Below, piece by piece: positions 1 to 64,000 of a stretch of DNA of 64,000 bases; the stretch's first letter is position 1, and each line of letters begins with the position of its first letter. Under the pieces are notes generated by a model that worked only from the letters and a program-made list of their open reading frames with translations, made no database searches and was not told the origin of the DNA. The translations under genes were made by a program, and so were the position numbers. Origin of the DNA: Actinotalea lenta (GTDB taxonomy: Bacteria; Actinomycetota; Actinomycetes; Actinomycetales; Cellulomonadaceae); the NCBI RefSeq assembly GCF_030586465.1, contig NZ_JAUQYP010000001.1, positions 1-64,000 on the forward strand, given 5' to 3'.

Positions 1-327
1 CTCGGAGTTGATCTGCGGGCCGGGCCGCACGATGATCCGGAAGCCCTTGTCCTCACACAGCGTGAGGAAGGCATCGATGTCGTTGGACGGGTTGATCTCG
101 CCGAAGTCGAACCGGCCGCGCTCGATCTCGTGGGCCTCCCACGGGATGTAGATCGAGATCATCGTGAAGCCCATGCGCTTGACCGAGTCGAGGATGGGCT
201 CCCACGTCTCGCGGGCCAGACGCCAGTAGTGCACGGCACCGCCGTACAGACTGACCTCCTCGCCATCGAGCGCGAGCGCCGTGTTGCCGATCGTCACGGG
301 GCGGTGGGTGCCGGAGTGGTGTGGCAC
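1..327 (-). CDS. Beta-galactosidase, GH35-like, N-terminal fragment
   Basis: This is the first 109 codons of a glycoside hydrolase whose remainder lies beyond the window start. The visible part reads like the opening beta-strands of a family 35 TIM barrel: a GGAVHYWR strand (usual form GxxHYxR), a segment ending YIPWEAHE, a GRFDFG turn, and IVRPGPQIN (usual form LRPGPYxxAEW). GH35 enzymes release terminal beta-galactose. The GTG start at 327 is preceded by an AAGGAAGGGGAG ribosome site. The gene follows the sugar permease by 32 nt on the same strand, so it is probably the last gene of the LacI-controlled operon and acts inside the cell on the imported sugar. The catalytic glutamates are not in the window, so activity cannot be judged. 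Confidence 0.75.
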   Translation of the reverse strand, partial: MPHHSGTHRPVTIGNTALALDGEEVSLYGGAVHYWRLARETWEPILDSVKRMGFTMISIYIPWEAHEIERGRFDFGEINPSNDIDAFLTLCEDKGFRIIVRPGPQINSE

Positions 328-359
328 GACTGCTCCCCTTCCTTTCTGGGTTGGTAGTG

Positions 360-1343
360 CTACTTGTTCCGGGCGAGCGCCACCGCGAGCACGATGATCA
401 CGCCCCTGATGACCTGCTGCTGGCTCGAGTCGAGCCCCGCGAGGATCAGTCCGTTGTTGATGAGGCCCATGAGCAGGGCGCCGAAGAGGGTGCCGACCAC
501 CGAGCCGCGGCCACCGGCGAGCGCGGTGCCGCCGAGGATCACCGCGGCGATCGCGTTCAGCTCGTCACCGGCGCCCCACTGGAAGCGGCCGGAGTGCAGG
601 CGGCCGGCGTAGAGCATCCCGGCGAGCGACGCCGCCATCGCGGAGAGCATCATCACGCGGAACTTGATCGCCCGAGCGTTGATCCCCGAGTACTCCGCGG
701 CGGTGCGATTGGCGCCGGTCGCCAGGACCTGGCGGCCGAACCGGGCCTTGCGCAGCACCACGGCGCCGATCGCGACCGCGAACGCGCTCCACAGGACCAG
801 GCCCGGTATCGGTCCGATCGACCCGGACCCGAAGATCGTGTTGAACGTGGTGTTCAGGATCGGTTGCGGCGCCGAGTCGGTGACCCACTGGGCCACACCC
901 GCCGCGATGCCGAGCATGGCCAAGGTGACCAGGAACGACGGGATCCGGACGAACGCCACGAGGGAGCCGTTGATCGCGCCCACGAGGGCGCCGACGGCCA
1001 GCCCGGCGACCACGCCGGGGACCAACCCGAACGACGCGATGGCCATCGCCGTCGTGATCGACGTGAGGCCCGCGATCGAGCCGACCGAGAGGTCGATCTC
1101 GGCGCACCCGATGACGAACGTCATCCCGACCGCCATGATCGTGACGATCGCCGACTGGCGAAGGATGTTCAGCAGATTCGTCGTGCTGAGGAACCCTTGG
1201 TCCCCGAGCAGCACCGCGAAGACCAGGAACACCACGACGAAGCCGACATAGATGATGTCCCGGCGCCAGTCGAGCCTGCTCAGCAGTCCGTGCACCGCGC
1301 CGTCGCGCGCCGGGGCGACCGCGGTGGGGGCGCCGGCGCTCAT
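360..1343 (-). CDS. Sugar ABC transporter permease (RbsC-type)
   Basis: This 327-residue polytopic membrane protein belongs to the ribose/galactoside permease family (BPD_transp_2). It has about eight to ten hydrophobic segments and the family signature GCAEIDLSVGSIAGL in the first third, followed by a cytoplasmic EAA-like region. I chose the ATG at 1343 because it overlaps the TGA of the upstream ATPase by four bases, the coupling seen throughout this window. It should form the channel for the sugar bound by the lipoprotein at 2957-4114 and be driven by the ATPase at 1340-2842. The GH35 gene just downstream suggests a galactoside substrate (inference). Confidence 0.88.
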   Translation of the reverse strand: MSAGAPTAVAPARDGAVHGLLSRLDWRRDIIYVGFVVVFLVFAVLLGDQGFLSTTNLLNILRQSAIVTIMAVGMTFVIGCAEIDLSVGSIAGLTSITTAMAIASFGLVPGVVAGLAVGALVGAINGSLVAFVRIPSFLVTLAMLGIAAGVAQWVTDSAPQPILNTTFNTIFGSGSIGPIPGLVLWSAFAVAIGAVVLRKARFGRQVLATGANRTAAEYSGINARAIKFRVMMLSAMAASLAGMLYAGRLHSGRFQWGAGDELNAIAAVILGGTALAGGRGSVVGTLFGALLMGLINNGLILAGLDSSQQQVIRGVIIVLAVALARNK

Positions 1344-2842
1344 GCTGCCAGCCCCTGCACGGCCAGCTCGAGGTCCACCTCGGTCTGGATGCTGTCGGCG
1401 TCGATGCTGTCGACGATCCGACCCGCTCGCATGATCAGGAACCGGTCGCACATGGCGATCAGCTCCGGGTACTCCGATGAGATCACGACGATCCCCTTCC
1501 CGGTCCGTGCGAGCTCGCGCACGATGCGGACGATCTCTGACTTGGTGCCGACGTCGACGCCGGCCGTGGGCTCGTCCATCACCAGGACCTCGGGGTCGGT
1601 CCCCAGCCACTTGGCGATGACGATCTTCTGCTGGTTGCCGCCTGACAGCAGACGTGCCGGTGCGTCAGGTCGGGCGACGGCGATGTGGAAGCGCTCGATC
1701 AGCTCGTCGGACACCGACCGGATGCGGTCCGCGACCAACAGGCCCCAGCGGCGCATGCCGGTCAGCACCGGGAGGGTGAGGTTCTCGCGAACGGAGTGGT
1801 CCAGGACGAGCCCCTGAAGACGCCGGTCCTCGGGGATCAGGGCGATCCCCGAGGCGATCGCGTCGGCCGGCGAGTCGAGACTCACCGGCGACCCGTGCAT
1901 CCGCAGCCCCCCGCCGGTGATCCGCGTCACCCCGAAGAGCGCCCGAGCCAGCTCGGTGCGGCCTGCGCCCATCAGCCCGGCGATCCCGACCACCTCTCCG
2001 GCCCGGACGTCGAACGTGGCGCCCTCGACCCCCGGCGCGCGCACGTCCTGGACCTCCAGGAGCGGCGGTGCGTCGGCGATCTCCACCCGCGGTCCACGTG
2101 CGCCGGCGGCGGCGAGCTCCTTGCCCGCGATCCCGGCGACGATCTCCTGCGGCGTGACCTGGTCGAGCCGCGCGGTGAGCAGGTTGCGTCCGTTACGCAG
2201 GATCGTGATGCGGTCGGCGATCCGGTAGACCTCGTCCATCCGGTGCGAGATGTAGATGACCGCGATCCCCTGGGCCTTGAGCCTCGCGATGAGCTCGAAC
2301 AGGGAGTCGACCTCGTGCTTGGCCAGGGATGCCGTCGGCTCGTCCATGATCAGGACGCGGGCGTCCTGACGCAGCGCCTTGGCGATCTCGGTCAGCTGCC
2401 ACTGGGCGGTGGAGAGGTCCCCGACCTCCGTCCCCGGGTCGATCGCGACGCCGATGCGGGCCAGGATCTCGGCCGACCGAGCGCGCATCGCCGCGTCGTC
2501 GATGAGGCCGGAGCGGGTCGGCTCGTCGTCGAGGAAGATGTTCTGCGCGACCGTCAGGGTCGGGATCAGCGAGAACTCCTGGAACACCATGCCGATCCCG
2601 GCGGCCCGCGCCGCCTGGATCGTGGTCGCCGTGACGGGGTCGCCGAACAGCTCCACACGACCCGCGTCGCGCTGGTAGACGCCCTGGAGGATCTTCATCA
2701 GGGTCGACTTGCCGGCACCGTTCCCGCCCGCGAGGGCGTGCACCTCCGCGGCCTCGACCTCGAACTCGACGTCGTCGAGCACCGTGACACCGTCGAACGA
2801 CTTGCGGATCCCGGTCATGCGAACTGCGGCAGGCGCAGGCAT
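1340..2842 (-). CDS. Sugar ABC transporter ATPase, duplicated domains (RbsA/MglA-type)
   Basis: A 500-residue protein with two fused ABC domains, the normal length for RbsA/MglA/XylG proteins. Domain 1 has Walker A GGNGAGKST (about residues 39-47) and Walker B VLIMDEPTAS. Its ABC signature is the family's degenerate form (LSTAQWQLTEIAKAL). Domain 2 has the weak Walker A of this family (GLMGAGRTELARALFG) with a full LSGGNQQK signature and VLVMDEPTAGVDVG. It powers the neighbouring permease. Translation is coupled to the permease by an ATGA overlap. A 114-nt gap with a strong hairpin separates it from the binding-protein gene. Confidence 0.92.
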   Translation of the reverse strand: MPAPAAVRMTGIRKSFDGVTVLDDVEFEVEAAEVHALAGGNGAGKSTLMKILQGVYQRDAGRVELFGDPVTATTIQAARAAGIGMVFQEFSLIPTLTVAQNIFLDDEPTRSGLIDDAAMRARSAEILARIGVAIDPGTEVGDLSTAQWQLTEIAKALRQDARVLIMDEPTASLAKHEVDSLFELIARLKAQGIAVIYISHRMDEVYRIADRITILRNGRNLLTARLDQVTPQEIVAGIAGKELAAAGARGPRVEIADAPPLLEVQDVRAPGVEGATFDVRAGEVVGIAGLMGAGRTELARALFGVTRITGGGLRMHGSPVSLDSPADAIASGIALIPEDRRLQGLVLDHSVRENLTLPVLTGMRRWGLLVADRIRSVSDELIERFHIAVARPDAPARLLSGGNQQKIVIAKWLGTDPEVLVMDEPTAGVDVGTKSEIVRIVRELARTGKGIVVISSEYPELIAMCDRFLIMRAGRIVDSIDADSIQTEVDLELAVQGLAA

Positions 2843-2913
2843 GGGGGTACCTCCTCGGGGAGTTGTCGCGGAGTTTCGCGGGCGTCAGACCCGCCGGGTG
2901 ACGGATCGGCCGG

Positions 2914-2948
2914 CCTGCCCGACCGGCCGGACGGGCCGGCCGGGCAGG
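2914..2948 (-). terminator. Intra-operon hairpin between binding protein and ATPase
   Basis: The arms CCTGCCCG (2914-2921) and CGGGCAGG (2941-2948) are perfectly complementary. Nested CCGGCC/GGCCGG arms lengthen the stem to about 14 base pairs. There is no T-run. It starts just after the binding-protein stop codon and lies before the ATPase. In ABC operons such a hairpin usually stabilises the upstream message or reduces read-through, giving more binding protein than membrane components. That role is inferred here. Confidence 0.6.
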
Positions 2949-2956
2949 TGCGGTGA

Positions 2957-4114
2957 TCAGTCGACGAAGGAGTCGGTGACCTCGGACGGCGGGTCCGTGT
3001 GGTAGACCTGCCGCCACGCGTCCAGGACGTTGTCGTGCGTCACGGGCAGGGCGGACAGAGCGACGTAGGGCGGCGCCGTCTTGCCCAGCAGCGCACCTGC
3101 GGCGAGGTTCGCCTCGGTGACACCCTGGTCGAACGGCACCTGGGCGCCGAGCCCCACCACCATGTCCTTGGCCGCGAGCGCGATCGCCACGTTGGTTCCC
3201 AGATCCTCGGTCGCGATCTTCAGGTCGCTCCGACCGGCCGACCTGGCCGCGGCCATGACGCCCTCGGCGGGCACGTCCCAGACCGCCCAGATCCCGTCCA
3301 GGTCCGGGTACTGCGTCAGCCAGGCGTCCGTGACGGACTGCGCGTCACCGGCGAAGTCCGGACCGGCGATACCGCGCTCGTCCACGATCTCGATGTCGGG
3401 GTAGTCGGACTTGATCGTGTCCGTGAAGCCCTGGTAGCGCTGCTGGGTCACGAAGAAGTCGGCCTCGTGGTAGATCACGCCGATCTTGCCGGCACCGCCC
3501 AGGGCCTTGGCCATCAGATGAGCCGACACCACACCGTTGCCGTAGTTGTCCGCGGACACCACGGACACGTAGTCGGTGCCGGCCTCGAGCCCGTCCGGCA
3601 CGTTGTCCATGAACACGAGCTTCACGCCGGCGTCTGCGGCGGCCTGGTACGCGGCAGCCGTCGCGACCGGGTCCGTGGGGATGGACACGATGATGTCCGG
3701 CTTCTTGGCCATGACCGTCTCGATGTCGGACACCTGCTGGCCGGGGTCGAAGTCGGCATCGGTCGTGGCGACGATGTCGATGCCGAGCTCGCCGAACCGC
3801 TGCGTCAGACCGGCGATCTGCGCGTTCGCCCAGTCGTTGCCTCCGTAGTGCATCACGATCGCGGCCGTCGCGCCCATGTCCTTGACCTGGGCGACCTCGT
3901 CGTCGGTCAGGTCGGCGACCGAGGCGGGTTCGGGGTCCTCGCCGTGGGGTCCCTTCGCCAGGACCTGGCCCTCCAGTGCGGCGAGCGCCTCGTCTGCCTT
4001 GGTCGAGACCTGCGTGTCCTGGGTCGCCGTCCCGGTGGTGCCCGAGGAGCATGCGGCAAGACCCAGGGCGAGCGCGCCCAAGGGGGCGATCCAACGCAAC
4101 CTGCGCAACATCAT
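2957..4114 (-). CDS. Sugar-binding lipoprotein (periplasmic binding protein type 1)
   Basis: A 385-residue extracellular binding protein. The N-terminus MMLRRLRW, a hydrophobic stretch and LAAC (Cys about 22) form a lipoprotein signal. The body is a two-lobed RbsB-like fold with characteristic blocks: VSIPTDPVATAAA in the first lobe, DNYGNG in the middle, and a late ALAAKDMVVGLGAQ segment. An AAGGAG ribosome site sits 4 nt from the ATG at 4114 and 7 nt from the next ATG at 4111, so either codon may start. It is the first gene of the operon and lies directly behind the twin-operator promoter. The substrate is unknown; the downstream GH35 enzyme argues for a galactoside. Confidence 0.88.
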   Translation of the reverse strand: MMLRRLRWIAPLGALALGLAACSSGTTGTATQDTQVSTKADEALAALEGQVLAKGPHGEDPEPASVADLTDDEVAQVKDMGATAAIVMHYGGNDWANAQIAGLTQRFGELGIDIVATTDADFDPGQQVSDIETVMAKKPDIIVSIPTDPVATAAAYQAAADAGVKLVFMDNVPDGLEAGTDYVSVVSADNYGNGVVSAHLMAKALGGAGKIGVIYHEADFFVTQQRYQGFTDTIKSDYPDIEIVDERGIAGPDFAGDAQSVTDAWLTQYPDLDGIWAVWDVPAEGVMAAARSAGRSDLKIATEDLGTNVAIALAAKDMVVGLGAQVPFDQGVTEANLAAGALLGKTAPPYVALSALPVTHDNVLDAWRQVYHTDPPSEVTDSFVD

Positions 4115-4218
4115 CAATCTCCTTCGATCGGTGTGCGTTCGTGTGCCTCCGTCCGGGCCCACCCGCGGCCGGCCCGGATGTCGTGCGCCGCCCCCGAGGA
4201 GCGCCCGACCCGACCGAG

Positions 4219-4267
4219 TGTGAACGTTCGCCCGGCGATGCGTCAACCCTTAGGGCGAACGTTCGCC
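4219..4267 (-). promoter_or_regulatory. Twin LacI-type operators bracketing the sugar operon promoter
   Basis: A perfect 14-bp palindrome GGCGAACGTTCGCC lies at 4254-4267. A second copy sharing the AACGTTCGCC core lies at 4219-4232. Their centres are 35 bp apart. Between and overlapping them, the minus strand reads TTGACG (4246-4241), 18 nt, then CACACT, a plausible -35/-10 pair. One operator sits upstream of the -35 box and the other overlaps the -10 box, a layout suited to full repression. The palindrome has the central CG typical of LacI-family sites, and the adjacent gene encodes such a regulator. Confidence 0.75.
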
Positions 4268-4350
4268 TATAACAGTTCGGTCACACCGCACGGACGCGCA
4301 GGGCCAGGGGGACCAAGGACCCGCCGGCCCGGTGGGAGTGGCGCGCCCTC

Positions 4351-5367
4351 TCAGGCCGGGTGCGGAGCAGCCGCGGAGTGGCGGACCACGAGCTCCGGCA
4401 CGGCCGGCGAGTTGTCCACCTCGCGCCCCTCGATGCGTCCGAGCAGGATCTCCATGCAGCGGGCGCCGACCGTCGCGAAGGACTGCCGGACGGTGGTGAG
4501 CGGCGGGTACACCTGAGGGGCGAACTCGTTGTCGTCGAAGCCCACGATCGAGATGTCCGCCGGAACCCGGACACCGGCCTCGTACAGCGCGCGCATGAAG
4601 CCGAGCGCCATGAGGTCCGAGGCCACGAAGATCGAGCTCGGCAAGCCCTCGGCCACCATCCGTCGGCCGATGAGGTACGCACTCTCCCCCGACCAGTCGC
4701 CGTACCGCACTGCCGGCGCGGCGAGCTGGTGAGCGCGCAGCTCGGCCTGCCAGCCGCGCAGGCGGACCTGGCCGTCCAGCCAGTCCTGGCTACCGGCGAG
4801 GTGCGCGACCTCACGGTGCCCGAGCTCGATGAGGTGCCGGGTCGCGAGCCGTGCACCGAGCTCTTGATCCTCGTAGAACACCGTGATGCCGAGCTGACTG
4901 GCCTCTCCGGGCGAGAGCATCACGACAGGGAGGGAGGCCGTCACCTCCTGGGCCACGTGCGCGAGGGAGACCCGCGGGGCGATGACGACGATGCCTTCCA
5001 CGCCGCGCTCGACGAAGTCCTGGAAGGTGCGAGCCACGACGGCCTGCTCCGGGTAGCTCATCGTCGCGACCAGCGCCGTGTAGCCCGCATCCCTGGCCGC
5101 GGACTCAACCGCTGCCAGCGTGCTCACGGGACCGAACTTCGGGGAGGCGTCGGCGATCACGCCGATCGAGCGCGTCCTGCTGGTCACCAGGGCGCGTGCG
5201 ACGTCGTTACGCCGGTATCCCAGCTCCGCGATCACGCCGAGCACCCGATCGCGGGTCGCGACCGAGACTCGGTCGCCCCCGTTGATCACCCGTGACACCG
5301 TCTGGTAGGACACCCCCGCGACACGCGCCACGTCCTTGAGAGACGGCCGCCGGGACCCCGAGCTCAC
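4351..5367 (-). CDS. LacI-family transcriptional regulator
   Basis: A 338-residue repressor. The N-terminal helix-turn-helix is textbook: SLKDVARVAGVSYQTVSRVINGG, residues about 8-30. The remainder is a sugar-sensing periplasmic-binding-like domain with IGVIAD, GFDDNEFA and TTVRQSF blocks. The GTG at 5367 follows GAGGGGG at normal spacing; longer in-frame starts lack such a site. It is transcribed toward the sugar operon but ends about 240 nt before it. The twin operators in front of the binding protein and a similar half-degenerate copy at its own promoter suggest that it represses both the operon and itself, with relief by the imported sugar. Confidence 0.92.
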   Translation of the reverse strand: MSSGSRRPSLKDVARVAGVSYQTVSRVINGGDRVSVATRDRVLGVIAELGYRRNDVARALVTSRTRSIGVIADASPKFGPVSTLAAVESAARDAGYTALVATMSYPEQAVVARTFQDFVERGVEGIVVIAPRVSLAHVAQEVTASLPVVMLSPGEASQLGITVFYEDQELGARLATRHLIELGHREVAHLAGSQDWLDGQVRLRGWQAELRAHQLAAPAVRYGDWSGESAYLIGRRMVAEGLPSSIFVASDLMALGFMRALYEAGVRVPADISIVGFDDNEFAPQVYPPLTTVRQSFATVGARCMEILLGRIEGREVDNSPAVPELVVRHSAAAPHPA

Positions 5368-5401
5368 GGCAACCCCCTCGTCGAGTCCAGCACTGCCACG
5401 T

Positions 5402-5420
5402 GGCGAGCGTTCACATCGTA
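5402..5420 (-). promoter_or_regulatory. Likely autoregulatory promoter and operator of the LacI gene
   Basis: GGCGAGCGTTCACA at 5402-5415 matches the operator palindrome at 4254-4267 in 11 of 14 positions. On the minus strand a TACGAT -10 box (5420-5415) abuts it, so a bound repressor would cover the start of transcription. This is a weaker site than the twin operators, as expected for self-control. Confidence 0.5.
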
Positions 5421-5451
5421 GGCCCACACGACCGCGGCCGCGGCACGCCTC

Positions 5452-6060
5452 TCAGGCCTCGATGAAGGCCCGGATCGCGTCGGCGATGAGCTGCACGGCG
5501 ATCGCGGCCAGCAGCAGGCCGGAGATGCGGGTCACCAGGGTCGTCCCCGACTCCCGCAGCAGACGTCGGACCCCTCCCGCGAACCGCATCGCCAGCCACA
5601 GGCACACGTGGACACCCACGACGCCCAGCGCGATCGCGACCCACTCGCTCGTGTCCTGCGCGCGCTGCGTGAACACCATCGTGGCGACGATCGCACCCGG
5701 TCCTGCCAGCAGGGGCGTGCCCAGCGGGACCATCGCGACGTTGACGCTCCCGGCCGCGGGCTTGGGATCCTCGGAGCGGCCGGTCAGGAGCTCCATCGCG
5801 ACCAGCAGGAGCAGCAGGCCGCCGGACGCCTGCAGCGCGGGCAGCGAGACGTGCATGTAGGAGAGCAGCTGCTGGCCGAAGACCGCGAACGACACCACGA
5901 CGCCGAACGCCACCATCACGGCCTGACGGGCCGCCGCACGGCGCTGTCTGGCCGTCATGGAGCTGGTGAGGGCGAGGAAGATCGGCACGGTGCCCGGCGG
6001 GTCCATGATCACGAAGAGGGTGACGAAGACCTCAGCGACCAGCCGGCCGTCCAGGCTCAC
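5452..6060 (-). CDS. MarC-family integral membrane protein
   Basis: A 202-residue protein of the MarC family with about six membrane segments. It has the family opening FVTLFVIMDPPGTVPIFLALT and a second conserved block (AMELLTG ... MVPLGTPLLAGPGAI). Length is normal. The start is GTG at 6060, which overlaps the TGA of the upstream PHP gene by four bases, so the two are translationally coupled. MarC proteins were once linked to multiple antibiotic resistance, but that link has not held up and no transported substrate is firmly known. Confidence 0.9.
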   Translation of the reverse strand: MSLDGRLVAEVFVTLFVIMDPPGTVPIFLALTSSMTARQRRAAARQAVMVAFGVVVSFAVFGQQLLSYMHVSLPALQASGGLLLLLVAMELLTGRSEDPKPAAGSVNVAMVPLGTPLLAGPGAIVATMVFTQRAQDTSEWVAIALGVVGVHVCLWLAMRFAGGVRRLLRESGTTLVTRISGLLLAAIAVQLIADAIRAFIEA

Positions 6061-6896
6061 CGCACGACCTCGAGTCGGCCGGCCCCCTCGATCAGCTCGA
6101 GCGTGACGTCGTCGGTCAGGTGCTCGCCGAGCCGGTTGGGCTTGCCCGCACCGTGGTAGTCGCTCGACCCGGTGACCAGGAGCTCGAACCGTTCCGCGAG
6201 CACTCCCAGCCTGCGCTGCTCGGACGACGAGTGGTCCCGGTGGTGGACCTCGACGCCCGCCAGGCCGTGGCCCGCGAGCCCGGCGAGCTCGTCCTCGGTC
6301 ACCGGACGGGCGCGGCTGACCGCTCCGGGGTGCGCCAGGACGGGCACGCCCCCGGCCTCGAGCACCAGCCCGATCGCATCCACGACCGCGGGTGCGTGGT
6401 GCGGCACCCAGTACGGCGAACCGGTGGCGAGGATGTCGGCGAATGCCTCCGTGCGGTCCGCCACCACGCCGAGCGCCACCAGGGCGTCGGCGATGTGCGG
6501 GCGTCCGACGGTCGCGTCGTCCGCGGTCTGCTCCTCGACGTCCTCCCAGGTCAGCGGGAAGTCCCGGGAGAGCCGGTCGACCATCTCCCTGGCCCGGTCC
6601 TGGCGCGCGGCGCGGACCCGCTCGGCCTCGGCGAGCAGGGCCGGGTGCTCCGGGTCGTGCAGGTAGGACAGCAGGTGGAGGCTGCGCCCGTCGTGCCGGC
6701 AGGACAGCTCGACGCCGCGCACGAGCGCGACACCGTGCTCGCGGGCCGCCCCGGCGGCCTCCGCCCAGCCCCGCGTCGTGTCATGGTCGGTCAACGCGAC
6801 GACGTCCAGCCCCGCCGCCACAGCGGCCGCCACCACCTGTGCCGGGGACTCGGTCCCGTCCGAGGCGTCCGAGTGGGTGTGGAGGTCGATGCGCAC
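6057..6896 (-). CDS. PHP-domain phosphoesterase
   Basis: A 279-residue PHP protein. The opening RIDLHTHSDASDGT carries the first metal-binding motif (HTH). Later ALTDHDT, a VELSCRHDGRSLHLLSY strand, VPVLAHPG, and GSSDYHG with a final NRLGEHLT supply the remaining His/Asp ligands expected of the family. Relatives include nucleoside 3',5'-bisphosphate phosphatases and RNase AM (TrpH/YciV-like). The GTG at 6896 lies 8 nt after a TACGCT -10-like box, suggesting a leaderless message. The first gene of a two-gene operon with MarC, it is divergent from pepP. Confidence 0.86.
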   Translation of the reverse strand: MRIDLHTHSDASDGTESPAQVVAAAVAAGLDVVALTDHDTTRGWAEAAGAAREHGVALVRGVELSCRHDGRSLHLLSYLHDPEHPALLAEAERVRAARQDRAREMVDRLSRDFPLTWEDVEEQTADDATVGRPHIADALVALGVVADRTEAFADILATGSPYWVPHHAPAVVDAIGLVLEAGGVPVLAHPGAVSRARPVTEDELAGLAGHGLAGVEVHHRDHSSSEQRRLGVLAERFELLVTGSSDYHGAGKPNRLGEHLTDDVTLELIEGAGRLEVVR

Positions 6897-7093
6897 AGCC
6901 GCCAAGCGTATTCCGACCGCCGCCACCCCGGCGGCACCGCGCCGCACCACCCCGCCCGACTCCCCCGGGCCCTGCCCCCACGACGAGGTTCGGGAAACGC
7001 CGGCTCACCCCGCGAGACTCCTTCTCCCGAACCTTCCCGTGGGCGACCGGCCGCCCGGTCGGCGCCCTCGCAGTGGGGTGGGAGCATGGGGCC

Positions 7094-8614
7094 ATGGCCG
7101 ACACCAACCCCCGCACCGGCGGCACCGACGACCAGCCGGTGGCCGACCGCGTGAACAATCGCTCCCAGCGACCCACGTCCGCGGCGTTCCGCCGGTTCAT
7201 GACCCAGCAGTGGGGCGGGCAGAGCGCCCCGCTGGAGCGCGACCCCGTGGCCGACCACACCCCGGCGCGACGCGCGCGACTGTCCGAGCAGTTCCCCGGT
7301 GAGCGCCTCGTGCTGCCGGCCGGTTCCCTGATGACCCGGTCGAACGACACCGACTACCGGTTCCGCCCGCACAGCGCGTTCGCGCACCTCACCGGGCTGG
7401 GGATCGACCGCGAGCCCGACGCCGTCCTGGTGCTGCACCCCCGCGACGACGGGGGCCACGACCCGGTGCTGTACGTGCGGCCGATGGCCGGGCGGGACAC
7501 CGAGGAGTTCTTCGCCGACTCGCGCTACGGCGAGTTCTGGGTGGGCGCACGCCCGAGCCTGGCGGACCTGGCCGAGCTCACCGGCATCCCCGTGGAGCAC
7601 CTGGACCGGCTCGCCGACGCGCTGGCCAAGGACGCCGGGGTGGGCGGCGTACGGCTGCGCATCGTGCGGGGTGCGGACGACGCGGTCACCGCCCTGGTGG
7701 AAACCGTGCGGGCCGAGGACGAGCGCACCGCGGAGCAGATCGCGGCCGACGACGACGTCCTGACCGAGGCCGTCTCCGAGCTGCGGCTGGTCAAGGACGA
7801 GTGGGAGATCGAGCAGCTGCGCGCCGCGGTCGCCGCCACCGTGGCGGGCTTCGAGCGCGTGGTGCGCGAGCTGCCGCGGGCCGTCGCGCACCGGCGCGGG
7901 GAACGCGTCATCGAGGCGGTGTTCGACGGGCACGCGCGCGAGGAAGGCAACACGGTCGGGTACGAGACGATCGCCGCGTCGGGTGAGCACGCCACGACGC
8001 TGCACTGGATCCGCAACGACGGTGCGGTGCACGCGGGCGACCTGCTGCTGCTGGACGCGGGCGTGGAGGCGGAGAGCCTCTACACGGCGGACGTGACCCG
8101 CACCCTGCCCATCGACGGGGAGTTCACGCAGGTGCAGCGCCGGGTCTACCAGGCGGTGCTGGACGCCGCCGACGCGGCGTTCGCCGCCGCCGTGCCGGGC
8201 GCGCGGTTGCGCGACGTGCACGCCGCGGCGATGGAGGTCATCGCGCACCGGCTCGAGGAATGGGGCCTGCTGCCCGGCACCGCCGAGGAGGCGCTGGACC
8301 CCGAGGGTCAGTACCACCGGCGGTGGATGGTGCACGGAACGAGCCACCACCTGGGTCTGGACGTGCACGACTGCGCGCAGGCCAAGCGCGAGCTGTACCT
8401 GGACGGGGTCCTGGAACCTGGGATGGTCTTCACCATCGAGCCGGGCCTGTACTTCAAGGCCGACGACCTGGCCGTCCCGGAGGAGTACCGGGGCATCGGC
8501 GTGCGCATCGAGGACGACGTCCTCATCACGCCCGACGGCAACGAGAACCTCTCGGCCGACCTCCCCCGTCGTCCGGACGACGTCGAGGCTTGGATGCGAA
8601 CCCTGCGGGCCTGA
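7094..8614 (+). CDS. pepP: Xaa-Pro aminopeptidase (aminopeptidase P family)
   Basis: A 506-residue peptidase with an aminopeptidase P N-terminal domain (about residues 60-200) and a C-terminal M24 pita-bread catalytic domain. The dimetal ligands are visible in order: LLLDAGVEAESLYTADVTRT (Asp pair, about 320-332), HGTSHHLGLDVHD (His, about 413-425), TIEPGLYF (Glu, about 447), and GVRIEDD (Glu, about 470). It removes N-terminal residues that precede proline in the cytoplasm. The ATG at 7094 has a GGGAG about 10 nt upstream. A convergent stem-loop separates it from the next gene. Confidence 0.93.
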   Translation: MADTNPRTGGTDDQPVADRVNNRSQRPTSAAFRRFMTQQWGGQSAPLERDPVADHTPARRARLSEQFPGERLVLPAGSLMTRSNDTDYRFRPHSAFAHLTGLGIDREPDAVLVLHPRDDGGHDPVLYVRPMAGRDTEEFFADSRYGEFWVGARPSLADLAELTGIPVEHLDRLADALAKDAGVGGVRLRIVRGADDAVTALVETVRAEDERTAEQIAADDDVLTEAVSELRLVKDEWEIEQLRAAVAATVAGFERVVRELPRAVAHRRGERVIEAVFDGHAREEGNTVGYETIAASGEHATTLHWIRNDGAVHAGDLLLLDAGVEAESLYTADVTRTLPIDGEFTQVQRRVYQAVLDAADAAFAAAVPGARLRDVHAAAMEVIAHRLEEWGLLPGTAEEALDPEGQYHRRWMVHGTSHHLGLDVHDCAQAKRELYLDGVLEPGMVFTIEPGLYFKADDLAVPEEYRGIGVRIEDDVLITPDGNENLSADLPRRPDDVEAWMRTLRA

Positions 8615-8654
8615 CCCCAGCCCGGCTGGCCATCCCACCCCCACGCCCAAGGTC

Positions 8655-8705
8655 GGTGATCAAGGAATTCGTGCTCGGGGAGCGGGCGCGAGTTCCTTGA
8701 TCACC
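8655..8705. repeat. Inverted pair of the TTCCTTGATCACC repeat; bidirectional terminator
   Basis: GGTGATCAAGGAA (8655-8667) and TTCCTTGATCACC (8693-8705) form a perfect 13-bp inverted repeat around a 25-nt loop. It lies between the convergent pepP and ribbon-helix-helix genes, where it could end transcription in both directions. Each arm is a copy of the same element that occurs three times in tandem at 10314-10409. Confidence 0.8.
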
Positions 8706-8715
8706 CTGGGGGGGA

Positions 8716-9066
8716 CTAGCTCGGGAGGCGGCCGGCGTCCTTGAGGGCTCGGCGCAGGAGCCACTCGATGTGGGCGTTGGTGGAGCGCAGATCCTCCGAC
8801 GCCCAACGAGCCAGCGCGTCGTGCAGCGCCGGGTCGAGGCGCAGCAGCATCGCCTTGCGCTCGCGCTTCGCCGCCTTCTTCGCACCGCGCTTCTTCGCAC
8901 CGCGGTTCTTCCCGGCGGGCCCGCTCGAGCCGGACTCGTTCGCTCCGGGAGCCCGCGCGCCGCGCTTCGCATCCGCGCCCGGCTCCGGTCGGTCGGCCGG
9001 GGCGGGACGCGCGCGCGCCCGGTCCGACGGGGCACCCGCCCCGCCCGACCGGGCGTCGCTCGTCAT
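8716..9066 (-). CDS. Ribbon-helix-helix (Arc-like) protein with basic N-terminal tail
   Basis: A 116-residue protein. The first 55 residues are Ala/Gly/Arg/Pro-rich and look disordered. A Lys/Arg cluster ([19 protein letters not shown]) follows, then a compact C-terminal segment, [18 protein letters not shown] to the end, that fits an Arc/HicB-type ribbon-helix-helix: a short beta strand, then two amphipathic helices. Such domains bind DNA as dimers. It starts 7 nt after the SPFH gene stop, so the two are surely cotranscribed. Whether it regulates the SPFH gene or binds DNA non-specifically through the basic tail is unknown; no toxin gene is nearby. Confidence 0.75.
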
Positions 9067-9073
9067 CGGGACC

Positions 9074-10012
9074 TCACTGGTACAGGGTCCCGGTGTTCAC
9101 CACCGGTGTCGCGCGGGAGTCCCCGCACAGCACCACCAGCAGGTTGGAGACCATCGCGGCCTTGCGCTCCTCGTCCAGCTCGACGACGCCGGCCTCGGCC
9201 AGCTCGTCCAGCGCCATCTGCACCATGCCGACCGCGCCCTCGACGATCCTCGACCGGGCCGCGACCACCGCGTTGGCCTGCTGCCGCTGCAGCATCGCCT
9301 GGGCGATCTCTGGTGCGTAGGCCAGGTGGCTGATCCGGGTCTCGACGATCTCGACCCCGGCCACGGCAACGCGGGCTGCCACCTCCTCGGCCAGCTCGGC
9401 CGAGACCTGGTCGGTCGAGCCGCGCAGCGACTCCTCACCCTCGCCGGCGTCGTAGGGGTAGGTGCCTGCGACGTGCCGGACGGCGGCCTCCGACTGGGTC
9501 TCGACGAACTCGTCGTACTCCTCCACGGCGAACGTTGCCTTGGCGGTGTCGGCGACCTGCCAGACGACGATCGCGGCGATCTCGACCGGGTTGCCGGTCG
9601 CGTCGTTGACCTTCATGCGGGCGGTCTCGAAGTTGCGCACGCGCACGGACACCGACCGGCGCGTGCTCAGCGGCACGGTCCACACGAGGCCGGTGCGGCG
9701 CACGGTGCCGACGTAACGCCCGAAGAACTGCACGACCTTGGTGCGGCCGGGCTGGACAACGGACAGGGACGTCCACTGGACGACCGCCAGCAGGCTCGCC
9801 ACGATCCCGGCGACCGCCCACAGGTCCGAGCCGGTCGTGTCCGGCGAGCCGGCCAGGGCGAACAGCCAGACGGCCGCACCCGTGAGGACGAGGCCGAGCA
9901 CCAGCCCGGCGAAGCCCTCGGCCTGCCAGGCGCGCCGCTCGCCGATCTCCACGACGGTTCCGTCCCTGCCCACCGGCCGGGCCGGCTGGGTGTCGCGCTC
10001 GACGACGGACAT
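9074..10012 (-). CDS. SPFH/band 7 domain membrane protein
   Basis: A 312-residue protein with two adjacent membrane segments near the N-terminus (about 35-55 and 63-82) followed by an SPFH domain (about 87-250: [40 protein letters not shown]) and a helical tail. SPFH proteins assemble into large membrane-bound rings or microdomains. The ATG at 10012 has AAGGAG five bases upstream; longer in-frame starts read into unlikely protein. It leads a two-gene operon with the ribbon-helix-helix gene. A GTGATATCAC palindrome lies 74 bp upstream. Confidence 0.88.
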
Positions 10013-10085
10013 GGGGACTCCTTGGTCTTGGCGGTGCGATACCACCGCGCACCCGGTGTCGCGCGACGATCGCGTCGACAGCAGA

Positions 10086-10095
10086 GTGATATCAC
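10086..10095. promoter_or_regulatory. Palindrome GTGATATCAC upstream of the SPFH gene
   Basis: A perfect 10-bp palindrome lies 74 bp before the SPFH start codon, and a related GGTATCGCAC is closer to the gene on the minus strand. It is a candidate operator; no regulator is assigned. AT-rich bases are rare here, so a perfect TGATATCA core stands out. Confidence 0.4.
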
Positions 10096-10313
10096 ATCGA
10101 CATCGCGCAGACGACGGACGTCTCGGGAGCAGAGAAGGCCGCGTCCGGGAGCCGGTCACCTCGACCACGATCGGCCGCGAACGCCGCCGGCTACGGCCAG
10201 CGATCGAGGAGGCCGATCAACGAGGCCTGGTCAGCGCGCCCCTGACACCCCCGCCCGCGGAAGGCGCCGCCGCGCAGCGCGCCGAAAGCTCCGCACCGAC
10301 GGCCGTCCCAGCT
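10096..10313. other. Intergenic stretch with no recognised feature
   Basis: This part of the 404-nt gap between the SPFH and YflT-like genes shows no convincing coding frame, hairpin or conserved RNA. The rest of the gap holds the SPFH promoter region (10013-10095) and a tandem repeat (10314-10409). Confidence 0.4.
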
Positions 10314-10409
10314 GGGCACGATTTCCTTGATCACCCGTCCGCGGTGGGCACGAGTTCCTTGATCACCTTTCCCTGGTGAGCATGGATTCCTTGATCACCA
10401 AGGAAGGGG
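10314..10409 (+). repeat. Three tandem 32-bp units carrying TTCCTTGATCACC
   Basis: Three contiguous 32-bp units begin at 10314, 10346 and 10378. Each contains TTCCTTGATCACC at the same offset (10323, 10355, 10387), with about GRGCAYG before it and a diverged tail after it. The third unit continues into AAGGAA, making TTCCTT-N7-AAGGAA, a hairpin just past the stop of the YflT-like gene that may terminate it. With the inverted pair at 8655-8705, the family has five copies, all flanking the SPFH locus. Confidence 0.85.
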
Positions 10410-10416
10410 GTGGGGG

Positions 10417-11064
10417 TCAGGAGTGGGGGTTGGCGGGGGGTTGCGTGGGTGGCGTGGGGTGCTCGGCCGGGGGGTGCGGGGGCTGGTGGCTCTGCTGCGG
10501 GGGCTGGTAGCCCGGCTGCGAGGGAGATGCGCCGAACGGCTGCGAGGGCCGGCCCACGGTGGGCTGCACCCGGCCAAGGCCCGGGCCACCCTCGGCCGTC
10601 AGCAGCCCGCGGGCCCTGTTGGCCTCCTCAGCGGCGCACAGCACCGCGTACGATCCCGCGACGATCTGGCTCGCCGACGTGAAGTCGCGGCGTCCGCCGG
10701 AGAACGCGTGCGAGATCACCGAGAACAGGATCCCGAACGCGGCGCCGATCGCCATCGCCGCCGGGATCGGCAGCGCCTGCTGCCCCGAGGACGCAAACAA
10801 CGACAGCAGCACGCCGACCGCCAGACCGAACCACGCGCCGGACATCAGGCCGGCGAGCGCGACCCGCGCATAGGTGACGCGGCCGGTGATGCGCTCGACC
10901 ATGCGCAGGTCCGTCCCCACGATCGTCACCAGCTGGACGGGGAACTCCTTGTCCGAGAGGTGGTCGACCGCACGCTGCGCCTCCAGGTAGGTGGAGTACG
11001 ACGCGATCTGCTCGCCGTGCGGCAAGGTCGGAACGCGCGGGATGCGGCCTGAGCTGAACGCCAT
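10417..11064 (-). CDS. General stress protein, YflT/GSP17M-like, with disordered tail
   Basis: A 215-residue protein. Residues about 15-90 match the YflT/general stress protein 17M domain (IASYSTYLEAQRAVDHLSD, then FPVQLVTIVGTDLRMVE). Two membrane segments follow (AGLMSGAWFGLAVGVLLSLF and IPAAMAIGAAFGILFSVIS). The last 55 residues are rich in Pro, Gln and Ser (PSQP, PPQQSHQPP) and look disordered. The family is stress-induced in Bacillus, but its molecular role is unknown. A GACAAT box exactly 6 nt before the ATG suggests a leaderless message. Confidence 0.82.
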   Translation of the reverse strand: MAFSSGRIPRVPTLPHGEQIASYSTYLEAQRAVDHLSDKEFPVQLVTIVGTDLRMVERITGRVTYARVALAGLMSGAWFGLAVGVLLSLFASSGQQALPIPAAMAIGAAFGILFSVISHAFSGGRRDFTSASQIVAGSYAVLCAAEEANRARGLLTAEGGPGLGRVQPTVGRPSQPFGASPSQPGYQPPQQSHQPPHPPAEHPTPPTQPPANPHS

Positions 11065-11226
11065 GGCCCGATTGTCCCTCAGCAATCTGGACGAAGCCAT
11101 GGGCTTGGCAGTACCTCCGCTGTGCGCGAACCAGGGAACTGCAGACCGGCGTGGTCGCGCCGTCGAGCGTCCCGACGCACGGAGGGGCACCGGGCCGCCG
11201 CGCAGCCCCGCCACTACGCTGGCGCC

Positions 11227-12513
11227 GTGAGCACCCGGGTCTTCGCAGCGCGGCTGGCCGGGACCGCCGTCTTCGACCCCATCGGCGACCAGGTCGGCCG
11301 GGTCCGCGACGTCGTCGTCCTGGTCCGGTCCGGCCGCCTGCCGCGCGCGACCGGGCTGGTGGTCGAGGTGCCGGGGCGCCGCAAGGTGTTCCTGCCGCTG
11401 TCCAGGGTGACGAGCATGGACGCCGGCCAGGTGATCTCCACCGGGTTGCTCAACATGCGGCGCTTCGAGCAGCGCCCCACCGAGACGCTCGCGATCGGCG
11501 AGCTCCTGGACCGGCACGTCGAGCTGGCCGACGGTTCGGGCGCCGCGATCGTCGTCGACGTCGGGCTCGAGGAGCAGCGCAACCGCGACTGGCTGGTCGC
11601 CAAGCTCTTCCTGCGCAGGGTGACGTCCGCGCGGTCCGGGCTGATCCGCCGGCGCGGGGAGACGGTGCTCGTCGACACCCGTGACGTGCGCAGCCTCGCC
11701 GGCACCGCATCGGTCCAGGGCGCGGACGAGATGCTCGCCTCCTACGAGGACCTCAAGCCGGCCGACCTCGCCGACGTCCTGCACGACCTGGCCGACACCC
11801 GGATGGTCGAGGTCGCCACGGCCCTGGCCAACGAGCGGCTGGCCGACGTCCTGGAGGAGCTCCCCGAGGACGACCAGGTGGCGATCCTCACCGGCCTCGA
11901 CCTGGACCGAGCTGCGGACGTCCTGGACGTGATGCAACCCGACGACGCGGCCGACCTCCTCGCCGAGATGCCCACCGAGAAGGCCGCGGAGCTCCTGGAG
12001 CTGATGGAGCCCGAGGAGGCGCGCGACGTGCGCCGCCTGCTCGCCTACGACGACGAGAGCGCCGGTGGCCTGATGACCACCGAGCCGGTGGTGCTCAGCC
12101 CGGAGACGCCCATCGCGCAGGCGCTGGCCCACGTGCGCCGCCAGGACCTCACCCCGGCGCTGGCCTCGATGGTGTTCGTGGTCCGTCCGCCCCTGGAGAC
12201 GCCGACGGGCCGATTCCTGGGTGTCGTGCACATCCAGCGCCTGCTCCGCGAGGCGCCGCACGACCAGATCGGCGGCTACCTGGACACCGAGATCGAGGTC
12301 GTGGCGCCGAGCGCTCCGCTGTCCACGGTGACGCGGCTGCTGGCGACCTACAACCTCCTCGCCCTGCCGGTGGTCGACGACAACCGACGCCTCCTGGGAG
12401 CGGTGAGCGTGGACGACGTGCTCGACCACCTCCTGCCCGACGACTGGCGCGAGGCCGAGCCGGAGGAGGCCGACCGCGCCATGGACGAGCAGCGGGAGGC
12501 CGGCCGTGCCTGA
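11227..12513 (+). CDS. Soluble MgtE N-domain/CBS protein with PRC-barrel-like N-terminus
   Basis: A 428-residue protein with no membrane segment. It begins with beta-rich sequence resembling two PRC barrels (about 1-150). An MgtE N-terminal helical superhelix follows (about 175-285), with the repeated ADVLxxLP / AADLLAEMP pattern and MEPEEARDVRRLLAYDDESAGGLMT. Two CBS domains end it (about 285-410). Real MgtE magnesium channels add a five-helix membrane domain that is absent here. It may sense Mg2+ or nucleotide and act on a partner; the DUF1003 membrane protein overlaps it by 8 nt. A TACGCT box six bases before the GTG predicts a leaderless start. Confidence 0.85.
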   Translation: MSTRVFAARLAGTAVFDPIGDQVGRVRDVVVLVRSGRLPRATGLVVEVPGRRKVFLPLSRVTSMDAGQVISTGLLNMRRFEQRPTETLAIGELLDRHVELADGSGAAIVVDVGLEEQRNRDWLVAKLFLRRVTSARSGLIRRRGETVLVDTRDVRSLAGTASVQGADEMLASYEDLKPADLADVLHDLADTRMVEVATALANERLADVLEELPEDDQVAILTGLDLDRAADVLDVMQPDDAADLLAEMPTEKAAELLELMEPEEARDVRRLLAYDDESAGGLMTTEPVVLSPETPIAQALAHVRRQDLTPALASMVFVVRPPLETPTGRFLGVVHIQRLLREAPHDQIGGYLDTEIEVVAPSAPLSTVTRLLATYNLLALPVVDDNRRLLGAVSVDDVLDHLLPDDWREAEPEEADRAMDEQREAGRA

Positions 12514-12991
12514 CCGCCTCGACCAGCCCAAGGCGAGCCGTCGCTCATGGCGCCCCCGCCTGGACCCCGACCTCGTCGGTCGTGGCGCGGAGGCCTTCGC
12601 CCGCTTCATGGGCACCGGGCGGTTCCTGCTGTACATGACGGCGTTCGTCGTGATCTGGGTCGCGCTCAACGCGCTGGCGCTGTGGGGACTGCGGTGGGAT
12701 CCCTACCCGTTCATCCTGCTCAACCTGTTCTTCTCCGTGCAGGCCTCCTACGCGGCCCCGCTGATCCTGCTGGCCCAGAACCGCCAGGACGACCGCGACC
12801 GCGTCGCGCTCGAGCAGGACCGCCAGCGCGCCGAGCGCTCGCTCGCGGACACCGAGTACCTGGCGCGCGAGATCGCCGCACTGCGGATCGCGGTGTCCGA
12901 GGTCGCCACCCGCGACTTCGTCCGCTCCGAGCTCCGCAACCTGCTCGAGGACCTCGAGCGCGAGGACGACGAGGACACCGGCGACGCCTGA
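12506..12991 (+). CDS. DUF1003 membrane protein
   Basis: A 161-residue DUF1003 protein. Two closely spaced membrane segments (FLLYMTAFVVIWVALNAL, then PFILLNLFFSVQASYAAPLILLA) are followed by the family motif QNRQDDRDR and a long acidic coiled coil. The GTG start lies 8 nt inside the end of the MgtE-N/CBS gene, so the two are translationally coupled. This pair recurs in actinobacteria (family knowledge), suggesting the two proteins form one unit at the membrane. The function of DUF1003 is not established. Confidence 0.88.
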   Translation: MPDRLDQPKASRRSWRPRLDPDLVGRGAEAFARFMGTGRFLLYMTAFVVIWVALNALALWGLRWDPYPFILLNLFFSVQASYAAPLILLAQNRQDDRDRVALEQDRQRAERSLADTEYLAREIAALRIAVSEVATRDFVRSELRNLLEDLEREDDEDTGDA

Positions 12992-13113
12992 GAGCCACGG
13001 GCGTCACCTCCGCGCCCCTCCACGCCTTCGCACCCCTCCACGCCTCCGTACCCTCGGGGGTACCGACGACAGGCCCACGGGAGCACCCCGCCGACCGACC
13101 TAGGATGGCGAGC

Positions 13114-14235
13114 ATGCCCACCGCCGACGCCGTCCGTACCGCCCTGGCCTCCGTGCTCGACCCGGAGATCCGCCGCCCGATCACCGACCTCGGCATGGTC
13201 CGCTCGGTGGACGTGGACGGGGACCGCGTCGAGGTCGGCATCGACCTGACCACGGCGGGCTGCCCGCTGCGTGACACCTTGACGCGGGACATCACGGCCG
13301 CGGTCGGCGCACTGGACGGCGTGGCGAGCGTCAACGTGTCGATGGGCGTGATGAGCGCGGAGCAGCGCGAGGAGCTGCGCACCTCCCTGCGCGGCGGCCC
13401 CTCCCCCGTCATCCCGTTCGCCCAGCCGAACAACCTCACCAAGGTGTACGCGATCGCCTCGGGCAAGGGCGGCGTGGGCAAGTCCTCGGTGACCTCCAAC
13501 CTGGCCGCGGCGATGGCCGCGGACGGGCTGCAGGTGGGCGTCGTGGACGCGGACGTGTACGGCTTCTCGGTGCCGCGCATGCTGAGCGTGGACCGGGCGC
13601 CCACCAAGGTCGACGACATGATCCTGCCGCCGATCGCGCAGGGCGTGAAGGTCATCTCGATCGGCATGTTCGTCCCGCCGGGCCAGCCGGTGGTGTGGCG
13701 CGGGCCGATGCTGCACCGGGCGCTCGAGCAGTTCCTCGCCGACGTGTTCTGGGGCGACCTGGACGTCCTGCTGCTGGACCTGCCGCCCGGGACCGGCGAC
13801 ATCGCGATCTCGGTCGCCCAGCTGCTGCCCAGCAGCGAGCTCCTGGTGGTCACCACCCCGCAGCTCGCCGCCGCGGAGGTGGCCGAGCGGGCCGGCTCGA
13901 TCGCCACCCAGACCCGCCAGCACGTCGTCGGCGTGGTGGAGAACATGTCCTGGTTCACCGCACCGGACGGCAGCCGGATCGAGGTCTTCGGCTCCGGTGG
14001 CGGTGCGGCCGTGGCGGAGAACCTGTCGACGGTCACCGGGACGACCGTCCCCCTGCTGGCCCAGGTGCCGATGCAGACGTCGCTGCGCGAGGCCGGCGAC
14101 GGCGGCGTGCCCGTGGTGATCTCCGACCCGGACAGCCCCGCGGCGCAGGCGCTGAGAGGGGTCGCCCGCGCCCTGGCCACGCGGTCCCGCGGGCTGGCGG
14201 GCAAGTCGCTCGGCGTCACGCCCGTCCAGCGCTGA
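13114..14235 (+). CDS. mrp: Mrp/NBP35-type iron-sulfur carrier ATPase
   Basis: A 373-residue protein with an N-terminal MIP18/DUF59 domain (about 1-85, DPEIRRPITDLGMV) and a P-loop ATPase with deviant Walker A GKGGVGKSS (about 116-124), DADVYGFSVPRML and DLPPGTGDI. The family carries and delivers Fe-S clusters. The usual CxxC near the C-terminus is not evident, as in many actinobacterial members. A TAGGAT -10 box at 13101-13106 lies 7 nt before the ATG at 13114, so a leaderless start there is more likely than the ATG at 13105, which overlaps that box. A GTACCC/GGGTAC hairpin lies upstream (13048-13063). Confidence 0.9.
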   Translation: MPTADAVRTALASVLDPEIRRPITDLGMVRSVDVDGDRVEVGIDLTTAGCPLRDTLTRDITAAVGALDGVASVNVSMGVMSAEQREELRTSLRGGPSPVIPFAQPNNLTKVYAIASGKGGVGKSSVTSNLAAAMAADGLQVGVVDADVYGFSVPRMLSVDRAPTKVDDMILPPIAQGVKVISIGMFVPPGQPVVWRGPMLHRALEQFLADVFWGDLDVLLLDLPPGTGDIAISVAQLLPSSELLVVTTPQLAAAEVAERAGSIATQTRQHVVGVVENMSWFTAPDGSRIEVFGSGGGAAVAENLSTVTGTTVPLLAQVPMQTSLREAGDGGVPVVISDPDSPAAQALRGVARALATRSRGLAGKSLGVTPVQR

Positions 14236-14285
14236 CGCCCCGCGCGCACGGCGTGCCACACGCCGCTGACGCACGCCCCACGATG

Positions 14286-14314
14286 TTGACTTGTGTTCGG
14301 ATATGACAGATCAT
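14286..14314 (+). promoter_or_regulatory. Promoter of the DeoR-galT-galK operon with TGTTCG direct repeats
   Basis: TTGACT (14286-14291), a 17-nt spacer and GATCAT (14309-14314) form a good -35/-10 pair. Six bases later comes GTG at 14321. Two TGTTCG copies about 21 bp apart sit within this stretch. DeoR-family repressors often bind short direct repeats, so autoregulation is plausible. Confidence 0.55.
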
Positions 14315-14320
14315 GTTCGA

Positions 14321-15091
14321 GTGCTCGCGACCCAGCGCCAGGAGCTGATCCTCGGCCGCGTCGCCGGCGCCGGCGCGGTCCGGGTCGCGGACCTCGTCGC
14401 GGAGCTGGACGTCTCGGACATGACGATCCGCCGCGACATCGCCGAGCTGGCCCGGCGGGGCCTGGTGCGTCGGGTGCACGGCGGTGCGGTGGACGCCCGC
14501 CAGGCGGCGCACGAGCCCGGGTTCCGGGCCAAGCTCTCCCGCTCCGAGGCCGAGAAGACCGCCATCGCCCGCGCCGCGCTCGACCTGATCCACCCCGGCA
14601 GCGCGATCGGGCTCTCCGCCGGGACCACGACCCACCTGCTCGCCCAGCTGATCGCGACGAGCACCATCCGCCCGCTGACCGTGGTGACCAACTCGTTGCC
14701 CGCGGCCGACACGCTGCACCGGGCCGACGACCCGGCGCTCACCGTCGTACTGACCGGTGGCACCCCCACCCCGTCCGACGCGCTGGTGGGCCCGCTGTCC
14801 ACCCAGGCGCTGCGCGGGCTGCACCTGGACATGGTGTTCCTGGGCGTGCACGGCATGGACGTCGACGCCGGCCTGACCACACCGAACCTGCTGGAGGCGG
14901 AGACCGACCGCGCGATGGTCGCCGCCGGCGACCAGCTGGTGGTGCTCGCCGACCACACGAAGTGGGGCGAGACCGGGCTGTCCCGGATCGCCGAGCTCAC
15001 CGACGTCACCGTCCTGGTCACCGACGCGGTGCCGGACGGCGTCGACCTGCCCGACCTCGACCTCCTGCTCGCCCCGACCCCCGGAGCCTGA
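14321..15091 (+). CDS. DeoR-family repressor of the galactose operon
   Basis: A 256-residue regulator. The N-terminal winged helix reads VRVADLVAELDVSDMTIRRDIAELARRGLVRRVHGGAV (TIRRDI is the family hallmark). The C-terminal DeoR sensor domain includes GLSAGTTTHLLAQ, VVTNS, and VFLGVHGMDVDAGLTTPN. The GTG at 14321 is preferred because it sits six bases after the -10 box; an in-frame ATG at 14303 would add six residues but lies inside the promoter. galT starts 3 nt after the stop. The effector is probably a phosphorylated galactose intermediate, as for sugar-phosphate sensing relatives. Confidence 0.87.
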   Translation: MLATQRQELILGRVAGAGAVRVADLVAELDVSDMTIRRDIAELARRGLVRRVHGGAVDARQAAHEPGFRAKLSRSEAEKTAIARAALDLIHPGSAIGLSAGTTTHLLAQLIATSTIRPLTVVTNSLPAADTLHRADDPALTVVLTGGTPTPSDALVGPLSTQALRGLHLDMVFLGVHGMDVDAGLTTPNLLEAETDRAMVAAGDQLVVLADHTKWGETGLSRIAELTDVTVLVTDAVPDGVDLPDLDLLLAPTPGA

Positions 15092-15094
15092 CCG

Positions 15095-16288
15095 ATGCCT
15101 CCCGTCCGCCCCGCCGCCATCCGTCGCACCGCCACCACACTGGCCGACGGACGCGAGCTGATCTACTTCGACGACTCCGAGCCCTACGTCTCCGGACAGC
15201 GCACCCGGCGCCTCGACGACCCGCGACCGTTGCCCGACCGCTTCGCGCCGATCCCCCAGCCCGACGGGTCCCTCGCCCCGGTCACCGGACCGCAGATGCG
15301 GCGTGACCCCCTGACCGGCGACTGGATCCCGATGGCCGGCCACCGGATGAACCGCACGTTCATGCCGTCGGCCGACGCGTGCCCGCTGTGCCCGGCCCGC
15401 GAGGACGCCGACTACTCCGACGGCGAGATCCCCGCCACCGACTACGACGTCGCCGTCTTCGAGAACCGTTTCCCCGCGCTGCTCGCCGTGCCGGGCGCGC
15501 CGCCCGAGCCGTGGGCGGTGGACGGCGAGGAGCTGTGGCAGGCCCGCCCGGCCTCCGGACGCTGCGAGGTGGTGTGCTTCAGCTCCGACCACGACTCCTC
15601 GTTCGCCGATCTCACCCCCGGGCGGGTCCGCACGATCGTGGAGGCCTGGGCCGACCGCACCGCCGCGCTGTCCGAGCTGCCCGGCGTGCAGCAGGTGTTC
15701 TGCTTCGAGAACCGCGGCCCGGAGATCGGCGTCACGCTCCCACACCCGCACGGCCAGATCTACGCCTTCGGCTACGTCACCCCCCGCACCCGGACGATGC
15801 TCGAGCGCGCCGCCGAGCACCGCGCCGCGACCGGCGGCCATCTGCTGCGCGACGTGCTCGAGGCCGAGCTACGCGCCGGCGTGCGCATCGTCGCCGAGTC
15901 CGAGCACTGGGTCGGCTACGTCCCGGCCGCGGCCCGCTGGCCCGTCGAGGTGCACCTGGCACCGCGGCGGGACGTGCTCGACCTGCCCGGCCTGACCGAC
16001 GCCGAACGCGACGACCTGGCCGTGACCTACCTCGAGCTCCTGCGCCGGCTCGACCGGTTCTTCGTCGACGGCGCGGGAGCACCCGTTCCGTTGCCCTACG
16101 TCGCGGGCTGGCACCAGGCGGTGCTGGGCGAGGGACGCGAGCTCGGGCGCCTGCACCTCCAGCTGCTCTCGGTGCGCCGCGCCCCGGGCAAGCTCAAGTA
16201 CCTCGCCGGCGTCGAGTCCGGGATGGCGTCGTGGATCTCCGACACCACCCCGGAGCGCGTCGCCGCCCGACTGCAGGAGCTGGCGTGA
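15095..16288 (+). CDS. galT: Galactose-1-phosphate uridylyltransferase
   Basis: A 397-residue HIT-superfamily enzyme that swaps UMP from UDP-glucose to galactose-1-phosphate in the Leloir pathway. CPLC (Cys96, Cys99) supplies zinc ligands. The nucleophile motif HPHGQIYAF holds the catalytic His (about residues 216-218). The substrate-binding NRFPAL and FENRGPEIGVT blocks are present. It starts 3 nt after the regulator gene and overlaps galK by four bases. No galE was seen in the window. Confidence 0.95.
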   Translation: MPPVRPAAIRRTATTLADGRELIYFDDSEPYVSGQRTRRLDDPRPLPDRFAPIPQPDGSLAPVTGPQMRRDPLTGDWIPMAGHRMNRTFMPSADACPLCPAREDADYSDGEIPATDYDVAVFENRFPALLAVPGAPPEPWAVDGEELWQARPASGRCEVVCFSSDHDSSFADLTPGRVRTIVEAWADRTAALSELPGVQQVFCFENRGPEIGVTLPHPHGQIYAFGYVTPRTRTMLERAAEHRAATGGHLLRDVLEAELRAGVRIVAESEHWVGYVPAAARWPVEVHLAPRRDVLDLPGLTDAERDDLAVTYLELLRRLDRFFVDGAGAPVPLPYVAGWHQAVLGEGRELGRLHLQLLSVRRAPGKLKYLAGVESGMASWISDTTPERVAARLQELA

Positions 16289-17523
16289 CGGCCGCGCGGG
16301 TCCGGGCCTGGGACCCGGCCGACGGGGCGCGGCGCGCGACCGAGCTGTTCCGGGCGCGGTTCGCCGCCGAGCCGGACGGCGTGTGGTCCGCGCCGGGCCG
16401 GGTCAACCTGATCGGCGAGCACACCGACTACAACGGCGGCCTGTGCCTGCCGATCGCGCTGCCGCACCGCACGTACGTCGCCCTGGGCACCGCCGACGAC
16501 GGTCGGGTGCGCCTGACCTCGGCACAGGAGGACCGCTCGACGTGGGAGATGCCGCTGGCCTCCGTCGTCCCCGGCGCCGTCGACGGTTGGCCCGGGTACG
16601 CCGCGGGCGTGGCCTGGTCGCTCACGGTCGAGCAGCCCGACGCGCGGCTGGGCGGGTTCGCCGCCGCGGTGGACTCCTGCGTGCCCTACGGCGCGGGGCT
16701 GTCCTCCTCCGCGGCGCTCGAGTGCGCGGTGGCCGTCGCGCTGGACGACGTGTTCGCCGTGGGGCTCGCGGCCACGGACGCCGGGCGTGCGCGGCTGGCG
16801 CACGCCTGCATCCGGGCGGAGAACGAGGTGGCCGGCGCCGCCACCGGCGGGATGGACCAGACGGCAGCCCTGCGAGCGTCGGCCGGTCACGCGCTGCTGT
16901 ACGACACCCGGGACGGCTCCGTGCAGCACCTCCCGTTCGACCTCGCCGCACACGGGCTGGCGCTGCTCGTGGTGGACACCCGCGCGCCGCACCGGCTGGT
17001 CGACGGGCAGTACGCCGCCCGGCGGGACACCTGCGCCGCAGCGGCACTGCACCTGGGGGTGGACACGCTGCGTGAGGTGACCGACCTGGACGCCGCGCTG
17101 GCCGCGCTCGACACCGAGCTGACCAGCCCCGCAGGAGCCACGGTGGCACCCGAGGTGCTGCGCGCCCGCACGCGGCACGTCGTCACCGAGATCGCCCGGG
17201 TGGAGCGGTTCGTCGAGCTGCTCGCGCAGGGTCGCGTGGCCGAGGTCGGCCCGCTGCTCGACGCCTCGCACGCCTCGCTGCGGGACGACTACCAGGTGTC
17301 CTGCGCCGAGCTGGACGTGGCGGTCGAGGCGGCCCGGGGCGCCGGCGCGCTGGGGGCGCGGATGACGGGCGGCGGGTTCGGTGGCTCGGCGATCGCGCTG
17401 GTGCCGGTCGACGCGGTCGACGCGGTCGCGGCGGCGGTGAGCACGGCCTTCGACGCCGCAGGGTTCACCGCGCCGGCCTTCCTGGTCGCCGACGCGGCCG
17501 GACCTGCCGGGCGCACGGCGTAG
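16285..17523 (+). CDS. galK: Galactokinase
   Basis: A 412-residue GHMP kinase. Motif 1 is GRVNLIGEHTDYNGG (about residue 38 onward, the galactokinase signature). Motif 2 PYGAGLSSSAALE (about 133) is the ATP-binding loop. Motif 3 MTGGGFGGSAIAL is at about 358-370. It phosphorylates galactose at C1. The GTG start overlaps the galT stop (GTGA), chosen over longer in-frame starts inside galT. It completes a regulator-galT-galK operon that would use galactose released by the GH35 enzyme at the window start (inference). Confidence 0.95.
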   Translation: MTAARVRAWDPADGARRATELFRARFAAEPDGVWSAPGRVNLIGEHTDYNGGLCLPIALPHRTYVALGTADDGRVRLTSAQEDRSTWEMPLASVVPGAVDGWPGYAAGVAWSLTVEQPDARLGGFAAAVDSCVPYGAGLSSSAALECAVAVALDDVFAVGLAATDAGRARLAHACIRAENEVAGAATGGMDQTAALRASAGHALLYDTRDGSVQHLPFDLAAHGLALLVVDTRAPHRLVDGQYAARRDTCAAAALHLGVDTLREVTDLDAALAALDTELTSPAGATVAPEVLRARTRHVVTEIARVERFVELLAQGRVAEVGPLLDASHASLRDDYQVSCAELDVAVEAARGAGALGARMTGGGFGGSAIALVPVDAVDAVAAAVSTAFDAAGFTAPAFLVADAAGPAGRTA

Positions 17524-17542
17524 CCCCTGGGATGCTGGCCCG

Positions 17543-18304
17543 ATGGCACACCTGCGCTGCGACTTCTTCTCCGACACCCTGGCCCTGTCCACCTCCATGA
17601 CTGTGCTGCTCCCGCAGCCGACCAGCGGGCAGATCGGCATGGCCGGTGCCGCGTCCGAGCAGCCGCCTCCCGTGCTGTACCTGCTGCACGGGCTCTCCGA
17701 CGACGACACCGTGTGGCTGCGCCGTACCTCGATCGAACGCTACGTCGCCGACCTGGGCCTCGCGGTCGTGATGCCGCAGGTGCATCGGAGCTTCTACGTC
17801 GACGGCGCGCACACCGGTGCCTACTGGGCGTTCGTCGCCGAAGAGCTGCCGCACATCGTCCAGCGGTTCTTCCGGGTGTCCGACGCGCGGGAGGACACGT
17901 TCGTCGCCGGCCTCTCGATGGGCGGCTACGGGGCCATGCGCCTCGCGCTGCACCGGCCGGAGCGGTTCGCGGCAGCCGCCAGCCTGTCCGGTGCGCTGGA
18001 CGTCGCCGAGCTCGCCGAGCACGACGACCTCGACGTGTTCCGGCACATCGTGGCGGACACCCCGATCGCCGGGTCCGACGACGACCTGTTCGCGCAGCTC
18101 GACCGGGTCGACCCGGCGCGCATCCCGCCCCTGCACGTCACCTGCGGAACGCAGGACGCGCTCCTCGGGCACAGCGAGCGGTTCGTCGCGCGTGCGCAGG
18201 AGCGCGGCCTCAGCGTGACGAGCGCGTTCGGCCCCGGCGACCACGAGTGGGCGGTGTGGGACCGGGCCATCCAGGACGTCCTGGACTGGTTGCCGCTGCG
18301 CTGA
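17543..18304 (+). CDS. Serine esterase of the S-formylglutathione hydrolase/tributyrin esterase type
   Basis: A 253-residue alpha/beta hydrolase. VLYLLHGLSDDDTVW gives the oxyanion region (about 44-58). GLSMGGYGAMR holds the nucleophile Ser125. CGTQDALL and GDHEWAVWD carry the expected Asp and His. Length and spacing match bacterial EstA-like acyl esterases that act on short acyl or acetylated sugar substrates. GATGCT lies six bases before the ATG, so it may have its own leaderless message. The natural substrate is unknown. Confidence 0.88.
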   Translation: MAHLRCDFFSDTLALSTSMTVLLPQPTSGQIGMAGAASEQPPPVLYLLHGLSDDDTVWLRRTSIERYVADLGLAVVMPQVHRSFYVDGAHTGAYWAFVAEELPHIVQRFFRVSDAREDTFVAGLSMGGYGAMRLALHRPERFAAAASLSGALDVAELAEHDDLDVFRHIVADTPIAGSDDDLFAQLDRVDPARIPPLHVTCGTQDALLGHSERFVARAQERGLSVTSAFGPGDHEWAVWDRAIQDVLDWLPLR

Positions 18305-18389
18305 CGCGCGTCCCGACCGCGATCGCCGGTCGCGGCACAGATCGGCACCCACAGCACCAGGCCCAGCGGCGCCGATCATGGCGCGGGGC

Positions 18390-18710
18390 TCAGCCGCCGA
18401 TCAGCTCCTCGGCCTCGCGCACCACGGCTGCGGCGACGTCGTCGACGATCGCCTCGCAGGCGGTCCACGCGACGTCCTCACCGACGGCGGACCCGGCCGC
18501 GTTCGCGTCCAGCCCGTACAGGAACGCCTTCGCGAGCGCGCCCTCGGAGTCCTCGAACATCAACGGGGCGAGCACGGCGAAGCGCTCGGCCCACAGCGGG
18601 CCGTATGTGCGCTCGATCCGGGCGTGCGCCTCCGCGTACCCGGGCTCCCTCGTGACGTCCATGCTCCGGTCATCGGCACGGGGGCGCGATACCTGAGCCC
18701 CTCCCGCCAT
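18390..18710 (-). CDS. Hypothetical protein, small acidic helical
   Basis: A 106-residue protein I do not recognise. It is acidic, largely helical in appearance, without membrane segments, and contains ERTYGPLWAERFAVLAPL and AWTACEAIVDDVAAAVVREAEELIGG. The ATG at 18710 has GGAG six bases upstream; a second ATG at 18662 has a poor ribosome site. It lies downstream of the polymerase gene on the same strand, 54 nt away, and converges on the esterase gene. Confidence 0.6.
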   Translation of the reverse strand: MAGGAQVSRPRADDRSMDVTREPGYAEAHARIERTYGPLWAERFAVLAPLMFEDSEGALAKAFLYGLDANAAGSAVGEDVAWTACEAIVDDVAAAVVREAEELIGG

Positions 18711-18764
18711 CGATTTCTCCGGTGCTGGCCGGTTGGGACCGTCGTGGTCGACGGACGGGTCCGC

Positions 18765-20513
18765 TCACCCGGCGCGGTCGTAGCTGTCGACGATCGCGAC
18801 ATCGAGCGCGAACTCGACGGGCGCGGCGCCGAACAGCAGCCGCCCCGCCTCCCCCGCGGCCTCCTGCACCGCCTGGGCGACCCGGTCGGCGCCGTCGGCC
18901 GGCGTGTGCACCATCACCTCGTCGTGCAGGAAGAACACCAGGTGCGGATGCCCCGGCAGGTCGCGCAGGCGCCGGCGCAGCGCGGCCAGCCAGCACAGCG
19001 CCCACTCGGCGGCGGTCCCCTGGACGACGAAGTTGCGCGTGAAGCGGCCCCAGTCGCGGGCGAGCCGTCGCGCCTCGGTGACGTCGCGGGCGTCGGCACC
19101 CTCCCCCGCGGCGGCCTCGCGTGCCGCCCACCACGAGGGCCCGGGCCTGGGCGACGAGCGTCCGAGCCACGTGCTGACCACCTCACCGCGCTCACCGGCG
19201 CGGGCGGCAGCCTCGACCAACCCGATCGCCCGTGGGTACGTCGCGGTGAGCCGAGGCATCAGGGCGGCGGAGACCCCCGTGGTTGCGCCGTAGATCGCGC
19301 CGAGCATGCCGTACTTGGCCTCGGTGCGGCTGGCGACCGCGCCGGCGTCGGCGAGCGCTTGGTAGAGGTCGGCGCCCCGAGCCGCGTCGGCCATCGCACC
19401 GTCCGCCGACATCGCCGCGAGCACCCGGGGCTCGAGCTGGGCGGCGTCGGCGACCACCAGGGTCCAGCCCGGGTCGGCCCGCACCGCCGAGCGGAGCTGG
19501 GCCGGCAGCTGCAGGGCCCCACCCCCCGAGGTGGCCCAGCGTCCGGTCACCACCCCGCCCACGACGTAGTCGGGGCGGAACCGTCCGGCGTGCACCCAGG
19601 TGTCCAGCCACGCCCAGCCGTTCGCGCTGAGCAGCCGGGCCAGCCGCTTGTACTCGAGCAGCGGGGCCACGACGGGGTGGTGCTGGGCGGCGATCTCGTG
19701 CTTGCGCGTGCTGGCGACGTCGAGGCCGGCGCGGCGCAGCGCGTGCAGGAGATCCTGCTGGGAGTCCGGGTTGAGGCCCGGGGCGTCCAGGCTCCGGCGG
19801 ATCCGGGCGGCGAGCTCCTCGAGCCGCGCCGGTCGCGCGCCCGGGGCGGGGCGCGGGCCGAGCAGCTCGCGCAGGACGCGATCGTGCTCGGCGGCGTCCC
19901 ACGGCATGCCGTCGTGCGCCATCTCCGCGGCGATCAGCGCGCCCGTCGACTCGGCGGCGAGCAGCAGCTGCAGCCGGCCCGGCTGCGGGGCGCCGGCCAC
20001 GGCGTCGAGCTGCGCCGCGAGTTCAGCCACGGGGTCGAGGGGGTCGCGTTCCGCGCCGCGCGTCGCCCGGCCGCCGACAAGGGCCTGCTGTTCCGGGGCC
20101 GGATCGGCGGCGTCGAGCGCGTCGAACAGGGTGGCCTGGACCTCGTCCGCGGCCACCGGCTCCGGCATGTGCCGCGCGTCCCACGGGCCCGCCGGCGCGG
20201 TCGCGAGGGCGGACTGCGCGCACGCCGCGGAGGTGCGCACGATCGCGTGGCACAGCCGCAGGTCGTGGCAGCGGTCCAGCCGTACCCCTGCCGCCAGCAG
20301 TGGCGGGTAGCGCAGGGCCACGTCGTCGAGCACCCAGCGCGGGCGGTCGACCTCGCGCGCGGCGATCGCGCGCGCCAGCTCGCCCGGACCGACGGGCACG
20401 GACGCCGTCGGCCCATGGCTCAGGTCGGGGACCTCGCCGCGGGCCGGGCCGGGAGCCAGCTCGTGCAGGACCGCTCCCCCGTCAGGGCGATGCTCGACCA
20501 CGATCCAGCGCAC
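18765..20513 (-). CDS. DNA polymerase family A, lacking recognisable exonuclease residues
   Basis: A 582-residue polymerase without the 5'-3' nuclease domain of Pol I. Palm and fingers motifs are intact: motif A VVADAAQLEPRVLA (catalytic Asp kept, usual form DYSQIELR), motif B RTEAKYGMLGAIYG (R-x3-K-x7-YG), motif C FFLHDEVMVHTP. The first 200 residues occupy the place of a 3'-5' exonuclease, but I find no DxE motif, so proofreading is doubtful. Such proteins are often annotated as bifunctional 3'-5' exonuclease/DNA polymerase. The GTG at 20513 is chosen because upstream sequence is low-complexity in this frame. It is likely a repair polymerase. Confidence 0.85.
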   Translation of the reverse strand: MRWIVVEHRPDGGAVLHELAPGPARGEVPDLSHGPTASVPVGPGELARAIAAREVDRPRWVLDDVALRYPPLLAAGVRLDRCHDLRLCHAIVRTSAACAQSALATAPAGPWDARHMPEPVAADEVQATLFDALDAADPAPEQQALVGGRATRGAERDPLDPVAELAAQLDAVAGAPQPGRLQLLLAAESTGALIAAEMAHDGMPWDAAEHDRVLRELLGPRPAPGARPARLEELAARIRRSLDAPGLNPDSQQDLLHALRRAGLDVASTRKHEIAAQHHPVVAPLLEYKRLARLLSANGWAWLDTWVHAGRFRPDYVVGGVVTGRWATSGGGALQLPAQLRSAVRADPGWTLVVADAAQLEPRVLAAMSADGAMADAARGADLYQALADAGAVASRTEAKYGMLGAIYGATTGVSAALMPRLTATYPRAIGLVEAAARAGERGEVVSTWLGRSSPRPGPSWWAAREAAAGEGADARDVTEARRLARDWGRFTRNFVVQGTAAEWALCWLAALRRRLRDLPGHPHLVFFLHDEVMVHTPADGADRVAQAVQEAAGEAGRLLFGAAPVEFALDVAIVDSYDRAG

Positions 20514-20554
20514 GCGCCAGTCTCCCAGCCCGGGCCGACACGACCCGCCGACGG

Positions 20555-21094
20555 CTACCGGGGGACGCCTCCGCGGTCCCCGCCTGGCTCCGCCCGCTGG
20601 CTGTCCTCGTGCACCGCGAGGAAGACGGACCACGGCGTGCCGTCGGGGTCCGGCGGCCGGTCGGCGTACTCCTGGAACACCGCGTGCAGGCGCGTGAGCA
20701 GCTCGTCCCGAGCCTGCGGGCTGAGTCGGAGCCCGAGCCGGGTGGTCGAGACCGTCTGCGGGTCGGCCTCCGCGAGCTCGGCGAGGAACGTCTCGACCAG
20801 CAGCCGGCTGCCGCCGTCCGGAAGGGGCGTGCGCCACGACTTCTTGGTGGCCAGGTAGGGCACCTCACGCGCGCCGCGCGCACCGGTGCGCTCGGGCTGG
20901 GCGGCGAGGAACCCCCGGTCGGCCAGCCGCCGCACGTGGTGGTACACGGTCGCGGGGTCCTTGCCGAGCCGCGCGGCGACCTGCTTGTTGGTCAGCGGCT
21001 CGTCCAGGCACAGCCGCAGGATGCGCAGCCGCAGCACGCTGTTGAGCACGCGGCCGTCGGCCTCGGCCTCCGCCTCACGCCGTTCCCGGTCCAT
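20555..21094 (-). CDS. ArsR-like winged-helix regulator of the divergent MFS gene
   Basis: A 179-residue regulator. The N-terminal winged helix (about 15-75) reads LRLRILRLCLDEPLTNKQVAARLGKDPATVYHHVRRLADRGFL, the ArsR/GntR-like fold often labelled helix-turn-helix domain protein. The C-terminal half is helical and may bind ligand. Its start is 52 nt from the MFS start on the other strand, and a 24-bp inverted repeat lies between them. Repression of the efflux pump until a substrate appears is the simplest reading. Confidence 0.85.
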   Translation of the reverse strand: MDRERREAEAEADGRVLNSVLRLRILRLCLDEPLTNKQVAARLGKDPATVYHHVRRLADRGFLAAQPERTGARGAREVPYLATKKSWRTPLPDGGSRLLVETFLAELAEADPQTVSTTRLGLRLSPQARDELLTRLHAVFQEYADRPPDPDGTPWSVFLAVHEDSQRAEPGGDRGGVPR

Positions 21095-21106
21095 GCCGCC
21101 ATGCTA

Positions 21107-21140
21107 AGTGATTGACACTTCCCAATCACTCGCCCACACT
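21107..21140 (+). promoter_or_regulatory. Operator and leaderless promoter of the MFS gene
   Basis: AGTGATTG (21107-21114) and CAATCACT (21123-21130) form a perfect 8-bp inverted repeat with an 8-bp spacer. TTGACA (21112-21117), 17 nt, then CACACT (21135-21140) is a strong promoter pair, and the MFS GTG begins six bases later at 21147. The operator covers the -35 box and spacer. It also lies about 12 nt in front of the regulator's start codon, so one site can control both genes. Confidence 0.8.
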
Positions 21141-21146
21141 GACCGG

Positions 21147-22466
21147 GTGAGCGCAGAGCAGCCCGAGGTCGCAGCACCGGTCCCGCTGCCCGCACCGCCG
21201 GGGCGCTCCCTGGTCCACCACGCCGACTTCCGGCGCCTGTGGCTCGGCGACGGGCTCGGCCAGCTCGGCGCCCAGCTCGGGAACCTGGCCATCCCGGTGT
21301 TCGCGGTCGCCACGCTGGACGCCACCGCATGGCAGATGGGCGCGTTGACGGCGGCGGAGAGCGCGGCGTTCCTGGCCATCGGCCTGCCGGCCGGCGCGTG
21401 GGTGGACCGGATGCGCAAGCGCAGCACGCTGATCTCGGCGGATCTGGTGCGGGCCGCGGTCCTGGCGGTCGTGGTGGTGGTCGCGCTCACCGGGCACGCG
21501 TCGATGCCAGTGCTGTACGCCGCCGCGCTCGCGATGAGCGCGGCGACGGTGTTCTTCGACGTGGCCTACCAGAGCTACCTGCCGGGGCTGGTGGGGCCCA
21601 CGCACCTGGTGCAGGGGAACTCACTGCTGCAGGCCACGCAGTCGGTCGCGCAGATCGCCGGGCCCGCACTCGGCGGGCTGCTGCTGCGCGTGCTGAGCGC
21701 GCCGATGCTCCTGGTGGGCACCGTGGTGACGTACCTCTCGTCGGCAGCCTCGGTGTCCCGCATCCGGATGGTCGAGCAGCTCCCGGACCCGAGCTCGCGC
21801 CGGCCCCTGCGCCACGAGATCGCCGAGGGACTCACGTTCGTCCTGCGCCACCCGCTGCTGCGCCGTGTGGTGGCGTGCACCGGGATCTCCAACCTGTCCA
21901 GCTCCATCGCCGGCGCGCTGCTGGTGCTCTACGTGCTGCGCGAGCTGGGGCTGACCGAGGCTCAGCTGGGCGTGGTGCTCAGCGCCTCGGCGGCCGGCGG
22001 CCTGCTGGGGGCGGTGGCGTCGAGCCGACTGGCCCGGTGGTTCGGCGAGGGGCGTGTCATCCCGCTCGCCGCCCTCATGACCCCCGTCGCCTGGGCTCTG
22101 GTCCCGCTCGCCGACCCGCTGGCGCGCACCGGCGTGCCGGCTCTCGGGGTCCTCGCGGCGGGCGGTGTGGCCTTCTACGCCTTCGTCGTGGTCTACAACG
22201 TCGCGCAGGTGAGCTTCCGGCAGCGCGTCTGCCCGCCGGCGCTGCTGGGCCGGATGAACGCCTCGGTGCGGTTCCTCGTCTGGGGCCCGATGCCGATCGG
22301 CGGGCTGCTCGGCGGCGTGCTCGGCGAGCACCTCGGCGTCGTCCCGACGCTGTGGGTCGCGGTGGCCGGCCTGGCACTGGCCGCGGTGCCGGTGGTGGCC
22401 TCACCCCTGTGGCGGATGCGCACGCTGCCCGGACCGGGCGAGACGACTCCGGCTCAGACGGTGTAG
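21147..22466 (+). CDS. MFS efflux transporter (EntS/macrolide-efflux type)
   Basis: A 439-residue major facilitator with 10-12 membrane segments. The opening FRRLWLGDGLGQLGAQLGNLAIPVFA and the loop GLPAGAWVDRMRKR (MFS motif A) place it with the drug/siderophore exporter group typified by EntS and MefA. The start is GTG at 21147, with a predicted leaderless transcript. Divergent control by the ArsR-like protein supports a role in efflux of a toxic compound. Substrate is not deducible. Confidence 0.88.
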   Translation: MSAEQPEVAAPVPLPAPPGRSLVHHADFRRLWLGDGLGQLGAQLGNLAIPVFAVATLDATAWQMGALTAAESAAFLAIGLPAGAWVDRMRKRSTLISADLVRAAVLAVVVVVALTGHASMPVLYAAALAMSAATVFFDVAYQSYLPGLVGPTHLVQGNSLLQATQSVAQIAGPALGGLLLRVLSAPMLLVGTVVTYLSSAASVSRIRMVEQLPDPSSRRPLRHEIAEGLTFVLRHPLLRRVVACTGISNLSSSIAGALLVLYVLRELGLTEAQLGVVLSASAAGGLLGAVASSRLARWFGEGRVIPLAALMTPVAWALVPLADPLARTGVPALGVLAAGGVAFYAFVVVYNVAQVSFRQRVCPPALLGRMNASVRFLVWGPMPIGGLLGGVLGEHLGVVPTLWVAVAGLALAAVPVVASPLWRMRTLPGPGETTPAQTV

Positions 22467-22538
22467 TCGACCCACGGCGTGTGCCACGGACCGCCGAGCC
22501 ACGTGGCGGGTCCCCATCGGTGCTGACACGCTCGGCCG

Positions 22539-23237
22539 ATGGGAACCACGGTGCTGGTCGTCCTCGTCGTGTCCGGGGCGCTGCTGCTCGGCGCCGCCTG
22601 GGGGCTGTTCTGGCCGCTGCCGCGGGTGGTCGAGGGCCTCCTGGTCGCGATGGCCGGCGGTGCGCTCATCGTCTCGGTCACCGTCGAGCTGGTCGAGCCC
22701 GCGCGCCTGCGCTCGGGCCTGCTCGTCGCGGTGGTGGGCGTCCTGGCCGGCGCACTGGCGTTCGTGCTCCTGGACCGCCTCGTCAAGCGACGCTGGGGCA
22801 CGGACTCCGGCGGTGGTCTCCTGGCCGCCATCACGCTCGACGGCGTGCCCGAGAACCTGGCCCTGGGCGTCGCCCTCATCGCCGCCGGCCCCGCGGAGGT
22901 CGCAGCCCTGGCAGGGTCCATCTTCCTGTCCAACCTCCCGGAGGCGGCCGGCGGCGCCCGGGACATGCGGAGCTCGGGGCGGGGCCGGCGCCAGGCGTTC
23001 GGGCTGTGGGCAGCCACCGCCGGGCTGCTCTCGGCCGCGGCGTTGGCCGGCAGGATCGGGCTCGAGGACGTCGGGAGCACGCCGCTGAGCGCCATCCGGT
23101 GCTTCGCCGCCGGCGCCGTCGTCGCCAGCCTGGCCACCGAGGTGTTCCCCAAGGCCTACCGCGAGGACGCCACCTGGGCGGGAGCCGCCACCGCAGCGGG
23201 CCTTGTCCTCGCGGTCGCGCTCAGCGCCATCGGGTGA
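22539..23237 (+). CDS. ZIP-family metal transporter
   Basis: A 232-residue membrane protein with about seven to eight hydrophobic segments. The metal-site helices are visible: ITLDGVPENLALGVAL (Asp101, Glu105, Asn106; usual ZIP form HSxxDGxxxG) and FLSNLPEAAGG (Asn132, Glu135; usual form HNxPEG). The His of the first motif is replaced, seen in a divergent bacterial ZIP subgroup. It probably moves a divalent metal across the membrane. CACGCT lies exactly six bases before the ATG, giving a leaderless start. Confidence 0.8.
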   Translation: MGTTVLVVLVVSGALLLGAAWGLFWPLPRVVEGLLVAMAGGALIVSVTVELVEPARLRSGLLVAVVGVLAGALAFVLLDRLVKRRWGTDSGGGLLAAITLDGVPENLALGVALIAAGPAEVAALAGSIFLSNLPEAAGGARDMRSSGRGRRQAFGLWAATAGLLSAAALAGRIGLEDVGSTPLSAIRCFAAGAVVASLATEVFPKAYREDATWAGAATAAGLVLAVALSAIG

Positions 23238-23252
23238 CCCGCGGCGCGCCGG

Positions 23253-24032
23253 TCACTCGTAGTCCACGACGAGCGGGGCGTGGTCGCTGAACCGCGTGTC
23301 GTACGCCGGGGCGCGCTCCACCCTGACGTCCCGGACGGTGGCGGCGACGTCGGCGGTCGCCACCTGGTAGTCGATCCGCCAGCCGGCGTCGTTGTCGAAC
23401 GCCTTGCCGCGCCAGGACCACCACGTGTAGGGGCCGGAGACGTCCCCCACGTGCCGCCGCGTGACGTCCACCCAGCCCGCGTCGAACCAGCGGGTGAGCC
23501 ACGCGCGCTCGTCCGGCAGGCAGCCCGCCTTGCCGACGTTGCCCTTCCAGTTCTTCAGGTCCGCGTCGGTGTGGGTGATGTTCAGGTCGCCCCCGACGAC
23601 AGCCGGGCCGGCCGCCTGCAGCTCGGCCATCCTGCGCGTGGCGTGACCGAGGAACTCGTGCTTGTCGTCCATCGACGGATGACCGACGGTCCCGGAGTGC
23701 ACATAGACGGACACGACCGTCAGGGGTGCGGCGTCCGACCGCTCGAGGTCCGCCTCGAGCCACCGGCCGGTGTGGGTGGCCCGCTCCACCGCGAGGCCCA
23801 CGCGGACCGCCGAGATCGGCAGCCGGCTGGCCACCGCGACCCCGGCGCGGCCCTTGGCCGCCGCCTCGGCGTGCACCACGTGCCACCCGGGAAGGTGCTC
23901 GGAGACCACCTCGGCCGGGGCGCGGACCTCCTGGAGCAGGAGCACGTCCGGCGCGCAGGACTCCAGCCACTGCGCCATGCCCCGGCGAAAGGCCGCTCGT
24001 ACCCCGTTGACGTTCACGCTCGCGATCCGCAC
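23253..24032 (-). CDS. xth: Exodeoxyribonuclease III
   Basis: A 259-residue exonuclease/endonuclease/phosphatase-fold enzyme for base excision repair (AP endonuclease and 3' repair). Motifs run in order: RIASVNVNGVRAA (Asn), LLLQEVRAP (metal-binding Glu), a VVSVYVHSG strand, GGDLNITHTDADLKN (Asp/Asn), WRIDYQVAT and the terminal FSDHAPLVVDYE (catalytic Asp-His). The GTG at 24032 places the first strand at the usual distance; a GTG at 24050 would add six residues. Confidence 0.92.
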   Translation of the reverse strand: MRIASVNVNGVRAAFRRGMAQWLESCAPDVLLLQEVRAPAEVVSEHLPGWHVVHAEAAAKGRAGVAVASRLPISAVRVGLAVERATHTGRWLEADLERSDAAPLTVVSVYVHSGTVGHPSMDDKHEFLGHATRRMAELQAAGPAVVGGDLNITHTDADLKNWKGNVGKAGCLPDERAWLTRWFDAGWVDVTRRHVGDVSGPYTWWSWRGKAFDNDAGWRIDYQVATADVAATVRDVRVERAPAYDTRFSDHAPLVVDYE

Positions 24033-24136
24033 CCGGACATCCAACCCCACGCGCCCGACAGGTCGCGGGCCCCGTCCCGGAGCACGGACCGACAGAACCC
24101 GGGGCCGGTGGGGCCCCGGGTCCGCTCGGGGGCAGG

Positions 24137-24367
24137 TCAGCCGAGGAGGACGCGCTGGTCCGGCACGGCGTTGAGCAGGCTGCGCACCTCGCGCTCGGAG
24201 AAGCGACGGTGGCCGCCCAGCGTCCGCACCGTGGAGATCTTGCCGGCGTTCGCCCAGCGGGTGACCGTCTTCGGGTCCACGCGGAACAGGCTGGCGACCT
24301 CGGCGGGGGTCAGGAGGGAGTCGACGCCCATGGTGGCGGCGGTGCGGTGGCTCGCGTTGTGCTGCAT
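24137..24367 (-). CDS. BldC-like MerR-type HTH regulator
   Basis: A 76-residue protein made almost wholly of a winged MerR-type DNA-binding domain: LLTPAEVASLFRVDPKTVTRWANAGKISTVRTLGGHRRFSEREVRSLL (residues about 18-65). This closely resembles Streptomyces BldC, a small developmental regulator that binds direct repeats cooperatively. The chosen ATG at 24367 gives a short leader peptide MQHNASHR; an ATG at 24331 is also possible. The gene stands alone behind a long leader that carries a c-di-GMP-I-type aptamer, with a CRP-type palindrome further upstream. In this likely non-sporulating organism its targets are unknown. Confidence 0.88.
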   Translation of the reverse strand: MQHNASHRTAATMGVDSLLTPAEVASLFRVDPKTVTRWANAGKISTVRTLGGHRRFSEREVRSLLNAVPDQRVLLG

Positions 24368-24377
24368 GACAGTCCCA

Positions 24378-24452
24378 TCGTCGTTCGGCGGCTGGGCGAC
24401 CCTGGCGGGCCCCTGGCTTTGCGTCCCCGCTTCACAGCGGGTTTGCCCTTGT
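24378..24452 (-). ncRNA. Cyclic di-GMP-I (GEMM) riboswitch upstream of the BldC-like gene
   Basis: On the minus strand the leader reads AAGGGCAAACC, then CCGCT-GTGA-AGCGG (a stem capped by a GNRA tetraloop), then GGGACGCAAAGCC. These are the invariant parts of the first hairpin (P1) of the GEMM-I class, in the right order and spacing. A second GC-rich hairpin (GGGGC...GCCC) and AGCCGCCG follow; this half fits the consensus less clearly. The aptamer ends within about 20 nt of the ATG, so control of translation initiation is plausible. Boundaries are approximate. Confidence 0.75.
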
Positions 24453-24528
24453 CGTGACGAGGAGCTCACCGGGGTGAACCCTCACACCAGACATCGGGAC
24501 CAAAACGGACATCCTTGAGCCCTCTGTG

Positions 24529-24546
24529 GTGTGATGCCCGTCACAC
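24529..24546. promoter_or_regulatory. CRP/GlxR-type palindrome upstream of the BldC-like gene
   Basis: GTGTGATGCCCGTCACAC contains TGTGA-N6-TCACA, the exact consensus form of CRP-family sites. It lies about 80-90 bp upstream of the riboswitch on the side of the BldC-like promoter, where an activator or repressor would be expected. No CRP gene is in the window. Confidence 0.55.
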
Positions 24547-24797
24547 AAACCGCCCAAACCCGGACATCAGCAGACACCACGCCGGGCCCCGACCCGGACG
24601 CCTCCGGACGAAGGTCGCCAACCCGGGCACCGCACCTCAGTCCGGACACCGAGGAGGGCGCCCGTCACGCCTCCCCGCCCGCCGGCCGACCGCGCCCGGA
24701 CGAGCAGAAGGCCCCCGCCCGTCGATCCGGGGGAGGCCTCTGCCACAGACATCGGCGCGGCGGGCGCCGAACTTGAGGTGAAGAACTGTGCTCTGCG
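24547..24797. other. Intergenic stretch with no recognised feature
   Basis: This remainder of the 430-nt gap between folD and the BldC-like gene shows no convincing gene. It holds folD's downstream flank; GC-rich sequence with the complementary GCCCCCGCC/GGGGGAGGC segments near 24710-24735 may end folD transcription, but this is weak. Confidence 0.35.
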
Positions 24798-25700
24798 TCA
24801 CACCTGCGAACGGGCTCGCTCGGCCATGTCGACCACGTTGGCGAGCAGCATGGCCCGCGTCATCGGCCCCACCCCACCGGGGTTGGGCGACAGCCACGAG
24901 GCCACCTGCGCGACCCCGGGGGCCACGTCCCCGACCAGCCGCGCCTTGCCCGTGCCCGGGTCCGCCACGCGGGACACGCCGACGTCCAGCACGACCACTC
25001 CCGGCTTCAGGTCCTCGGCCCGCACCAGCCCGGGGACCCCCGCCGCCGCGACCACCACGTCGGCGGTGCGCAGGTGGGAGGCCAGGTCACGCGTTCCCGT
25101 GTGCGTGAGGGTCACCGTCGCGTTGTGCTCGCGCCGGGTGAGCAGCAGGCCGATCGAACGACCGACCGTGGTGCCCCGGCCCAGGACGACGACGTGCTTA
25201 CCCGCGACCGACAGGCCGTGCCGGGCGAGCAGCTCGAGGATCCCGCGCGGCGTGCACGGCAGCGGAGACGTCACCGGTTCGCTCACCCGGAGCACGAGGC
25301 GGCCCAGGTTGGTCGGGTGCAGCCCGTCGGCGTCCTTGTCCGGGTCCACCCGCTCCAGGATCGCGTTGGTGTCCATCCCGGCCGGCAGCGGCAGCTGGAC
25401 GATGTAGCCGGTGCACGCCCCGTCCGCGTTCAGCCGGTCCACGGCCGCCTCGACGTCCGCCTGGGACGCCGTGGCCGGCAGGTCCTCGCGGATCGACGCG
25501 ATACCCACCTCCGCGCAGTCCCGGTGCTTGCCGGCGACGTACGCGTGCGAGCCCGGGTCGTCACCCACCAGGACCGTGCCCAGCCCCGGTACGACGCCGT
25601 CGGCCCGCAGCGCTGCGACGCGCTGCGCCAGCTCGGCCTTGATCGCCGCCGCGGTCGCCTTGCCGTCCAGGACCTGCGCGGTCTCGCCGGCCGCCGTCAC
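24798..25700 (-). CDS. folD: Methylenetetrahydrofolate dehydrogenase/cyclohydrolase
   Basis: A 300-residue bifunctional enzyme that interconverts 5,10-methylene- and 10-formyl-tetrahydrofolate. Catalytic-domain blocks [22 protein letters not shown] (the Lys follows the Tyr-containing motif) and [12 protein letters not shown] are present, as are DADGLHP and [10 protein letters not shown]. The NADP domain has [17 protein letters not shown], and [17 protein letters not shown] ends the protein. The GTG start overlaps the glyA stop by four bases, so it shares glyA's message and its ZTP riboswitch. Confidence 0.95.
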
Positions 25701-26983
25701 TGCTGCAGGCCGGGGTAGAGCGGGAAGGCGTCCGCCAGGGCGGCGGTGCGCGCCTGGAGGGCGGACACGTCGGCGTCCGGGCCGGCGATGAGCGCCCGCG
25801 CGATCACGTCGGCGACCTCGGCGAACTGCTCGTCCCCGAAGCCCCGGGTGGCCAGCGCCGGAGTCCCGATCCGCAGCCCGGAGGTGACCATGGGCGGTCG
25901 CGGGTCATCGGGCACCGCGTTGCGGTTCACGGTGATGCCCGCCTTGTGCAGCAGGTCTTCGGCCTGACGACCGTCGATCGCGGCCTCACGCAGATCGACG
26001 AGGACCAGGTGCACGTCGGTACCGCCCGAGCGGACGCCGATGCCTGCGGCCCTGACGTCCTCCGCCAGCAACCGCTCGGCCAGGATCTTCGCCCCGCGCA
26101 GCGTGCGCTCCTGGCGGTCCCGGAACTCCTCGCCCATCGCGATCTTGAACGCCACCGCCTTGGCCGCGACGATGTGCATGAGCGGGCCGCCCTGCTGGCC
26201 CGGGAAGACCGCGGAGTTGATCTTCTTGGCGAGGTCCGCGTCGTTGGTCAGGATGAAGCCGGACCGCGGGCCGCCGATCGTCTTGTGCACCGTGGAGGAC
26301 ACCACGTGCGCATGCGGCACGGGCGAGGGGTGCACCCCGGCGGCCACCAGGCCGGCGAAGTGCGCCATGTCCACCCACAGGTACGCGCCGACCTCGTCGG
26401 CGATCTCCCGGAAGGCAGCGAAGTCCAGCTGGCGCGGGTAGGCGGACCAGCCCGCGATGATCACCTTCGGCCGGTGCTCCACCGCGAGCCGGCGGACCTC
26501 GGCCATGTCGACCTGCGAGGTCTGCGGATCCACGCCGTAGGCGACGACGTCGTACAGCCGACCCGAGAAGTTGATCTTCATACCGTGGGTCAGGTGGCCG
26601 CCCTGGTCCAGGGCGAGGCCGAGGATCGTGTCGCCGGGCCGGGCCAGCGCGTGCAGCACCGCAGCATTGGCGGTCGCGCCCGAGTGCGGCTGGACGTTCG
26701 CGAACTCGGCGCCGAACAGCGCCTTGGCGCGCTCGATCGCGATGTTCTCCGCGACGTCGACGACCTCGCAGCCGCCGTAGTACCGGCGGCCGGGGTAGCC
26801 CTCCGCGTACTTGTTCGTCAGGACGGACCCGGCAGCCTGGAGCACGGCGCGCGGGACGAAGTTCTCGCTCGCGATCATCTCCAGGGTCCCGCGCTGGCGC
26901 GCGAGCTCGTCGTCCAGGACGGCGGCGATCTCCGGGTCCAGCTGGGCAAGGGACTGGTTCATGACGTCGCTCGTGGCGCTCAT
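25697..26983 (-). CDS. glyA: Serine hydroxymethyltransferase
   Basis: A 428-residue PLP enzyme that converts serine and tetrahydrofolate to glycine and methylene-tetrahydrofolate. Recognised blocks: [63 protein letters not shown], and the PLP lysine in [13 protein letters not shown] (usual form THKTLRGPRGG). The ATG at 26983 has GAGGAG six bases upstream. It is first in a glyA-folD operon controlled by a ZTP riboswitch, so both enzymes rise when formyl-folate is scarce. Confidence 0.96.
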
Positions 26984-27055
26984 GGCGGCTCCTCGGCTCG
27001 GCGTGCTGCGCGGAGATCCCGGTCCGGCCCGGGCGCGCACCACCGGTGGCTGACC

Positions 27056-27148
27056 CAGGGCCCAGGCGTTCGACCCACGATCCTGCTCGGCGCGAGACGC
27101 CCCGATGTGCCGCTCCCTGGTGGTTGGCCCACCTACGCCAGTCGCGGC
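27056..27148 (-). ncRNA. ZTP (pfl-type) riboswitch upstream of glyA-folD
   Basis: The minus-strand leader contains GCGACTGGCG (27145-27136), GGTGGGCC, AACCACCAGGGAGCGGC, and after a variable hairpin CGCCTGGGC (27068-27060). These are the conserved segments of the ZTP class in order, including the 3' CCGCCTGGGCA-like strand. A TAGGCT -10 box (27160-27155) begins transcription just before the aptamer. GC-rich sequence between the aptamer and the ribosome site (CCACCGGTGG, GGGCCGGACC) could form the expression platform. ZTP builds up when 10-formyl-tetrahydrofolate is low, and glyA and folD restore it. Confidence 0.9.
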
Positions 27149-27186
27149 GGGGTCAGCCTAGCAACGGGCGGCCCGGCGGGCACTGC

Positions 27187-27714
27187 TCAGCCCTCGGGGT
27201 CGGCCCCTGCATCCGTCAACGCGGACGGGTCCGCACCCTCCCCCAGGATCTTGCGCAGGTAGGCGTACGTGAGATCCCCGGTGGTCTGGTCGAACTCGTG
27301 CTCGAAGCCGTGCTTGCCGTACATCGCGAGGTTCGCCACCGAGTCCTTGCCGGTGAACACCCAGACCTCGCTGATGCCCGGGGGCAGGTACCCGGGCACG
27401 GCCAGGAGCATCTGCGTGCCGATCCCCTGCTGCTGGAGGTCGGGAGCCACCGCGAGACGGCCCAAGGTCGCCTTGGAACCCTCGACCGCGACCCGGATCG
27501 AACCGACCAGGCGCGGTCCGATCCACGCGCCGACCGTCACCACGGACGGGTCGGCGAGGTCCGCGCGCAGCTCGTCGAGCGTCTGGGTCAACGGGGGGAT
27601 GTGCGGGTCGTCGTAGAGCTGGGCTTCGCTGACGAACGCGGCGCGGCGCACCGTCAGCAGCTCGCCCGCGGCGTCGTCGCCGACCAGGTCGATGCGGAGC
27701 TCGGGGGCTGTCAT
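27187..27714 (-). CDS. GNAT-family N-acetyltransferase
   Basis: A 175-residue protein with the GNAT fold: LVGSIRVAV (beta strand 4), LGRLAVAPDLQQQGIGTQML (motif A; acetyl-CoA loop QxxGxG at about 94-100), and a final VFTGKDSVANLAMYGKHGFEHEFDQ block (motif B, ending in the Tyr/Phe-rich strand). It would transfer an acyl group from CoA to an amine. It lies upstream of the glyA riboswitch promoter on the same strand and is divergent from purU. Substrate not deducible. An in-frame ATG at 27723 would add three residues. Confidence 0.82.
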   Translation of the reverse strand: MTAPELRIDLVGDDAAGELLTVRRAAFVSEAQLYDDPHIPPLTQTLDELRADLADPSVVTVGAWIGPRLVGSIRVAVEGSKATLGRLAVAPDLQQQGIGTQMLLAVPGYLPPGISEVWVFTGKDSVANLAMYGKHGFEHEFDQTTGDLTYAYLRKILGEGADPSALTDAGADPEG

Positions 27715-27813
27715 GCCGCCCATCGTCGCATCCACGCCACCGCCCGGGCGAGCGCCACCCCGCAGGTGGGACGGCCCCACCAGGGACGGCCGGTCCGGGT
27801 AGCCTCGGCGGAC

Positions 27814-28689
27814 GTGACCAGCACCGAACCCGGCACGCCGGAGGACCTCACCCACTGGGTGCTCACCCTGTCCTGCCCCGACCGCCCCGGGATCGTGCGC
27901 GCCGTCGCCGGCCTGCTCGCCGACCACGGCGGGAACATCACGGAGTCCCAGCAGTTCGGGGACCCGCTGTCCGGGCTGTTCTTCATGCGCGTCCAGGTCG
28001 AGGCGCCGGCCCGCCGGGAGGCGCTCGCCGGCGCGCTCGAGCAGCTCGCTGACGAGTTCCACATGACCTGGTCGCTGGACGTCGTCGGGCGACGGATGCG
28101 GACCCTCGTGATGGTGTCCACGGCCGCGCACTGCCTGCACGACCTGCTCTTCCGGCGCGAGTCCGAGGGCCTGCCCGTGGACATCGTCGCGGTGGTCTCC
28201 AACCACACCGACCTGCGCGGTGTCGCGGAGTTCTACGGCATCCCCTTCCACCATGTCCCCGTCACCCGGGAGTCCAAGCCCGCCGCCGAGGCGCGCCTGC
28301 TCGAGCTCGTCGCGGACCTCGACGTGGAGCTCGTGGTGCTCGCGCGGTACATGCAGATCCTGTCCGACGACCTGTGCACCCGGCTGGCCGGGCGGGCGAT
28401 CAACATCCACCACTCGTTCCTGCCGTCCTTCAAGGGCGCCCGTCCCTACGCCCAGGCGCACGACCGCGGCGTCAAGCTGATCGGTGCGACCGCGCACTAC
28501 GTGACGGCGGACCTGGACGAGGGGCCGATCATCGAGCAGGACGTCGAGCGCGTCGACCACAGCCGCACCGTGGCCGACCTGGTCGCGCTCGGCCAGGACG
28601 TCGAGCGCCGCGCCCTCGCGCGGGCCGTGCGCTGGCACGCCGAGCACCGTGTGCTGCTCGACGGTCACCGCACCATCGTCTTCCGCTGA
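27814..28689 (+). CDS. purU: Formyltetrahydrofolate deformylase
   Basis: A 291-residue enzyme that hydrolyses 10-formyl-tetrahydrofolate to formate and tetrahydrofolate. The N-terminal ACT domain (about 10-95, LSCPDRPGIVRAVAGLLADHGGNI) is followed by a formyltransferase-type domain with SNHTDL, YMQILS, INIHHSFLPSFKGARPY (catalytic Asn/His) and DLDEGPIIEQDV (catalytic Asp). TAGCCT lies 8 nt before the GTG, indicating a leaderless start. It carries no ZTP aptamer, sensible because it removes the formyl folate that glyA-folD restores. Confidence 0.94.
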   Translation: MTSTEPGTPEDLTHWVLTLSCPDRPGIVRAVAGLLADHGGNITESQQFGDPLSGLFFMRVQVEAPARREALAGALEQLADEFHMTWSLDVVGRRMRTLVMVSTAAHCLHDLLFRRESEGLPVDIVAVVSNHTDLRGVAEFYGIPFHHVPVTRESKPAAEARLLELVADLDVELVVLARYMQILSDDLCTRLAGRAINIHHSFLPSFKGARPYAQAHDRGVKLIGATAHYVTADLDEGPIIEQDVERVDHSRTVADLVALGQDVERRALARAVRWHAEHRVLLDGHRTIVFR

Positions 28690-28700
28690 GACCCGCCGTC

Positions 28701-28730
28701 GAGCGGCGCACTCCCGGGCGAGCGGCGCAC
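28701..28730 (+). repeat. Two copies of the GAGCGGCGCAC intergenic repeat
   Basis: GAGCGGCGCAC occurs at 28701-28711 and 28720-28730, between the convergent purU and permease genes. Partly complementary GGGGGCGCACCCC and GTGCGCCCGTCGAG sequences follow and can fold back. The same 11-mer appears four times (two per strand) at 40210-40321. Confidence 0.65.
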
Positions 28731-28784
28731 CTGGGGGCGCACCCCTCGCCTGGACGTGCGCCCGTCGAGATCGCGGCGGGTGCG

Positions 28785-29963
28785 TCAGCGGCCCGTCGCA
28801 GGGGCGCGGCGCCGACCCAGTGCGTCGAGGGTGACGGCGAGCGCCAGGACGAGGCCTGTCACGATGTAGCGCGGTGCGCTGTCGAGGTTCAGCAGGGTCA
28901 GGCCGGAGGAGATCGTGCCGACCACGAGCATCCCCAGGGGCGCCGACCAGGCCGAGCCGCGGCCCCCGAAAAGGCTCGTCCCGCCGATCACCGCCGCAGC
29001 GATCACCGTCAGGTTGGTGTCCGACCCGCCGCTGCCCTGGTTCGCCGCCGCGAGCCGGCCCGCCTGCATGACCCCGCCCAGCGCCGCCAGCGACGAGCAC
29101 GCCACGAAGGCCGACACGTACACGTGCCGCACCGCGAACCCCGCGCGGTGGGCCGACCCCACGTTGGACCCCACCGCCCGCACCGAACGACCCCATCTGG
29201 TCCGGCGCAGCAGCAGGTCCACCACGAGCACCAGGAGGAGGAACAGCGCCACCGACGCACCGATGCCGCGGTTGGTCTGCAGGTACCAGGTGGGCAGCAG
29301 CGTCGCGACCGCCAGGAGCGCGGTGCGGACCGCCAGGTCTCGACCCGGCTCGAGCGGGAGCTCCGCGGCCGCCCGGCGGCGGCGCTCGACGAGCCGGATC
29401 GCGGGGTAGGTCAGGGTCAGTGCCGCCGCGAGCAGGTACCCCAGCCAGTCCGGCAGGAACGCCTGCTGGGAGAACCTCACCAGCCAGGACTCGAACGGCA
29501 GGTTGAGCGACCCGGTGGTGCCGAGCACCCGCATCTGCACCCCCAGCGTGACGAGCAGACCGGCCAGGGTGAGCACGAACGACGGCAGGCCCAGCCGGGT
29601 GAACGCCCAGCCGTACACCGCGCCGACCACCGCACCCACGGCGATCGCCACGAGCACCGCGAGCCAGCCAGGCCAGCGCTGCTGGCTGAGTCCCACCGCG
29701 ACCACGGCGGCGGCCAGGCCGCTCACGGCCCCGGTGGACAGGTCGATCTGCCCTACCAGGAGCACCAGCACCACGCCCAGGGTCAGGACGCCGAGCGGGG
29801 CGACCTGCAGCGCGAGGTTCACCAGGTTGTCCGCGGACAGGAAGTTCGGGTTGGCGGCCTGGAACACCAGCCAGAGCATCGCCAACGCCACCAGCACCGG
29901 CCACGAGCCCAGGTCGCGACCCGCCCAGCGCACCGTGCCCGCCGGCGTGCGCAGCACGCTCAT
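28785..29963 (-). CDS. Sugar ABC transporter permease (XylH-type)
   Basis: A 392-residue membrane protein of the BPD_transp_2 family with about ten segments. It has the hallmark LLVGQIDLSTGAVSGLAAA in the first third and GRSVRAVGSNVGSAHRAGF in the cytoplasmic coupling loop. It is longer than ribose permeases (about 330) and matches XylH/GguB-type permeases (about 390). ATGA overlap couples it to the ATPase. It is the last gene of the four-gene ROK operon. Pentose or oligosaccharide transport is likely, but the substrate is open. Confidence 0.88.
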   Translation of the reverse strand: MSVLRTPAGTVRWAGRDLGSWPVLVALAMLWLVFQAANPNFLSADNLVNLALQVAPLGVLTLGVVLVLLVGQIDLSTGAVSGLAAAVVAVGLSQQRWPGWLAVLVAIAVGAVVGAVYGWAFTRLGLPSFVLTLAGLLVTLGVQMRVLGTTGSLNLPFESWLVRFSQQAFLPDWLGYLLAAALTLTYPAIRLVERRRRAAAELPLEPGRDLAVRTALLAVATLLPTWYLQTNRGIGASVALFLLLVLVVDLLLRRTRWGRSVRAVGSNVGSAHRAGFAVRHVYVSAFVACSSLAALGGVMQAGRLAAANQGSGGSDTNLTVIAAAVIGGTSLFGGRGSAWSAPLGMLVVGTISSGLTLLNLDSAPRYIVTGLVLALAVTLDALGRRRAPATGR

Positions 29964-30730
29964 CTCGCAGCCTCCCCCGGCGGGGCGACCCCGGTGATCG
30001 CCGCGACGATCTGCTCGTAGCTGGCGACGTCGGCGTCGAACTCGCCGTTCAGCCGGCCGCGGCGCAGCACCACCACGCGGTCGGCGACCGCCTGCACGTC
30101 CGCGAGGTTGTGGCTGACCAGCACCACCCCGAACCCCGAGTCCCGCACGCGCTCGACGAGGGTGAGCACCTCCGCGGTCTGCGTGACGCCGAGCGAGGCC
30201 GTCGGCTCGTCGAGCACCAGCACCCGCGGCTCGCCCAGCAGCGCACGCGCGATCGCGACGGCCTGGCGCTGCCCTCCGGACAGCTCCGCGACGGGGGCCC
30301 GCAGCGACGGGACCCGCACCGCGAGCTGGGCGAGCAGCCGCTGCGCCTCGCGTTCCATCGCGACCTCGTCGAGCATCGGCCCGCGGCGGATCTCCTGCCC
30401 CAGGAACAGGTTCTCCACCACGTCGAGGTCCTCGCACAGCGCGAGGTCCTGGAACACCGTGGCGATGCCCAGACCACGGGCCAGCCCCGGCGAGGTGAGC
30501 TGGGTCTCGCGGCCGTCGACCACCACCTCGCCCGCGTCCGGCACGAGGACGCCGGACAGCACCCCGACCAGGGTGGACTTCCCGGCACCGTTGTCCCCGA
30601 CCACGGCGACGACCTCGTGGCCACGTACGTCGAGGTCAACGTCGACCAGGGCCCGCACCGCACCGTAGGAGTGGCTCACCCCGCGCAGGGAGATCGCGGC
30701 GGGCTCGGCCAGGATGGCCTCGTCGCTCAT
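29960..30730 (-). CDS. Sugar ABC transporter ATPase, single-domain
   Basis: A 256-residue ATPase with one ABC domain, half the size of RbsA. Walker A GDNGAGKSTL, Q-loop ATVFQDLALCEDLDV, signature LSGGQRQAVAIARALL, Walker B VLVLDEPTASLG and an H-loop VSHNL are all intact. Single-domain ATPases with XylH-like permeases (FrcA/GguA-like) act as homodimers. The start ATG at 30730 overlaps the binding protein stop by four bases, and its own stop overlaps the permease start. Confidence 0.92.
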   Translation of the reverse strand: MSDEAILAEPAAISLRGVSHSYGAVRALVDVDLDVRGHEVVAVVGDNGAGKSTLVGVLSGVLVPDAGEVVVDGRETQLTSPGLARGLGIATVFQDLALCEDLDVVENLFLGQEIRRGPMLDEVAMEREAQRLLAQLAVRVPSLRAPVAELSGGQRQAVAIARALLGEPRVLVLDEPTASLGVTQTAEVLTLVERVRDSGFGVVLVSHNLADVQAVADRVVVLRRGRLNGEFDADVASYEQIVAAITGVAPPGEAAR

Positions 30731-31776
30731 CCGTTGCCTCCCAGCAGCCCCAGGTCCCGGCACGCCGCCCGGTAGGCCGGGGTACAGATCTGCGCGACGG
30801 TGTACACCCCTCCGGCGACGATCACCTCCGCGACATCCTTGCGGGTCACCGCCACTGGGGCCAGGAGCACCGCCGGGACCCCGCCGACCCGCACCGCGGC
30901 CGCCGGGTGCTCACCGTGGGCGATGCGCACCGCGAGCTCGGCGGCCGTCCGGGCCTGCTGGCTGATCGCCTTGTAGACGGTCATGTACTGGTCCCCGGCG
31001 ACGATCCGCTGGACCGCGGCGAGCTCTGCGTCCTGGCCGGTGACCGGCGGGACGGGGTCCAGCCCCGCGGCCCGCAGGGCGGAGATGGCGCCGGCCGCGG
31101 TGCCGTCGTTGGCGGCGAGCACACCCACCACCCGCCCGGAGTACTCGGTGAGCTGGCCCTGCACCCACTCCTGGGCCTTGTCCGGACTCCAGTCGGGGGT
31201 GTCGTAGCTGGCCAGCACGGGCAGGGCGGCGCCGTCCAGCACCTGGGCCACCCCGGTGCGCTGCGCCACCGCGTTCGGGTCGGTCGCGGCGCCGTTGACC
31301 TGCAGGATGCCGTCGCCGGGCCGCACCGGCCCCACCGCGTCGAGCATCGCCTGCGCCTGCAGCCGGCCGACCAGCGTCGCGTCGTACGCGACGAGGTAGT
31401 CCACGGGGGCGTCGGCGATCGGCCGGTCGTAGGCGATCACCCGCACCCCGCGCGCCTCGGCCTGGTCCACGACGCTGCGTGCCGCGGCGGCGTCCACCGC
31501 GTCGAGCACCAGCACGGACGCGCCCTCGGTGAGCGCCGACTCGGCCTGGGCCTGCTGGCGTGCCGCGTCCTGCCCGGCGTTCGCGTAGACCACGCGACAG
31601 CTCGGGCACCGCTCGGCCACGACCCGCTCGAACACGGGCCGGTCCACGCTCTCGTAGCGGGACGTCTTGGACTCCGGGAGCAGCAGCGCGATGACCGTCC
31701 GGTGCGGGCCGGCAGCCGGGGCACAGCCCGCGAGCACGAGCAGCGCGACGAGGGCCGGCCAGGCCCACCGCCTCAC
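30727..31776 (-). CDS. Sugar-binding lipoprotein (XylF/type 1 family)
   Basis: A 349-residue binding protein. RRWAWPALVALLVLAGC is a lipoprotein signal with Cys18 as the lipid site. The mature domain carries type 1 binding-protein blocks: VIALLLPESKTSRYESVDRPVF, VLDAVDAAAARSVVDQAEARGVRVIAYDRPI (typical of XylF-like proteins), LAANDGTAAGAISALRAAGL, and VTGQDAELAAVQRIVAGDQYMTVYK. The latter blocks are strikingly like xylose-binding XylF, suggesting a pentose ligand. The GTG start overlaps the ROK stop (GTGA). Confidence 0.88.
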   Translation of the reverse strand: MRRWAWPALVALLVLAGCAPAAGPHRTVIALLLPESKTSRYESVDRPVFERVVAERCPSCRVVYANAGQDAARQQAQAESALTEGASVLVLDAVDAAAARSVVDQAEARGVRVIAYDRPIADAPVDYLVAYDATLVGRLQAQAMLDAVGPVRPGDGILQVNGAATDPNAVAQRTGVAQVLDGAALPVLASYDTPDWSPDKAQEWVQGQLTEYSGRVVGVLAANDGTAAGAISALRAAGLDPVPPVTGQDAELAAVQRIVAGDQYMTVYKAISQQARTAAELAVRIAHGEHPAAAVRVGGVPAVLLAPVAVTRKDVAEVIVAGGVYTVAQICTPAYRAACRDLGLLGGNG

Positions 31777-32957
31777 GTCAGGGCACCGATCGGGATCCCT
31801 ACCTGGTGCTCGTCGAGCGCGACCACCAGCGCCCCGCGCACCCTCGCCTGGCCGGCCAGCGCCGACACCTCGACCGGCACCGGACCGGGGTCGATGGGGA
31901 CGGTCCTGGCGTTGAGCTCCTCGCGCAGCGGCGTGAGCATCACCTCGCCCGCCCCGGCGAGGTCGCCGTCCACCACCACGACGTCCGGGTCCAGCACCGT
32001 GAGCACCGGGGCCAGCGAGCGGCCCAGCCGCCGGCCGGCGTCGCCGACCACCCGGGTGCAGGCCGCGTCCCCGGCCAGCGCGCGCCCCACGATGTCGCGC
32101 AGCGCCAGGTGCCCGTGCGTGGGCGCCAGTCGGGCGGCGAGCGCGGCCGAGCCGATCGAGCCCTCGAGGCACCCGTGCAGGCCGCACCGGCACTCCGGAC
32201 CGTCCTCGACGTCGATCACGTGCCCGATCTCGCCGGCTGCACCGCGGCGCCCGTGCACCACACGACCCTCCACGACGAGGCCCATGCCGACGCCGTGCGC
32301 GAGCGTGACCCACGCGACGTTGGTCATCCCCCGCGCGGCCCCGAGCCGGGTCTCGGCGAGCGCACCGAGGTTGGCGCTGTTGTCCACCACGACGGGGACG
32401 TGGAGCCGGTCGCCCAGCACGGCCGCCACGTCGGCCCCCGCCCAGCCCGGGAGGATGTGCGGTGCGGTGACCACGCCGGTGCGGGGGTCCACGGGAGCCG
32501 GCAGCCCCACCCCCACGGCCAGGACCTCACCGATCGGAGCGCCCACGGACTCCACGAGCTCCTCGACGAGCAGGGCCGCGCGGTCCAGGCCCGAGTCGGC
32601 CCGGTGGCCGGGGGGCAGCGGCAGGCGCTGCTCGGCCACCACCTTGAGGGCGACGTCGGCGATCGCGACGCGCATCTCCCGCTCGCCGACGTCGACGCCG
32701 ACGACGAGCCCGAGGTTGCGGGCCAGGCTGACCTCCTGGGCACGTCGCCCGGACCGCGACGTCGGGGAGGTCTGCAGCACGCCGGCCGCGACGAGCTCCT
32801 TGACGATGTTCGACACCGTCGCGGTGGACAGGCCGGTCACCCCGGCCAGCTCGATCTGGGTGATGGAGCCGCGGTGCTGCACCGCGCCGATGATCCGTGC
32901 GCGGTTGGCCTCACGCAGGGAGGTCTGCGACCCGCCTGATGCCCGCTCGCCCGCCAC
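31773..32957 (-). CDS. ROK-family transcriptional regulator
   Basis: A 394-residue regulator with an N-terminal winged helix (about 10-70, GSITQIELAGVTGLSTATVSNIVKELVAAGVL) and a ROK sugar-kinase-like domain with VVGVDVGEREMRVAI and the zinc motif CRCGLHGCLEGS. It resembles XylR/NagC-type repressors. Its start overlaps nothing upstream. TATCCT lies exactly 7 nt before the GTG at 32957, implying a leaderless message. It heads the operon ROK - binding protein - ATPase - permease, all joined by four-base overlaps, so regulator and transporter are made together. Confidence 0.92.
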   Translation of the reverse strand: MAGERASGGSQTSLREANRARIIGAVQHRGSITQIELAGVTGLSTATVSNIVKELVAAGVLQTSPTSRSGRRAQEVSLARNLGLVVGVDVGEREMRVAIADVALKVVAEQRLPLPPGHRADSGLDRAALLVEELVESVGAPIGEVLAVGVGLPAPVDPRTGVVTAPHILPGWAGADVAAVLGDRLHVPVVVDNSANLGALAETRLGAARGMTNVAWVTLAHGVGMGLVVEGRVVHGRRGAAGEIGHVIDVEDGPECRCGLHGCLEGSIGSAALAARLAPTHGHLALRDIVGRALAGDAACTRVVGDAGRRLGRSLAPVLTVLDPDVVVVDGDLAGAGEVMLTPLREELNARTVPIDPGPVPVEVSALAGQARVRGALVVALDEHQVGIPIGALT

Positions 32958-32964
32958 GGCACAG

Positions 32965-33001
32965 AGGATACCGTCGAGCCCGGTGCCGAGCGTGGGATGC
33001 T
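32965..33001. promoter_or_regulatory. Divergent promoters of the ROK operon and the orphan binding-protein gene
   Basis: The minus-strand -10 box TATCCT (32970-32965) serves the ROK gene and the plus-strand GATGCT (32996-33001) serves the binding-protein gene. Only 51 bp separate the two start codons, so both transcripts appear leaderless and a single ROK site between them could control both. I could not define a clear ROK palindrome. Confidence 0.5.
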
Positions 33002-33008
33002 CAGGGTG

Positions 33009-34307
33009 ATGAAGCGGCACAGACGCCAGGACCCGCCCGGCACCCTGCGGTGGCGCGCCAGGATCCGGCGCGCCGGCATGGGGCGCACCGCGTCCGCGCT
33101 GCTCGCCGTGGTGGCCACCGCGGCCGCCTGCAGCGCGCCCGCCCCCGCCACGACGACCGGTCGGCAGGTCGAGGTCTTCACCTGGTGGGCCAGCGGGGCG
33201 GAGAAGCTCGCGATGGACGTGCTCGTGCAGCGCTTCCGCGCGGAGCACCCGGACGTCGGCTACGTCGACGCGGCCGTGGCGGGGGGCGCCGGGACGGTCG
33301 CCAAGGGTGTGCTCGCGGCCCGATTCGCGGACGGCGACCCGCCGGACACCTTCCAGGTGCACGGCGGGGCCGAGCTGACCGCGCAGGTGTCCGCCGGTCA
33401 CGTGCGCCCGCTCTCCTCGCTGTTCGACCAGGTCGGTCTCGAGGACGTGCTGCCGCCCGTGGTCCTGGACTCGGTGAGCGTGCACGGCGTCCCGTACGCG
33501 GTGCCGGTCGACGTGCACCGCACGAACCTGCTGTGGGCGAACACCGACGTCCTCGCGCAGGCGGGCCTCGACCCGACCGCGCGGTACGACTCGCTGGACT
33601 CCTGGATGGCGGCGCTCGACCAGGTCCGGGCCGCGGGGCTGACCCCCCTGGCGATCGGGTCGACGTGGACCCAGGTGCACCTGCTGGAGGTCGTGCTGCT
33701 GTCGCGCCTGGGGCCCACGACGTACGCCGGGCTGTGGGACGGCACGGCGGACGCCACGTCACCCGAGGTCAAGGCCGCGGTCGAGGACTTCGCCCGCATC
33801 ATGCAGGACACCAACGCCGACCGGGACTCGCTGGACTGGCAGGACGCGACGGGCCGCGTGAACGAGGGACGCGCCGCCTTCGTCGTCATGGGCGACTGGG
33901 CCCAGGAGGTGTTCGACCCTCCGGTGGTGTGGGCACCGTTCCCGGGCACCGCCGACGTGGACGACATCACGGTGGACGCCTTCGCGGCCCCGGTGGGCGC
34001 CGTGCACCCCACGGGCGCGGACGCGTGGCTGTCCACCGTGGCCGGCCTGGACACCCAGGTCGCGTTCGCCAACGCGAAGGGGGCGATCCCCGCGCGCAAC
34101 GACGCGCTGCAGACCTCCCTCGGTGACTACCCGCGCAGCGCGCTGCGCACCTTCCGCACCGCGACCGTGGTGCCCTCCCTGGCGCACGGCATGGCCGCCC
34201 CGCCGCAAGCCGTCGACGACATCACCCGGGCCGTGTCCAGCCTCGCGCGCGGCACCGCCTCGACGGCCCAGGTCGTGGCCGCGTTGGCCGGTGCCGCCTG
34301 GCGCTGA
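33009..34307 (+). CDS. Orphan sugar-binding lipoprotein (extracellular binding protein family 1)
   Basis: A 432-residue family 1 (MalE/UgpB-like) binding protein. The basic leader of about 26 residues is unusually long, then TASALLAVVATAAAC gives a lipoprotein signal (Cys about 41). Mature sequence contains EVFTWWASGAEKLAMDVLVQRF, GDPPDTFQVHGGAEL, GVPYAVPVDVHRTNLLWANTDVL and FVVMGDWAQEVF. These fit di/oligosaccharide binding proteins. No cognate permease follows; it ends 3 nt before the convergent amylase stop. It may supply sugar to a permease elsewhere, or report on it. Confidence 0.82.
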   Translation: MKRHRRQDPPGTLRWRARIRRAGMGRTASALLAVVATAAACSAPAPATTTGRQVEVFTWWASGAEKLAMDVLVQRFRAEHPDVGYVDAAVAGGAGTVAKGVLAARFADGDPPDTFQVHGGAELTAQVSAGHVRPLSSLFDQVGLEDVLPPVVLDSVSVHGVPYAVPVDVHRTNLLWANTDVLAQAGLDPTARYDSLDSWMAALDQVRAAGLTPLAIGSTWTQVHLLEVVLLSRLGPTTYAGLWDGTADATSPEVKAAVEDFARIMQDTNADRDSLDWQDATGRVNEGRAAFVVMGDWAQEVFDPPVVWAPFPGTADVDDITVDAFAAPVGAVHPTGADAWLSTVAGLDTQVAFANAKGAIPARNDALQTSLGDYPRSALRTFRTATVVPSLAHGMAAPPQAVDDITRAVSSLARGTASTAQVVAALAGAAWR

Positions 34308-34310
34308 CGC

Positions 34311-37300
34311 TCACCACACCCGGGGACCGTGCTGGTGCTCCTGCGGGTCGACCAGCACCGCGACGGTCCGCGCGGGGACCGCGGCGGTGCCGGTCGCCGC
34401 GTCCCAGGTGGTCTGCCGGACCACGTCGTCGCTGCCGTGCGCCTGCACCCGCGAGAGCTGCCACGAGGTGTGCGCGAGCCCGTCGACCCGCACCTGCACG
34501 GCGTCCGGTGAGGCGTTGAACACCGCGAGCACACCGTCCAGCCGCGGGTCCACGTCCGGTCCCACGGAGTCGTCGACCCGCATCACGATCACCCCAGGGA
34601 TCGCGTCCGGCCCACCGTCCGGGAAGCTCACCTTGGTGTCGATGAGGTCCGCCGAGCCGAGCCGGAACAGGTCCGTGGAGAACCGCAGCCGGAGCAGGTC
34701 CTCGGCGGCCGCCGACGCGTCGGCGATGTCCGACGGTGCCGGCTTGAGCGACGCGTCCGCGAGCAGCGGCCGGTCGTAGGGCCAGCGCGCCTGGTTGTCC
34801 GCAGCCTGCGGCAGGCCGCGCCCGAAGCCGTTGTCCTGGCCGGTGAAGTCGAGCACGTTGAACCAGTCGCCGGAGTTGTAGGAGTTCTTGTCCAGCGACT
34901 TGCTGCGCAGCAGGTCGGCGCCCGCGTGCCAGAAGGACGGGGTCTGGGCCAGCGCCGTGGTGGACAGGGCCAGGGTGTTCATCCGGACCCGGTCCGCCAT
35001 CGAGGTGTCCGTCGGGAGCTTGTACGTCAGCTCGTCGAAGATCGTCTCGTTGTCGTGCGCGTCGACGTAGGTGATGACCTCGTCCGGCTGGTCGGCGTAG
35101 CCCGCCGGCTGGCCGTTGTAGTCGATCTGCTCACCGGTCTTGACGCTGCCGTCGGAGGTCTCGAAGGCGAAGTCGCGCAGGTTGCCGGCCAGGCCGAGCT
35201 TGACCAGGTCCTCGTCGTGGGCGAGCGTCGCCGCCTGCTGGGCCTGGTCGCCGTTGACGGCCGCCCCGTTCGGGTCGGTGAAGGCCCCGGTGGCGTAGCC
35301 CTGGATCCGCGGGTCCTCGTCGAACGGGCCACCGCCGCGGACGGCGTCACGCAGCCGGTCGGAGAACGTGCCGATCCCCGTGCCGCCGAGCTGGCCCTGC
35401 GTGGCCTGGGTGAACAGCGCGTTGTTCGCGACCTCGCCGAAGTTCCAACCCTCGCCGTACAGGTAGACGTTCTTGCCGTTCACGCCGTCCTTGCGCACGG
35501 TCAGCGCGTCCAGGGCGCCACGCACGGCCTGCATGGTCGCCACCGAGTGGTGCCCCATGAGGTCGAAACGGAAGCCGTCGACCTTGTACTCCTTGGCCCA
35601 CAGCACCACCGAGTCGACCATCATCTTCTGCGCCATCAGGTGCTCGGTCGCCACGTTCTGGCAGCACGTCGAGGTCTCGACCTGACCGATCGCGTTGAGC
35701 CGGTGGTAGTAGCCCGGCACGACCTTGTCCAGGACGCTCTTGTCGTCCTGCCCGCTGGCGGCGGTGTGGTTGAACACCTGGTCGGCGACCACCTGCAAGC
35801 CGATCGCGTGCAGCGAGCCGACCATCTGGCGGTACTCCACGACGCGCGAGGCGCCGTCAGGGTGCACCGCGTACGAGCCCTCCGGGGTCGACCAGTGGAA
35901 CGGGTCGTAGCCCCAGTTGAACCCGTCGGTGTCGGCGACCTGCGCGATGCAGGCCTGCTGCTCGGGCGAGTCCGGCGGGTACGACGCGAGGTCGCACGGC
36001 GGGGTCTGCTGGGCGCTGCGGTCCTCCTCGATCGAGGCGATGTCGAAGGTCGGCAGCAGGTGCACCGTGGTCAGGCGCGCCCTGGCCAGCGAACGCAGGT
36101 GCTGCATGCCCGACCCGTTGACCGTGAACGCCCCGTAGGTGCCACGCAGTGCGGCGGGGACCGTCTGGTCGTTGATCGAGAAGTCGCGCACGTGCAGCTC
36201 GTAGATGGTCTGGTCCACCGGGGCCACGACGGGCTGACGGGCCGCCTTCCACACCGCCGGCTTCGTCGAGGCGTCGTCGAGGTCCACGAGCACCGAGTGC
36301 GTGGAGTTGGTGGTCAGCGCGACCGAGTACGGATCGGTCACGTCGTTGACCTCGACCGCGTCGGTGGTCGGGGCGTACACCGTGACCTCGAAGCGGTACG
36401 CGGCGTTCTTCCACGACCGCTCGCCCCGCACGGACCAGGTGCCGTCGTCCGCGCGCTGCATCGCCACGCGCTGCGGGTCGGCGGAGGTGTCGCCGCCCGG
36501 CCACAGCAGCAGTGCGACGTCCTGCGCGGTGGGTGCCCAGACCCGCACGGTCGGCACGTGACGGCTCCACGTCGCGCCGAGCGTCGCCTCGTTCGCGGCG
36601 CCGGCGTACAGGTCGTCGAGCACGCCAGGGATCTGCACCCCGGTCGCGGCGACCAGTGGTCCGCCGTCCTCGCCGCGGGAGACCAGCACCTTGCCCGTCA
36701 GCCACGCCTCGACGTCGGACTGCGGGGTCGCGCTCGGCAGGTGCAGCGCGAGATACCCGCTGAGCTGCGGGAACCGCGCGAGCTGAGCGTCCGTCAGGCC
36801 CGCCGGGTCGTAGGTCAGCGGCACGGACTCGCCGCCCACCACCTCGCCGTCGGACACCGACACACCGGCGTCCGGAGCGTGGTGCAGCGCGAAGACCTGC
36901 GACGCCGGGTCGCCGCCGCCGAGGTCGGCGGGCAGTGCGACGGTGCTCGCGTCGACCCACTGCGCCGCCCACTGACCCAGTCCGGCCAGCGGTGCGTCCG
37001 TGACCTCGATGCTCAGGACGTGCGTGGTGGTGTCGTAGCTGAACGTGATCGGCTTGCCGCCCGGCGAGCTGAACGGGATGTTCGCCCCGCCCGGCACGCC
37101 GCCGACGCCGTAGTTCACGTCCCACGACCGGCCGACGGCCACCTTGACCTGCCAGCTGCCGGCCGGGACGTCGCTCGTGAACGTGGCGGTGCCGTCACCG
37201 TCGGCGTCCAGCAGGACCGTCCCCAGGCAGGACGGGTCCCAGTCACCGGCACAGCCGACCTCGGACTGGTAGTCCCCGGGCAGCGTGAGCAACGGACCCT

Positions 37301-40061
37301 GCGCGCTCGAGGTCATCTGGTGGGAGACCTCGTCGTAGACGAACGTCACGTCGGTGGTGCCGGTCAGCGAGAACGCGAGGTTCGGCCCGCCGGCCACCCC
37401 GCCCGCGCCGTAGTTCTCGTTCCAGGTTCCACCGATCGCGATCTTGTACTCCCAGTCGCCCGCGGGGACGGTGAAGGTGCCCGCGTACAGGCCGTTGCCC
37501 TGGTAGGCCAGCTGGGTCGCGGTGCAGGCCGGGTCCCAGTCCCCCGGGCAGCCCGACTCGGACTGGTAGGAGCCGGGCACGGTCACCTGGAGGTTGCCCA
37601 GGTCACCGCCGGATGGCGGGGAGGCGACCGCGCCGTCGACCGCGAAGCCGACCGAGCCGTAGGTCGACGCCGCGGCGTGCTGGCCGGCAGCGTCCGTGGT
37701 GACCGCGCGGTACTCGACCAAGGTGCCATCGGCCATGCCGCGCACGTCGGCGACGACACCGGGTGTGGTGTCCTCGGCGGTGCCCAGCGGCGTCCAGGCG
37801 CTGTCGCCCACGACGCGGTAGGCGAACGAGGTCTGCTGCCAGGCGTCGGGCACGTCGGCCTGCACGGCCGGCTGACCGGTCAGGGCCGCACCCGGGCTCG
37901 GCACCGAGACCGCGACGGTGTCGGTGGCCGGGATGGCCACGGTGGTGTCCGCGCCCAGGACCACGGCGCCGAGCGCAGGCACCGTCAGCGTGACCACGCC
38001 GTCGGCATCGGCCGTGACCGACGCGGCGGTCCCGTACTCGCCGGTGAACGTCGCGCCGGGCGTCAGCGTGGTGACGTGCACCGTCGCGTCGGCGACGCCG
38101 TTGTTGAGTGCGACCAGGTGCTCGACCTTCTCGGTCGGGTCGACCCGGGAGAACGCGTAGACGCTGTCGGCGTCGTCCGGCCGCTCGATCTGCGCCCCGG
38201 TGACCAGCGCGGGCGTCGAGGCCCGCAGCGCCGCGAGCTCTGCGATGTGCGCGTACAGCGGGGCGCTCGTGTCGTAGCGGTCGACCGACCCTGCGGTCTC
38301 ACCGGTGAGCAGCTGCTGGTTGGCGTACTCGTCGACCTGGGTCGCGAACATGTCCTGCCGGGCGTCCTTGTCGGTGCCGCCGAGGCTGCCGTCGCCCTCG
38401 AAGCCCTGCTCGTCGCCGTAGTAGACCACCGGCTGCCCGCGGGACAGGAACATCAGCGAGTGCGCGAGCTCCGAGCGCGCCAGGCCGTCCGGGTCGTCCT
38501 TGACCAGGTACCCGAACCGGCCCATGTCGTGGTTGCCGAGGAAGGTCGGCAGCGCCGTCGCGCTCGAGTGCGGCGTGGTGTACCAGTCGTCCGAGGCGAA
38601 CAGGCTCGACAGCGTGTCCGGGCTGAAGCCGCGCGCGAACGTCGAGGCGGCGGACTGGAACGCGAAGTCGAGCACCGAGCTCATGTCGGTGTCGCGCACG
38701 TACGGGGCGGTCTTGGTCGCGTCGGCGTCGTAGACCTCGCCGAACATGAAGAAGTCGTCCTTGCCGATCGCGTGGGCGTGCGCCTGCACGGCCGCGGTGA
38801 ACTGCGTCCAGAACTCGGTGTTGACGTGCTTGACGGTGTCGATCCGGAAGCCGTCGACGCCCAGGTCCACCCACGCGTCGTAGACGTCGATGAAGCCTTG
38901 GACGACGGCCGGGTCCTCGGTCATGAGGTCGTCCAGGCCCGCGAAGTCGCCGTACGTCGAGGACTCGCCGGTGTAGGTCGAGTTCCCGCGGTTGTGGTAC
39001 TTCGTCACGTCGTTGAGCCAGGCGGGGACCTTGACGTTCGCCTCGGCCGGGTCGACGACGGGCACGTACGGGAACGACGTGGCCGGGTCGAGCGTCGGGA
39101 ACGTCGAGCCGCCGGCGTAGTCGGCCGGGTCGAACGCGGTGCCGCTGGCGTCGGTGTACGGACGCGTGGCCTTGTCGACGTAGTCGTGCCCGCCGCCCTG
39201 GTACGAGATCACGTCGGCGGTGTGGTTGGTGATGATGTCGAAGTAGACCTTGATGCCCCGGGCGTGCGCATCGGCGATGAGGGACTGGAGCTCGGCGTTG
39301 GTGCCCAGGTGCGGGTCGATCCGGGTGAAGTCGGTGATCCAGTACCCGTGGTAGCCGGCGGAGGCGTCCGCGCCGGTGCCCTGCACGGGCTTGTTGACGA
39401 ACGACGGCGTGAGCCAGATCGCCGTCGTACCCAGGCCCTGGATGTAGTCCAGGTGGCTGCGCAGCCCGGCCAGGTCACCGCCGTGGTAGAAGCCCTTGTC
39501 GGTCGGGTCGAAGCCGCTGACCAGGCGGTCCGCAGCCAACCCCCCGGTGTCGTTGGAGGTGTCGCCGTTGGCGAACCGGTCCGTCATGACGAAGTAGAAC
39601 TGCTGGCCGGCGCCGGTCTCGCGCACGGGTGCGGCGACCAGGGCGGCGTCGGCCGCCGTGTACCCGCCGGCGAGGTCCACGGGGGTGACCGCGATGAGGT
39701 GGGTCGCCTCGTCGAACGCGAACCGCAGACGGGTGTCGCCGGCGATCGTCAACGGCGCGTTGTCCCCGCCGCCCTCGCGGCCGTAGGACTCGTCCCACGC
39801 ATCGTTGTAGGCGACCTTGTACTGCCACGTGCCGGCCGGGACGTCGAACTCGGCCGACCAGGTGCCGTCCCCGGCGGCGGTGAGCTCGGTGGCGGCGCAG
39901 TCCGGCTGCCAGTCGCCCGGACAGCCGAGCTCGGACTGGAGATCACCCACCAGCGCGATCGTCGTGCCGGCCGCGGCGGCGGGCACGAGCGGCACCACGG
40001 CGCCGGCGGCGGCGATCCCGAGCGCGGTGAGCAGGGCGAATGAACGGGCGGCGCGTGTCAT
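34311..40061 (-). CDS. Secreted bifunctional alpha-amylase/pullulanase with three X25-type modules
   Basis: A 1916-residue secreted starch degrader. Order: Sec signal (1-33); an X25-like starch-binding module (about 35-125); an alpha-amylase GH13 domain (about 150-700) with [13 protein letters not shown] (nucleophile Asp), MFGEVYD (acid Glu) and [11 protein letters not shown]; a fibronectin-like domain (about 715-800); two more X25-like modules (about 823-917, 923-1017); then a pullulanase (CBM48-like domain, then GH13_14 about 1283-1900) with [25 protein letters not shown], and [13 protein letters not shown]. It can cut alpha-1,4 and alpha-1,6 bonds. The ATG at 40061 follows GAAGGGG. No cell-wall anchor is visible. 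Confidence 0.93.
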
Positions 40062-40137
40062 GTGGACCCCTTCGTCCGGCGAGGCCCGGGTCCCCACCGG
40101 GCTGCTCGCGGCCCGATCCCCCAACCGGGCACCCGCG

Positions 40138-40177
40138 ACCCTAGCCGCCTTCTTGCAGCGACTGCAAGACCTTGCAG
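40138..40177 (-). promoter_or_regulatory. Starch-regulon-type operator and promoter of the amylase-pullulanase
   Basis: CTGCAAGACCTTGCAG (40162-40177) is a perfect 7-bp inverted repeat around AC. It overlaps a second inverted repeat CTTGCA-N5-TGCAAG (40152-40168). On the minus strand TTGCAG (40167-40162), 18 nt, TAGGGT (40143-40138) reads as a promoter, so a bound repressor would block the -35 box. Similar TTGCAG/CTTGCAAG repeats control amylase and maltose genes in other actinobacteria through MalR-type LacI repressors (established for Streptomyces). Confidence 0.7.
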
Positions 40178-40195
40178 CGGATCGTGCGCACCGCC

Positions 40196-40331
40196 CCTCT
40201 CCCCCCACCGAGCGGCGCACCCTCTCCCCCCACCGAGCGGCGCACCTGCAGGTGAGCGGTGTGCCTGGAGGCGCGCCACTCGCCTGCAGGTGCGCCGCTC
40301 ACGGGTGAGGGTGCGCCGCTCACGGGTGAGG
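40196..40331. repeat. Opposed tandem repeats built on GAGCGGCGCAC
   Basis: Two 25-bp units ending in GAGCGGCGCAC lie at 40196-40220 and 40221-40245. After a palindromic CACCTGCAGGTG stretch, two 21-bp units beginning GTGCGCCGCTC (the reverse complement of the 11-mer) lie at 40290-40310 and 40311-40331. The arrangement is a large interrupted inverted repeat, like bacterial interspersed mosaic elements. It lies between the amylase promoter and the DUF167 gene. Confidence 0.8.
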
Positions 40332-40393
40332 GTGCGCCAGCTGCCGGCCTCGCGGACCAGCGGGCTGGACCGGGGCGAGGGGCGGGGGGCGGG

Positions 40394-40705
40394 TCAGGTG
40401 GTCAGGGCGCGGGTGCGGGCGGCGGCGGTTGCGGGGTCCAGGTCGAGGGCGACGAGCTTGTCGCGGCTGGTCGCGCCGGAGACGAGCCGGACCTGGCGGC
40501 GTCGCAGACCGAACGCGTCGGCAACCGCGGCGAGGGCGGCCTCCGTGGCGGCGCCGTCGACGGCGCGCGCCGTCACGGCCACCACGAGGCGGTCACCGTG
40601 GGCGCCGCCGACCGTGGTGCGCGAGGCGCCGGGCTTCACGCGGATCGCGACCCGCGCCTCGACAGCCCCATCGCCCTGCGCGCGCCGACGCCCGTGCCCA
40701 CTCAC
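40394..40705 (-). CDS. DUF167 (YggU-family) protein
   Basis: A 103-residue DUF167 protein: [16 protein letters not shown] and the closing [23 protein letters not shown] match the family (usual form RxxxVxLxxGxxSRxKxVxI). The fold is a small beta-alpha sandwich of unknown function. The GTG at 40705 gives a normal length; longer starts extend into low-complexity sequence. It lies downstream of mdh on the same strand, beyond a hairpin, and its message is probably separate. Confidence 0.8.
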
Positions 40706-40836
40706 GGCACCGATCGTGCCCGCCCACCCGCGTCCGCCGCCACCCAGCGGCCCACGGGCACGTCCGTCCGCCGCCACCGGCGCTGTGCGTGGGACGTCGG
40801 TCCGTGCCCGCGGCGTGCGGCCAGCAGCACTCGACG

Positions 40837-40875
40837 GTGAAGCGTTCCCGTCACATGGCGACGGCAACGCTTCAC
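40837..40875 (-). terminator. Long stem-loop after mdh
   Basis: GTGAAGCGTT (40837-40846) pairs with AACGCTTCAC (40866-40875). One mismatch on, CCGTC pairs with GACGG, leaving a 7-nt loop: 15 of 16 pairs matched. It starts 22 nt after the mdh stop on the minus strand. There is no T-run, as is common for actinobacterial terminators. Confidence 0.75.
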
Positions 40876-40897
40876 GCCCCGTCCGGCAGGGTCGAGG

Positions 40898-43270
<2,373 letters not shown>

Positions 43271-43278
43271 ATACTTCG

Positions 43279-43333
43279 CGCCCCGCGAGCGCCCCGGCAG
43301 CGCCCCGCGAGCGCCCCGCGAGCGCCCCGGCAG
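43279..43333 (+). repeat. Five 11-bp tandem repeats upstream of the icd promoter
   Basis: Five units of CGCCCCGCGAG or CGCCCCGGCAG lie head to tail from 43279 to 43333, then decay. They lie between the icd promoter and the aquaporin gene, with an 11-bp period close to one DNA turn. Confidence 0.7.
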
Positions 43334-43405
43334 CGCCTCGGACTGGCCCCGCCGGGCCGTGCGCGGTGGCATGATGCCCGCAGCCACGTCCAGGAGAGGA
43401 CCCCC

Positions 43406-44413
43406 ATGCCCACCGACCCCCCACCGCCGCGCGGGTCCGAGCCCGTGGCGCCGGACTCCCCCAGCCCCGCGCCCCGTTGGACCGCGGAGCCCGCCCCGGC
43501 GTGGACGACGCCCGCCGGTGAACCCGCACGCCCGGCGTACGACCCGCTCGCAACGCCCCCGACGGACCAGGGGCCCTACCCGCCGGACGACGACGCCGAG
43601 CCCCCCACGGAGTACGGCCTGCTCACCCGGCTGGGCGCGGAGGCGTTCGGGACGTTCGCCCTGGTCCTGGTGGTGGTGGGCACGCTGCTGTACGGCACGA
43701 CGTTCTTCAACACCCCCAGCGAGCTCGGCGCGCTGGGCACGAGCCTCGCGGCCGGGCTGGCACTGATCGGCCTGTACGGCGCGTTCGTGCACGTCTCCGG
43801 CGCGCACCTGAACCCCGCCGTGTCCGTCGCGTCGGCCATCGCAGGCCGCATCACCGCCGTGGACGCGGCGTTCTACGTGGTCGCACAGCTCATCGGCGGG
43901 GCACTCGCCGCGACGGTGCTCTACGCCACCATCCCGGTCCAGCTGGCCACGATGGCCGGCGCCGACGGACCCGCGGGGTTCCTCGCCAAGACCGCGAACG
44001 GCTGGGGTGAGGCGTCGGCGCTGTCCGTCCTCAGCAGCGGGCAGGTCGAGTTCGGCCTGGTCGCGGCGCTGCTCGTGGAGACGCTGGGCAGCGCGATCCT
44101 CGTGGGCGTCGTGCTGGCCGGTCGGCCCTCCGCGCGCTCGGCGACCGCCGTCGGCGCCACCTACGGCGCGCTGATCCTGCTCGCGGCGCCGATCACCGGC
44201 GGCGGGTTCAACCCGGCGCGGTCCACCGCGGTCGCCCTGCTGTCCATCGGCTCGGGCGCGCCGGCGATCGGTCAGCTCTGGCTGTTCTGGGTGGCGCCGC
44301 TGGTGGGCGGCATGCTCGCCGGCCTGGCGAAGCTCGCGTTCGGGCTGCGCGAGAGGGCCCCGCTCGGGACGGTCCCCGACCTGGACGAGGATGCCGAGGC
44401 GCGCGAGGTCTGA
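43406..44413 (+). CDS. Aquaporin/glycerol-facilitator (MIP family) with proline-rich N-terminus
   Basis: A 335-residue MIP channel. Residues 1-75 are Pro/Asp/Ser-rich and disordered, then six membrane segments with two half-helices carrying NPA boxes: [11 protein letters not shown] (about 136) and [10 protein letters not shown] (about 269). The second NPA is followed by Arg, the selectivity-filter arginine. The mature channel size is normal. AGGAGAGG precedes the ATG at 43406. It passes water or small neutral solutes; a glycerol versus water preference cannot be told. Divergent from icd. Confidence 0.9.
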
Positions 44414-44420
44414 CCCGCGC

Positions 44421-44669
44421 TCACAGCGGCAGGCTCGTCGCGAGCACGGCGATCGCCACCGCGAGGACCACGGACACGGCCACGTCCACGGGCCACGAGC
44501 GCACGGCCAGCGCCTCAGGTCGTTCGCGGCGCCACACCCAGCGCGCGGCGGCGACCAGGATCAGCAGCCCCGACATCGCGAACGCTGCCGCCTCGGCGCC
44601 GGCGACCGCGGCGACCACCCCGACCACGCCCACGGCCGCCGCGACGATCCACACGGCACCGGCCCTCAC
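44421..44669 (-). CDS. Small DUF3017-like membrane protein
   Basis: An 82-residue protein with three hydrophobic segments and the closing pattern EALAVRSWPVDVAVSVVLAVAIAVLA, typical of DUF3017. The GTG at 44669 lies 8 nt after a TAGTGT -10 box, so I prefer it to the GTG at 44681. The gene is convergent with the aquaporin gene (7 nt apart) and divergent from the oxidoreductase. Function is unknown; the family is restricted to actinobacteria. Confidence 0.72.
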   Translation of the reverse strand: MRAGAVWIVAAAVGVVGVVAAVAGAEAAAFAMSGLLILVAAARWVWRRERPEALAVRSWPVDVAVSVVLAVAIAVLATSLPL

Positions 44670-44677
44670 GCCGCCGC

Positions 44678-44687
44678 ACACTACCGT
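44678..44687. promoter_or_regulatory. Overlapping divergent -10 boxes
   Basis: Minus-strand TAGTGT (44683-44678) and plus-strand TACCGT (44682-44687) overlap by two bases. The first lies 8 nt from the DUF3017-like GTG and the second 6 nt from the oxidoreductase ATG. Both messages would be leaderless, and only one polymerase could occupy the site at a time. Confidence 0.55.
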
Positions 44688-44693
44688 GGCGGG

Positions 44694-45917
44694 ATGAGCG
44701 AGCAGGCAACCGCTGTCCGGTCGGTGGTGGTGGTGGGCGCGGGCCTGGCGGGAGCGCGGACCGTCGCGGCGCTGAGGGGAGGCGGGTTCGAGGGCTCGAT
44801 CACGCTGCTGGGCGCCGAGGGTGTCGAGCCGTACGACCGCCCCCCACTGTCCAAGGAGCTGCTGTCACGGACCACACCGGCGTGGCTGCGCGACGAGCTC
44901 GGGATCGACCTGGACGGCGAGGACGCCCGGCTCGGCGAGCCCGCCACCGGCCTCGAGATCGCGCCGCACGCCGTGGCGGTCCGCACGGACGCCGGGGACC
45001 TGTCCGCGGACGCCGTCGTGATCGCCACGGGCGCCGCGCCGGTCCGGCCGGCCGGCTGGGGCACGGCGCTCACCCTGCACACCGCCGCCGATGCCGCGGC
45101 ACTGCGTGCGCGGCTGGGACCTGGCCGACGCCTGGTCGTCGTGGGGGCCGGCTGGATCGGGGCGGAGGTCGCCGGGGTTGCGGCCGCGGCGGGGACAGAG
45201 GTGACCGTCGTGGAGGCCGGCGCGGCACCGCTGGCCACCGCCGTGGGGCCCACGGTCGGGGCGCTGACGGTGCCGTGGTATGCCGCGGCGGGCGTCCGGC
45301 TCCTCACGGGGTCCACGGTCCGGGCGGTGACCCCGCAGGGCGCGGTCCTGGCCGACGACGAGGAGCTGCCGGCCGACGCCGTGCTCGCCGCGGTGGGGGT
45401 GCGGCCCGCCACCAGCTGGCTGGCGGGCAGCGTGCCGCTGGGGCCGGACGGCTCGGTGGAGGTGGACGCGGCGATGCGGGTTCCTGGCACGGGTGGCCGG
45501 GTGCTCGCAGTGGGTGACGTCGCGGCCCGGGTCTCCCCGAGGCATGGGCGGCTGCCCGGCGGGCACTGGGACGGCGCGCTGCGGGAGCCGGACATCGCGG
45601 CCGCCACCCTGCTGGGCGCACACGGCACGGACGGGCCCGCCGATCCCGCCCCTTACGTGTGGTCCGACCAGCTCGGGCACGCCATCGCCGCGTACGGCCT
45701 GCCGCGGCTCGGCGACGACGAGGTGCTGCGCGGCGACCCGGCGGGCGCGTTCACTGCCGTGTGGTTCGTGCCGGCGACCGACCAGGTCCGTGCCGTCCTG
45801 GCCGTGGACCGCCCGCGCGACGTGGCAGCCGCGCGCCGGCTCTTCTCGGGACCACGGCTGCCGCACCTGGACCGGACCGCGGCGGCCGACCCCGACCGGC
45901 CGCTCCGCGCGCGCTGA
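44694..45917 (+). CDS. FAD-dependent pyridine nucleotide-disulfide-type oxidoreductase (ferredoxin reductase-like)
   Basis: A 407-residue flavoprotein. FAD site VVVVGAGLAGARTVAALR (about 10-27) with YDRPPLSKELL, the ferredoxin-reductase fingerprint. The second Rossmann motif VVVGAGWIGAEVAGVAA (about 147-163) binds NAD(P)H. RVLAVGDVAA (about 263-272) completes FAD binding. The C-terminal reductase domain includes VWFVPATDQVRAVLAVDRPRDVA. It resembles rubredoxin/ferredoxin reductases of oxygenase systems; no oxygenase or ferredoxin gene is adjacent. A flavin reductase-like gene follows after 78 nt. Confidence 0.9.
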   Translation: MSEQATAVRSVVVVGAGLAGARTVAALRGGGFEGSITLLGAEGVEPYDRPPLSKELLSRTTPAWLRDELGIDLDGEDARLGEPATGLEIAPHAVAVRTDAGDLSADAVVIATGAAPVRPAGWGTALTLHTAADAAALRARLGPGRRLVVVGAGWIGAEVAGVAAAAGTEVTVVEAGAAPLATAVGPTVGALTVPWYAAAGVRLLTGSTVRAVTPQGAVLADDEELPADAVLAAVGVRPATSWLAGSVPLGPDGSVEVDAAMRVPGTGGRVLAVGDVAARVSPRHGRLPGGHWDGALREPDIAAATLLGAHGTDGPADPAPYVWSDQLGHAIAAYGLPRLGDDEVLRGDPAGAFTAVWFVPATDQVRAVLAVDRPRDVAAARRLFSGPRLPHLDRTAAADPDRPLRAR

Positions 45918-45995
45918 CCGGGCCCCCGATCGCCCGCACCGCCCTGGCGCGCCGTGGCACGATCGGGGTGACCGTCCGACCCCGGGAGCCCGACC

Positions 45996-46592
45996 GTGCC
46001 CACCGTCCTGCCGAGCGCCGGCAACGAACCGCTGCGCAACTACCAGCTGCTGACCTCGCTGGTCGTGCCGCGCGCGATTGCCTGGGTGTCGTCCGTCTCG
46101 GCCGACGGGGTCGCGAACCTCGCACCGCACTCGTTCTTCACCGTCGCCTCGACGAACCCGCCGGTGATCGCCTTCACGTCGGTCACCGAGAAGGACACCG
46201 TGCGCAACGTGTCGGCCACCGGTCGGTTCACGGTGTCGCTGGTCACGGATGCGACGTGGCGCTCCGCCAACGCGACGTCGATCAACCTGCCGCCCGAGCA
46301 CGACGAGTTCGCCGAGACGGGCACCCCCGTCGAACCGGGTACCACGCACGACGTGCCCCGTCCGGCGAACAGCCCGGCGCACCTGGAGTGCACGCTTCGG
46401 GAGATCCACCCCGTCGGCAACTGCTTCATGGTGCTGGGTGACGTGCAGGCGTTCGTCCTGGACGACGCGGTGCTCGACGCGTCCGGCCGGCCCTCGGTGA
46501 CCGCGCTCGCCCCGGTGGCCAAGCTGGGCGCGGACGAGTGGTCGCACCTCGGCGAGGTGTTCAGCGAACCACGGCCCCGCTACCAGGCCTGA
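45996..46592 (+). CDS. Flavin reductase-like FMN-binding split-barrel protein
   Basis: A 198-residue protein of the flavin reductase-like family. PRAIAWVSSVSADGVANLAPHSFFTVASTNPPVIAFT is the flavin-binding strand-loop signature. A C-terminal GDVQAFVLDD strand closes the barrel. Such proteins reduce free flavin or bind FMN in larger systems. The start GTG at 45996 has GGGAG seven bases upstream. It may cooperate with the preceding flavoprotein, since both handle flavin electrons (inference). Confidence 0.88.
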   Translation: MPTVLPSAGNEPLRNYQLLTSLVVPRAIAWVSSVSADGVANLAPHSFFTVASTNPPVIAFTSVTEKDTVRNVSATGRFTVSLVTDATWRSANATSINLPPEHDEFAETGTPVEPGTTHDVPRPANSPAHLECTLREIHPVGNCFMVLGDVQAFVLDDAVLDASGRPSVTALAPVAKLGADEWSHLGEVFSEPRPRYQA

Positions 46593-46617
46593 GAGGGCGG
46601 TGCCGAGGCCGGACCGG

Positions 46618-47163
46618 TCACTCGCGCCACTTGATGGAGCAGCCCATGCTCGGCCGGTGCGGCTCGGGCACCGGCTTGCCGGCGACCACGCGGCTCACGG
46701 CGTCCTCGAGGAGGTCGCCGGTCACCGGGAGGCCATTGCCCGGGGTGGACGCATCCATCGCGCCCCGGTAGGCGAGCCGACCGTCGGCGTCGTACAGGAA
46801 GAAGTCCGGTGTGCAGGCCGCCCCGAACGTCCGGCCGACCTCCTGGGTGGTGTCGATCAGGTACGGGAACTCCCACAGCGCGCGGTCGACCTGCTCGGCA
46901 AGGCCGATCGGCCCGTCCTGCGGGTACGCGTCGGCGTCGTTGGTGCAGATCGCCAGGACGGACAGGTCCTGCTCGTGCCGGGTGGCGAGGGCCGCGAACC
47001 CGCGCTCCACGTGCCGGACGTACGGGCAGTGGTTGGACACGAACGCGACCAGCAGGGGTTTGCCGAGGTACTGCTCGCTGGAGACCGTGGTCCCCGCGAG
47101 ATCCGGGAGCGTGAACGACGGCAGCGCACTGCCCAGCGGGACCATGGTGGATTCGACAGCCAT
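46618..47163 (-). CDS. Thioredoxin-fold peroxiredoxin-like protein
   Basis: A 181-residue AhpC/TSA-like protein. PSFTLPDLAGTTVSS opens the fold. NHCPYVRHVERGF carries a single Cys46, matching a family in which this Cys is the redox centre. CTPDFFLYDADGRLAYRGAMD forms the cis-Pro region. It ends GCSIKWRE, a conserved tail. It likely reduces peroxides or acts as a thiol oxidoreductase. TACCGT lies six bases before the ATG (leaderless). Confidence 0.88.
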   Translation of the reverse strand: MAVESTMVPLGSALPSFTLPDLAGTTVSSEQYLGKPLLVAFVSNHCPYVRHVERGFAALATRHEQDLSVLAICTNDADAYPQDGPIGLAEQVDRALWEFPYLIDTTQEVGRTFGAACTPDFFLYDADGRLAYRGAMDASTPGNGLPVTGDLLEDAVSRVVAGKPVPEPHRPSMGCSIKWRE

Positions 47164-47267
47164 CCACCCACGGTAGGCACGGGCGGCCCGGCTCGCCCAG
47201 CGGGCACGCGCGCCGCGCCGGCTCGTCCAGCAGGCGGGGCGAGCCGGCGGGTGTCCGCGCGCCAGGA

Positions 47268-48869
<1,602 letters not shown>

Positions 48870-48904
48870 CGGTGCTCCGGGTCGGGTCGCTGGACGGGGA
48901 CCCG

Positions 48905-48985
48905 GTGCACCCAGGCGGTCGGTGCGCCGTGATGATCGCTCGGCCGTTCCCTGGTGGTCGGTTCCACCCTCGCCAGTCGCGGCCG
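48905..48985 (-). ncRNA. ZTP (pfl-type) riboswitch upstream of purH
   Basis: The minus strand reads GCGACTGGCG (48980-48971), AGGGTGGAACC, GACCACCAGGGAACGG, a short variable hairpin, then CCGCCTGGGTG (48918-48908). All conserved ZTP segments are present in order, with the same opening motif as the glyA element. TAGACT at 48997-48992 is the -10 box, so transcription starts about at the aptamer's 5' edge. Only about 35 nt separate the aptamer from the ATG, so the switch probably acts on translation. Confidence 0.92.
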
Positions 48986-49136
48986 GAACCGAGTCTAGCG
49001 GCCTGCCGGGAGAGCCGGGCCGCGGCAGCCCACGCGGCGTGCGAGCGGCCACGCGCGCAGCGCCGCACGGGCGTCCAGGATCCGGACGCGGGCCGACTGC
49101 CTCGGCCCGCGTCGCCGCGTGGGCCGCCGGCCGGGC

Positions 49137-49976
49137 TCAGCCGCCGAAGCGTCGCTGCAGGTCGGCGTACCCGATCGCGCCGTCGAGGAATCCGAGCGTG
49201 CCGGTGTCGAGCAGCTCCCGCCCCGCACGCTCGAGCAGGCCGAGCGCGGCGCGGGCCAGGCTGCCGCCCAGGCTGACCCGGCGCGCCCCCAGCGACATCA
49301 GCGTGGTCGCGTCGACGGTGCTCGCGAGCCCGGCCACCACGTTGAGCGGGGCGGGGATCGCCGCGACCAGCCGTCGGATGGTGTCCTCCTCGACCACACC
49401 GGGCACGAAGACGCAGTCCGCGCCGGCCTCGACGTAGCGGGTGGCCCGCTCGACCGTCGCGTCGAACGGGTCGCCCGACACGCCGCCGAAGTACGTGTCG
49501 GTCCGTGCGTTGAGCACGAAGGCACCGGCGGGCGCGGCCGCGCGCGCGGCCGCAACCCGGTCGACCGCCTCGCCGATGCCGTACAGGCCGCCCGCGCGGG
49601 CGTCCTCGAGGTTGCCGCCCACCGCGCCCAGCTCGACCGCGAGCGCCACGGTGCGGGCGACCTCCTCCGGGGTGTCGCCGTACCCGGCCTCGAGGTCCGC
49701 CGTCACGGGCACGTCCACCGCCCGGACGATGCGACCGATGTGCTCGAGCATCGTGTCCCGGTCGACGCGTCCGCCGTCCGGGACGCCGAGGGACCACGCG
49801 ATACCAGCACTGGTCGTCGCGATGGCCGGGAAGCCGACCTGCTCGAGGATCCGCGCGGAACCGGCGTCCCACGCGTTGGGCAGCACGAAGCCGCGACCGG
49901 TGTGCAGGGCCCGGAAGGCCTCGGCCTTGCTGACCTGGTGCGCCGGCAGGCCGCTGTCCCGCTCAAGAGTGTCCAC
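49137..49976 (-). CDS. Isocitrate lyase/PEP mutase-family protein
   Basis: A 279-residue member of the ICL/PEP mutase superfamily. [56 protein letters not shown] (metal and phosphate binding), GGNLEDA and NARTDTY (catalytic region) are the family's conserved blocks. ADCVFVPG completes the barrel. It lacks the KKCGH loop of true isocitrate lyase, so it is more likely a lyase or mutase of small oxo or phosphono acids. It lies between purN and the purH riboswitch. The GTG start at 49976 is tentative. Confidence 0.82.
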
Positions 49977-50098
49977 AGCGCCATGGTCGGCGTTCAGGGG
50001 CCCGCGCGACAGTCCCAGGTGGGGGTCACGCTCGCGGGACGGGAGCTGGGCACGAGACCCCAGTGGGCCGGTGGCTCCGTGGACGATGGGCCGGTGGC

Positions 50099-50761
50099 TC
50101 AGCGGCCGATCCGGGCGCGCCGCCCGTCCACCGCCACCCCACGGCGCACGACCTGCGCGACGGTCTCGACGAGCATCGCCCGCTCGGCGACCTTGATGCG
50201 TTCGTGCAGGCTCGACTCGTCGTCGTCGGGAAGCACGTCCACGGCACGCTGCGCGAGGATCGGCCCCGTGTCGACGCCCTCGTCGATCAGGTGCAGGGTG
50301 CACCCGGTCACGGCCACCCCGTGCTCGAGTGCGTCCCGCACCGCGTGAGCACCGGGGAACGACGGCAGCAGCGCGGGGTGGGTGTTCAGCACGCGGCCGC
50401 CGTGCTGGGCCAGGAACGGCGCACCGAGAATCCGCATGAACCCCGCGGACACCACCCATGCCGGGTCCAGGGCACCGACGGCCCGGGCGAGCGCGGCGTC
50501 CCAGGCGGCGCGGTCGGCGAAGTCGGCCGGCCGGACCACGACGGTCGCCACCCCCGCCGCCCGCGCGACGTCGAGGCCCCCGGCGTCCGGCCGGTCGCTG
50601 ACGACAGCGACGACGCGCGCCGGGTAGGCCGGGTCCTGCTGGGCGGCCAGCAACGCGGCGAGGTTCGAGCCCGCGCCGGAGACGAGCACGACGAGCCGGG
50701 CGTCGTGCGGCACGGTGCTGGCCGGAGGGGTCGCCGGCTGGGGCGCGTCCTGGGAGGGCAC
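50099..50761 (-). CDS. purN: Phosphoribosylglycinamide formyltransferase
   Basis: A 220-residue 10-formyl-tetrahydrofolate-dependent enzyme of purine synthesis. RLVVLVSGAGSNLAALLA is the phosphate-binding loop (usual form SGxGSNL). VLNTHPALLPSFPGAHAV carries the catalytic Asn and His, and HLIDEGVDTGPILAQ the catalytic Asp. TAGCCT lies six bases before the GTG at 50761 (leaderless). Gene order purN-purH near a PerM-like gene and sucCD matches Mycobacterium tuberculosis. Confidence 0.95.
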   Translation of the reverse strand: MPSQDAPQPATPPASTVPHDARLVVLVSGAGSNLAALLAAQQDPAYPARVVAVVSDRPDAGGLDVARAAGVATVVVRPADFADRAAWDAALARAVGALDPAWVVSAGFMRILGAPFLAQHGGRVLNTHPALLPSFPGAHAVRDALEHGVAVTGCTLHLIDEGVDTGPILAQRAVDVLPDDDESSLHERIKVAERAMLVETVAQVVRRGVAVDGRRARIGR

Positions 50762-50829
50762 GGGCCGAGGCTAGCGGGTGGAAGACTGTGCCCGGCAGGG
50801 CGACGCCGGCACCGACCAGGAGGAGGGGC

Positions 50830-51495
50830 GTGAGCAACCCCTACGCACCACCCCCGCGCGGTGGCAGGCCGGCGCGCGACGGCGGGCCGGGCAACGGCGG
50901 CCCCGAGAACGGCGGTCCGGGTAGCGGCGGGACGGGCAGCGGCGGAGCCAGCAGCGGGCGGTCCGGCAGGCCGCAGGGCCCACCACCGCAGGGCCCACCA
51001 CCGCAGGGCCCACCACCGCAAGGCCCACCACCGCAGGGCCCACCACCGCAGGGCCCCCGCCCGCAGGGGGCGCAGCACCCACGCCGGCCGCCGACGGACG
51101 AGGAGATCGCCGCGGCGTCCTTCCGGACCCGGCTGCTGCTCGCGCTCGCCGCCGCGACCCTGGTCACCGGCCTGCTCCCGCTGCCGTGGGGGCTCGCGGG
51201 CGGCGCGTTCGCGATCGCCGCCGTGGTGGCCGGTGTCCGCGCGATGGTTGCGGCGGCCCGCGCCCGACGACCGACCGTGGGGGTGCTGGCCGGGACCACG
51301 GTGATCGCGGGCCTGGTCAGCCTCTACTTCGGATCGATCGCGCTGCTGTGGCCTCTGCCGCTGGAGCTTCAGCGGTGTCAGCAGGATGCCCTGACCATCT
51401 CCGCCCAGCACGCCTGCGAGACGCAGTACCAGCAGGCCGTGCTCGACCGGGTCGGCCGCGGCCTGCCGAGCCCCACCAGCACGCCGGCGCCCTGA
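50830..51495 (+). CDS. Proline-rich membrane protein with QGPPP repeats
   Basis: A 221-residue protein. Residues 1-85 are Gly/Pro/Arg-rich with NGGP repeats followed by five QGPPP units and one QGPRP. Two membrane segments follow (LLLALAAATLVTGLLPLPWGLAGGAFAIAAVVAG and VLAGTTVIAGLVSLYFGSIALLWPL), then a short extracytoplasmic tail with two Cys (QRCQQDALTISAQHACE) that may form a disulfide. I do not recognise a family. AGGAGGGG precedes the GTG at 50830. It is divergent from purN and converges on the PerM-like gene. Confidence 0.75.
   Translation: MSNPYAPPPRGGRPARDGGPGNGGPENGGPGSGGTGSGGASSGRSGRPQGPPPQGPPPQGPPPQGPPPQGPPPQGPRPQGAQHPRRPPTDEEIAAASFRTRLLLALAAATLVTGLLPLPWGLAGGAFAIAAVVAGVRAMVAAARARRPTVGVLAGTTVIAGLVSLYFGSIALLWPLPLELQRCQQDALTISAQHACETQYQQAVLDRVGRGLPSPTSTPAP
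50971..51060 (+). repeat. Six 15-bp tandem repeats encoding PQGPP
   Basis: Six in-frame units of CCGCAGGGCCCACCA run from 50971 to 51060; unit 4 has one change and unit 6 has three. Each codes for five residues. Near-identical units suggest recent slippage, so copy number may vary between strains. Confidence 0.85.
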
Positions 51496-51559
51496 CCCCC
51501 CGCCAACCCCGCGCCACGGCGCCGCACCCCGCGGCATCGCGCAGAGATTGCGGCGTTCC

Positions 51560-51597
51560 GGGCGCCGCACTCCGCACCGGGCGCCGCACTCCGCACC
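51560..51597 (+). repeat. Two 19-bp tandem repeats, GC-rich
   Basis: GGGCGCCGCACTCCGCACC occurs at 51560-51578 and again at 51579-51597, then GGGCGCCGC begins a third, broken unit. They lie between the convergent proline-rich and PerM-like genes and could form hairpins. Confidence 0.7.
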
Positions 51598-51620
51598 GGG
51601 CGCCGCGATGGGGGGCACAC

Positions 51621-52946
51621 CTAGTCGCCGTGGCGGGCGCGGCGCACCGCGCCCCGCACCGCCTCGCGCACGAGCGCCGACCCCGGCACCACGAGCACGA
51701 GAGCCGGCAGCACCAGCGCCACGGTGTCCAGGACGACCAGTCCGGGCGCCGGTCCGACCACGGCCAGCCGCCCGGGCCCCACCGGGCCACCCGAGGCCGC
51801 TGCGAGGGCCCCCGTCGTGACGGCGGCGAGCGACGCGGCGAGTGCGGCGGCCGCCAGCGGCTGCCACGCCGCCTCCTCGTGCATGCGGCGGCGCAACCAC
51901 CACGCGACCGGCAGCGTCACCACCACGACCGCGGCCGGCGCCCAGGAGAGCAGCCCCCCGGCCTGGGTGGGCAGGGCCCCGAGGAGCGGGATCGCCGGCA
52001 TCGGGCCGCCCAGGACCTGGTCCGGCGCGAACCGCGTCCCCGCGCCCACGGCGAAGCCGGTGCCCGTCAGCCAGGACACCGCCCAGAGCACCAGGTTCGG
52101 GGCGAGCCCGAGCTGCGCCACCGCGAGCGTCACCCCGCCGAAGCTGTCGGCGCCCAGCGCCTCGATGACGTCGCCCGTCGCGGCGCGCCCGGCGACCGCC
52201 CACGTCGCCGTCACCGCGCTCGCGAGGAGGACCAGCAGCGCGGGGACCATCAGGCCTGCGCGCGTCGCAGCCCGCAGCCACGTCGGCACGCCGGCGACCC
52301 TGGGGGCGAGCCACGCCCCGAGCGCGCCACGCCGGGTCGCACCCAGCCCGAGACCCAGGGCGCCGCACGCGGCCGCCCCGGCGAGGGTCCTGGCCGCGGC
52401 ACCACCACCGGCGCCCGCCGGGCCGGTCCCACCGGCCCCGAGCACCACCAGCACGGTCAGGGCCAGGTGCCCGGCCACGGCAGCGAGCCAGGCACCCGGA
52501 GTCGGCGGCGAGGACCGCCGCGCGGAGGCGTACCCGGCGAACACCACGAGCGCGGTCAGCCCGAGCGGCACCAGGGTCACGCTCGCGCCCCCTGCCTCCA
52601 GCGCACCGCCCTGGGCCAGCAGCCACAGCGCCGAACCCACCGCGACGGCGTTCGACCAGCCGATCCGGTCGTTCGCGGGGTCGGCTGACGTGGCCACGTA
52701 CGCGGCGATGGCGGGCACCACCACGACGAGCAGCGACAGCAGCGCTCCCTGGACGCCCGCGAAGAGCCCCGCCGCGAGGCCGGACGGTCCGATGCGCGCC
52801 GCGGGGCGCCGCAGCCGGACCTGCCCGACGCGCTGCCGTAGCGCGTCGACGGCCTCGGGCCACCGTCGCCGTCCCCTCGGCGCGGCCGGTTCCTCGGCCA
52901 CCGGACGGGTGGCCGGGAAGGACGGCGGCAGGGCGGGACGGCTCAC
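51621..52946 (-). CDS. DUF6350/PerM-like membrane protein
   Basis: A 441-residue polytopic membrane protein with about ten hydrophobic segments and a soluble Pro/Arg-rich N-terminus. Its place (sucD - this gene - purN - purH) corresponds to Rv0955/PerM of Mycobacterium, a membrane protein needed for division during stress. I infer relationship from topology, length and context; sequence blocks such as GGALEAGGASVTLVPLGLTALVVFAGYASARR are consistent with the DUF6350 family. The start is GTG at 52946. Role not established here. Confidence 0.75.
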   Translation of the reverse strand: MSRPALPPSFPATRPVAEEPAAPRGRRRWPEAVDALRQRVGQVRLRRPAARIGPSGLAAGLFAGVQGALLSLLVVVVPAIAAYVATSADPANDRIGWSNAVAVGSALWLLAQGGALEAGGASVTLVPLGLTALVVFAGYASARRSSPPTPGAWLAAVAGHLALTVLVVLGAGGTGPAGAGGGAAARTLAGAAACGALGLGLGATRRGALGAWLAPRVAGVPTWLRAATRAGLMVPALLVLLASAVTATWAVAGRAATGDVIEALGADSFGGVTLAVAQLGLAPNLVLWAVSWLTGTGFAVGAGTRFAPDQVLGGPMPAIPLLGALPTQAGGLLSWAPAAVVVVTLPVAWWLRRRMHEEAAWQPLAAAALAASLAAVTTGALAAASGGPVGPGRLAVVGPAPGLVVLDTVALVLPALVLVVPGSALVREAVRGAVRRARHGD

Positions 52947-53013
52947 CCGGCCATCGTCGCCGCTGGTGCCCCGGGTTCCCGGTTGGTGACGGGGTGTGTC
53001 GGGCTCCGCGGGC

Positions 53014-53904
53014 TCAGCGGGTCAGGATCGCCCGCATCAGCTCGGCGGTCTCGCTGGGCGTTCGGCCGACCGTCACCCCGGCGGCCTCGAGGGCTTCCTT
53101 CTTGGCCTGGGCCGTGCCGGACGACCCTGACACGATCGCCCCGGCGTGGCCCATGGTCTTGCCCTCGGGCGCCGTGAAGCCGGCCACATAGCCCACCACG
53201 GGCTTGGTGACGTGCTCCCGGATGTACGCCGCGGCCCGCTCCTCGGCGTCACCGCCGATCTCGCCGATCATCACGATCGCGTCGGTCTCGGGGTCCGCCT
53301 CGAACGCCTCGAGCGCGTCGATGTGCGTGGTCCCGATGATCGGGTCGCCACCGATGCCGATGCAGGTGGAGAACCCGAAGTCCCGCAGCTCGTACATCAT
53401 CTGGTACGTCAGCGTGCCGGACTTGGACACGAGTCCGATCCGCCCCGGGCCGGTGATGTCCGCAGGGGTGATGCCGACGTTGGACTTCCCGGGGCTGATG
53501 ACGCCCGGGCAGTTCGGGCCGACCAGCCGCACCCCCTTGGCCTGCGCCGCGGTGAAGAACTCCGCGGTGTCCGCCACCGCGATGCCCTCGGTGATGATGA
53601 CGGTCAGCGGCATGCCCGCGTCGATGGACTCCAGGACAGCGGCCTTGGCATGGGCGGGCGGCACGAACACCACGGACACGTCGGCCCCGGTCGCGGCCAT
53701 CGCCTCGGCCACCGTGCCGAACACCGGGACGTCCACCGTCCCGTCGCCCAGCGGGAACGTCTGGCTCGTGCCCGCCTTGCGCGGGTTCACGCCGCCGACG
53801 ATCTGTGTGCCGGCGGCGAGCATCCGGGTCGTGTGCTTGGTGCCCTCCGACCCGGTCATGCCCTGGACGATGACCTTGGAGGCCTCGGTGAGGAAGATCG
53901 CCAT
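53014..53904 (-). CDS. sucD: Succinyl-CoA synthetase alpha subunit
   Basis: A 296-residue alpha subunit. [31 protein letters not shown] is the CoA-binding Rossmann start, [21 protein letters not shown] a conserved loop, [16 protein letters not shown] the ligase block, and [11 protein letters not shown] carries the phosphohistidine (about residue 252). It forms the enzyme that makes ATP or GTP from succinyl-CoA. It follows sucC after 30 nt, so both share the palindrome-bearing promoter at 55183-55201. Confidence 0.96.
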
Positions 53905-53934
53905 GTTCTGTCTCGGTCCCGTCTGTCTCGTGGC

Positions 53935-55107
53935 TCAGGCGCTGGCGTGGGCGAGCTCGGCGGCGCGGTCGGCCCCGCCGTCCATCGTCTCGGCAAGGGT
54001 GACCAGCGGGTGGTTGGCGGCTCGCAGGATGGCCCGTCCCTCGGCGACGTTGTTGCCGTCCAGGCGAACCACGAGCGGCTTGGTCGCGGCGTCACCCAGC
54101 ATCTCCAGGGCGGACACGATGCCGGTGGCCACGGCGTCGCACGCCGTGATGCCCCCGAACACGTTGACGAACACGGCCTTGACCTGCGGGTCGCCGAGGA
54201 TCACGTCGAGGCCCGCGGCCATCACCTCTGCCGAGGCACCACCGCCGATGTCGAGGAAGTTGGCCGGCTTGACGCCGCCGTGCGCCTCGCCAGCGAGGGC
54301 GACGACGTCCAGGGTGCTCATCACGAGGCCGGCCCCGTTGCCGATGATGCCCACCGAGCCGTCCAGCTTGACGTAGTTGAGGTCGTGCTCCTTGGCCTTC
54401 GCCTCGAGCGGGTCGGTCGCCGCGGTGTCGGCGAGCCCGGCGTGGTCCGGGTGCCGGAAGCCGGCGTTGTCGTCCAGGGTGACCTTGCCGTCCAGCGCGA
54501 TCACACGTCCGTCGGCGGTGCTGACCAGCGGGTTGACCTCGACGAGGGTGGCGTCCTCCTCGCGGTACACGGTCCACAGCCGCTGGAGGACGTCGGCGAC
54601 CTGCGGCGCCACGTCCGTCCCGAAGCCGGCCGCGGCCACGATCTCATCCGCCTTGGCGGCGTCGATGCCGACGGTCGGGTCCACCGCGACGCGGGCGAGG
54701 GCTTCCGGCCGCTCGACGGCGAGCTTCTCGATCTCCACGCCGCCCTCCACGCTCGCCATCGCCAGGTAGCGGCGCTCGGCACGGTCCAGCAGGAGCGAGA
54801 CGTAGTACTCGGCGGCGATCGAGGCCCCGGCCGCGACCATGACGCGGTGCACGGTGTGGCCCTTGATGGCCATGCCGAGGATCTCGCTCGCGCGCTCCGC
54901 AGCCTCCTGAGGCGAGTGGGCGAGCTTCACGCCGCCGGCCTTGCCACGGCCGCCGGTCTTGACCTGCGCCTTGACGACGACCGTGCCGCCGCCGAGCCGC
55001 TCAGCCGCGGCCCGCGCCTCCTCTGGCGTCGTGGCGACGACCCCGTCCAGCACCGGTACCCCGTGCTTGTCGAAGAGATCCCGTGCCTGGTACTCGAACA
55101 GGTCCAC
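53935..55107 (-). CDS. sucC: Succinyl-CoA synthetase beta subunit
   Basis: A 390-residue beta subunit with an ATP-grasp fold. [19 protein letters not shown] is the conserved N-terminus, [20 protein letters not shown] the nucleotide loop, EVNPLV the metal site, [12 protein letters not shown] and FLDIGGGAS the CoA-ligase blocks. First of a sucCD operon. The GTG start at 55107 follows AAGGGCGTCAGG. The promoter upstream carries TCTCGACGTCGAGA, also seen at icd. Confidence 0.96.
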
Positions 55108-55182
55108 CCTGACGCCCTTCGTTCGCCGTGCCGCGGAAACGCCGCGCTCTGCCGCCGCAGCGATGGTAGCCGCCCCGACGGA

Positions 55183-55201
55183 AGATTTCTCGACGTCGAG
55201 A
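55183..55201 (-). promoter_or_regulatory. sucCD promoter with palindrome TCTCGACGTCGAGA
   Basis: A perfect 14-bp palindrome lies at 55188-55201. The minus-strand -10 box AAATCT (55188-55183) immediately follows it, giving a leader of about 69 nt. The stretch GTATCTCGACGTCGAG, one variable base, AATCT is the same as at icd. The site lies where a repressor would block, or an activator would contact, polymerase. Confidence 0.7.
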
Positions 55202-55224
55202 TACCTGGGTCGACGTCGCGACCG

Positions 55225-57141
55225 TCACGACGCGCCGAGGGCGTCGGCCACCAGGTCGGCGTACACCTCGATCCCCGCCATGGTGGGGTGGGTGTCGTCC
55301 GCGTGCAGGAGGCCCGGGCGGGAGCGCGATGCCGTGTACCAGTCCACGACGCTCGTACCGGGGCGTTCGGCGCCGATCTCGGCCAGTCGCGCGTTGGCGT
55401 CCGGCAGCCAGTAGGAGATCCCCGAGGAGTTGACCAGGACCACGCGCCGGTCAGGACCGATGATGTCGAGCACCTCCCGCAGGGCCTCCTCGGACCCCTC
55501 CAGCTGGAAGCCGGCATTGGTGCCGAACGCCAGCACCACGACGGGGCGCAGCTCCGAGCGGGCCGCCGCAGCCGCGACGATGTCCGGCGCGTCGAGCCAC
55601 TTGCGGATCGGCTTCGCGTCCAGCGCTATCCCAGGGAAGCGCCGCAGCAACGCGGGTGCGGCGGCGGACATCACCGAGTCGCCGAAACCGATCATGTCCG
55701 TCCCCGTCACGGGCTGCGGCGACGTCTCGTCGGCCGACGGCGTGGCGGGCGTGGCGGAGGGCTCGGCCGTGGGCGACACCTCGGGCGTGGGCGATGTGGC
55801 CGCCGGGGCCGTGGCGGCGTCGGGCGGCGGCTCGGCTGGAGGCTGCCCCGCCCGGGAGTCCTCGATCGCCTGCTGGCCCTGCTCCACCGCGAGCTCGGCG
55901 CCGCTGACCCGGGGAGCGGTCGCGACCACGGCGACCGTGACCGCGAGCGTGGCCGCGACACCGCCCAGGGCCCACCGGGGCCCGGCAGCGGCGCGGACCC
56001 GCTCCAGCACGGCCCGTCCCGTCGCCCGGAAGCCGTGCCGGCGCACCGGCGTCTCCACCCAGCGGTAGGACGCCGCCGCGAGCGCGAACGTGACGGCGAC
56101 GCCGAGCGCCGTACCCCACCACCACCGCCCGGTGCCCGGCGCGCCCGCGACCAGGCGCGTCATCACGAGCCCGACGGGCCAGTGCCACAGGTAGAGGCCG
56201 TAGGAGCGTTCACCCACCCAGGACAGCGGTCGCAGCTCGAGCGCCCGCACGTACGCCGTGCTGGCCCCCGTGCAGCCCGCCACTGCCACGACGGCCAGGA
56301 GGGAGGCGAGCAGCAGGCCACCGCGATACGTGACCGACGCGTCGTCGCGCAGCACGAGGGCGAGAAGCACCAACCCGGCCAGGGCCCCAGGGGCCGCCCA
56401 TCGCGCGCCGCCCAGCAACGGCCGCCCCCGCCACGCGAAGGCCGCGGCCACTCCCAGGAGCAGTCCGAAGGCGTGGGTGTCGGTGCCGTAGTACACCCGG
56501 GTGGGATCGTCCGAGAGCAGCAGCGCCATCGCGACGGCGGAGAGCGCGGCAGCGGCGAGCGCCGCTCGCGCCAGCGCGGCACGGGAGCGCACGACCACGA
56601 GGCCGGCCACCAGCAGCACCGGCCAGAGCACGTAGAACTGCTCCTCGATCGCGAGGGACCAGAGCGGACGCAGCAGCTCAGGCTGCCGTTCGTCGAAGTA
56701 GCTGCTGCCCGCCGCGACCTCGAGCCAGTTCGTGGTGAAGGTGGCCGCGCCCAGGACCTGTCGCCGGATGCCCACGAGCAGGTCCGGCTCGACCACCCGC
56801 GCGGCGAGTGTGGAGGCGACCACGACGGCGGCCAGCGCGGGAAGCAACCGGCGTGCGCGGCGGGTCCAGAAGGCCGCGAGGCGGATGCTTCCCCGCTCCC
56901 GCATCTCGCGCAGCAGGAGCGTGGTGATGAGGAAGCCTGACACCACGAAGAACACGTCGACGCCCAGGAAGCCGCCCGGGATCGCCCGAGGCAGCGTGTG
57001 GTAGCCGATCACCGCCAGCACGGCGAAGGCGCGCAGGCCGTCGAGCCCCGGGATGCGCCCACCGGCGCCGTAGCGACGGCGGACGTGCCGCGCCACGGGG
57101 CGGGGCCGACTCCCGGCCACCCGCGCCACGCCCACGCTCAT
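55225..57141 (-). CDS. Acyltransferase 3 fused to an SGNH hydrolase domain (OatA-like)
   Basis: A 638-residue protein. The N-terminal acyltransferase 3 membrane domain has about ten segments: IPGLDGLRAFAVLAVIGYH (catalytic His), GGFLGVDVFFVVSGFLIT, RRARRLLP, LRPLWSLAIEEQFYVLWP and YGLYLWHWP. A Pro/Thr/Ala-rich linker follows (about 440-480), then an SGNH esterase-fold domain with MIGFGDSVM (Ser about 487) and DDTHPTMAG (Asp/His about 613). OatA-type enzymes O-acetylate peptidoglycan or exopolysaccharide outside the membrane. Which polymer is modified here is unknown. Confidence 0.9.
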   Translation of the reverse strand: MSVGVARVAGSRPRPVARHVRRRYGAGGRIPGLDGLRAFAVLAVIGYHTLPRAIPGGFLGVDVFFVVSGFLITTLLLREMRERGSIRLAAFWTRRARRLLPALAAVVVASTLAARVVEPDLLVGIRRQVLGAATFTTNWLEVAAGSSYFDERQPELLRPLWSLAIEEQFYVLWPVLLVAGLVVVRSRAALARAALAAAALSAVAMALLLSDDPTRVYYGTDTHAFGLLLGVAAAFAWRGRPLLGGARWAAPGALAGLVLLALVLRDDASVTYRGGLLLASLLAVVAVAGCTGASTAYVRALELRPLSWVGERSYGLYLWHWPVGLVMTRLVAGAPGTGRWWWGTALGVAVTFALAAASYRWVETPVRRHGFRATGRAVLERVRAAAGPRWALGGVAATLAVTVAVVATAPRVSGAELAVEQGQQAIEDSRAGQPPAEPPPDAATAPAATSPTPEVSPTAEPSATPATPSADETSPQPVTGTDMIGFGDSVMSAAAPALLRRFPGIALDAKPIRKWLDAPDIVAAAAARSELRPVVVLAFGTNAGFQLEGSEEALREVLDIIGPDRRVVLVNSSGISYWLPDANARLAEIGAERPGTSVVDWYTASRSRPGLLHADDTHPTMAGIEVYADLVADALGAS

Positions 57142-57281
57142 CAGCACCCTCGCTCCATCGGGACGCCTTGCACCCACGGTACCCGCGCCCGACGACGACA
57201 CGGGGCACCGCGCCGCGCCCCCACCTCTCGAGCCCACGACGACCCACCCGCCCGGGATCGCACCCGTCTCGCTCTCGCCCC

Positions 57282-57337
57282 GGGCGCGATCATGCAGGTT
57301 GTGTCCGGAGATGGGCAGAACTTGCACGCTCGCGCCC
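57282..57337 (-). terminator. Inverted repeat downstream of pcrA
   Basis: GGGCGCGA (57282-57289) and TCGCGCCC (57330-57337) are perfect complements around a 40-nt interior with smaller TGCA pairings. It lies 44 nt past the pcrA stop on the minus strand and well before the acyltransferase gene, so it is a candidate pcrA terminator. Confidence 0.5.
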
Positions 57338-57380
57338 ACGGCCGTCGAGGGGAGGGTCGCTCGGGAGCGCGGGGCTCGGG

Positions 57381-59870
57381 CTAGAGCTTGGTGACCGGCG
57401 AGTAGCGCAGGAGCAGGCGTTTGGTGCCGTGGGTGCCGAACTCCACCTTCGCCACCGCGTTCGGACCCGAGCCCTCGAGGGCCACCACGCGACCCATGCC
57501 GTACGAGTCGTGCGTGACCCGGTCGCCGACCGCGAGGGTCGGGATGGGTGCCGACGCCTTCGGGCTCGAGGATCCGCGCGCGGTCCGCGGCGGCGTGCCG
57601 CCCGACCGGTCGGCGTCCGCACGCCTCGGCGGTCGACCACTGCCGATCACGGAACCACCGTCGTCGTCCCGGCGGTACCCACCCCCGCCGCGACCCCACG
57701 CGGACGCACCGCCACCCCAGCCGGAGCCGCCGGCGCGCAGCGCGGCCATGCTCGACTCGCGCCGGCGCCAGTCGACCAGCTCGTCGGGCACGTCGGCCAG
57801 GAACCTGCTCGCCGGGAACTCGTTGGGCGCCCCCCAGGCGGTGCGCACCGCGGCTCGGGAGATGTAGAGCCGGCGACGCGCGCGGGTCAAGCCCACGTAG
57901 GCGAGCCGACGCTCCTCGGCAAGCTGATCGGGGTCTGCCAGGGAGCGCATGTGCGGGAAGGTGCCGTCCTCCCACCCGGTGACGAACACGACCGGGAACT
58001 CCAGCCCCTTGGCGGTGTGCAGCGTCATGAGAGTGACCACGCCCTGGTCCTCGCGGGGACCGCCCTCGGCGGCGCCGTCTGCGACGTCCTCGGCCGGGAT
58101 CTGGTCCGCGTCGGCCACCAGCGAGACGCGCTCGAGGAAGTCCGCCAGGTCGCCGTCGGGCTCAGCCTGCTCGAACTCGGTCGCCACCGCGTGCAGCTCG
58201 GCGAGGTTCTCGACCCGTGAGGCGTCCTGCGGGTCGTCGCTCGCGCGCAGCTCGGCGAGGTAGCCCGTACGGTCCAGCACGGCACCCAGCACCTCGGCGG
58301 GCCCCGCGCCGCCTGCGGCGAGCTCGCGCAAGCCGGTCATCAGCTCCCGGAACCCCTGGAGCTGGGTGACACCGCGGCTGCCGATCCCCGGCGCCTCCTC
58401 GACCCGCTCGAGCGCGGCGCCGACGCTGATCCGCTCCCGCTCGGCGAAGGCCGCCAGCATCGCCTCGCTGCGGTCGCCGATGCCGCGCTTGGGCACGTTG
58501 AGCACCCGGCGCAGGTTCACGTCGTCGTCCGGGTTGGCGATCGCGCGCAGGTACGCGACGGCGTCCTTGATCTCGCGCCGCTCGTAGAACCGGGTCCCCC
58601 CGACCACCTTGTAGGGCAGACCGACGCGGATGAGCACCTCCTCGAGCGCCCGCGACTGGGCGTTGGTGCGGTAGAACACCGCCACGTCGCCGGGACGCAC
58701 GCCGTCGTCGTCACCGAGGCGGTCGATCTCCTGGGCGACGAACCGCGCCTCCTCGTGCTCGTTGTCGGCGACGTAGCCGACGATCTTCGCGCCGGCGCCG
58801 GCGTCGGTCCACAACCGCTTGGGCTTGCGCCCGGGGTTGTGCGAGATCACCGCGTTGGCGGCCGAGAGGATGGTCTGGGTCGACCGGTAGTTCTGCTCGA
58901 GCAGGATGGTGCGGGCGTCGGGGTAGTCCGCCTCGAACTCCAGGATGTTGCGGATCGTGGCGCCTCGGAACGCGTAGATCGACTGGTCGGCGTCCCCGAC
59001 GACGGTCAGCTCCGCACGTGGCACCGCGTCCTCGCGCACGTCGCCGTGCCCGGTGAGCTCGCGGACCAGGACGTACTGCGCGTGGTTGGTGTCCTGGTAC
59101 TCGTCGACCAGGATCGAGCGGAAGCGTCGCCGGTAGTGCTCGGCCACGCCCGGGTGGGCCTGGAGCAGCTGCACGGTGCGCATGATGAGGTCGTCGAAGT
59201 CCACCGCGCTCGCCTGGCGCAGGCGGTCCTGGTAGCGCGCGTAGACGGACGCCAGCACGTCGTCGGCGTCCCCGGATCGCGCGTACGCCTCGGGGTCCAC
59301 GAGCTCGTCCTTGAGCGCGGAGATGCGCGACGCCAAGCCCTTCGCGGGGAACTTCTTGGTGTCCAGGTCCAGCTCGCGGGTCACCAGGGTGATCAGCCGC
59401 TGGGAGTCGGCGGCGTCGTAGATCGAGAAGGACGACCGCAGGCCGACGGCGGCGTGCTCGCGGCGCAGGATCCGCACGCACGCCGAGTGGAAGGTCGACA
59501 CCCACATCGCGCGCGCGGCGGACCCCACGAGGTCGGCCACCCGCTCGCGCATCTCAGCAGCGGCCTTGTTGGTGAACGTGATCGCCAGGACCTCCGACGG
59601 GCGCACCCGGCCGGTCGCGAGCTGGTGGGCGATCCGGTGGGTCAGGACGCGGGTCTTGCCCGAACCCGCCCCGGCGACGATGAGCAGCGGGCTGCCGTGG
59701 TGCAGCACCGCCTCGCGCTGGGGAGGGTTCAGGCCCTCGAGCAGCGCGTCGGCGCGGGCCGCACGGTCGGCCTGCCAGCCGGAGTCGTCGTCGGTGCGAG
59801 GGGGCACGGCGGTGGGCAGGCGCGCCGGGTCGAGGCCGCGCAGGGGGAGGTCGTCGAAGAGCGTCGTCAT
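57381..59870 (-). CDS. pcrA: ATP-dependent DNA helicase UvrD/PcrA
   Basis: An 829-residue superfamily 1A helicase. LNPPQREAVLHHGSPLLIVAGAGSGKTRVLTHRIAH holds the Q-motif and Walker A (about 68-75). DEYQDTN is motif II (about 255-261), VGDADQSIYAFRGA motif III, LEQNYRST motif IV, VTLMTLHTAKGLEFPVVFVTGWE motif V, and EERRLAYVGLTRARRRLYI motif VI. The C-terminus VTHDSYGMGRVVALEG is the Tudor-like RNA polymerase-binding tail of PcrA. It unwinds 3'-5' in repair and transcription-conflict handling. The ATG at 59870 is standard. Confidence 0.96.
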   Translation of the reverse strand: MTTLFDDLPLRGLDPARLPTAVPPRTDDDSGWQADRAARADALLEGLNPPQREAVLHHGSPLLIVAGAGSGKTRVLTHRIAHQLATGRVRPSEVLAITFTNKAAAEMRERVADLVGSAARAMWVSTFHSACVRILRREHAAVGLRSSFSIYDAADSQRLITLVTRELDLDTKKFPAKGLASRISALKDELVDPEAYARSGDADDVLASVYARYQDRLRQASAVDFDDLIMRTVQLLQAHPGVAEHYRRRFRSILVDEYQDTNHAQYVLVRELTGHGDVREDAVPRAELTVVGDADQSIYAFRGATIRNILEFEADYPDARTILLEQNYRSTQTILSAANAVISHNPGRKPKRLWTDAGAGAKIVGYVADNEHEEARFVAQEIDRLGDDDGVRPGDVAVFYRTNAQSRALEEVLIRVGLPYKVVGGTRFYERREIKDAVAYLRAIANPDDDVNLRRVLNVPKRGIGDRSEAMLAAFAERERISVGAALERVEEAPGIGSRGVTQLQGFRELMTGLRELAAGGAGPAEVLGAVLDRTGYLAELRASDDPQDASRVENLAELHAVATEFEQAEPDGDLADFLERVSLVADADQIPAEDVADGAAEGGPREDQGVVTLMTLHTAKGLEFPVVFVTGWEDGTFPHMRSLADPDQLAEERRLAYVGLTRARRRLYISRAAVRTAWGAPNEFPASRFLADVPDELVDWRRRESSMAALRAGGSGWGGGASAWGRGGGGYRRDDDGGSVIGSGRPPRRADADRSGGTPPRTARGSSSPKASAPIPTLAVGDRVTHDSYGMGRVVALEGSGPNAVAKVEFGTHGTKRLLLRYSPVTKL

Positions 59871-59950
59871 CGCGACCTCAGCCTAGGCGCTGCCACCCCC
59901 AGGTCCGGCGCCGGTGGCGGCGCCACGGTGAGGGCGTTCATGATCACCGC

Positions 59951-59985
59951 CCCAGGGCGAGCACGTTCTGCGCGCTCGCCCTGGG
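59951..59985 (-). terminator. Terminator hairpin after the chemoreceptor gene
   Basis: CCCAGGGCGAGC (59951-59962) and GCTCGCCCTGGG (59974-59985) are perfect 12-bp complements with an 11-nt loop. It begins four bases after the chemoreceptor stop on the minus strand and clears pcrA by about 80 nt. Confidence 0.85.
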
Positions 59986-59989
59986 CTGG

Positions 59990-61567
59990 TCAGCTCGTGA
60001 GGGTCGTGGCGGTGGACTCCAGGCGGCGAGCCGTGGTCTCGAGCTCCTCCGCCGCCGCGCGGACGGCCGCGATCTGCTCGACAGTGCGGGCGGTGGCGTC
60101 GTCGACCTCGGTGAGCGTCTCCGCCACGGAGCGACCGCTCGTGGCGACGTCCGCGACCGTGTGCGCCATCGCCTCCGTGGTGGCCGTCTGCTCCTCGACC
60201 GCACCGGCCACGGTGGTCTGGTAGTCGCTGATCCGGCCGACGATCTCCGCGATCCCGGAGATCTCCTGGGTGGCCCGCGCGACCGCGTCCTGGATCGCCT
60301 GGACCTGGCCGACGACATCCCCCGTGGCCTTGGCCGTCTGCTGCGCGAGCTCCTTGACCTCCCCCGCCACCACCGCGAAGCCCTTGCCGGCCTCCCCGGC
60401 CCGCGCAGCCTCGATCGTGGCGTTCAACGCCAGCAGGTTGGTCTGCTCGGCGATCTGGGTGATCGCGGTCACGACGGTGCCGATCTGGGCGCTGGACTCC
60501 CCCAACGCCTCGACGCTGTGCGTCGTGCGCTGCGCGGCGGCGACCGCCTGCTCGGCGATCGCGGCGACCTCGGAGGCGTTGCGGGAGATCTCGCCGATCG
60601 AGGCTCCCATCTGCTGCGTCCCGGCAGCCACGGAGTCGATGCCCGAGGAGACCTCGCGCGCGGCGTCGCCGGCCTGGGCGGTGCGCGCGGCCGAGACCCC
60701 GGCGACCTCGCCGATCTGCTCGCTGGTGCGTGCGAGACGCTCCGCGGCGCCCAGCAGCTCCACGGACATCCCGCCGACCTCTCGGGCCACGACCGCGTTG
60801 CGGTCGAGCGCTTCGTTGAGAGCGCCCGCCAGCCGCTCGAGCTCGGTGCGACCCGACCCCGTGTCCAGTCGCGCGGACGGGTCGCCCTCCCGCAGCGCCC
60901 GCGTCACCTTCTCGACCGGGCGGACCACCGAGCGGGCGGTGAAGAAGCCAGCGACCGCCAGCAGGACCACCAGGGCCCCTGCGGCCAGCATGATGCTGCG
61001 CGCATCGGCCCACGCGGCACCACGCACGTCGTCCACGTAGACACCGGACCCGACGATCCAGCCCCACGGCTGGTAGCCGGCGACGTAGGAGACCTTGGGC
61101 TGCGCCGTGTCCGACCCCGGCTTGGGCCACAGGTAGTCGACGAACCCGGCTCCGTCCGCCTTGACGACGTCGACCATCGTCATGAACAGCGGGACGCCGT
61201 TCGCGTCGGTGATCGTCGAGAGGTCCGTGCCGTCCAGCTCGGGCTTGATGGGGTGCACGATCATGGTCGGCGTCATGTCGTTGATCCAGAAGTACTCCTG
61301 GCCGTCGTAACGCAGCGACGCCACCGCCTGGGCGGCGCGCTCCTTCGCCACGTCCTGCGTGAGCGTGCCGGCCTGGGCGAGGTCGCCGTAGTGGCTGACC
61401 ACGCCGAGGGCGGACTCCACCACGGCGCGCGTCGCCTCGCGGCGCTCGGCCATGATGCGGTGCTCGCCCTGCACGACGGCGATGCCGGTGAGGGCAACCA
61501 TCGCGACCGCGGCCAGCACCACGGAACCTGCGAGCTTCATGCGGATGGACATGGTCGGCTTGCGCAT
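59990..61567 (-). CDS. Methyl-accepting chemotaxis protein with sCache domain
   Basis: A 525-residue chemoreceptor. TM1 (about 7-30), an extracytoplasmic sCache_2 domain (about 33-185: [54 protein letters not shown]), TM2 (about 187-207), HAMP (about 208-260) and a signalling coiled coil whose hairpin tip is [21 protein letters not shown] (about 365-385). sCache domains bind small carboxylates, among others. The signal is passed to CheA/CheW encoded elsewhere. A sigma-28-like promoter is visible upstream, fitting a motile organism. ATG at 61567 has GAGGTG upstream. Confidence 0.94.
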
Positions 61568-61614
61568 GGTGACACCTCAGCGGGGGGAGCCGGACAGGAC
61601 CGCTTGCGCCCTGC

Positions 61615-61642
61615 CCATCGACCGGGGTGCCTACCCCGTGAG
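61615..61642 (-). promoter_or_regulatory. Possible sigma-28-type promoter of the chemoreceptor gene
   Basis: The minus strand reads CTCACGGG (61642-61635), a 12-nt spacer, then GTCGATGG (61622-61615). This resembles FliA/WhiG-class promoters (TAAAGTTT, N11, GCCGATAA in enterics; CTCAA-type -35 boxes in actinobacteria) with spacing one base longer. The spacer contains a GGGGT/ACCCC inverted repeat. Confidence 0.4.
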
Positions 61643-61684
61643 CGTTCGAGCACGTCCTGGGACCAACGTCACCTCATCGGACGA

Positions 61685-62353
61685 TCAGAGCAGCCGCCGG
61701 GCCGCCGCCCACCGGGTCAGCTCGTGGCGGGACGAGAGCTGGAGCTTGCGCAGCACCGCACTGACGTGCGTCTCCACGGTCTTGATGGAGATGAACAGCT
61801 CCGAGGCGACCTCGCGGTAGGAGTAGCCGCGCGCGATGAGCCGCATGACCTCGCGCTCGCGCGCGGACAGCCGGTCCAGCTCGTCGTCCCCCGTGGCGAC
61901 GTCGGCCGTCGCCCCGAAGGCGTCGAGCACGAACCCGGCGAGCCGCGGGGAGAACACGGCGTCCCCTCCCGCGACCCGGCGCACCGCGTCGGACAGGTCC
62001 GCACCGCTGATCGCCTTGGTCACGTAGCCGCGCGCGCCGGCTCGGATCACCGCCACCACGTCCTCAGCGGCGTCCGAGACCGACAGGGCGAGGAACCGGA
62101 CCTCGCCGGCCAGGTCCGCGCACCGCCGCAGCACCTCGGCGCCGCCGCCACCATCCCCACCGGGCAGGTGGACGTCGAGGAGCACGACCGGCGGTCGCAG
62201 CTCGTGCACGACTGCGACGGCCGCGTCCACGGAGTCGGCCTCGCCGATCACCGCCACACCGTCGTCGAGCGAGGCCTTGACCCCGGTCCGGAACATCAGG
62301 TGGTCGTCCACCAGCACCACGTCGATCGGACGCCGGCCGGCCGGCTCGCTCAT
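61685..62353 (-). CDS. NarL/LuxR-family response regulator
   Basis: A 222-residue response regulator. The receiver (about 10-130) has the acidic pair Asp16/Asp17, phospho-acceptor Asp60 (VVLLDVHLPGG), and a conserved Lys in YVTKAIS. The LuxR helix-turn-helix (about 155-215) is LSAREREVMRLIARGYSYREVASELFISIKTVETHVSAVLRKL. Start overlaps the kinase stop by ATGA, so the pair are translated together. The TCAGGG cluster in front of the divergent PspC gene is its likely binding region (inference). Confidence 0.94.
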   Translation of the reverse strand: MSEPAGRRPIDVVLVDDHLMFRTGVKASLDDGVAVIGEADSVDAAVAVVHELRPPVVLLDVHLPGGDGGGGAEVLRRCADLAGEVRFLALSVSDAAEDVVAVIRAGARGYVTKAISGADLSDAVRRVAGGDAVFSPRLAGFVLDAFGATADVATGDDELDRLSAREREVMRLIARGYSYREVASELFISIKTVETHVSAVLRKLQLSSRHELTRWAAARRLL

Positions 62354-63585
62354 CGCCCGCTTCCTTCCTGTGCCTCCACGGGCAGCCGCAGGGCCACCTC
62401 GGTCCCCTCGCTGCGCGAGCGCACCCTCGCGCTCCCGCCCAGCCGGCGCATCCGGCCGACGATCGACTCTCGCACGCCGAACCGGTCCTCGGGGACCGCA
62501 TCCGGGTCGAACCCGTCGCCGCGGTCCTTGACGAACACCTCCACGGTGTCCGGGCCGATCTCCAGGTACACCGACACCGGCGGACGCCCGTGCCGCACCG
62601 CGTTCGTGAGCGCCTCGCGGGTGGCACGGAGCAGGCCCGCGGTGCGCTCGCACGGGACGCGGTCGCCCACCACGACCACCTCGACGGGCACCCCGTGCTG
62701 GTCCTCCACCTCGGCGACCACCGCACGCAGGTCCGCCGCGACCGACGTGCCCGGCGTGACCCGGTCGTCGTACAGCCATGTGCGCAGCTCGCGCTCCTGG
62801 GCTCGGGCCAGGCGTGCGACCTCCTCGGAGTCCGACGCCCTGGACCGGATCAGCGCAAGCGTCTGCAGTACGGAGTCGTGCAGGTGCGCGGCGATGTCCG
62901 CGCGCTCCGAGGCGCGGGCGCGGGCCAGGCGCTCGTCGGAGAGCTCGCGGACCAGGCGCAGCCACCACGGGGCGAGCACCAGCGCCGCGCCCATGAGCAC
63001 CGCGAGCGCGGCCAGGCCCGAGCGCACCAGGTCCTCCATCGGCGCCTCCCGCCCGACCAGCAGGAACACGCCCGAGGTGGCGAGCGCCGTACCGCCCAGC
63101 AGGCGCAGCACGCTGACCGGCGTCCCCCCGCCCCACGTCCCCGGCTCGCGGTGCACGCCGTCGAGCTGGCTCCAGCCCAGCGCGGTGCCACCCAGCAGGA
63201 TGAGCGCGGGCAGCACCCACGAGCCACCGACGTCCACCCCGTTTCGGATCGCCACGAGCACCCCGGCCGCGGTGAGCAGCAGGACGCCGAGGGCGATCTC
63301 CGCGACGGGCAGCCGCCTGCCCGGCTCGCGCAGCCGAGGGGCCAGTCGCACCGACGCGGCCGGCCGCAGCTCCTCCGCCGCTGCGAGCGGGTCGCCCGAC
63401 GGCACGGTGACCCACCAGAACACGTAGAGCACGACGCCCGCCCCCCCGAGCGCGACGAGGAGCACGAGCGCCACACGCACGGTCGCCACGGGCAGCCCGA
63501 GGTGCGCGGCGAGCCCGGCGGCGACGCCGCCGAGCACCCGGCCGCGCTCGGGCCGTCGCAACGGCAGCCGGGCCCTGGTCTCCAC
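62350..63585 (-). CDS. Sensor histidine kinase with N-terminal PspC domain
   Basis: A 411-residue kinase. A PspC domain (about 10-68, GRVLGGVAAGLAAHLGLPVATVRVALVLL) opens the protein, three to four more membrane segments follow to about 210, then a HisKA_3 dimer helix with the phospho-His236 (HLHDSVLQTLALI) and an HATPase with ALTNAVRHG and KDRGDGFDP. PspC domains sense envelope stress in phage-shock systems. A separate PspC gene is divergent, so this kinase may watch the membrane. The GTG start at 63585 lies six bases after a GACGAT box. Confidence 0.93.
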   Translation of the reverse strand: METRARLPLRRPERGRVLGGVAAGLAAHLGLPVATVRVALVLLVALGGAGVVLYVFWWVTVPSGDPLAAAEELRPAASVRLAPRLREPGRRLPVAEIALGVLLLTAAGVLVAIRNGVDVGGSWVLPALILLGGTALGWSQLDGVHREPGTWGGGTPVSVLRLLGGTALATSGVFLLVGREAPMEDLVRSGLAALAVLMGAALVLAPWWLRLVRELSDERLARARASERADIAAHLHDSVLQTLALIRSRASDSEEVARLARAQERELRTWLYDDRVTPGTSVAADLRAVVAEVEDQHGVPVEVVVVGDRVPCERTAGLLRATREALTNAVRHGRPPVSVYLEIGPDTVEVFVKDRGDGFDPDAVPEDRFGVRESIVGRMRRLGGSARVRSRSEGTEVALRLPVEAQEGSGR

Positions 63586-63624
63586 GGGAGCATCGTCACA
63601 CGTACGCGGGCGTCGCAGGCGGGC

Positions 63625-63697
63625 TCAGGGGGTGGATCCGGGCAAGGTTCAGGGGTGCGGGGCCCGAGTTCAGGGTCGGCTCAGGGATGGGCCCTGA
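63625..63697. promoter_or_regulatory. TCAGGG repeat cluster between the kinase and PspC genes
   Basis: TCAGGG occurs at 63625, 63649, 63670 and 63681 on the plus strand, and its reverse complement CCCTGA at 63692-63697. Spacings of 24, 21, 11 and 11 bp put the copies near the same DNA face, and the last two form TCAGGG-N5-CCCTGA. Clusters like this are typical binding sites for a LuxR-type response regulator acting on the divergent PspC gene, whose start is 36 bp away. Confidence 0.65.
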
Positions 63698-63732
63698 TGT
63701 GCGCGGCAGGACGGCGGACGAGCATGGCGGTC

Positions 63733-64000
63733 ATGACGCAGATGCCGTACGACCCGCCTCCCCCGCCGCCGCAGGCTCCCCGGCGGGGCATGGACGCCTT
63801 CTTCGACTCGATCCGCGGCGTCGGGATCCGACGCTCGACCGAGCGGTGGATCGGCGGCGTCGCGGGCGGTGTGGCGCGACGGCTGGACGTCGACCCGCTC
63901 GTCGTCCGCGGCGTCCTGGCCGCCTCGGTGCTGCTGGGCGGGCTCGGCCTGGTGCTCTACGGCATCGCCTGGCTGCTGCTCCCGGAGGAGTCCGACGGGC
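63733..64000 (+). CDS. PspC-domain membrane protein, truncated by the window end
   Basis: The first 89 codons of a PspC protein. A Pro-rich leader (PYDPPPPPPQAPRR) precedes STERWIGGVAGGVARRLDVDPLVVRGVLAASVLLGGLGLVLYGIAWLLLPEE, the full PspC domain with two membrane helices. Starts at 63724 and 63733 are both in frame; neither has a strong ribosome site. The C-terminal part is outside the window. Divergent arrangement with the PspC-type kinase suggests one envelope stress circuit. Confidence 0.85.
   Translation, partial: MTQMPYDPPPPPPQAPRRGMDAFFDSIRGVGIRRSTERWIGGVAGGVARRLDVDPLVVRGVLAASVLLGGLGLVLYGIAWLLLPEESDG

Follow-up and report, generated by a model that had tools for sequence, protein, structure and literature searches.

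Which signals reach the small BldC-family gene in the 64,000-nt stretch of Actinotalea lenta DNA analyzed in this study (the window), and through which parts of its leader do they act? In Streptomyces, the development network receives the c-di-GMP signal by way of the proteins BldD (PMC4151990) and RsiG-WhiG (PMC8325347), as described in the accessible parts of these two sources. The elements at the window locus follow each other on the minus strand in the order palindrome, CTCAAG, 17-nt spacer, CGAT, hairpin (24459-24483), aptamer and 76-codon gene, and an earlier note on this DNA had read the aptamer and the palindrome as a c-di-GMP input at the level of RNA with a possible cAMP input at the level of DNA. 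At the sequence level both parts of this reading are upheld, the first through two Rfam models, covariation and the contact bases G20, A47 and C92, and the second through a CRP-type box found again, at a constant position, in leaders of the genus.

The BldC-Family Gene

24137..24367, minus strand: bldC-family gene "bldC2", 76 amino acids, ATG start, stop included (NF033787, reading frame, PDB 6ama/6amk)

The 76-residue gene that had been called BldC-like was found to encode a BldC-family protein, as evidenced by a score of 99.4 bits against NF033787 (curated cut-off 77) and by matches of the product to the BldC crystal structures PDB 6ama (E 1.3e-26) and 6amk. Along with Glu16 and Arg22, the product shares with Streptomyces BldC the DNA-contact residues Lys26, Thr27, Thr29, Arg30, Trp31, His46, Arg47 and Arg48, the contacts being those named for the BldC crystal structure in the accessible part of PMC5859096, whereas Lys33 is replaced by Asn in the 6ama alignment. 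It also differs from Streptomyces BldC in being riboswitch-linked and in that most genomes with such a gene hold a further BldC gene. Rather than belonging to the Streptomyces-development setting in which it had been placed, the gene is a further BldC gene in Cellulomonadaceae, relatives of which are not known to sporulate. An ATG at the equivalent place closes most leaders of the genus.

Identity of the Riboswitch Aptamer

24383..24456, minus strand: c-di-GMP-I riboswitch aptamer (Rfam matches, covariation, contact bases)
24426..24441, minus strand: first aptamer hairpin (structural P2), with a GUGA tetraloop (model structure line; 6 of 6 pairs changed on both sides)
24390..24418, minus strand: second aptamer hairpin (structural P3), with two non-standard basal pairs (model structure line, family alignment, genus leaders)
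24420..24420, minus strand: putative equivalent of Vc2 A47, A here and G in the RF03167 consensus (contact named in the accessible part of PMC4744006)

A scan of the whole window with Rfam gave three matches at cut-off, which are this aptamer and two ZMP/ZTP riboswitches (27053-27155 and 48902-48990 (-)), the first of these two just upstream of a glyA-like gene. The aptamer was matched by c-di-GMP-I-GGC (RF03167; 24383-24456, minus strand) with 59.0 bits and E 2.2e-11, a score that reaches the cut-off of 59 bits exactly. With c-di-GMP-I (RF01051), the covariance model that the earlier note had named as a check, the same positions gave a significant 57.9 bits against a cut-off of 35 (E 1.3e-10) in a scan of the whole genome. 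The GEMM-I elements described for the leader are found where they had been placed, as the aptamer contains GGGCAAACC, a hairpin capped by GUGA, and GGACGCAAAGCC, with GGACGCGAAgCc standing in the RF03167 consensus where the window has GGACGCAAAGCC.

With RF03167 as the top Rfam score (59.0 vs 57.9 bits), this RNA could be a genuine c-di-GMP-I-GGC variant with a different cyclic dinucleotide as its ligand, and the two do share their overall sequence. The ligand contacts of the c-di-GMP-I aptamer are G20, A47 and C92 according to the accessible part of PMC4744006, and A47-A49 are located in J2-3 according to that of PMC3764141. When the numbering of these partly accessible sources is mapped onto the window aptamer, all three contacts and the G21-C46 pair are present. 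The base that differs from the GGC consensus would correspond to Vc2 A47, as it follows the G21-C46 pair in the model structure line, and "GGC" would, from a reading of the RF03167 model, name positions 20, 47 and 92. The G of the consensus at position 47 was not seen, A being present in the window and in 53 of the 53 riboswitches read from Cellulomonadaceae, among which C92 is kept in 53 and G20 in 50. Since the A47, C92 and G20 contacts are as in c-di-GMP-I, the window RNA is judged to be an ordinary c-di-GMP-I aptamer despite its GGC-labelled best score, with c-di-GMP as the expected ligand. The RF03167 model scores A47 aptamers of Cellulomonadaceae over its cut-off, so that its label alone is no proof of a variant ligand. 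With A at the differing position in all family riboswitches read and a window score exactly at the cut-off, a variant with another ligand is very improbable, and the diverged subclass that had been considered earlier gives way to an ordinary c-di-GMP-I RNA, with no sign in the contact bases of a ligand-divergent subclass.

This ordinary c-di-GMP-I aptamer has the same fold, conserved sequence, contact bases (G20, A47 and C92) and position directly before a coding sequence as Vc1 and Vc2 of Vibrio cholerae (c-di-GMP-I, GEMM-I, RF01051). It differs from them in two non-standard P3 pairs, a 5' hairpin before the aptamer and a BldC-family target.

Structure and Covariation of the Aptamer

Covariation was assessed in a MAFFT alignment of the 53 Cellulomonadaceae riboswitches, using the model structure and 500 shuffles. 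The model structure pairs 96.1% of cells in this 53-row alignment, and both-side changes are present in 11 of 20 pairs (49 cells), with 6 of 6 pairs in the first hairpin and 5 of 10 in the second. None of the 500 shuffles reached any of the five pairing/covariation measures, and pairing falls to 23-46% when the partner is slid by 1-3 columns. Alignment of the leader across related genomes, which had been put forward as a further check, thereby finds both hairpins to covary within the family. The loose fit of the second hairpin to the consensus had also been seen correctly, in that two pairs at the base of P3 are non-standard in the window. In the family, 21 of the 53 riboswitches depart from standard pairing at one of these two positions and 13 at the other, and the window form of the P3 base is seen again in other leaders of its genus, so that the departure is lineage variation.

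Distribution Within Cellulomonadaceae

Matches to RF03167 were present in at least 19 of the 61 sampled family genomes, a lower bound set by strict filters, and a BldC-family gene over the cut-off in all 61. Of the 54 family riboswitch matches, 53 were read for context; 20 of these 53 are immediately followed by bldC, a pairing present in 18 of the 19 riboswitch-bearing genomes, and 17 of those 18 genomes also have one or more other BldC-family genes above the cut-off. The genome of the window has five riboswitches, two of them before bldC genes (C1:24383 and C2:384070). A pattern search found the aptamer absent within 330 nt of 15 further family BldC genes and of a weak relative (L295), and one bldC locus (L296) ends at a contig edge with the tail of the aptamer visible. 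No synteny was seen with the two same-genus loci compared (L122 and L130, about 3 kb each), neither of which contains the window neighbours xth and folD. Another riboswitch of the same genus (L135) precedes a gene that is EAL-like by eye.

A BldC tree was built from 72 distinct domain sequences, 26 of them riboswitch-linked, over 54 columns only. The riboswitch-linked genes required 2 label changes on this tree vs 21.5 in shuffles, shared a weakly supported group with three riboswitch-free genes (L280, L289 and L291), and had a single origin in 20% of bootstrap trees. Judged from these domain sequences, riboswitch-linked BldC genes group apart from other BldC genes, though not quite cleanly.

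All 19 riboswitch-bearing genomes have GGDEF matches, ranging from 1 to 47 (27 in the genome of the window), compared with 21 of the 42 riboswitch-free family genomes that have any, with at most 8. Flagellin was found in 15 of the 19 riboswitch-bearing genomes vs 12 of the 42 others; flagella were considered as the trait that tracks the riboswitch and set aside, as the GGDEF count separates the genomes better.

Short proteins of 46-66 amino acids with (V/I/L/A)PxQ near the C-terminus follow 18 of the 33 family riboswitches that do not precede bldC, as the first ORF after the aptamer (L098, L086, L110, L123, L116, L109, L113, L103 and others), and one is present in the genome of the window itself (riboswitch C1:572102). 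Many have RWAA or AWA before the tail, and the BldC remnant of L130 is counted among the 18. NCBIfam gave no match for two of these proteins tested, and their homology to BldC was found to be unsupported (hhalign probability 9%).

Distribution Outside the Family

In a sample of the phylum, RF01051 matches were present in 144 of 396 genomes, and bldC followed the riboswitch at none of 70 loci, of which 30 were chosen automatically and 40 picked from the listed matches, some ending at contig ends. In a sample of the order, 29 of 297 genomes had matches; BldC is present at 4 of the 29 loci read, each of them within Cellulomonadaceae, and the link to bldC was absent from the 20 loci outside the family. 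A wider spread of the link was rejected on 0 of 89 loci outside the family (70 plus 20, one being common to both). Approached from the side of the gene, 20 named bldC loci were scanned with Rfam. Four of them carry the aptamer (L011, L013, L018 and L042; from Cellulomonas, Actinotalea and a single Micrococcales record), and it was not found at any of the four Streptomyces loci (L019, L024, L056 and L085).

The CRP-Type Palindrome

24530..24545, no strand assigned: CRP-type palindrome TGTGA-N6-TCACA (genome, family and leader scans)

The TGTGA-N6-TCACA palindrome reported further upstream was located at 24530-24545 as TGTGATGCCCGTCACA, with 0 mismatches. Within the window alone, the palindrome at up to one mismatch had 2 matches, which is not above chance (19 of 100 shuffles had as many), and its significance therefore rests on the genome and family scans. 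The perfect form is present at 6 places in the 3.3 Mb genome vs 0 for the reversed pattern, and two of these six boxes sit upstream of RNAs among the genome's five c-di-GMP-I RNAs, at centre-to-aptamer distances of 81 and 119 nt. At the 53 family loci, 9 perfect boxes were found in the 15,900 positions up to 300 nt upstream of the aptamer, against none in the remaining 143,809, while boxes with one mismatch numbered 8 upstream of aptamers vs 6 at other positions. A leader pattern, consisting of the CRP box, 75-105 nt and then GGCAAACC, was searched in 221 family genomes with the reversed pattern as control, giving 13 places in 12 genomes and 0 for the control; 12 of the 13 belong to the genus of the window, in 11 of its 19 genomes. 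The genome also encodes a CRP-like protein, for which NCBIfam ranks the CRP equivalog first (E 4.8e-31), although at 107.9 of 266 bits it stays below the cut-off, and has three matches to the class III cyclase domain. By the genome and family scans the CRP-type box is above chance and conserved in position, and Crp is predicted to bind it.

A second combination of a CRP box and a c-di-GMP-I riboswitch is present in the genome of the window (G000:C1:1338005-1338207), before a product that by eye starts like a signal peptide. In at least 8 of 19 genomes, perfect CRP boxes lie between two divergent flagellin-domain genes (G050:C22:256564, G008:C1:39460, G033:C4:2008, G020:C2:263819, G057:C3:30211, G055:C1:285781, G038:C1:676760 and G016:C1:3758778), which suggests CRP control of flagellar genes; among the matches listed, none lies between flagellin genes in the window's own genome.

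Promoter Layout and Candidate BldC Operator

24514..24519, minus strand: CTCAAG, -35-like element (conserved spacing in genus leaders)
24493..24496, minus strand: CGAT, -10-like core motif (spaced 17 nt from the -35-like element in 11 of 12 leaders)
24484..24484, minus strand: guessed transcription start, approximate (from the position of the CCGAT element)
24492..24511, minus strand: TGTCCGTTTTGGTCCCGATG, candidate BldC site in the promoter spacer

Twelve leaders from 11 of the 19 genomes of the genus were selected by the CRP-plus-aptamer pattern, and the layout between these two elements is free of that selection. The -35-like element lies at a distance of 18 from the CRP centre (17 in one leader) and CGAT at 17 from the -35-like element (16 in one leader), whereas the distance from CGAT to the aptamer varies between 49 and 65. 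The -35-like element itself reads CTCAAG in 9 leaders, GTCAAG in 2 and GTAAAG in 1. CTCAAG-N17-CCGAT, the spacing of which is fixed in 11 of the 12 leaders, has a partial likeness to the flagellar/WhiG consensus, given in the accessible part of PMC8325347 as TAAA for the -35 and GCCGATAA for the -10. A flagellar-type site is found within 160 nt in 3 of 53 leaders (expected 0.49), and no sigma-70-type promoter was found in 24050-24700. A similar promoter-like site lies ~100 nt upstream of flagellin in the genome of the window. The 95-kb flagellar region has 10 flagellar-type sites on both strands, vs ~11 by the background rate (17 in 293,554 nt for a similar pattern), so that the site upstream of flagellin gives no support to a flagellar promoter type. 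A motif search of the same region did not find FliA/WhiG. The flagellar-type resemblance of the promoter is weak, and a sigma factor of this type may be the one that reads it. Two CTCA-N-GCCGAT matches in the genome (G000:C1:593338 and 604081 (-)) stand directly after the GGCAAACC aptamer octamer, with the rest of the aptamer absent.

The candidate BldC site in the spacer matches the optimised operator, TGTCCGAATTGTCCGAATTG in the accessible part of PMC5859096, at 12 of 20 bases, a score that is not rare, since no fewer than 24 other sites in the window reach it. Proteins of the BldC family bind AT-rich direct repeats as multimers arranged head to tail, and for this mode of binding the leaders offer candidate sites. 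The spacer contains TGTCCG in 11 of the 12 genus leaders, and TGYCC is present at -45 to -10 in 17 of 20 bldC leaders vs 1 of 33 other leaders. Two loci, L130 and L134, match the optimised operator at 15 of 20 bases, unequalled in the rest of those loci. BldC sites are described as not predictable from sequence in the accessible part of PMC6428758, and autoregulation by BldC from this candidate site is offered as a suggestion.

The same leader is also present in two genomes of the genus (L301 and L307) before a 61-amino-acid protein that keeps only parts of BldC, with no recognised BldC domain, and in a third genome a second copy (L310) has an eroded BldC domain (49.6 bits, cut-off 77). Such degenerate products could mean that the aptamer is a decaying relic and that CRP control is what matters. 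At these three loci, however, the aptamer motif, the CRP box and the promoter spacing are kept while the protein changes, and the aptamer helices covary in the family, which makes a relic hardly credible. An aptamer acting together with the CRP box remains the preferred reading.

Expression Platform and Direction of the Switch

24459..24483, minus strand: 5' hairpin GAGG...CCUC between promoter and aptamer (z -2.05)
24456..24459, minus strand: CGUC, 5' strand of a putative outer P1 helix (pairing with GACG at 24379-24382, which lies two bases upstream of the SD-like stretch)
24373..24376, minus strand: GGGA, the sole SD-like stretch seen, weak, 5 nt before the ATG (from sequence)

The aptamer ends 14-20 nt before the start codon in 20 of 20 bldC leaders (15 nt in the window), and no terminator-like site was found between aptamer and gene, the one such site in the region lying upstream (24551-24566). 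This short spacing and the absence of a terminator in between point to translational control. Most other bldC leaders have AGGAG at the SD place. All 12 genus leaders are predicted to form a 5' hairpin, GAGG/CCUC or GAGUC/GACUC, each with negative z and with a mean of -2.1; the fold of the whole leader showed no extra stability against shuffles (z 0.26).

A P1 3' strand that abuts the SD is taken as the layout of an OFF switch. The window has this layout, and the duplex of its extended P1 (-11.6 kcal/mol) runs on into the SD-like stretch; both observations speak against an ON switch, in which c-di-GMP would free the RBS and the BldC-like regulator would be made at high c-di-GMP and act as a brake, in the manner of c-di-GMP/BldD in Streptomyces. 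An ON switch would nevertheless suit the Streptomyces BldC of PMC6428758, which according to the accessible part of that source acts as a brake on development and as an activator of cdgE, a diguanylate cyclase gene, and the SD-hiding pairing is unproved. In the 12 genus leaders, P1-side/SD pairing was -9.3 vs -10.0 for swapped partners, with 895 of 1000 swaps as low, whereas 36 of 300 shuffles were as low for the 20 bldC leaders, which is unclear, and 2 of 300 for all 52 leaders, which is slightly better. Hiding of the SD by an extended P1 was accordingly set aside as unsupported in the genus by the swap test and weak elsewhere. On balance an OFF switch is favoured as the somewhat likelier direction, and an ON switch is a possible but doubtful one.

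Model and Significance

The locus as a whole is best read as a two-level signal integrator, with transcription controlled via CRP and translation via c-di-GMP, probably as an OFF switch, to which a probability of about 0.65 is given. Two cell-wide signals, c-di-GMP and cAMP, would probably meet on one switch gene. Direct support at the level of sequence comes from the aptamer (its sequence and covariation), the CRP box, the fixed promoter layout and the family-wide link to a BldC cluster, and the putative parts (ligand, translational mechanism, direction, sigma factor and autoregulation) would fit together as follows. Transcription of the bldC-family gene would start at a somewhat flagellar/WhiG-like promoter with the CRP box at a fixed distance, and the leader RNA would fold a c-di-GMP-I aptamer ending 15 nt before the start codon, from which position c-di-GMP is proposed to control translation. 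Binding of c-di-GMP would lock the closing helix P1, the 3' strand of which abuts the RBS, and translation would fall; without ligand, the 5' hairpin GAGG/CCUC would form and the RBS would be free. The regulator would then be produced at low c-di-GMP with active cAMP-Crp, and may bind its own promoter.

A Vibrio c-di-GMP-I riboswitch precedes tfoY, a transcription factor gene. As at the window locus, a regulator gene is thus placed under a riboswitch, but the regulator family, the phylum and the promoter differ. The BldD (PMC4151990) and RsiG-WhiG (PMC8325347) circuits, as far as the accessible parts of these sources describe them, likewise have c-di-GMP acting on a Bld/Whi-type network, whereas at the window locus it would act via RNA and not via a protein receptor. 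The riboswitch class is known, and no report of its wiring to a CRP box and a BldC-family gene was found in the literature searched, in which few subscription papers were covered.

A broader and speculative proposal is that the BldC-family gene is a core c-di-GMP output at the RNA level in Cellulomonadaceae, where a flagellar-type sigma factor, cAMP-Crp, BldC autoregulation and the riboswitch would converge on the motile/sessile switch of unicellular actinobacteria, with the same riboswitch class also driving the unnamed ~50-residue proteins with the (V/I/L/A)PxQ tail. The findings point to a regulon of c-di-GMP riboswitches in actinobacteria, the main target of which is clear (18 of the 19 riboswitch-bearing genomes sampled). 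A BldC-family gene appears to be reached by RNA and a CRP box in relatives that mostly have flagellin genes (15 of the 19 riboswitch-bearing genomes), and the role of BldC-family regulators outside Streptomyces becomes testable.
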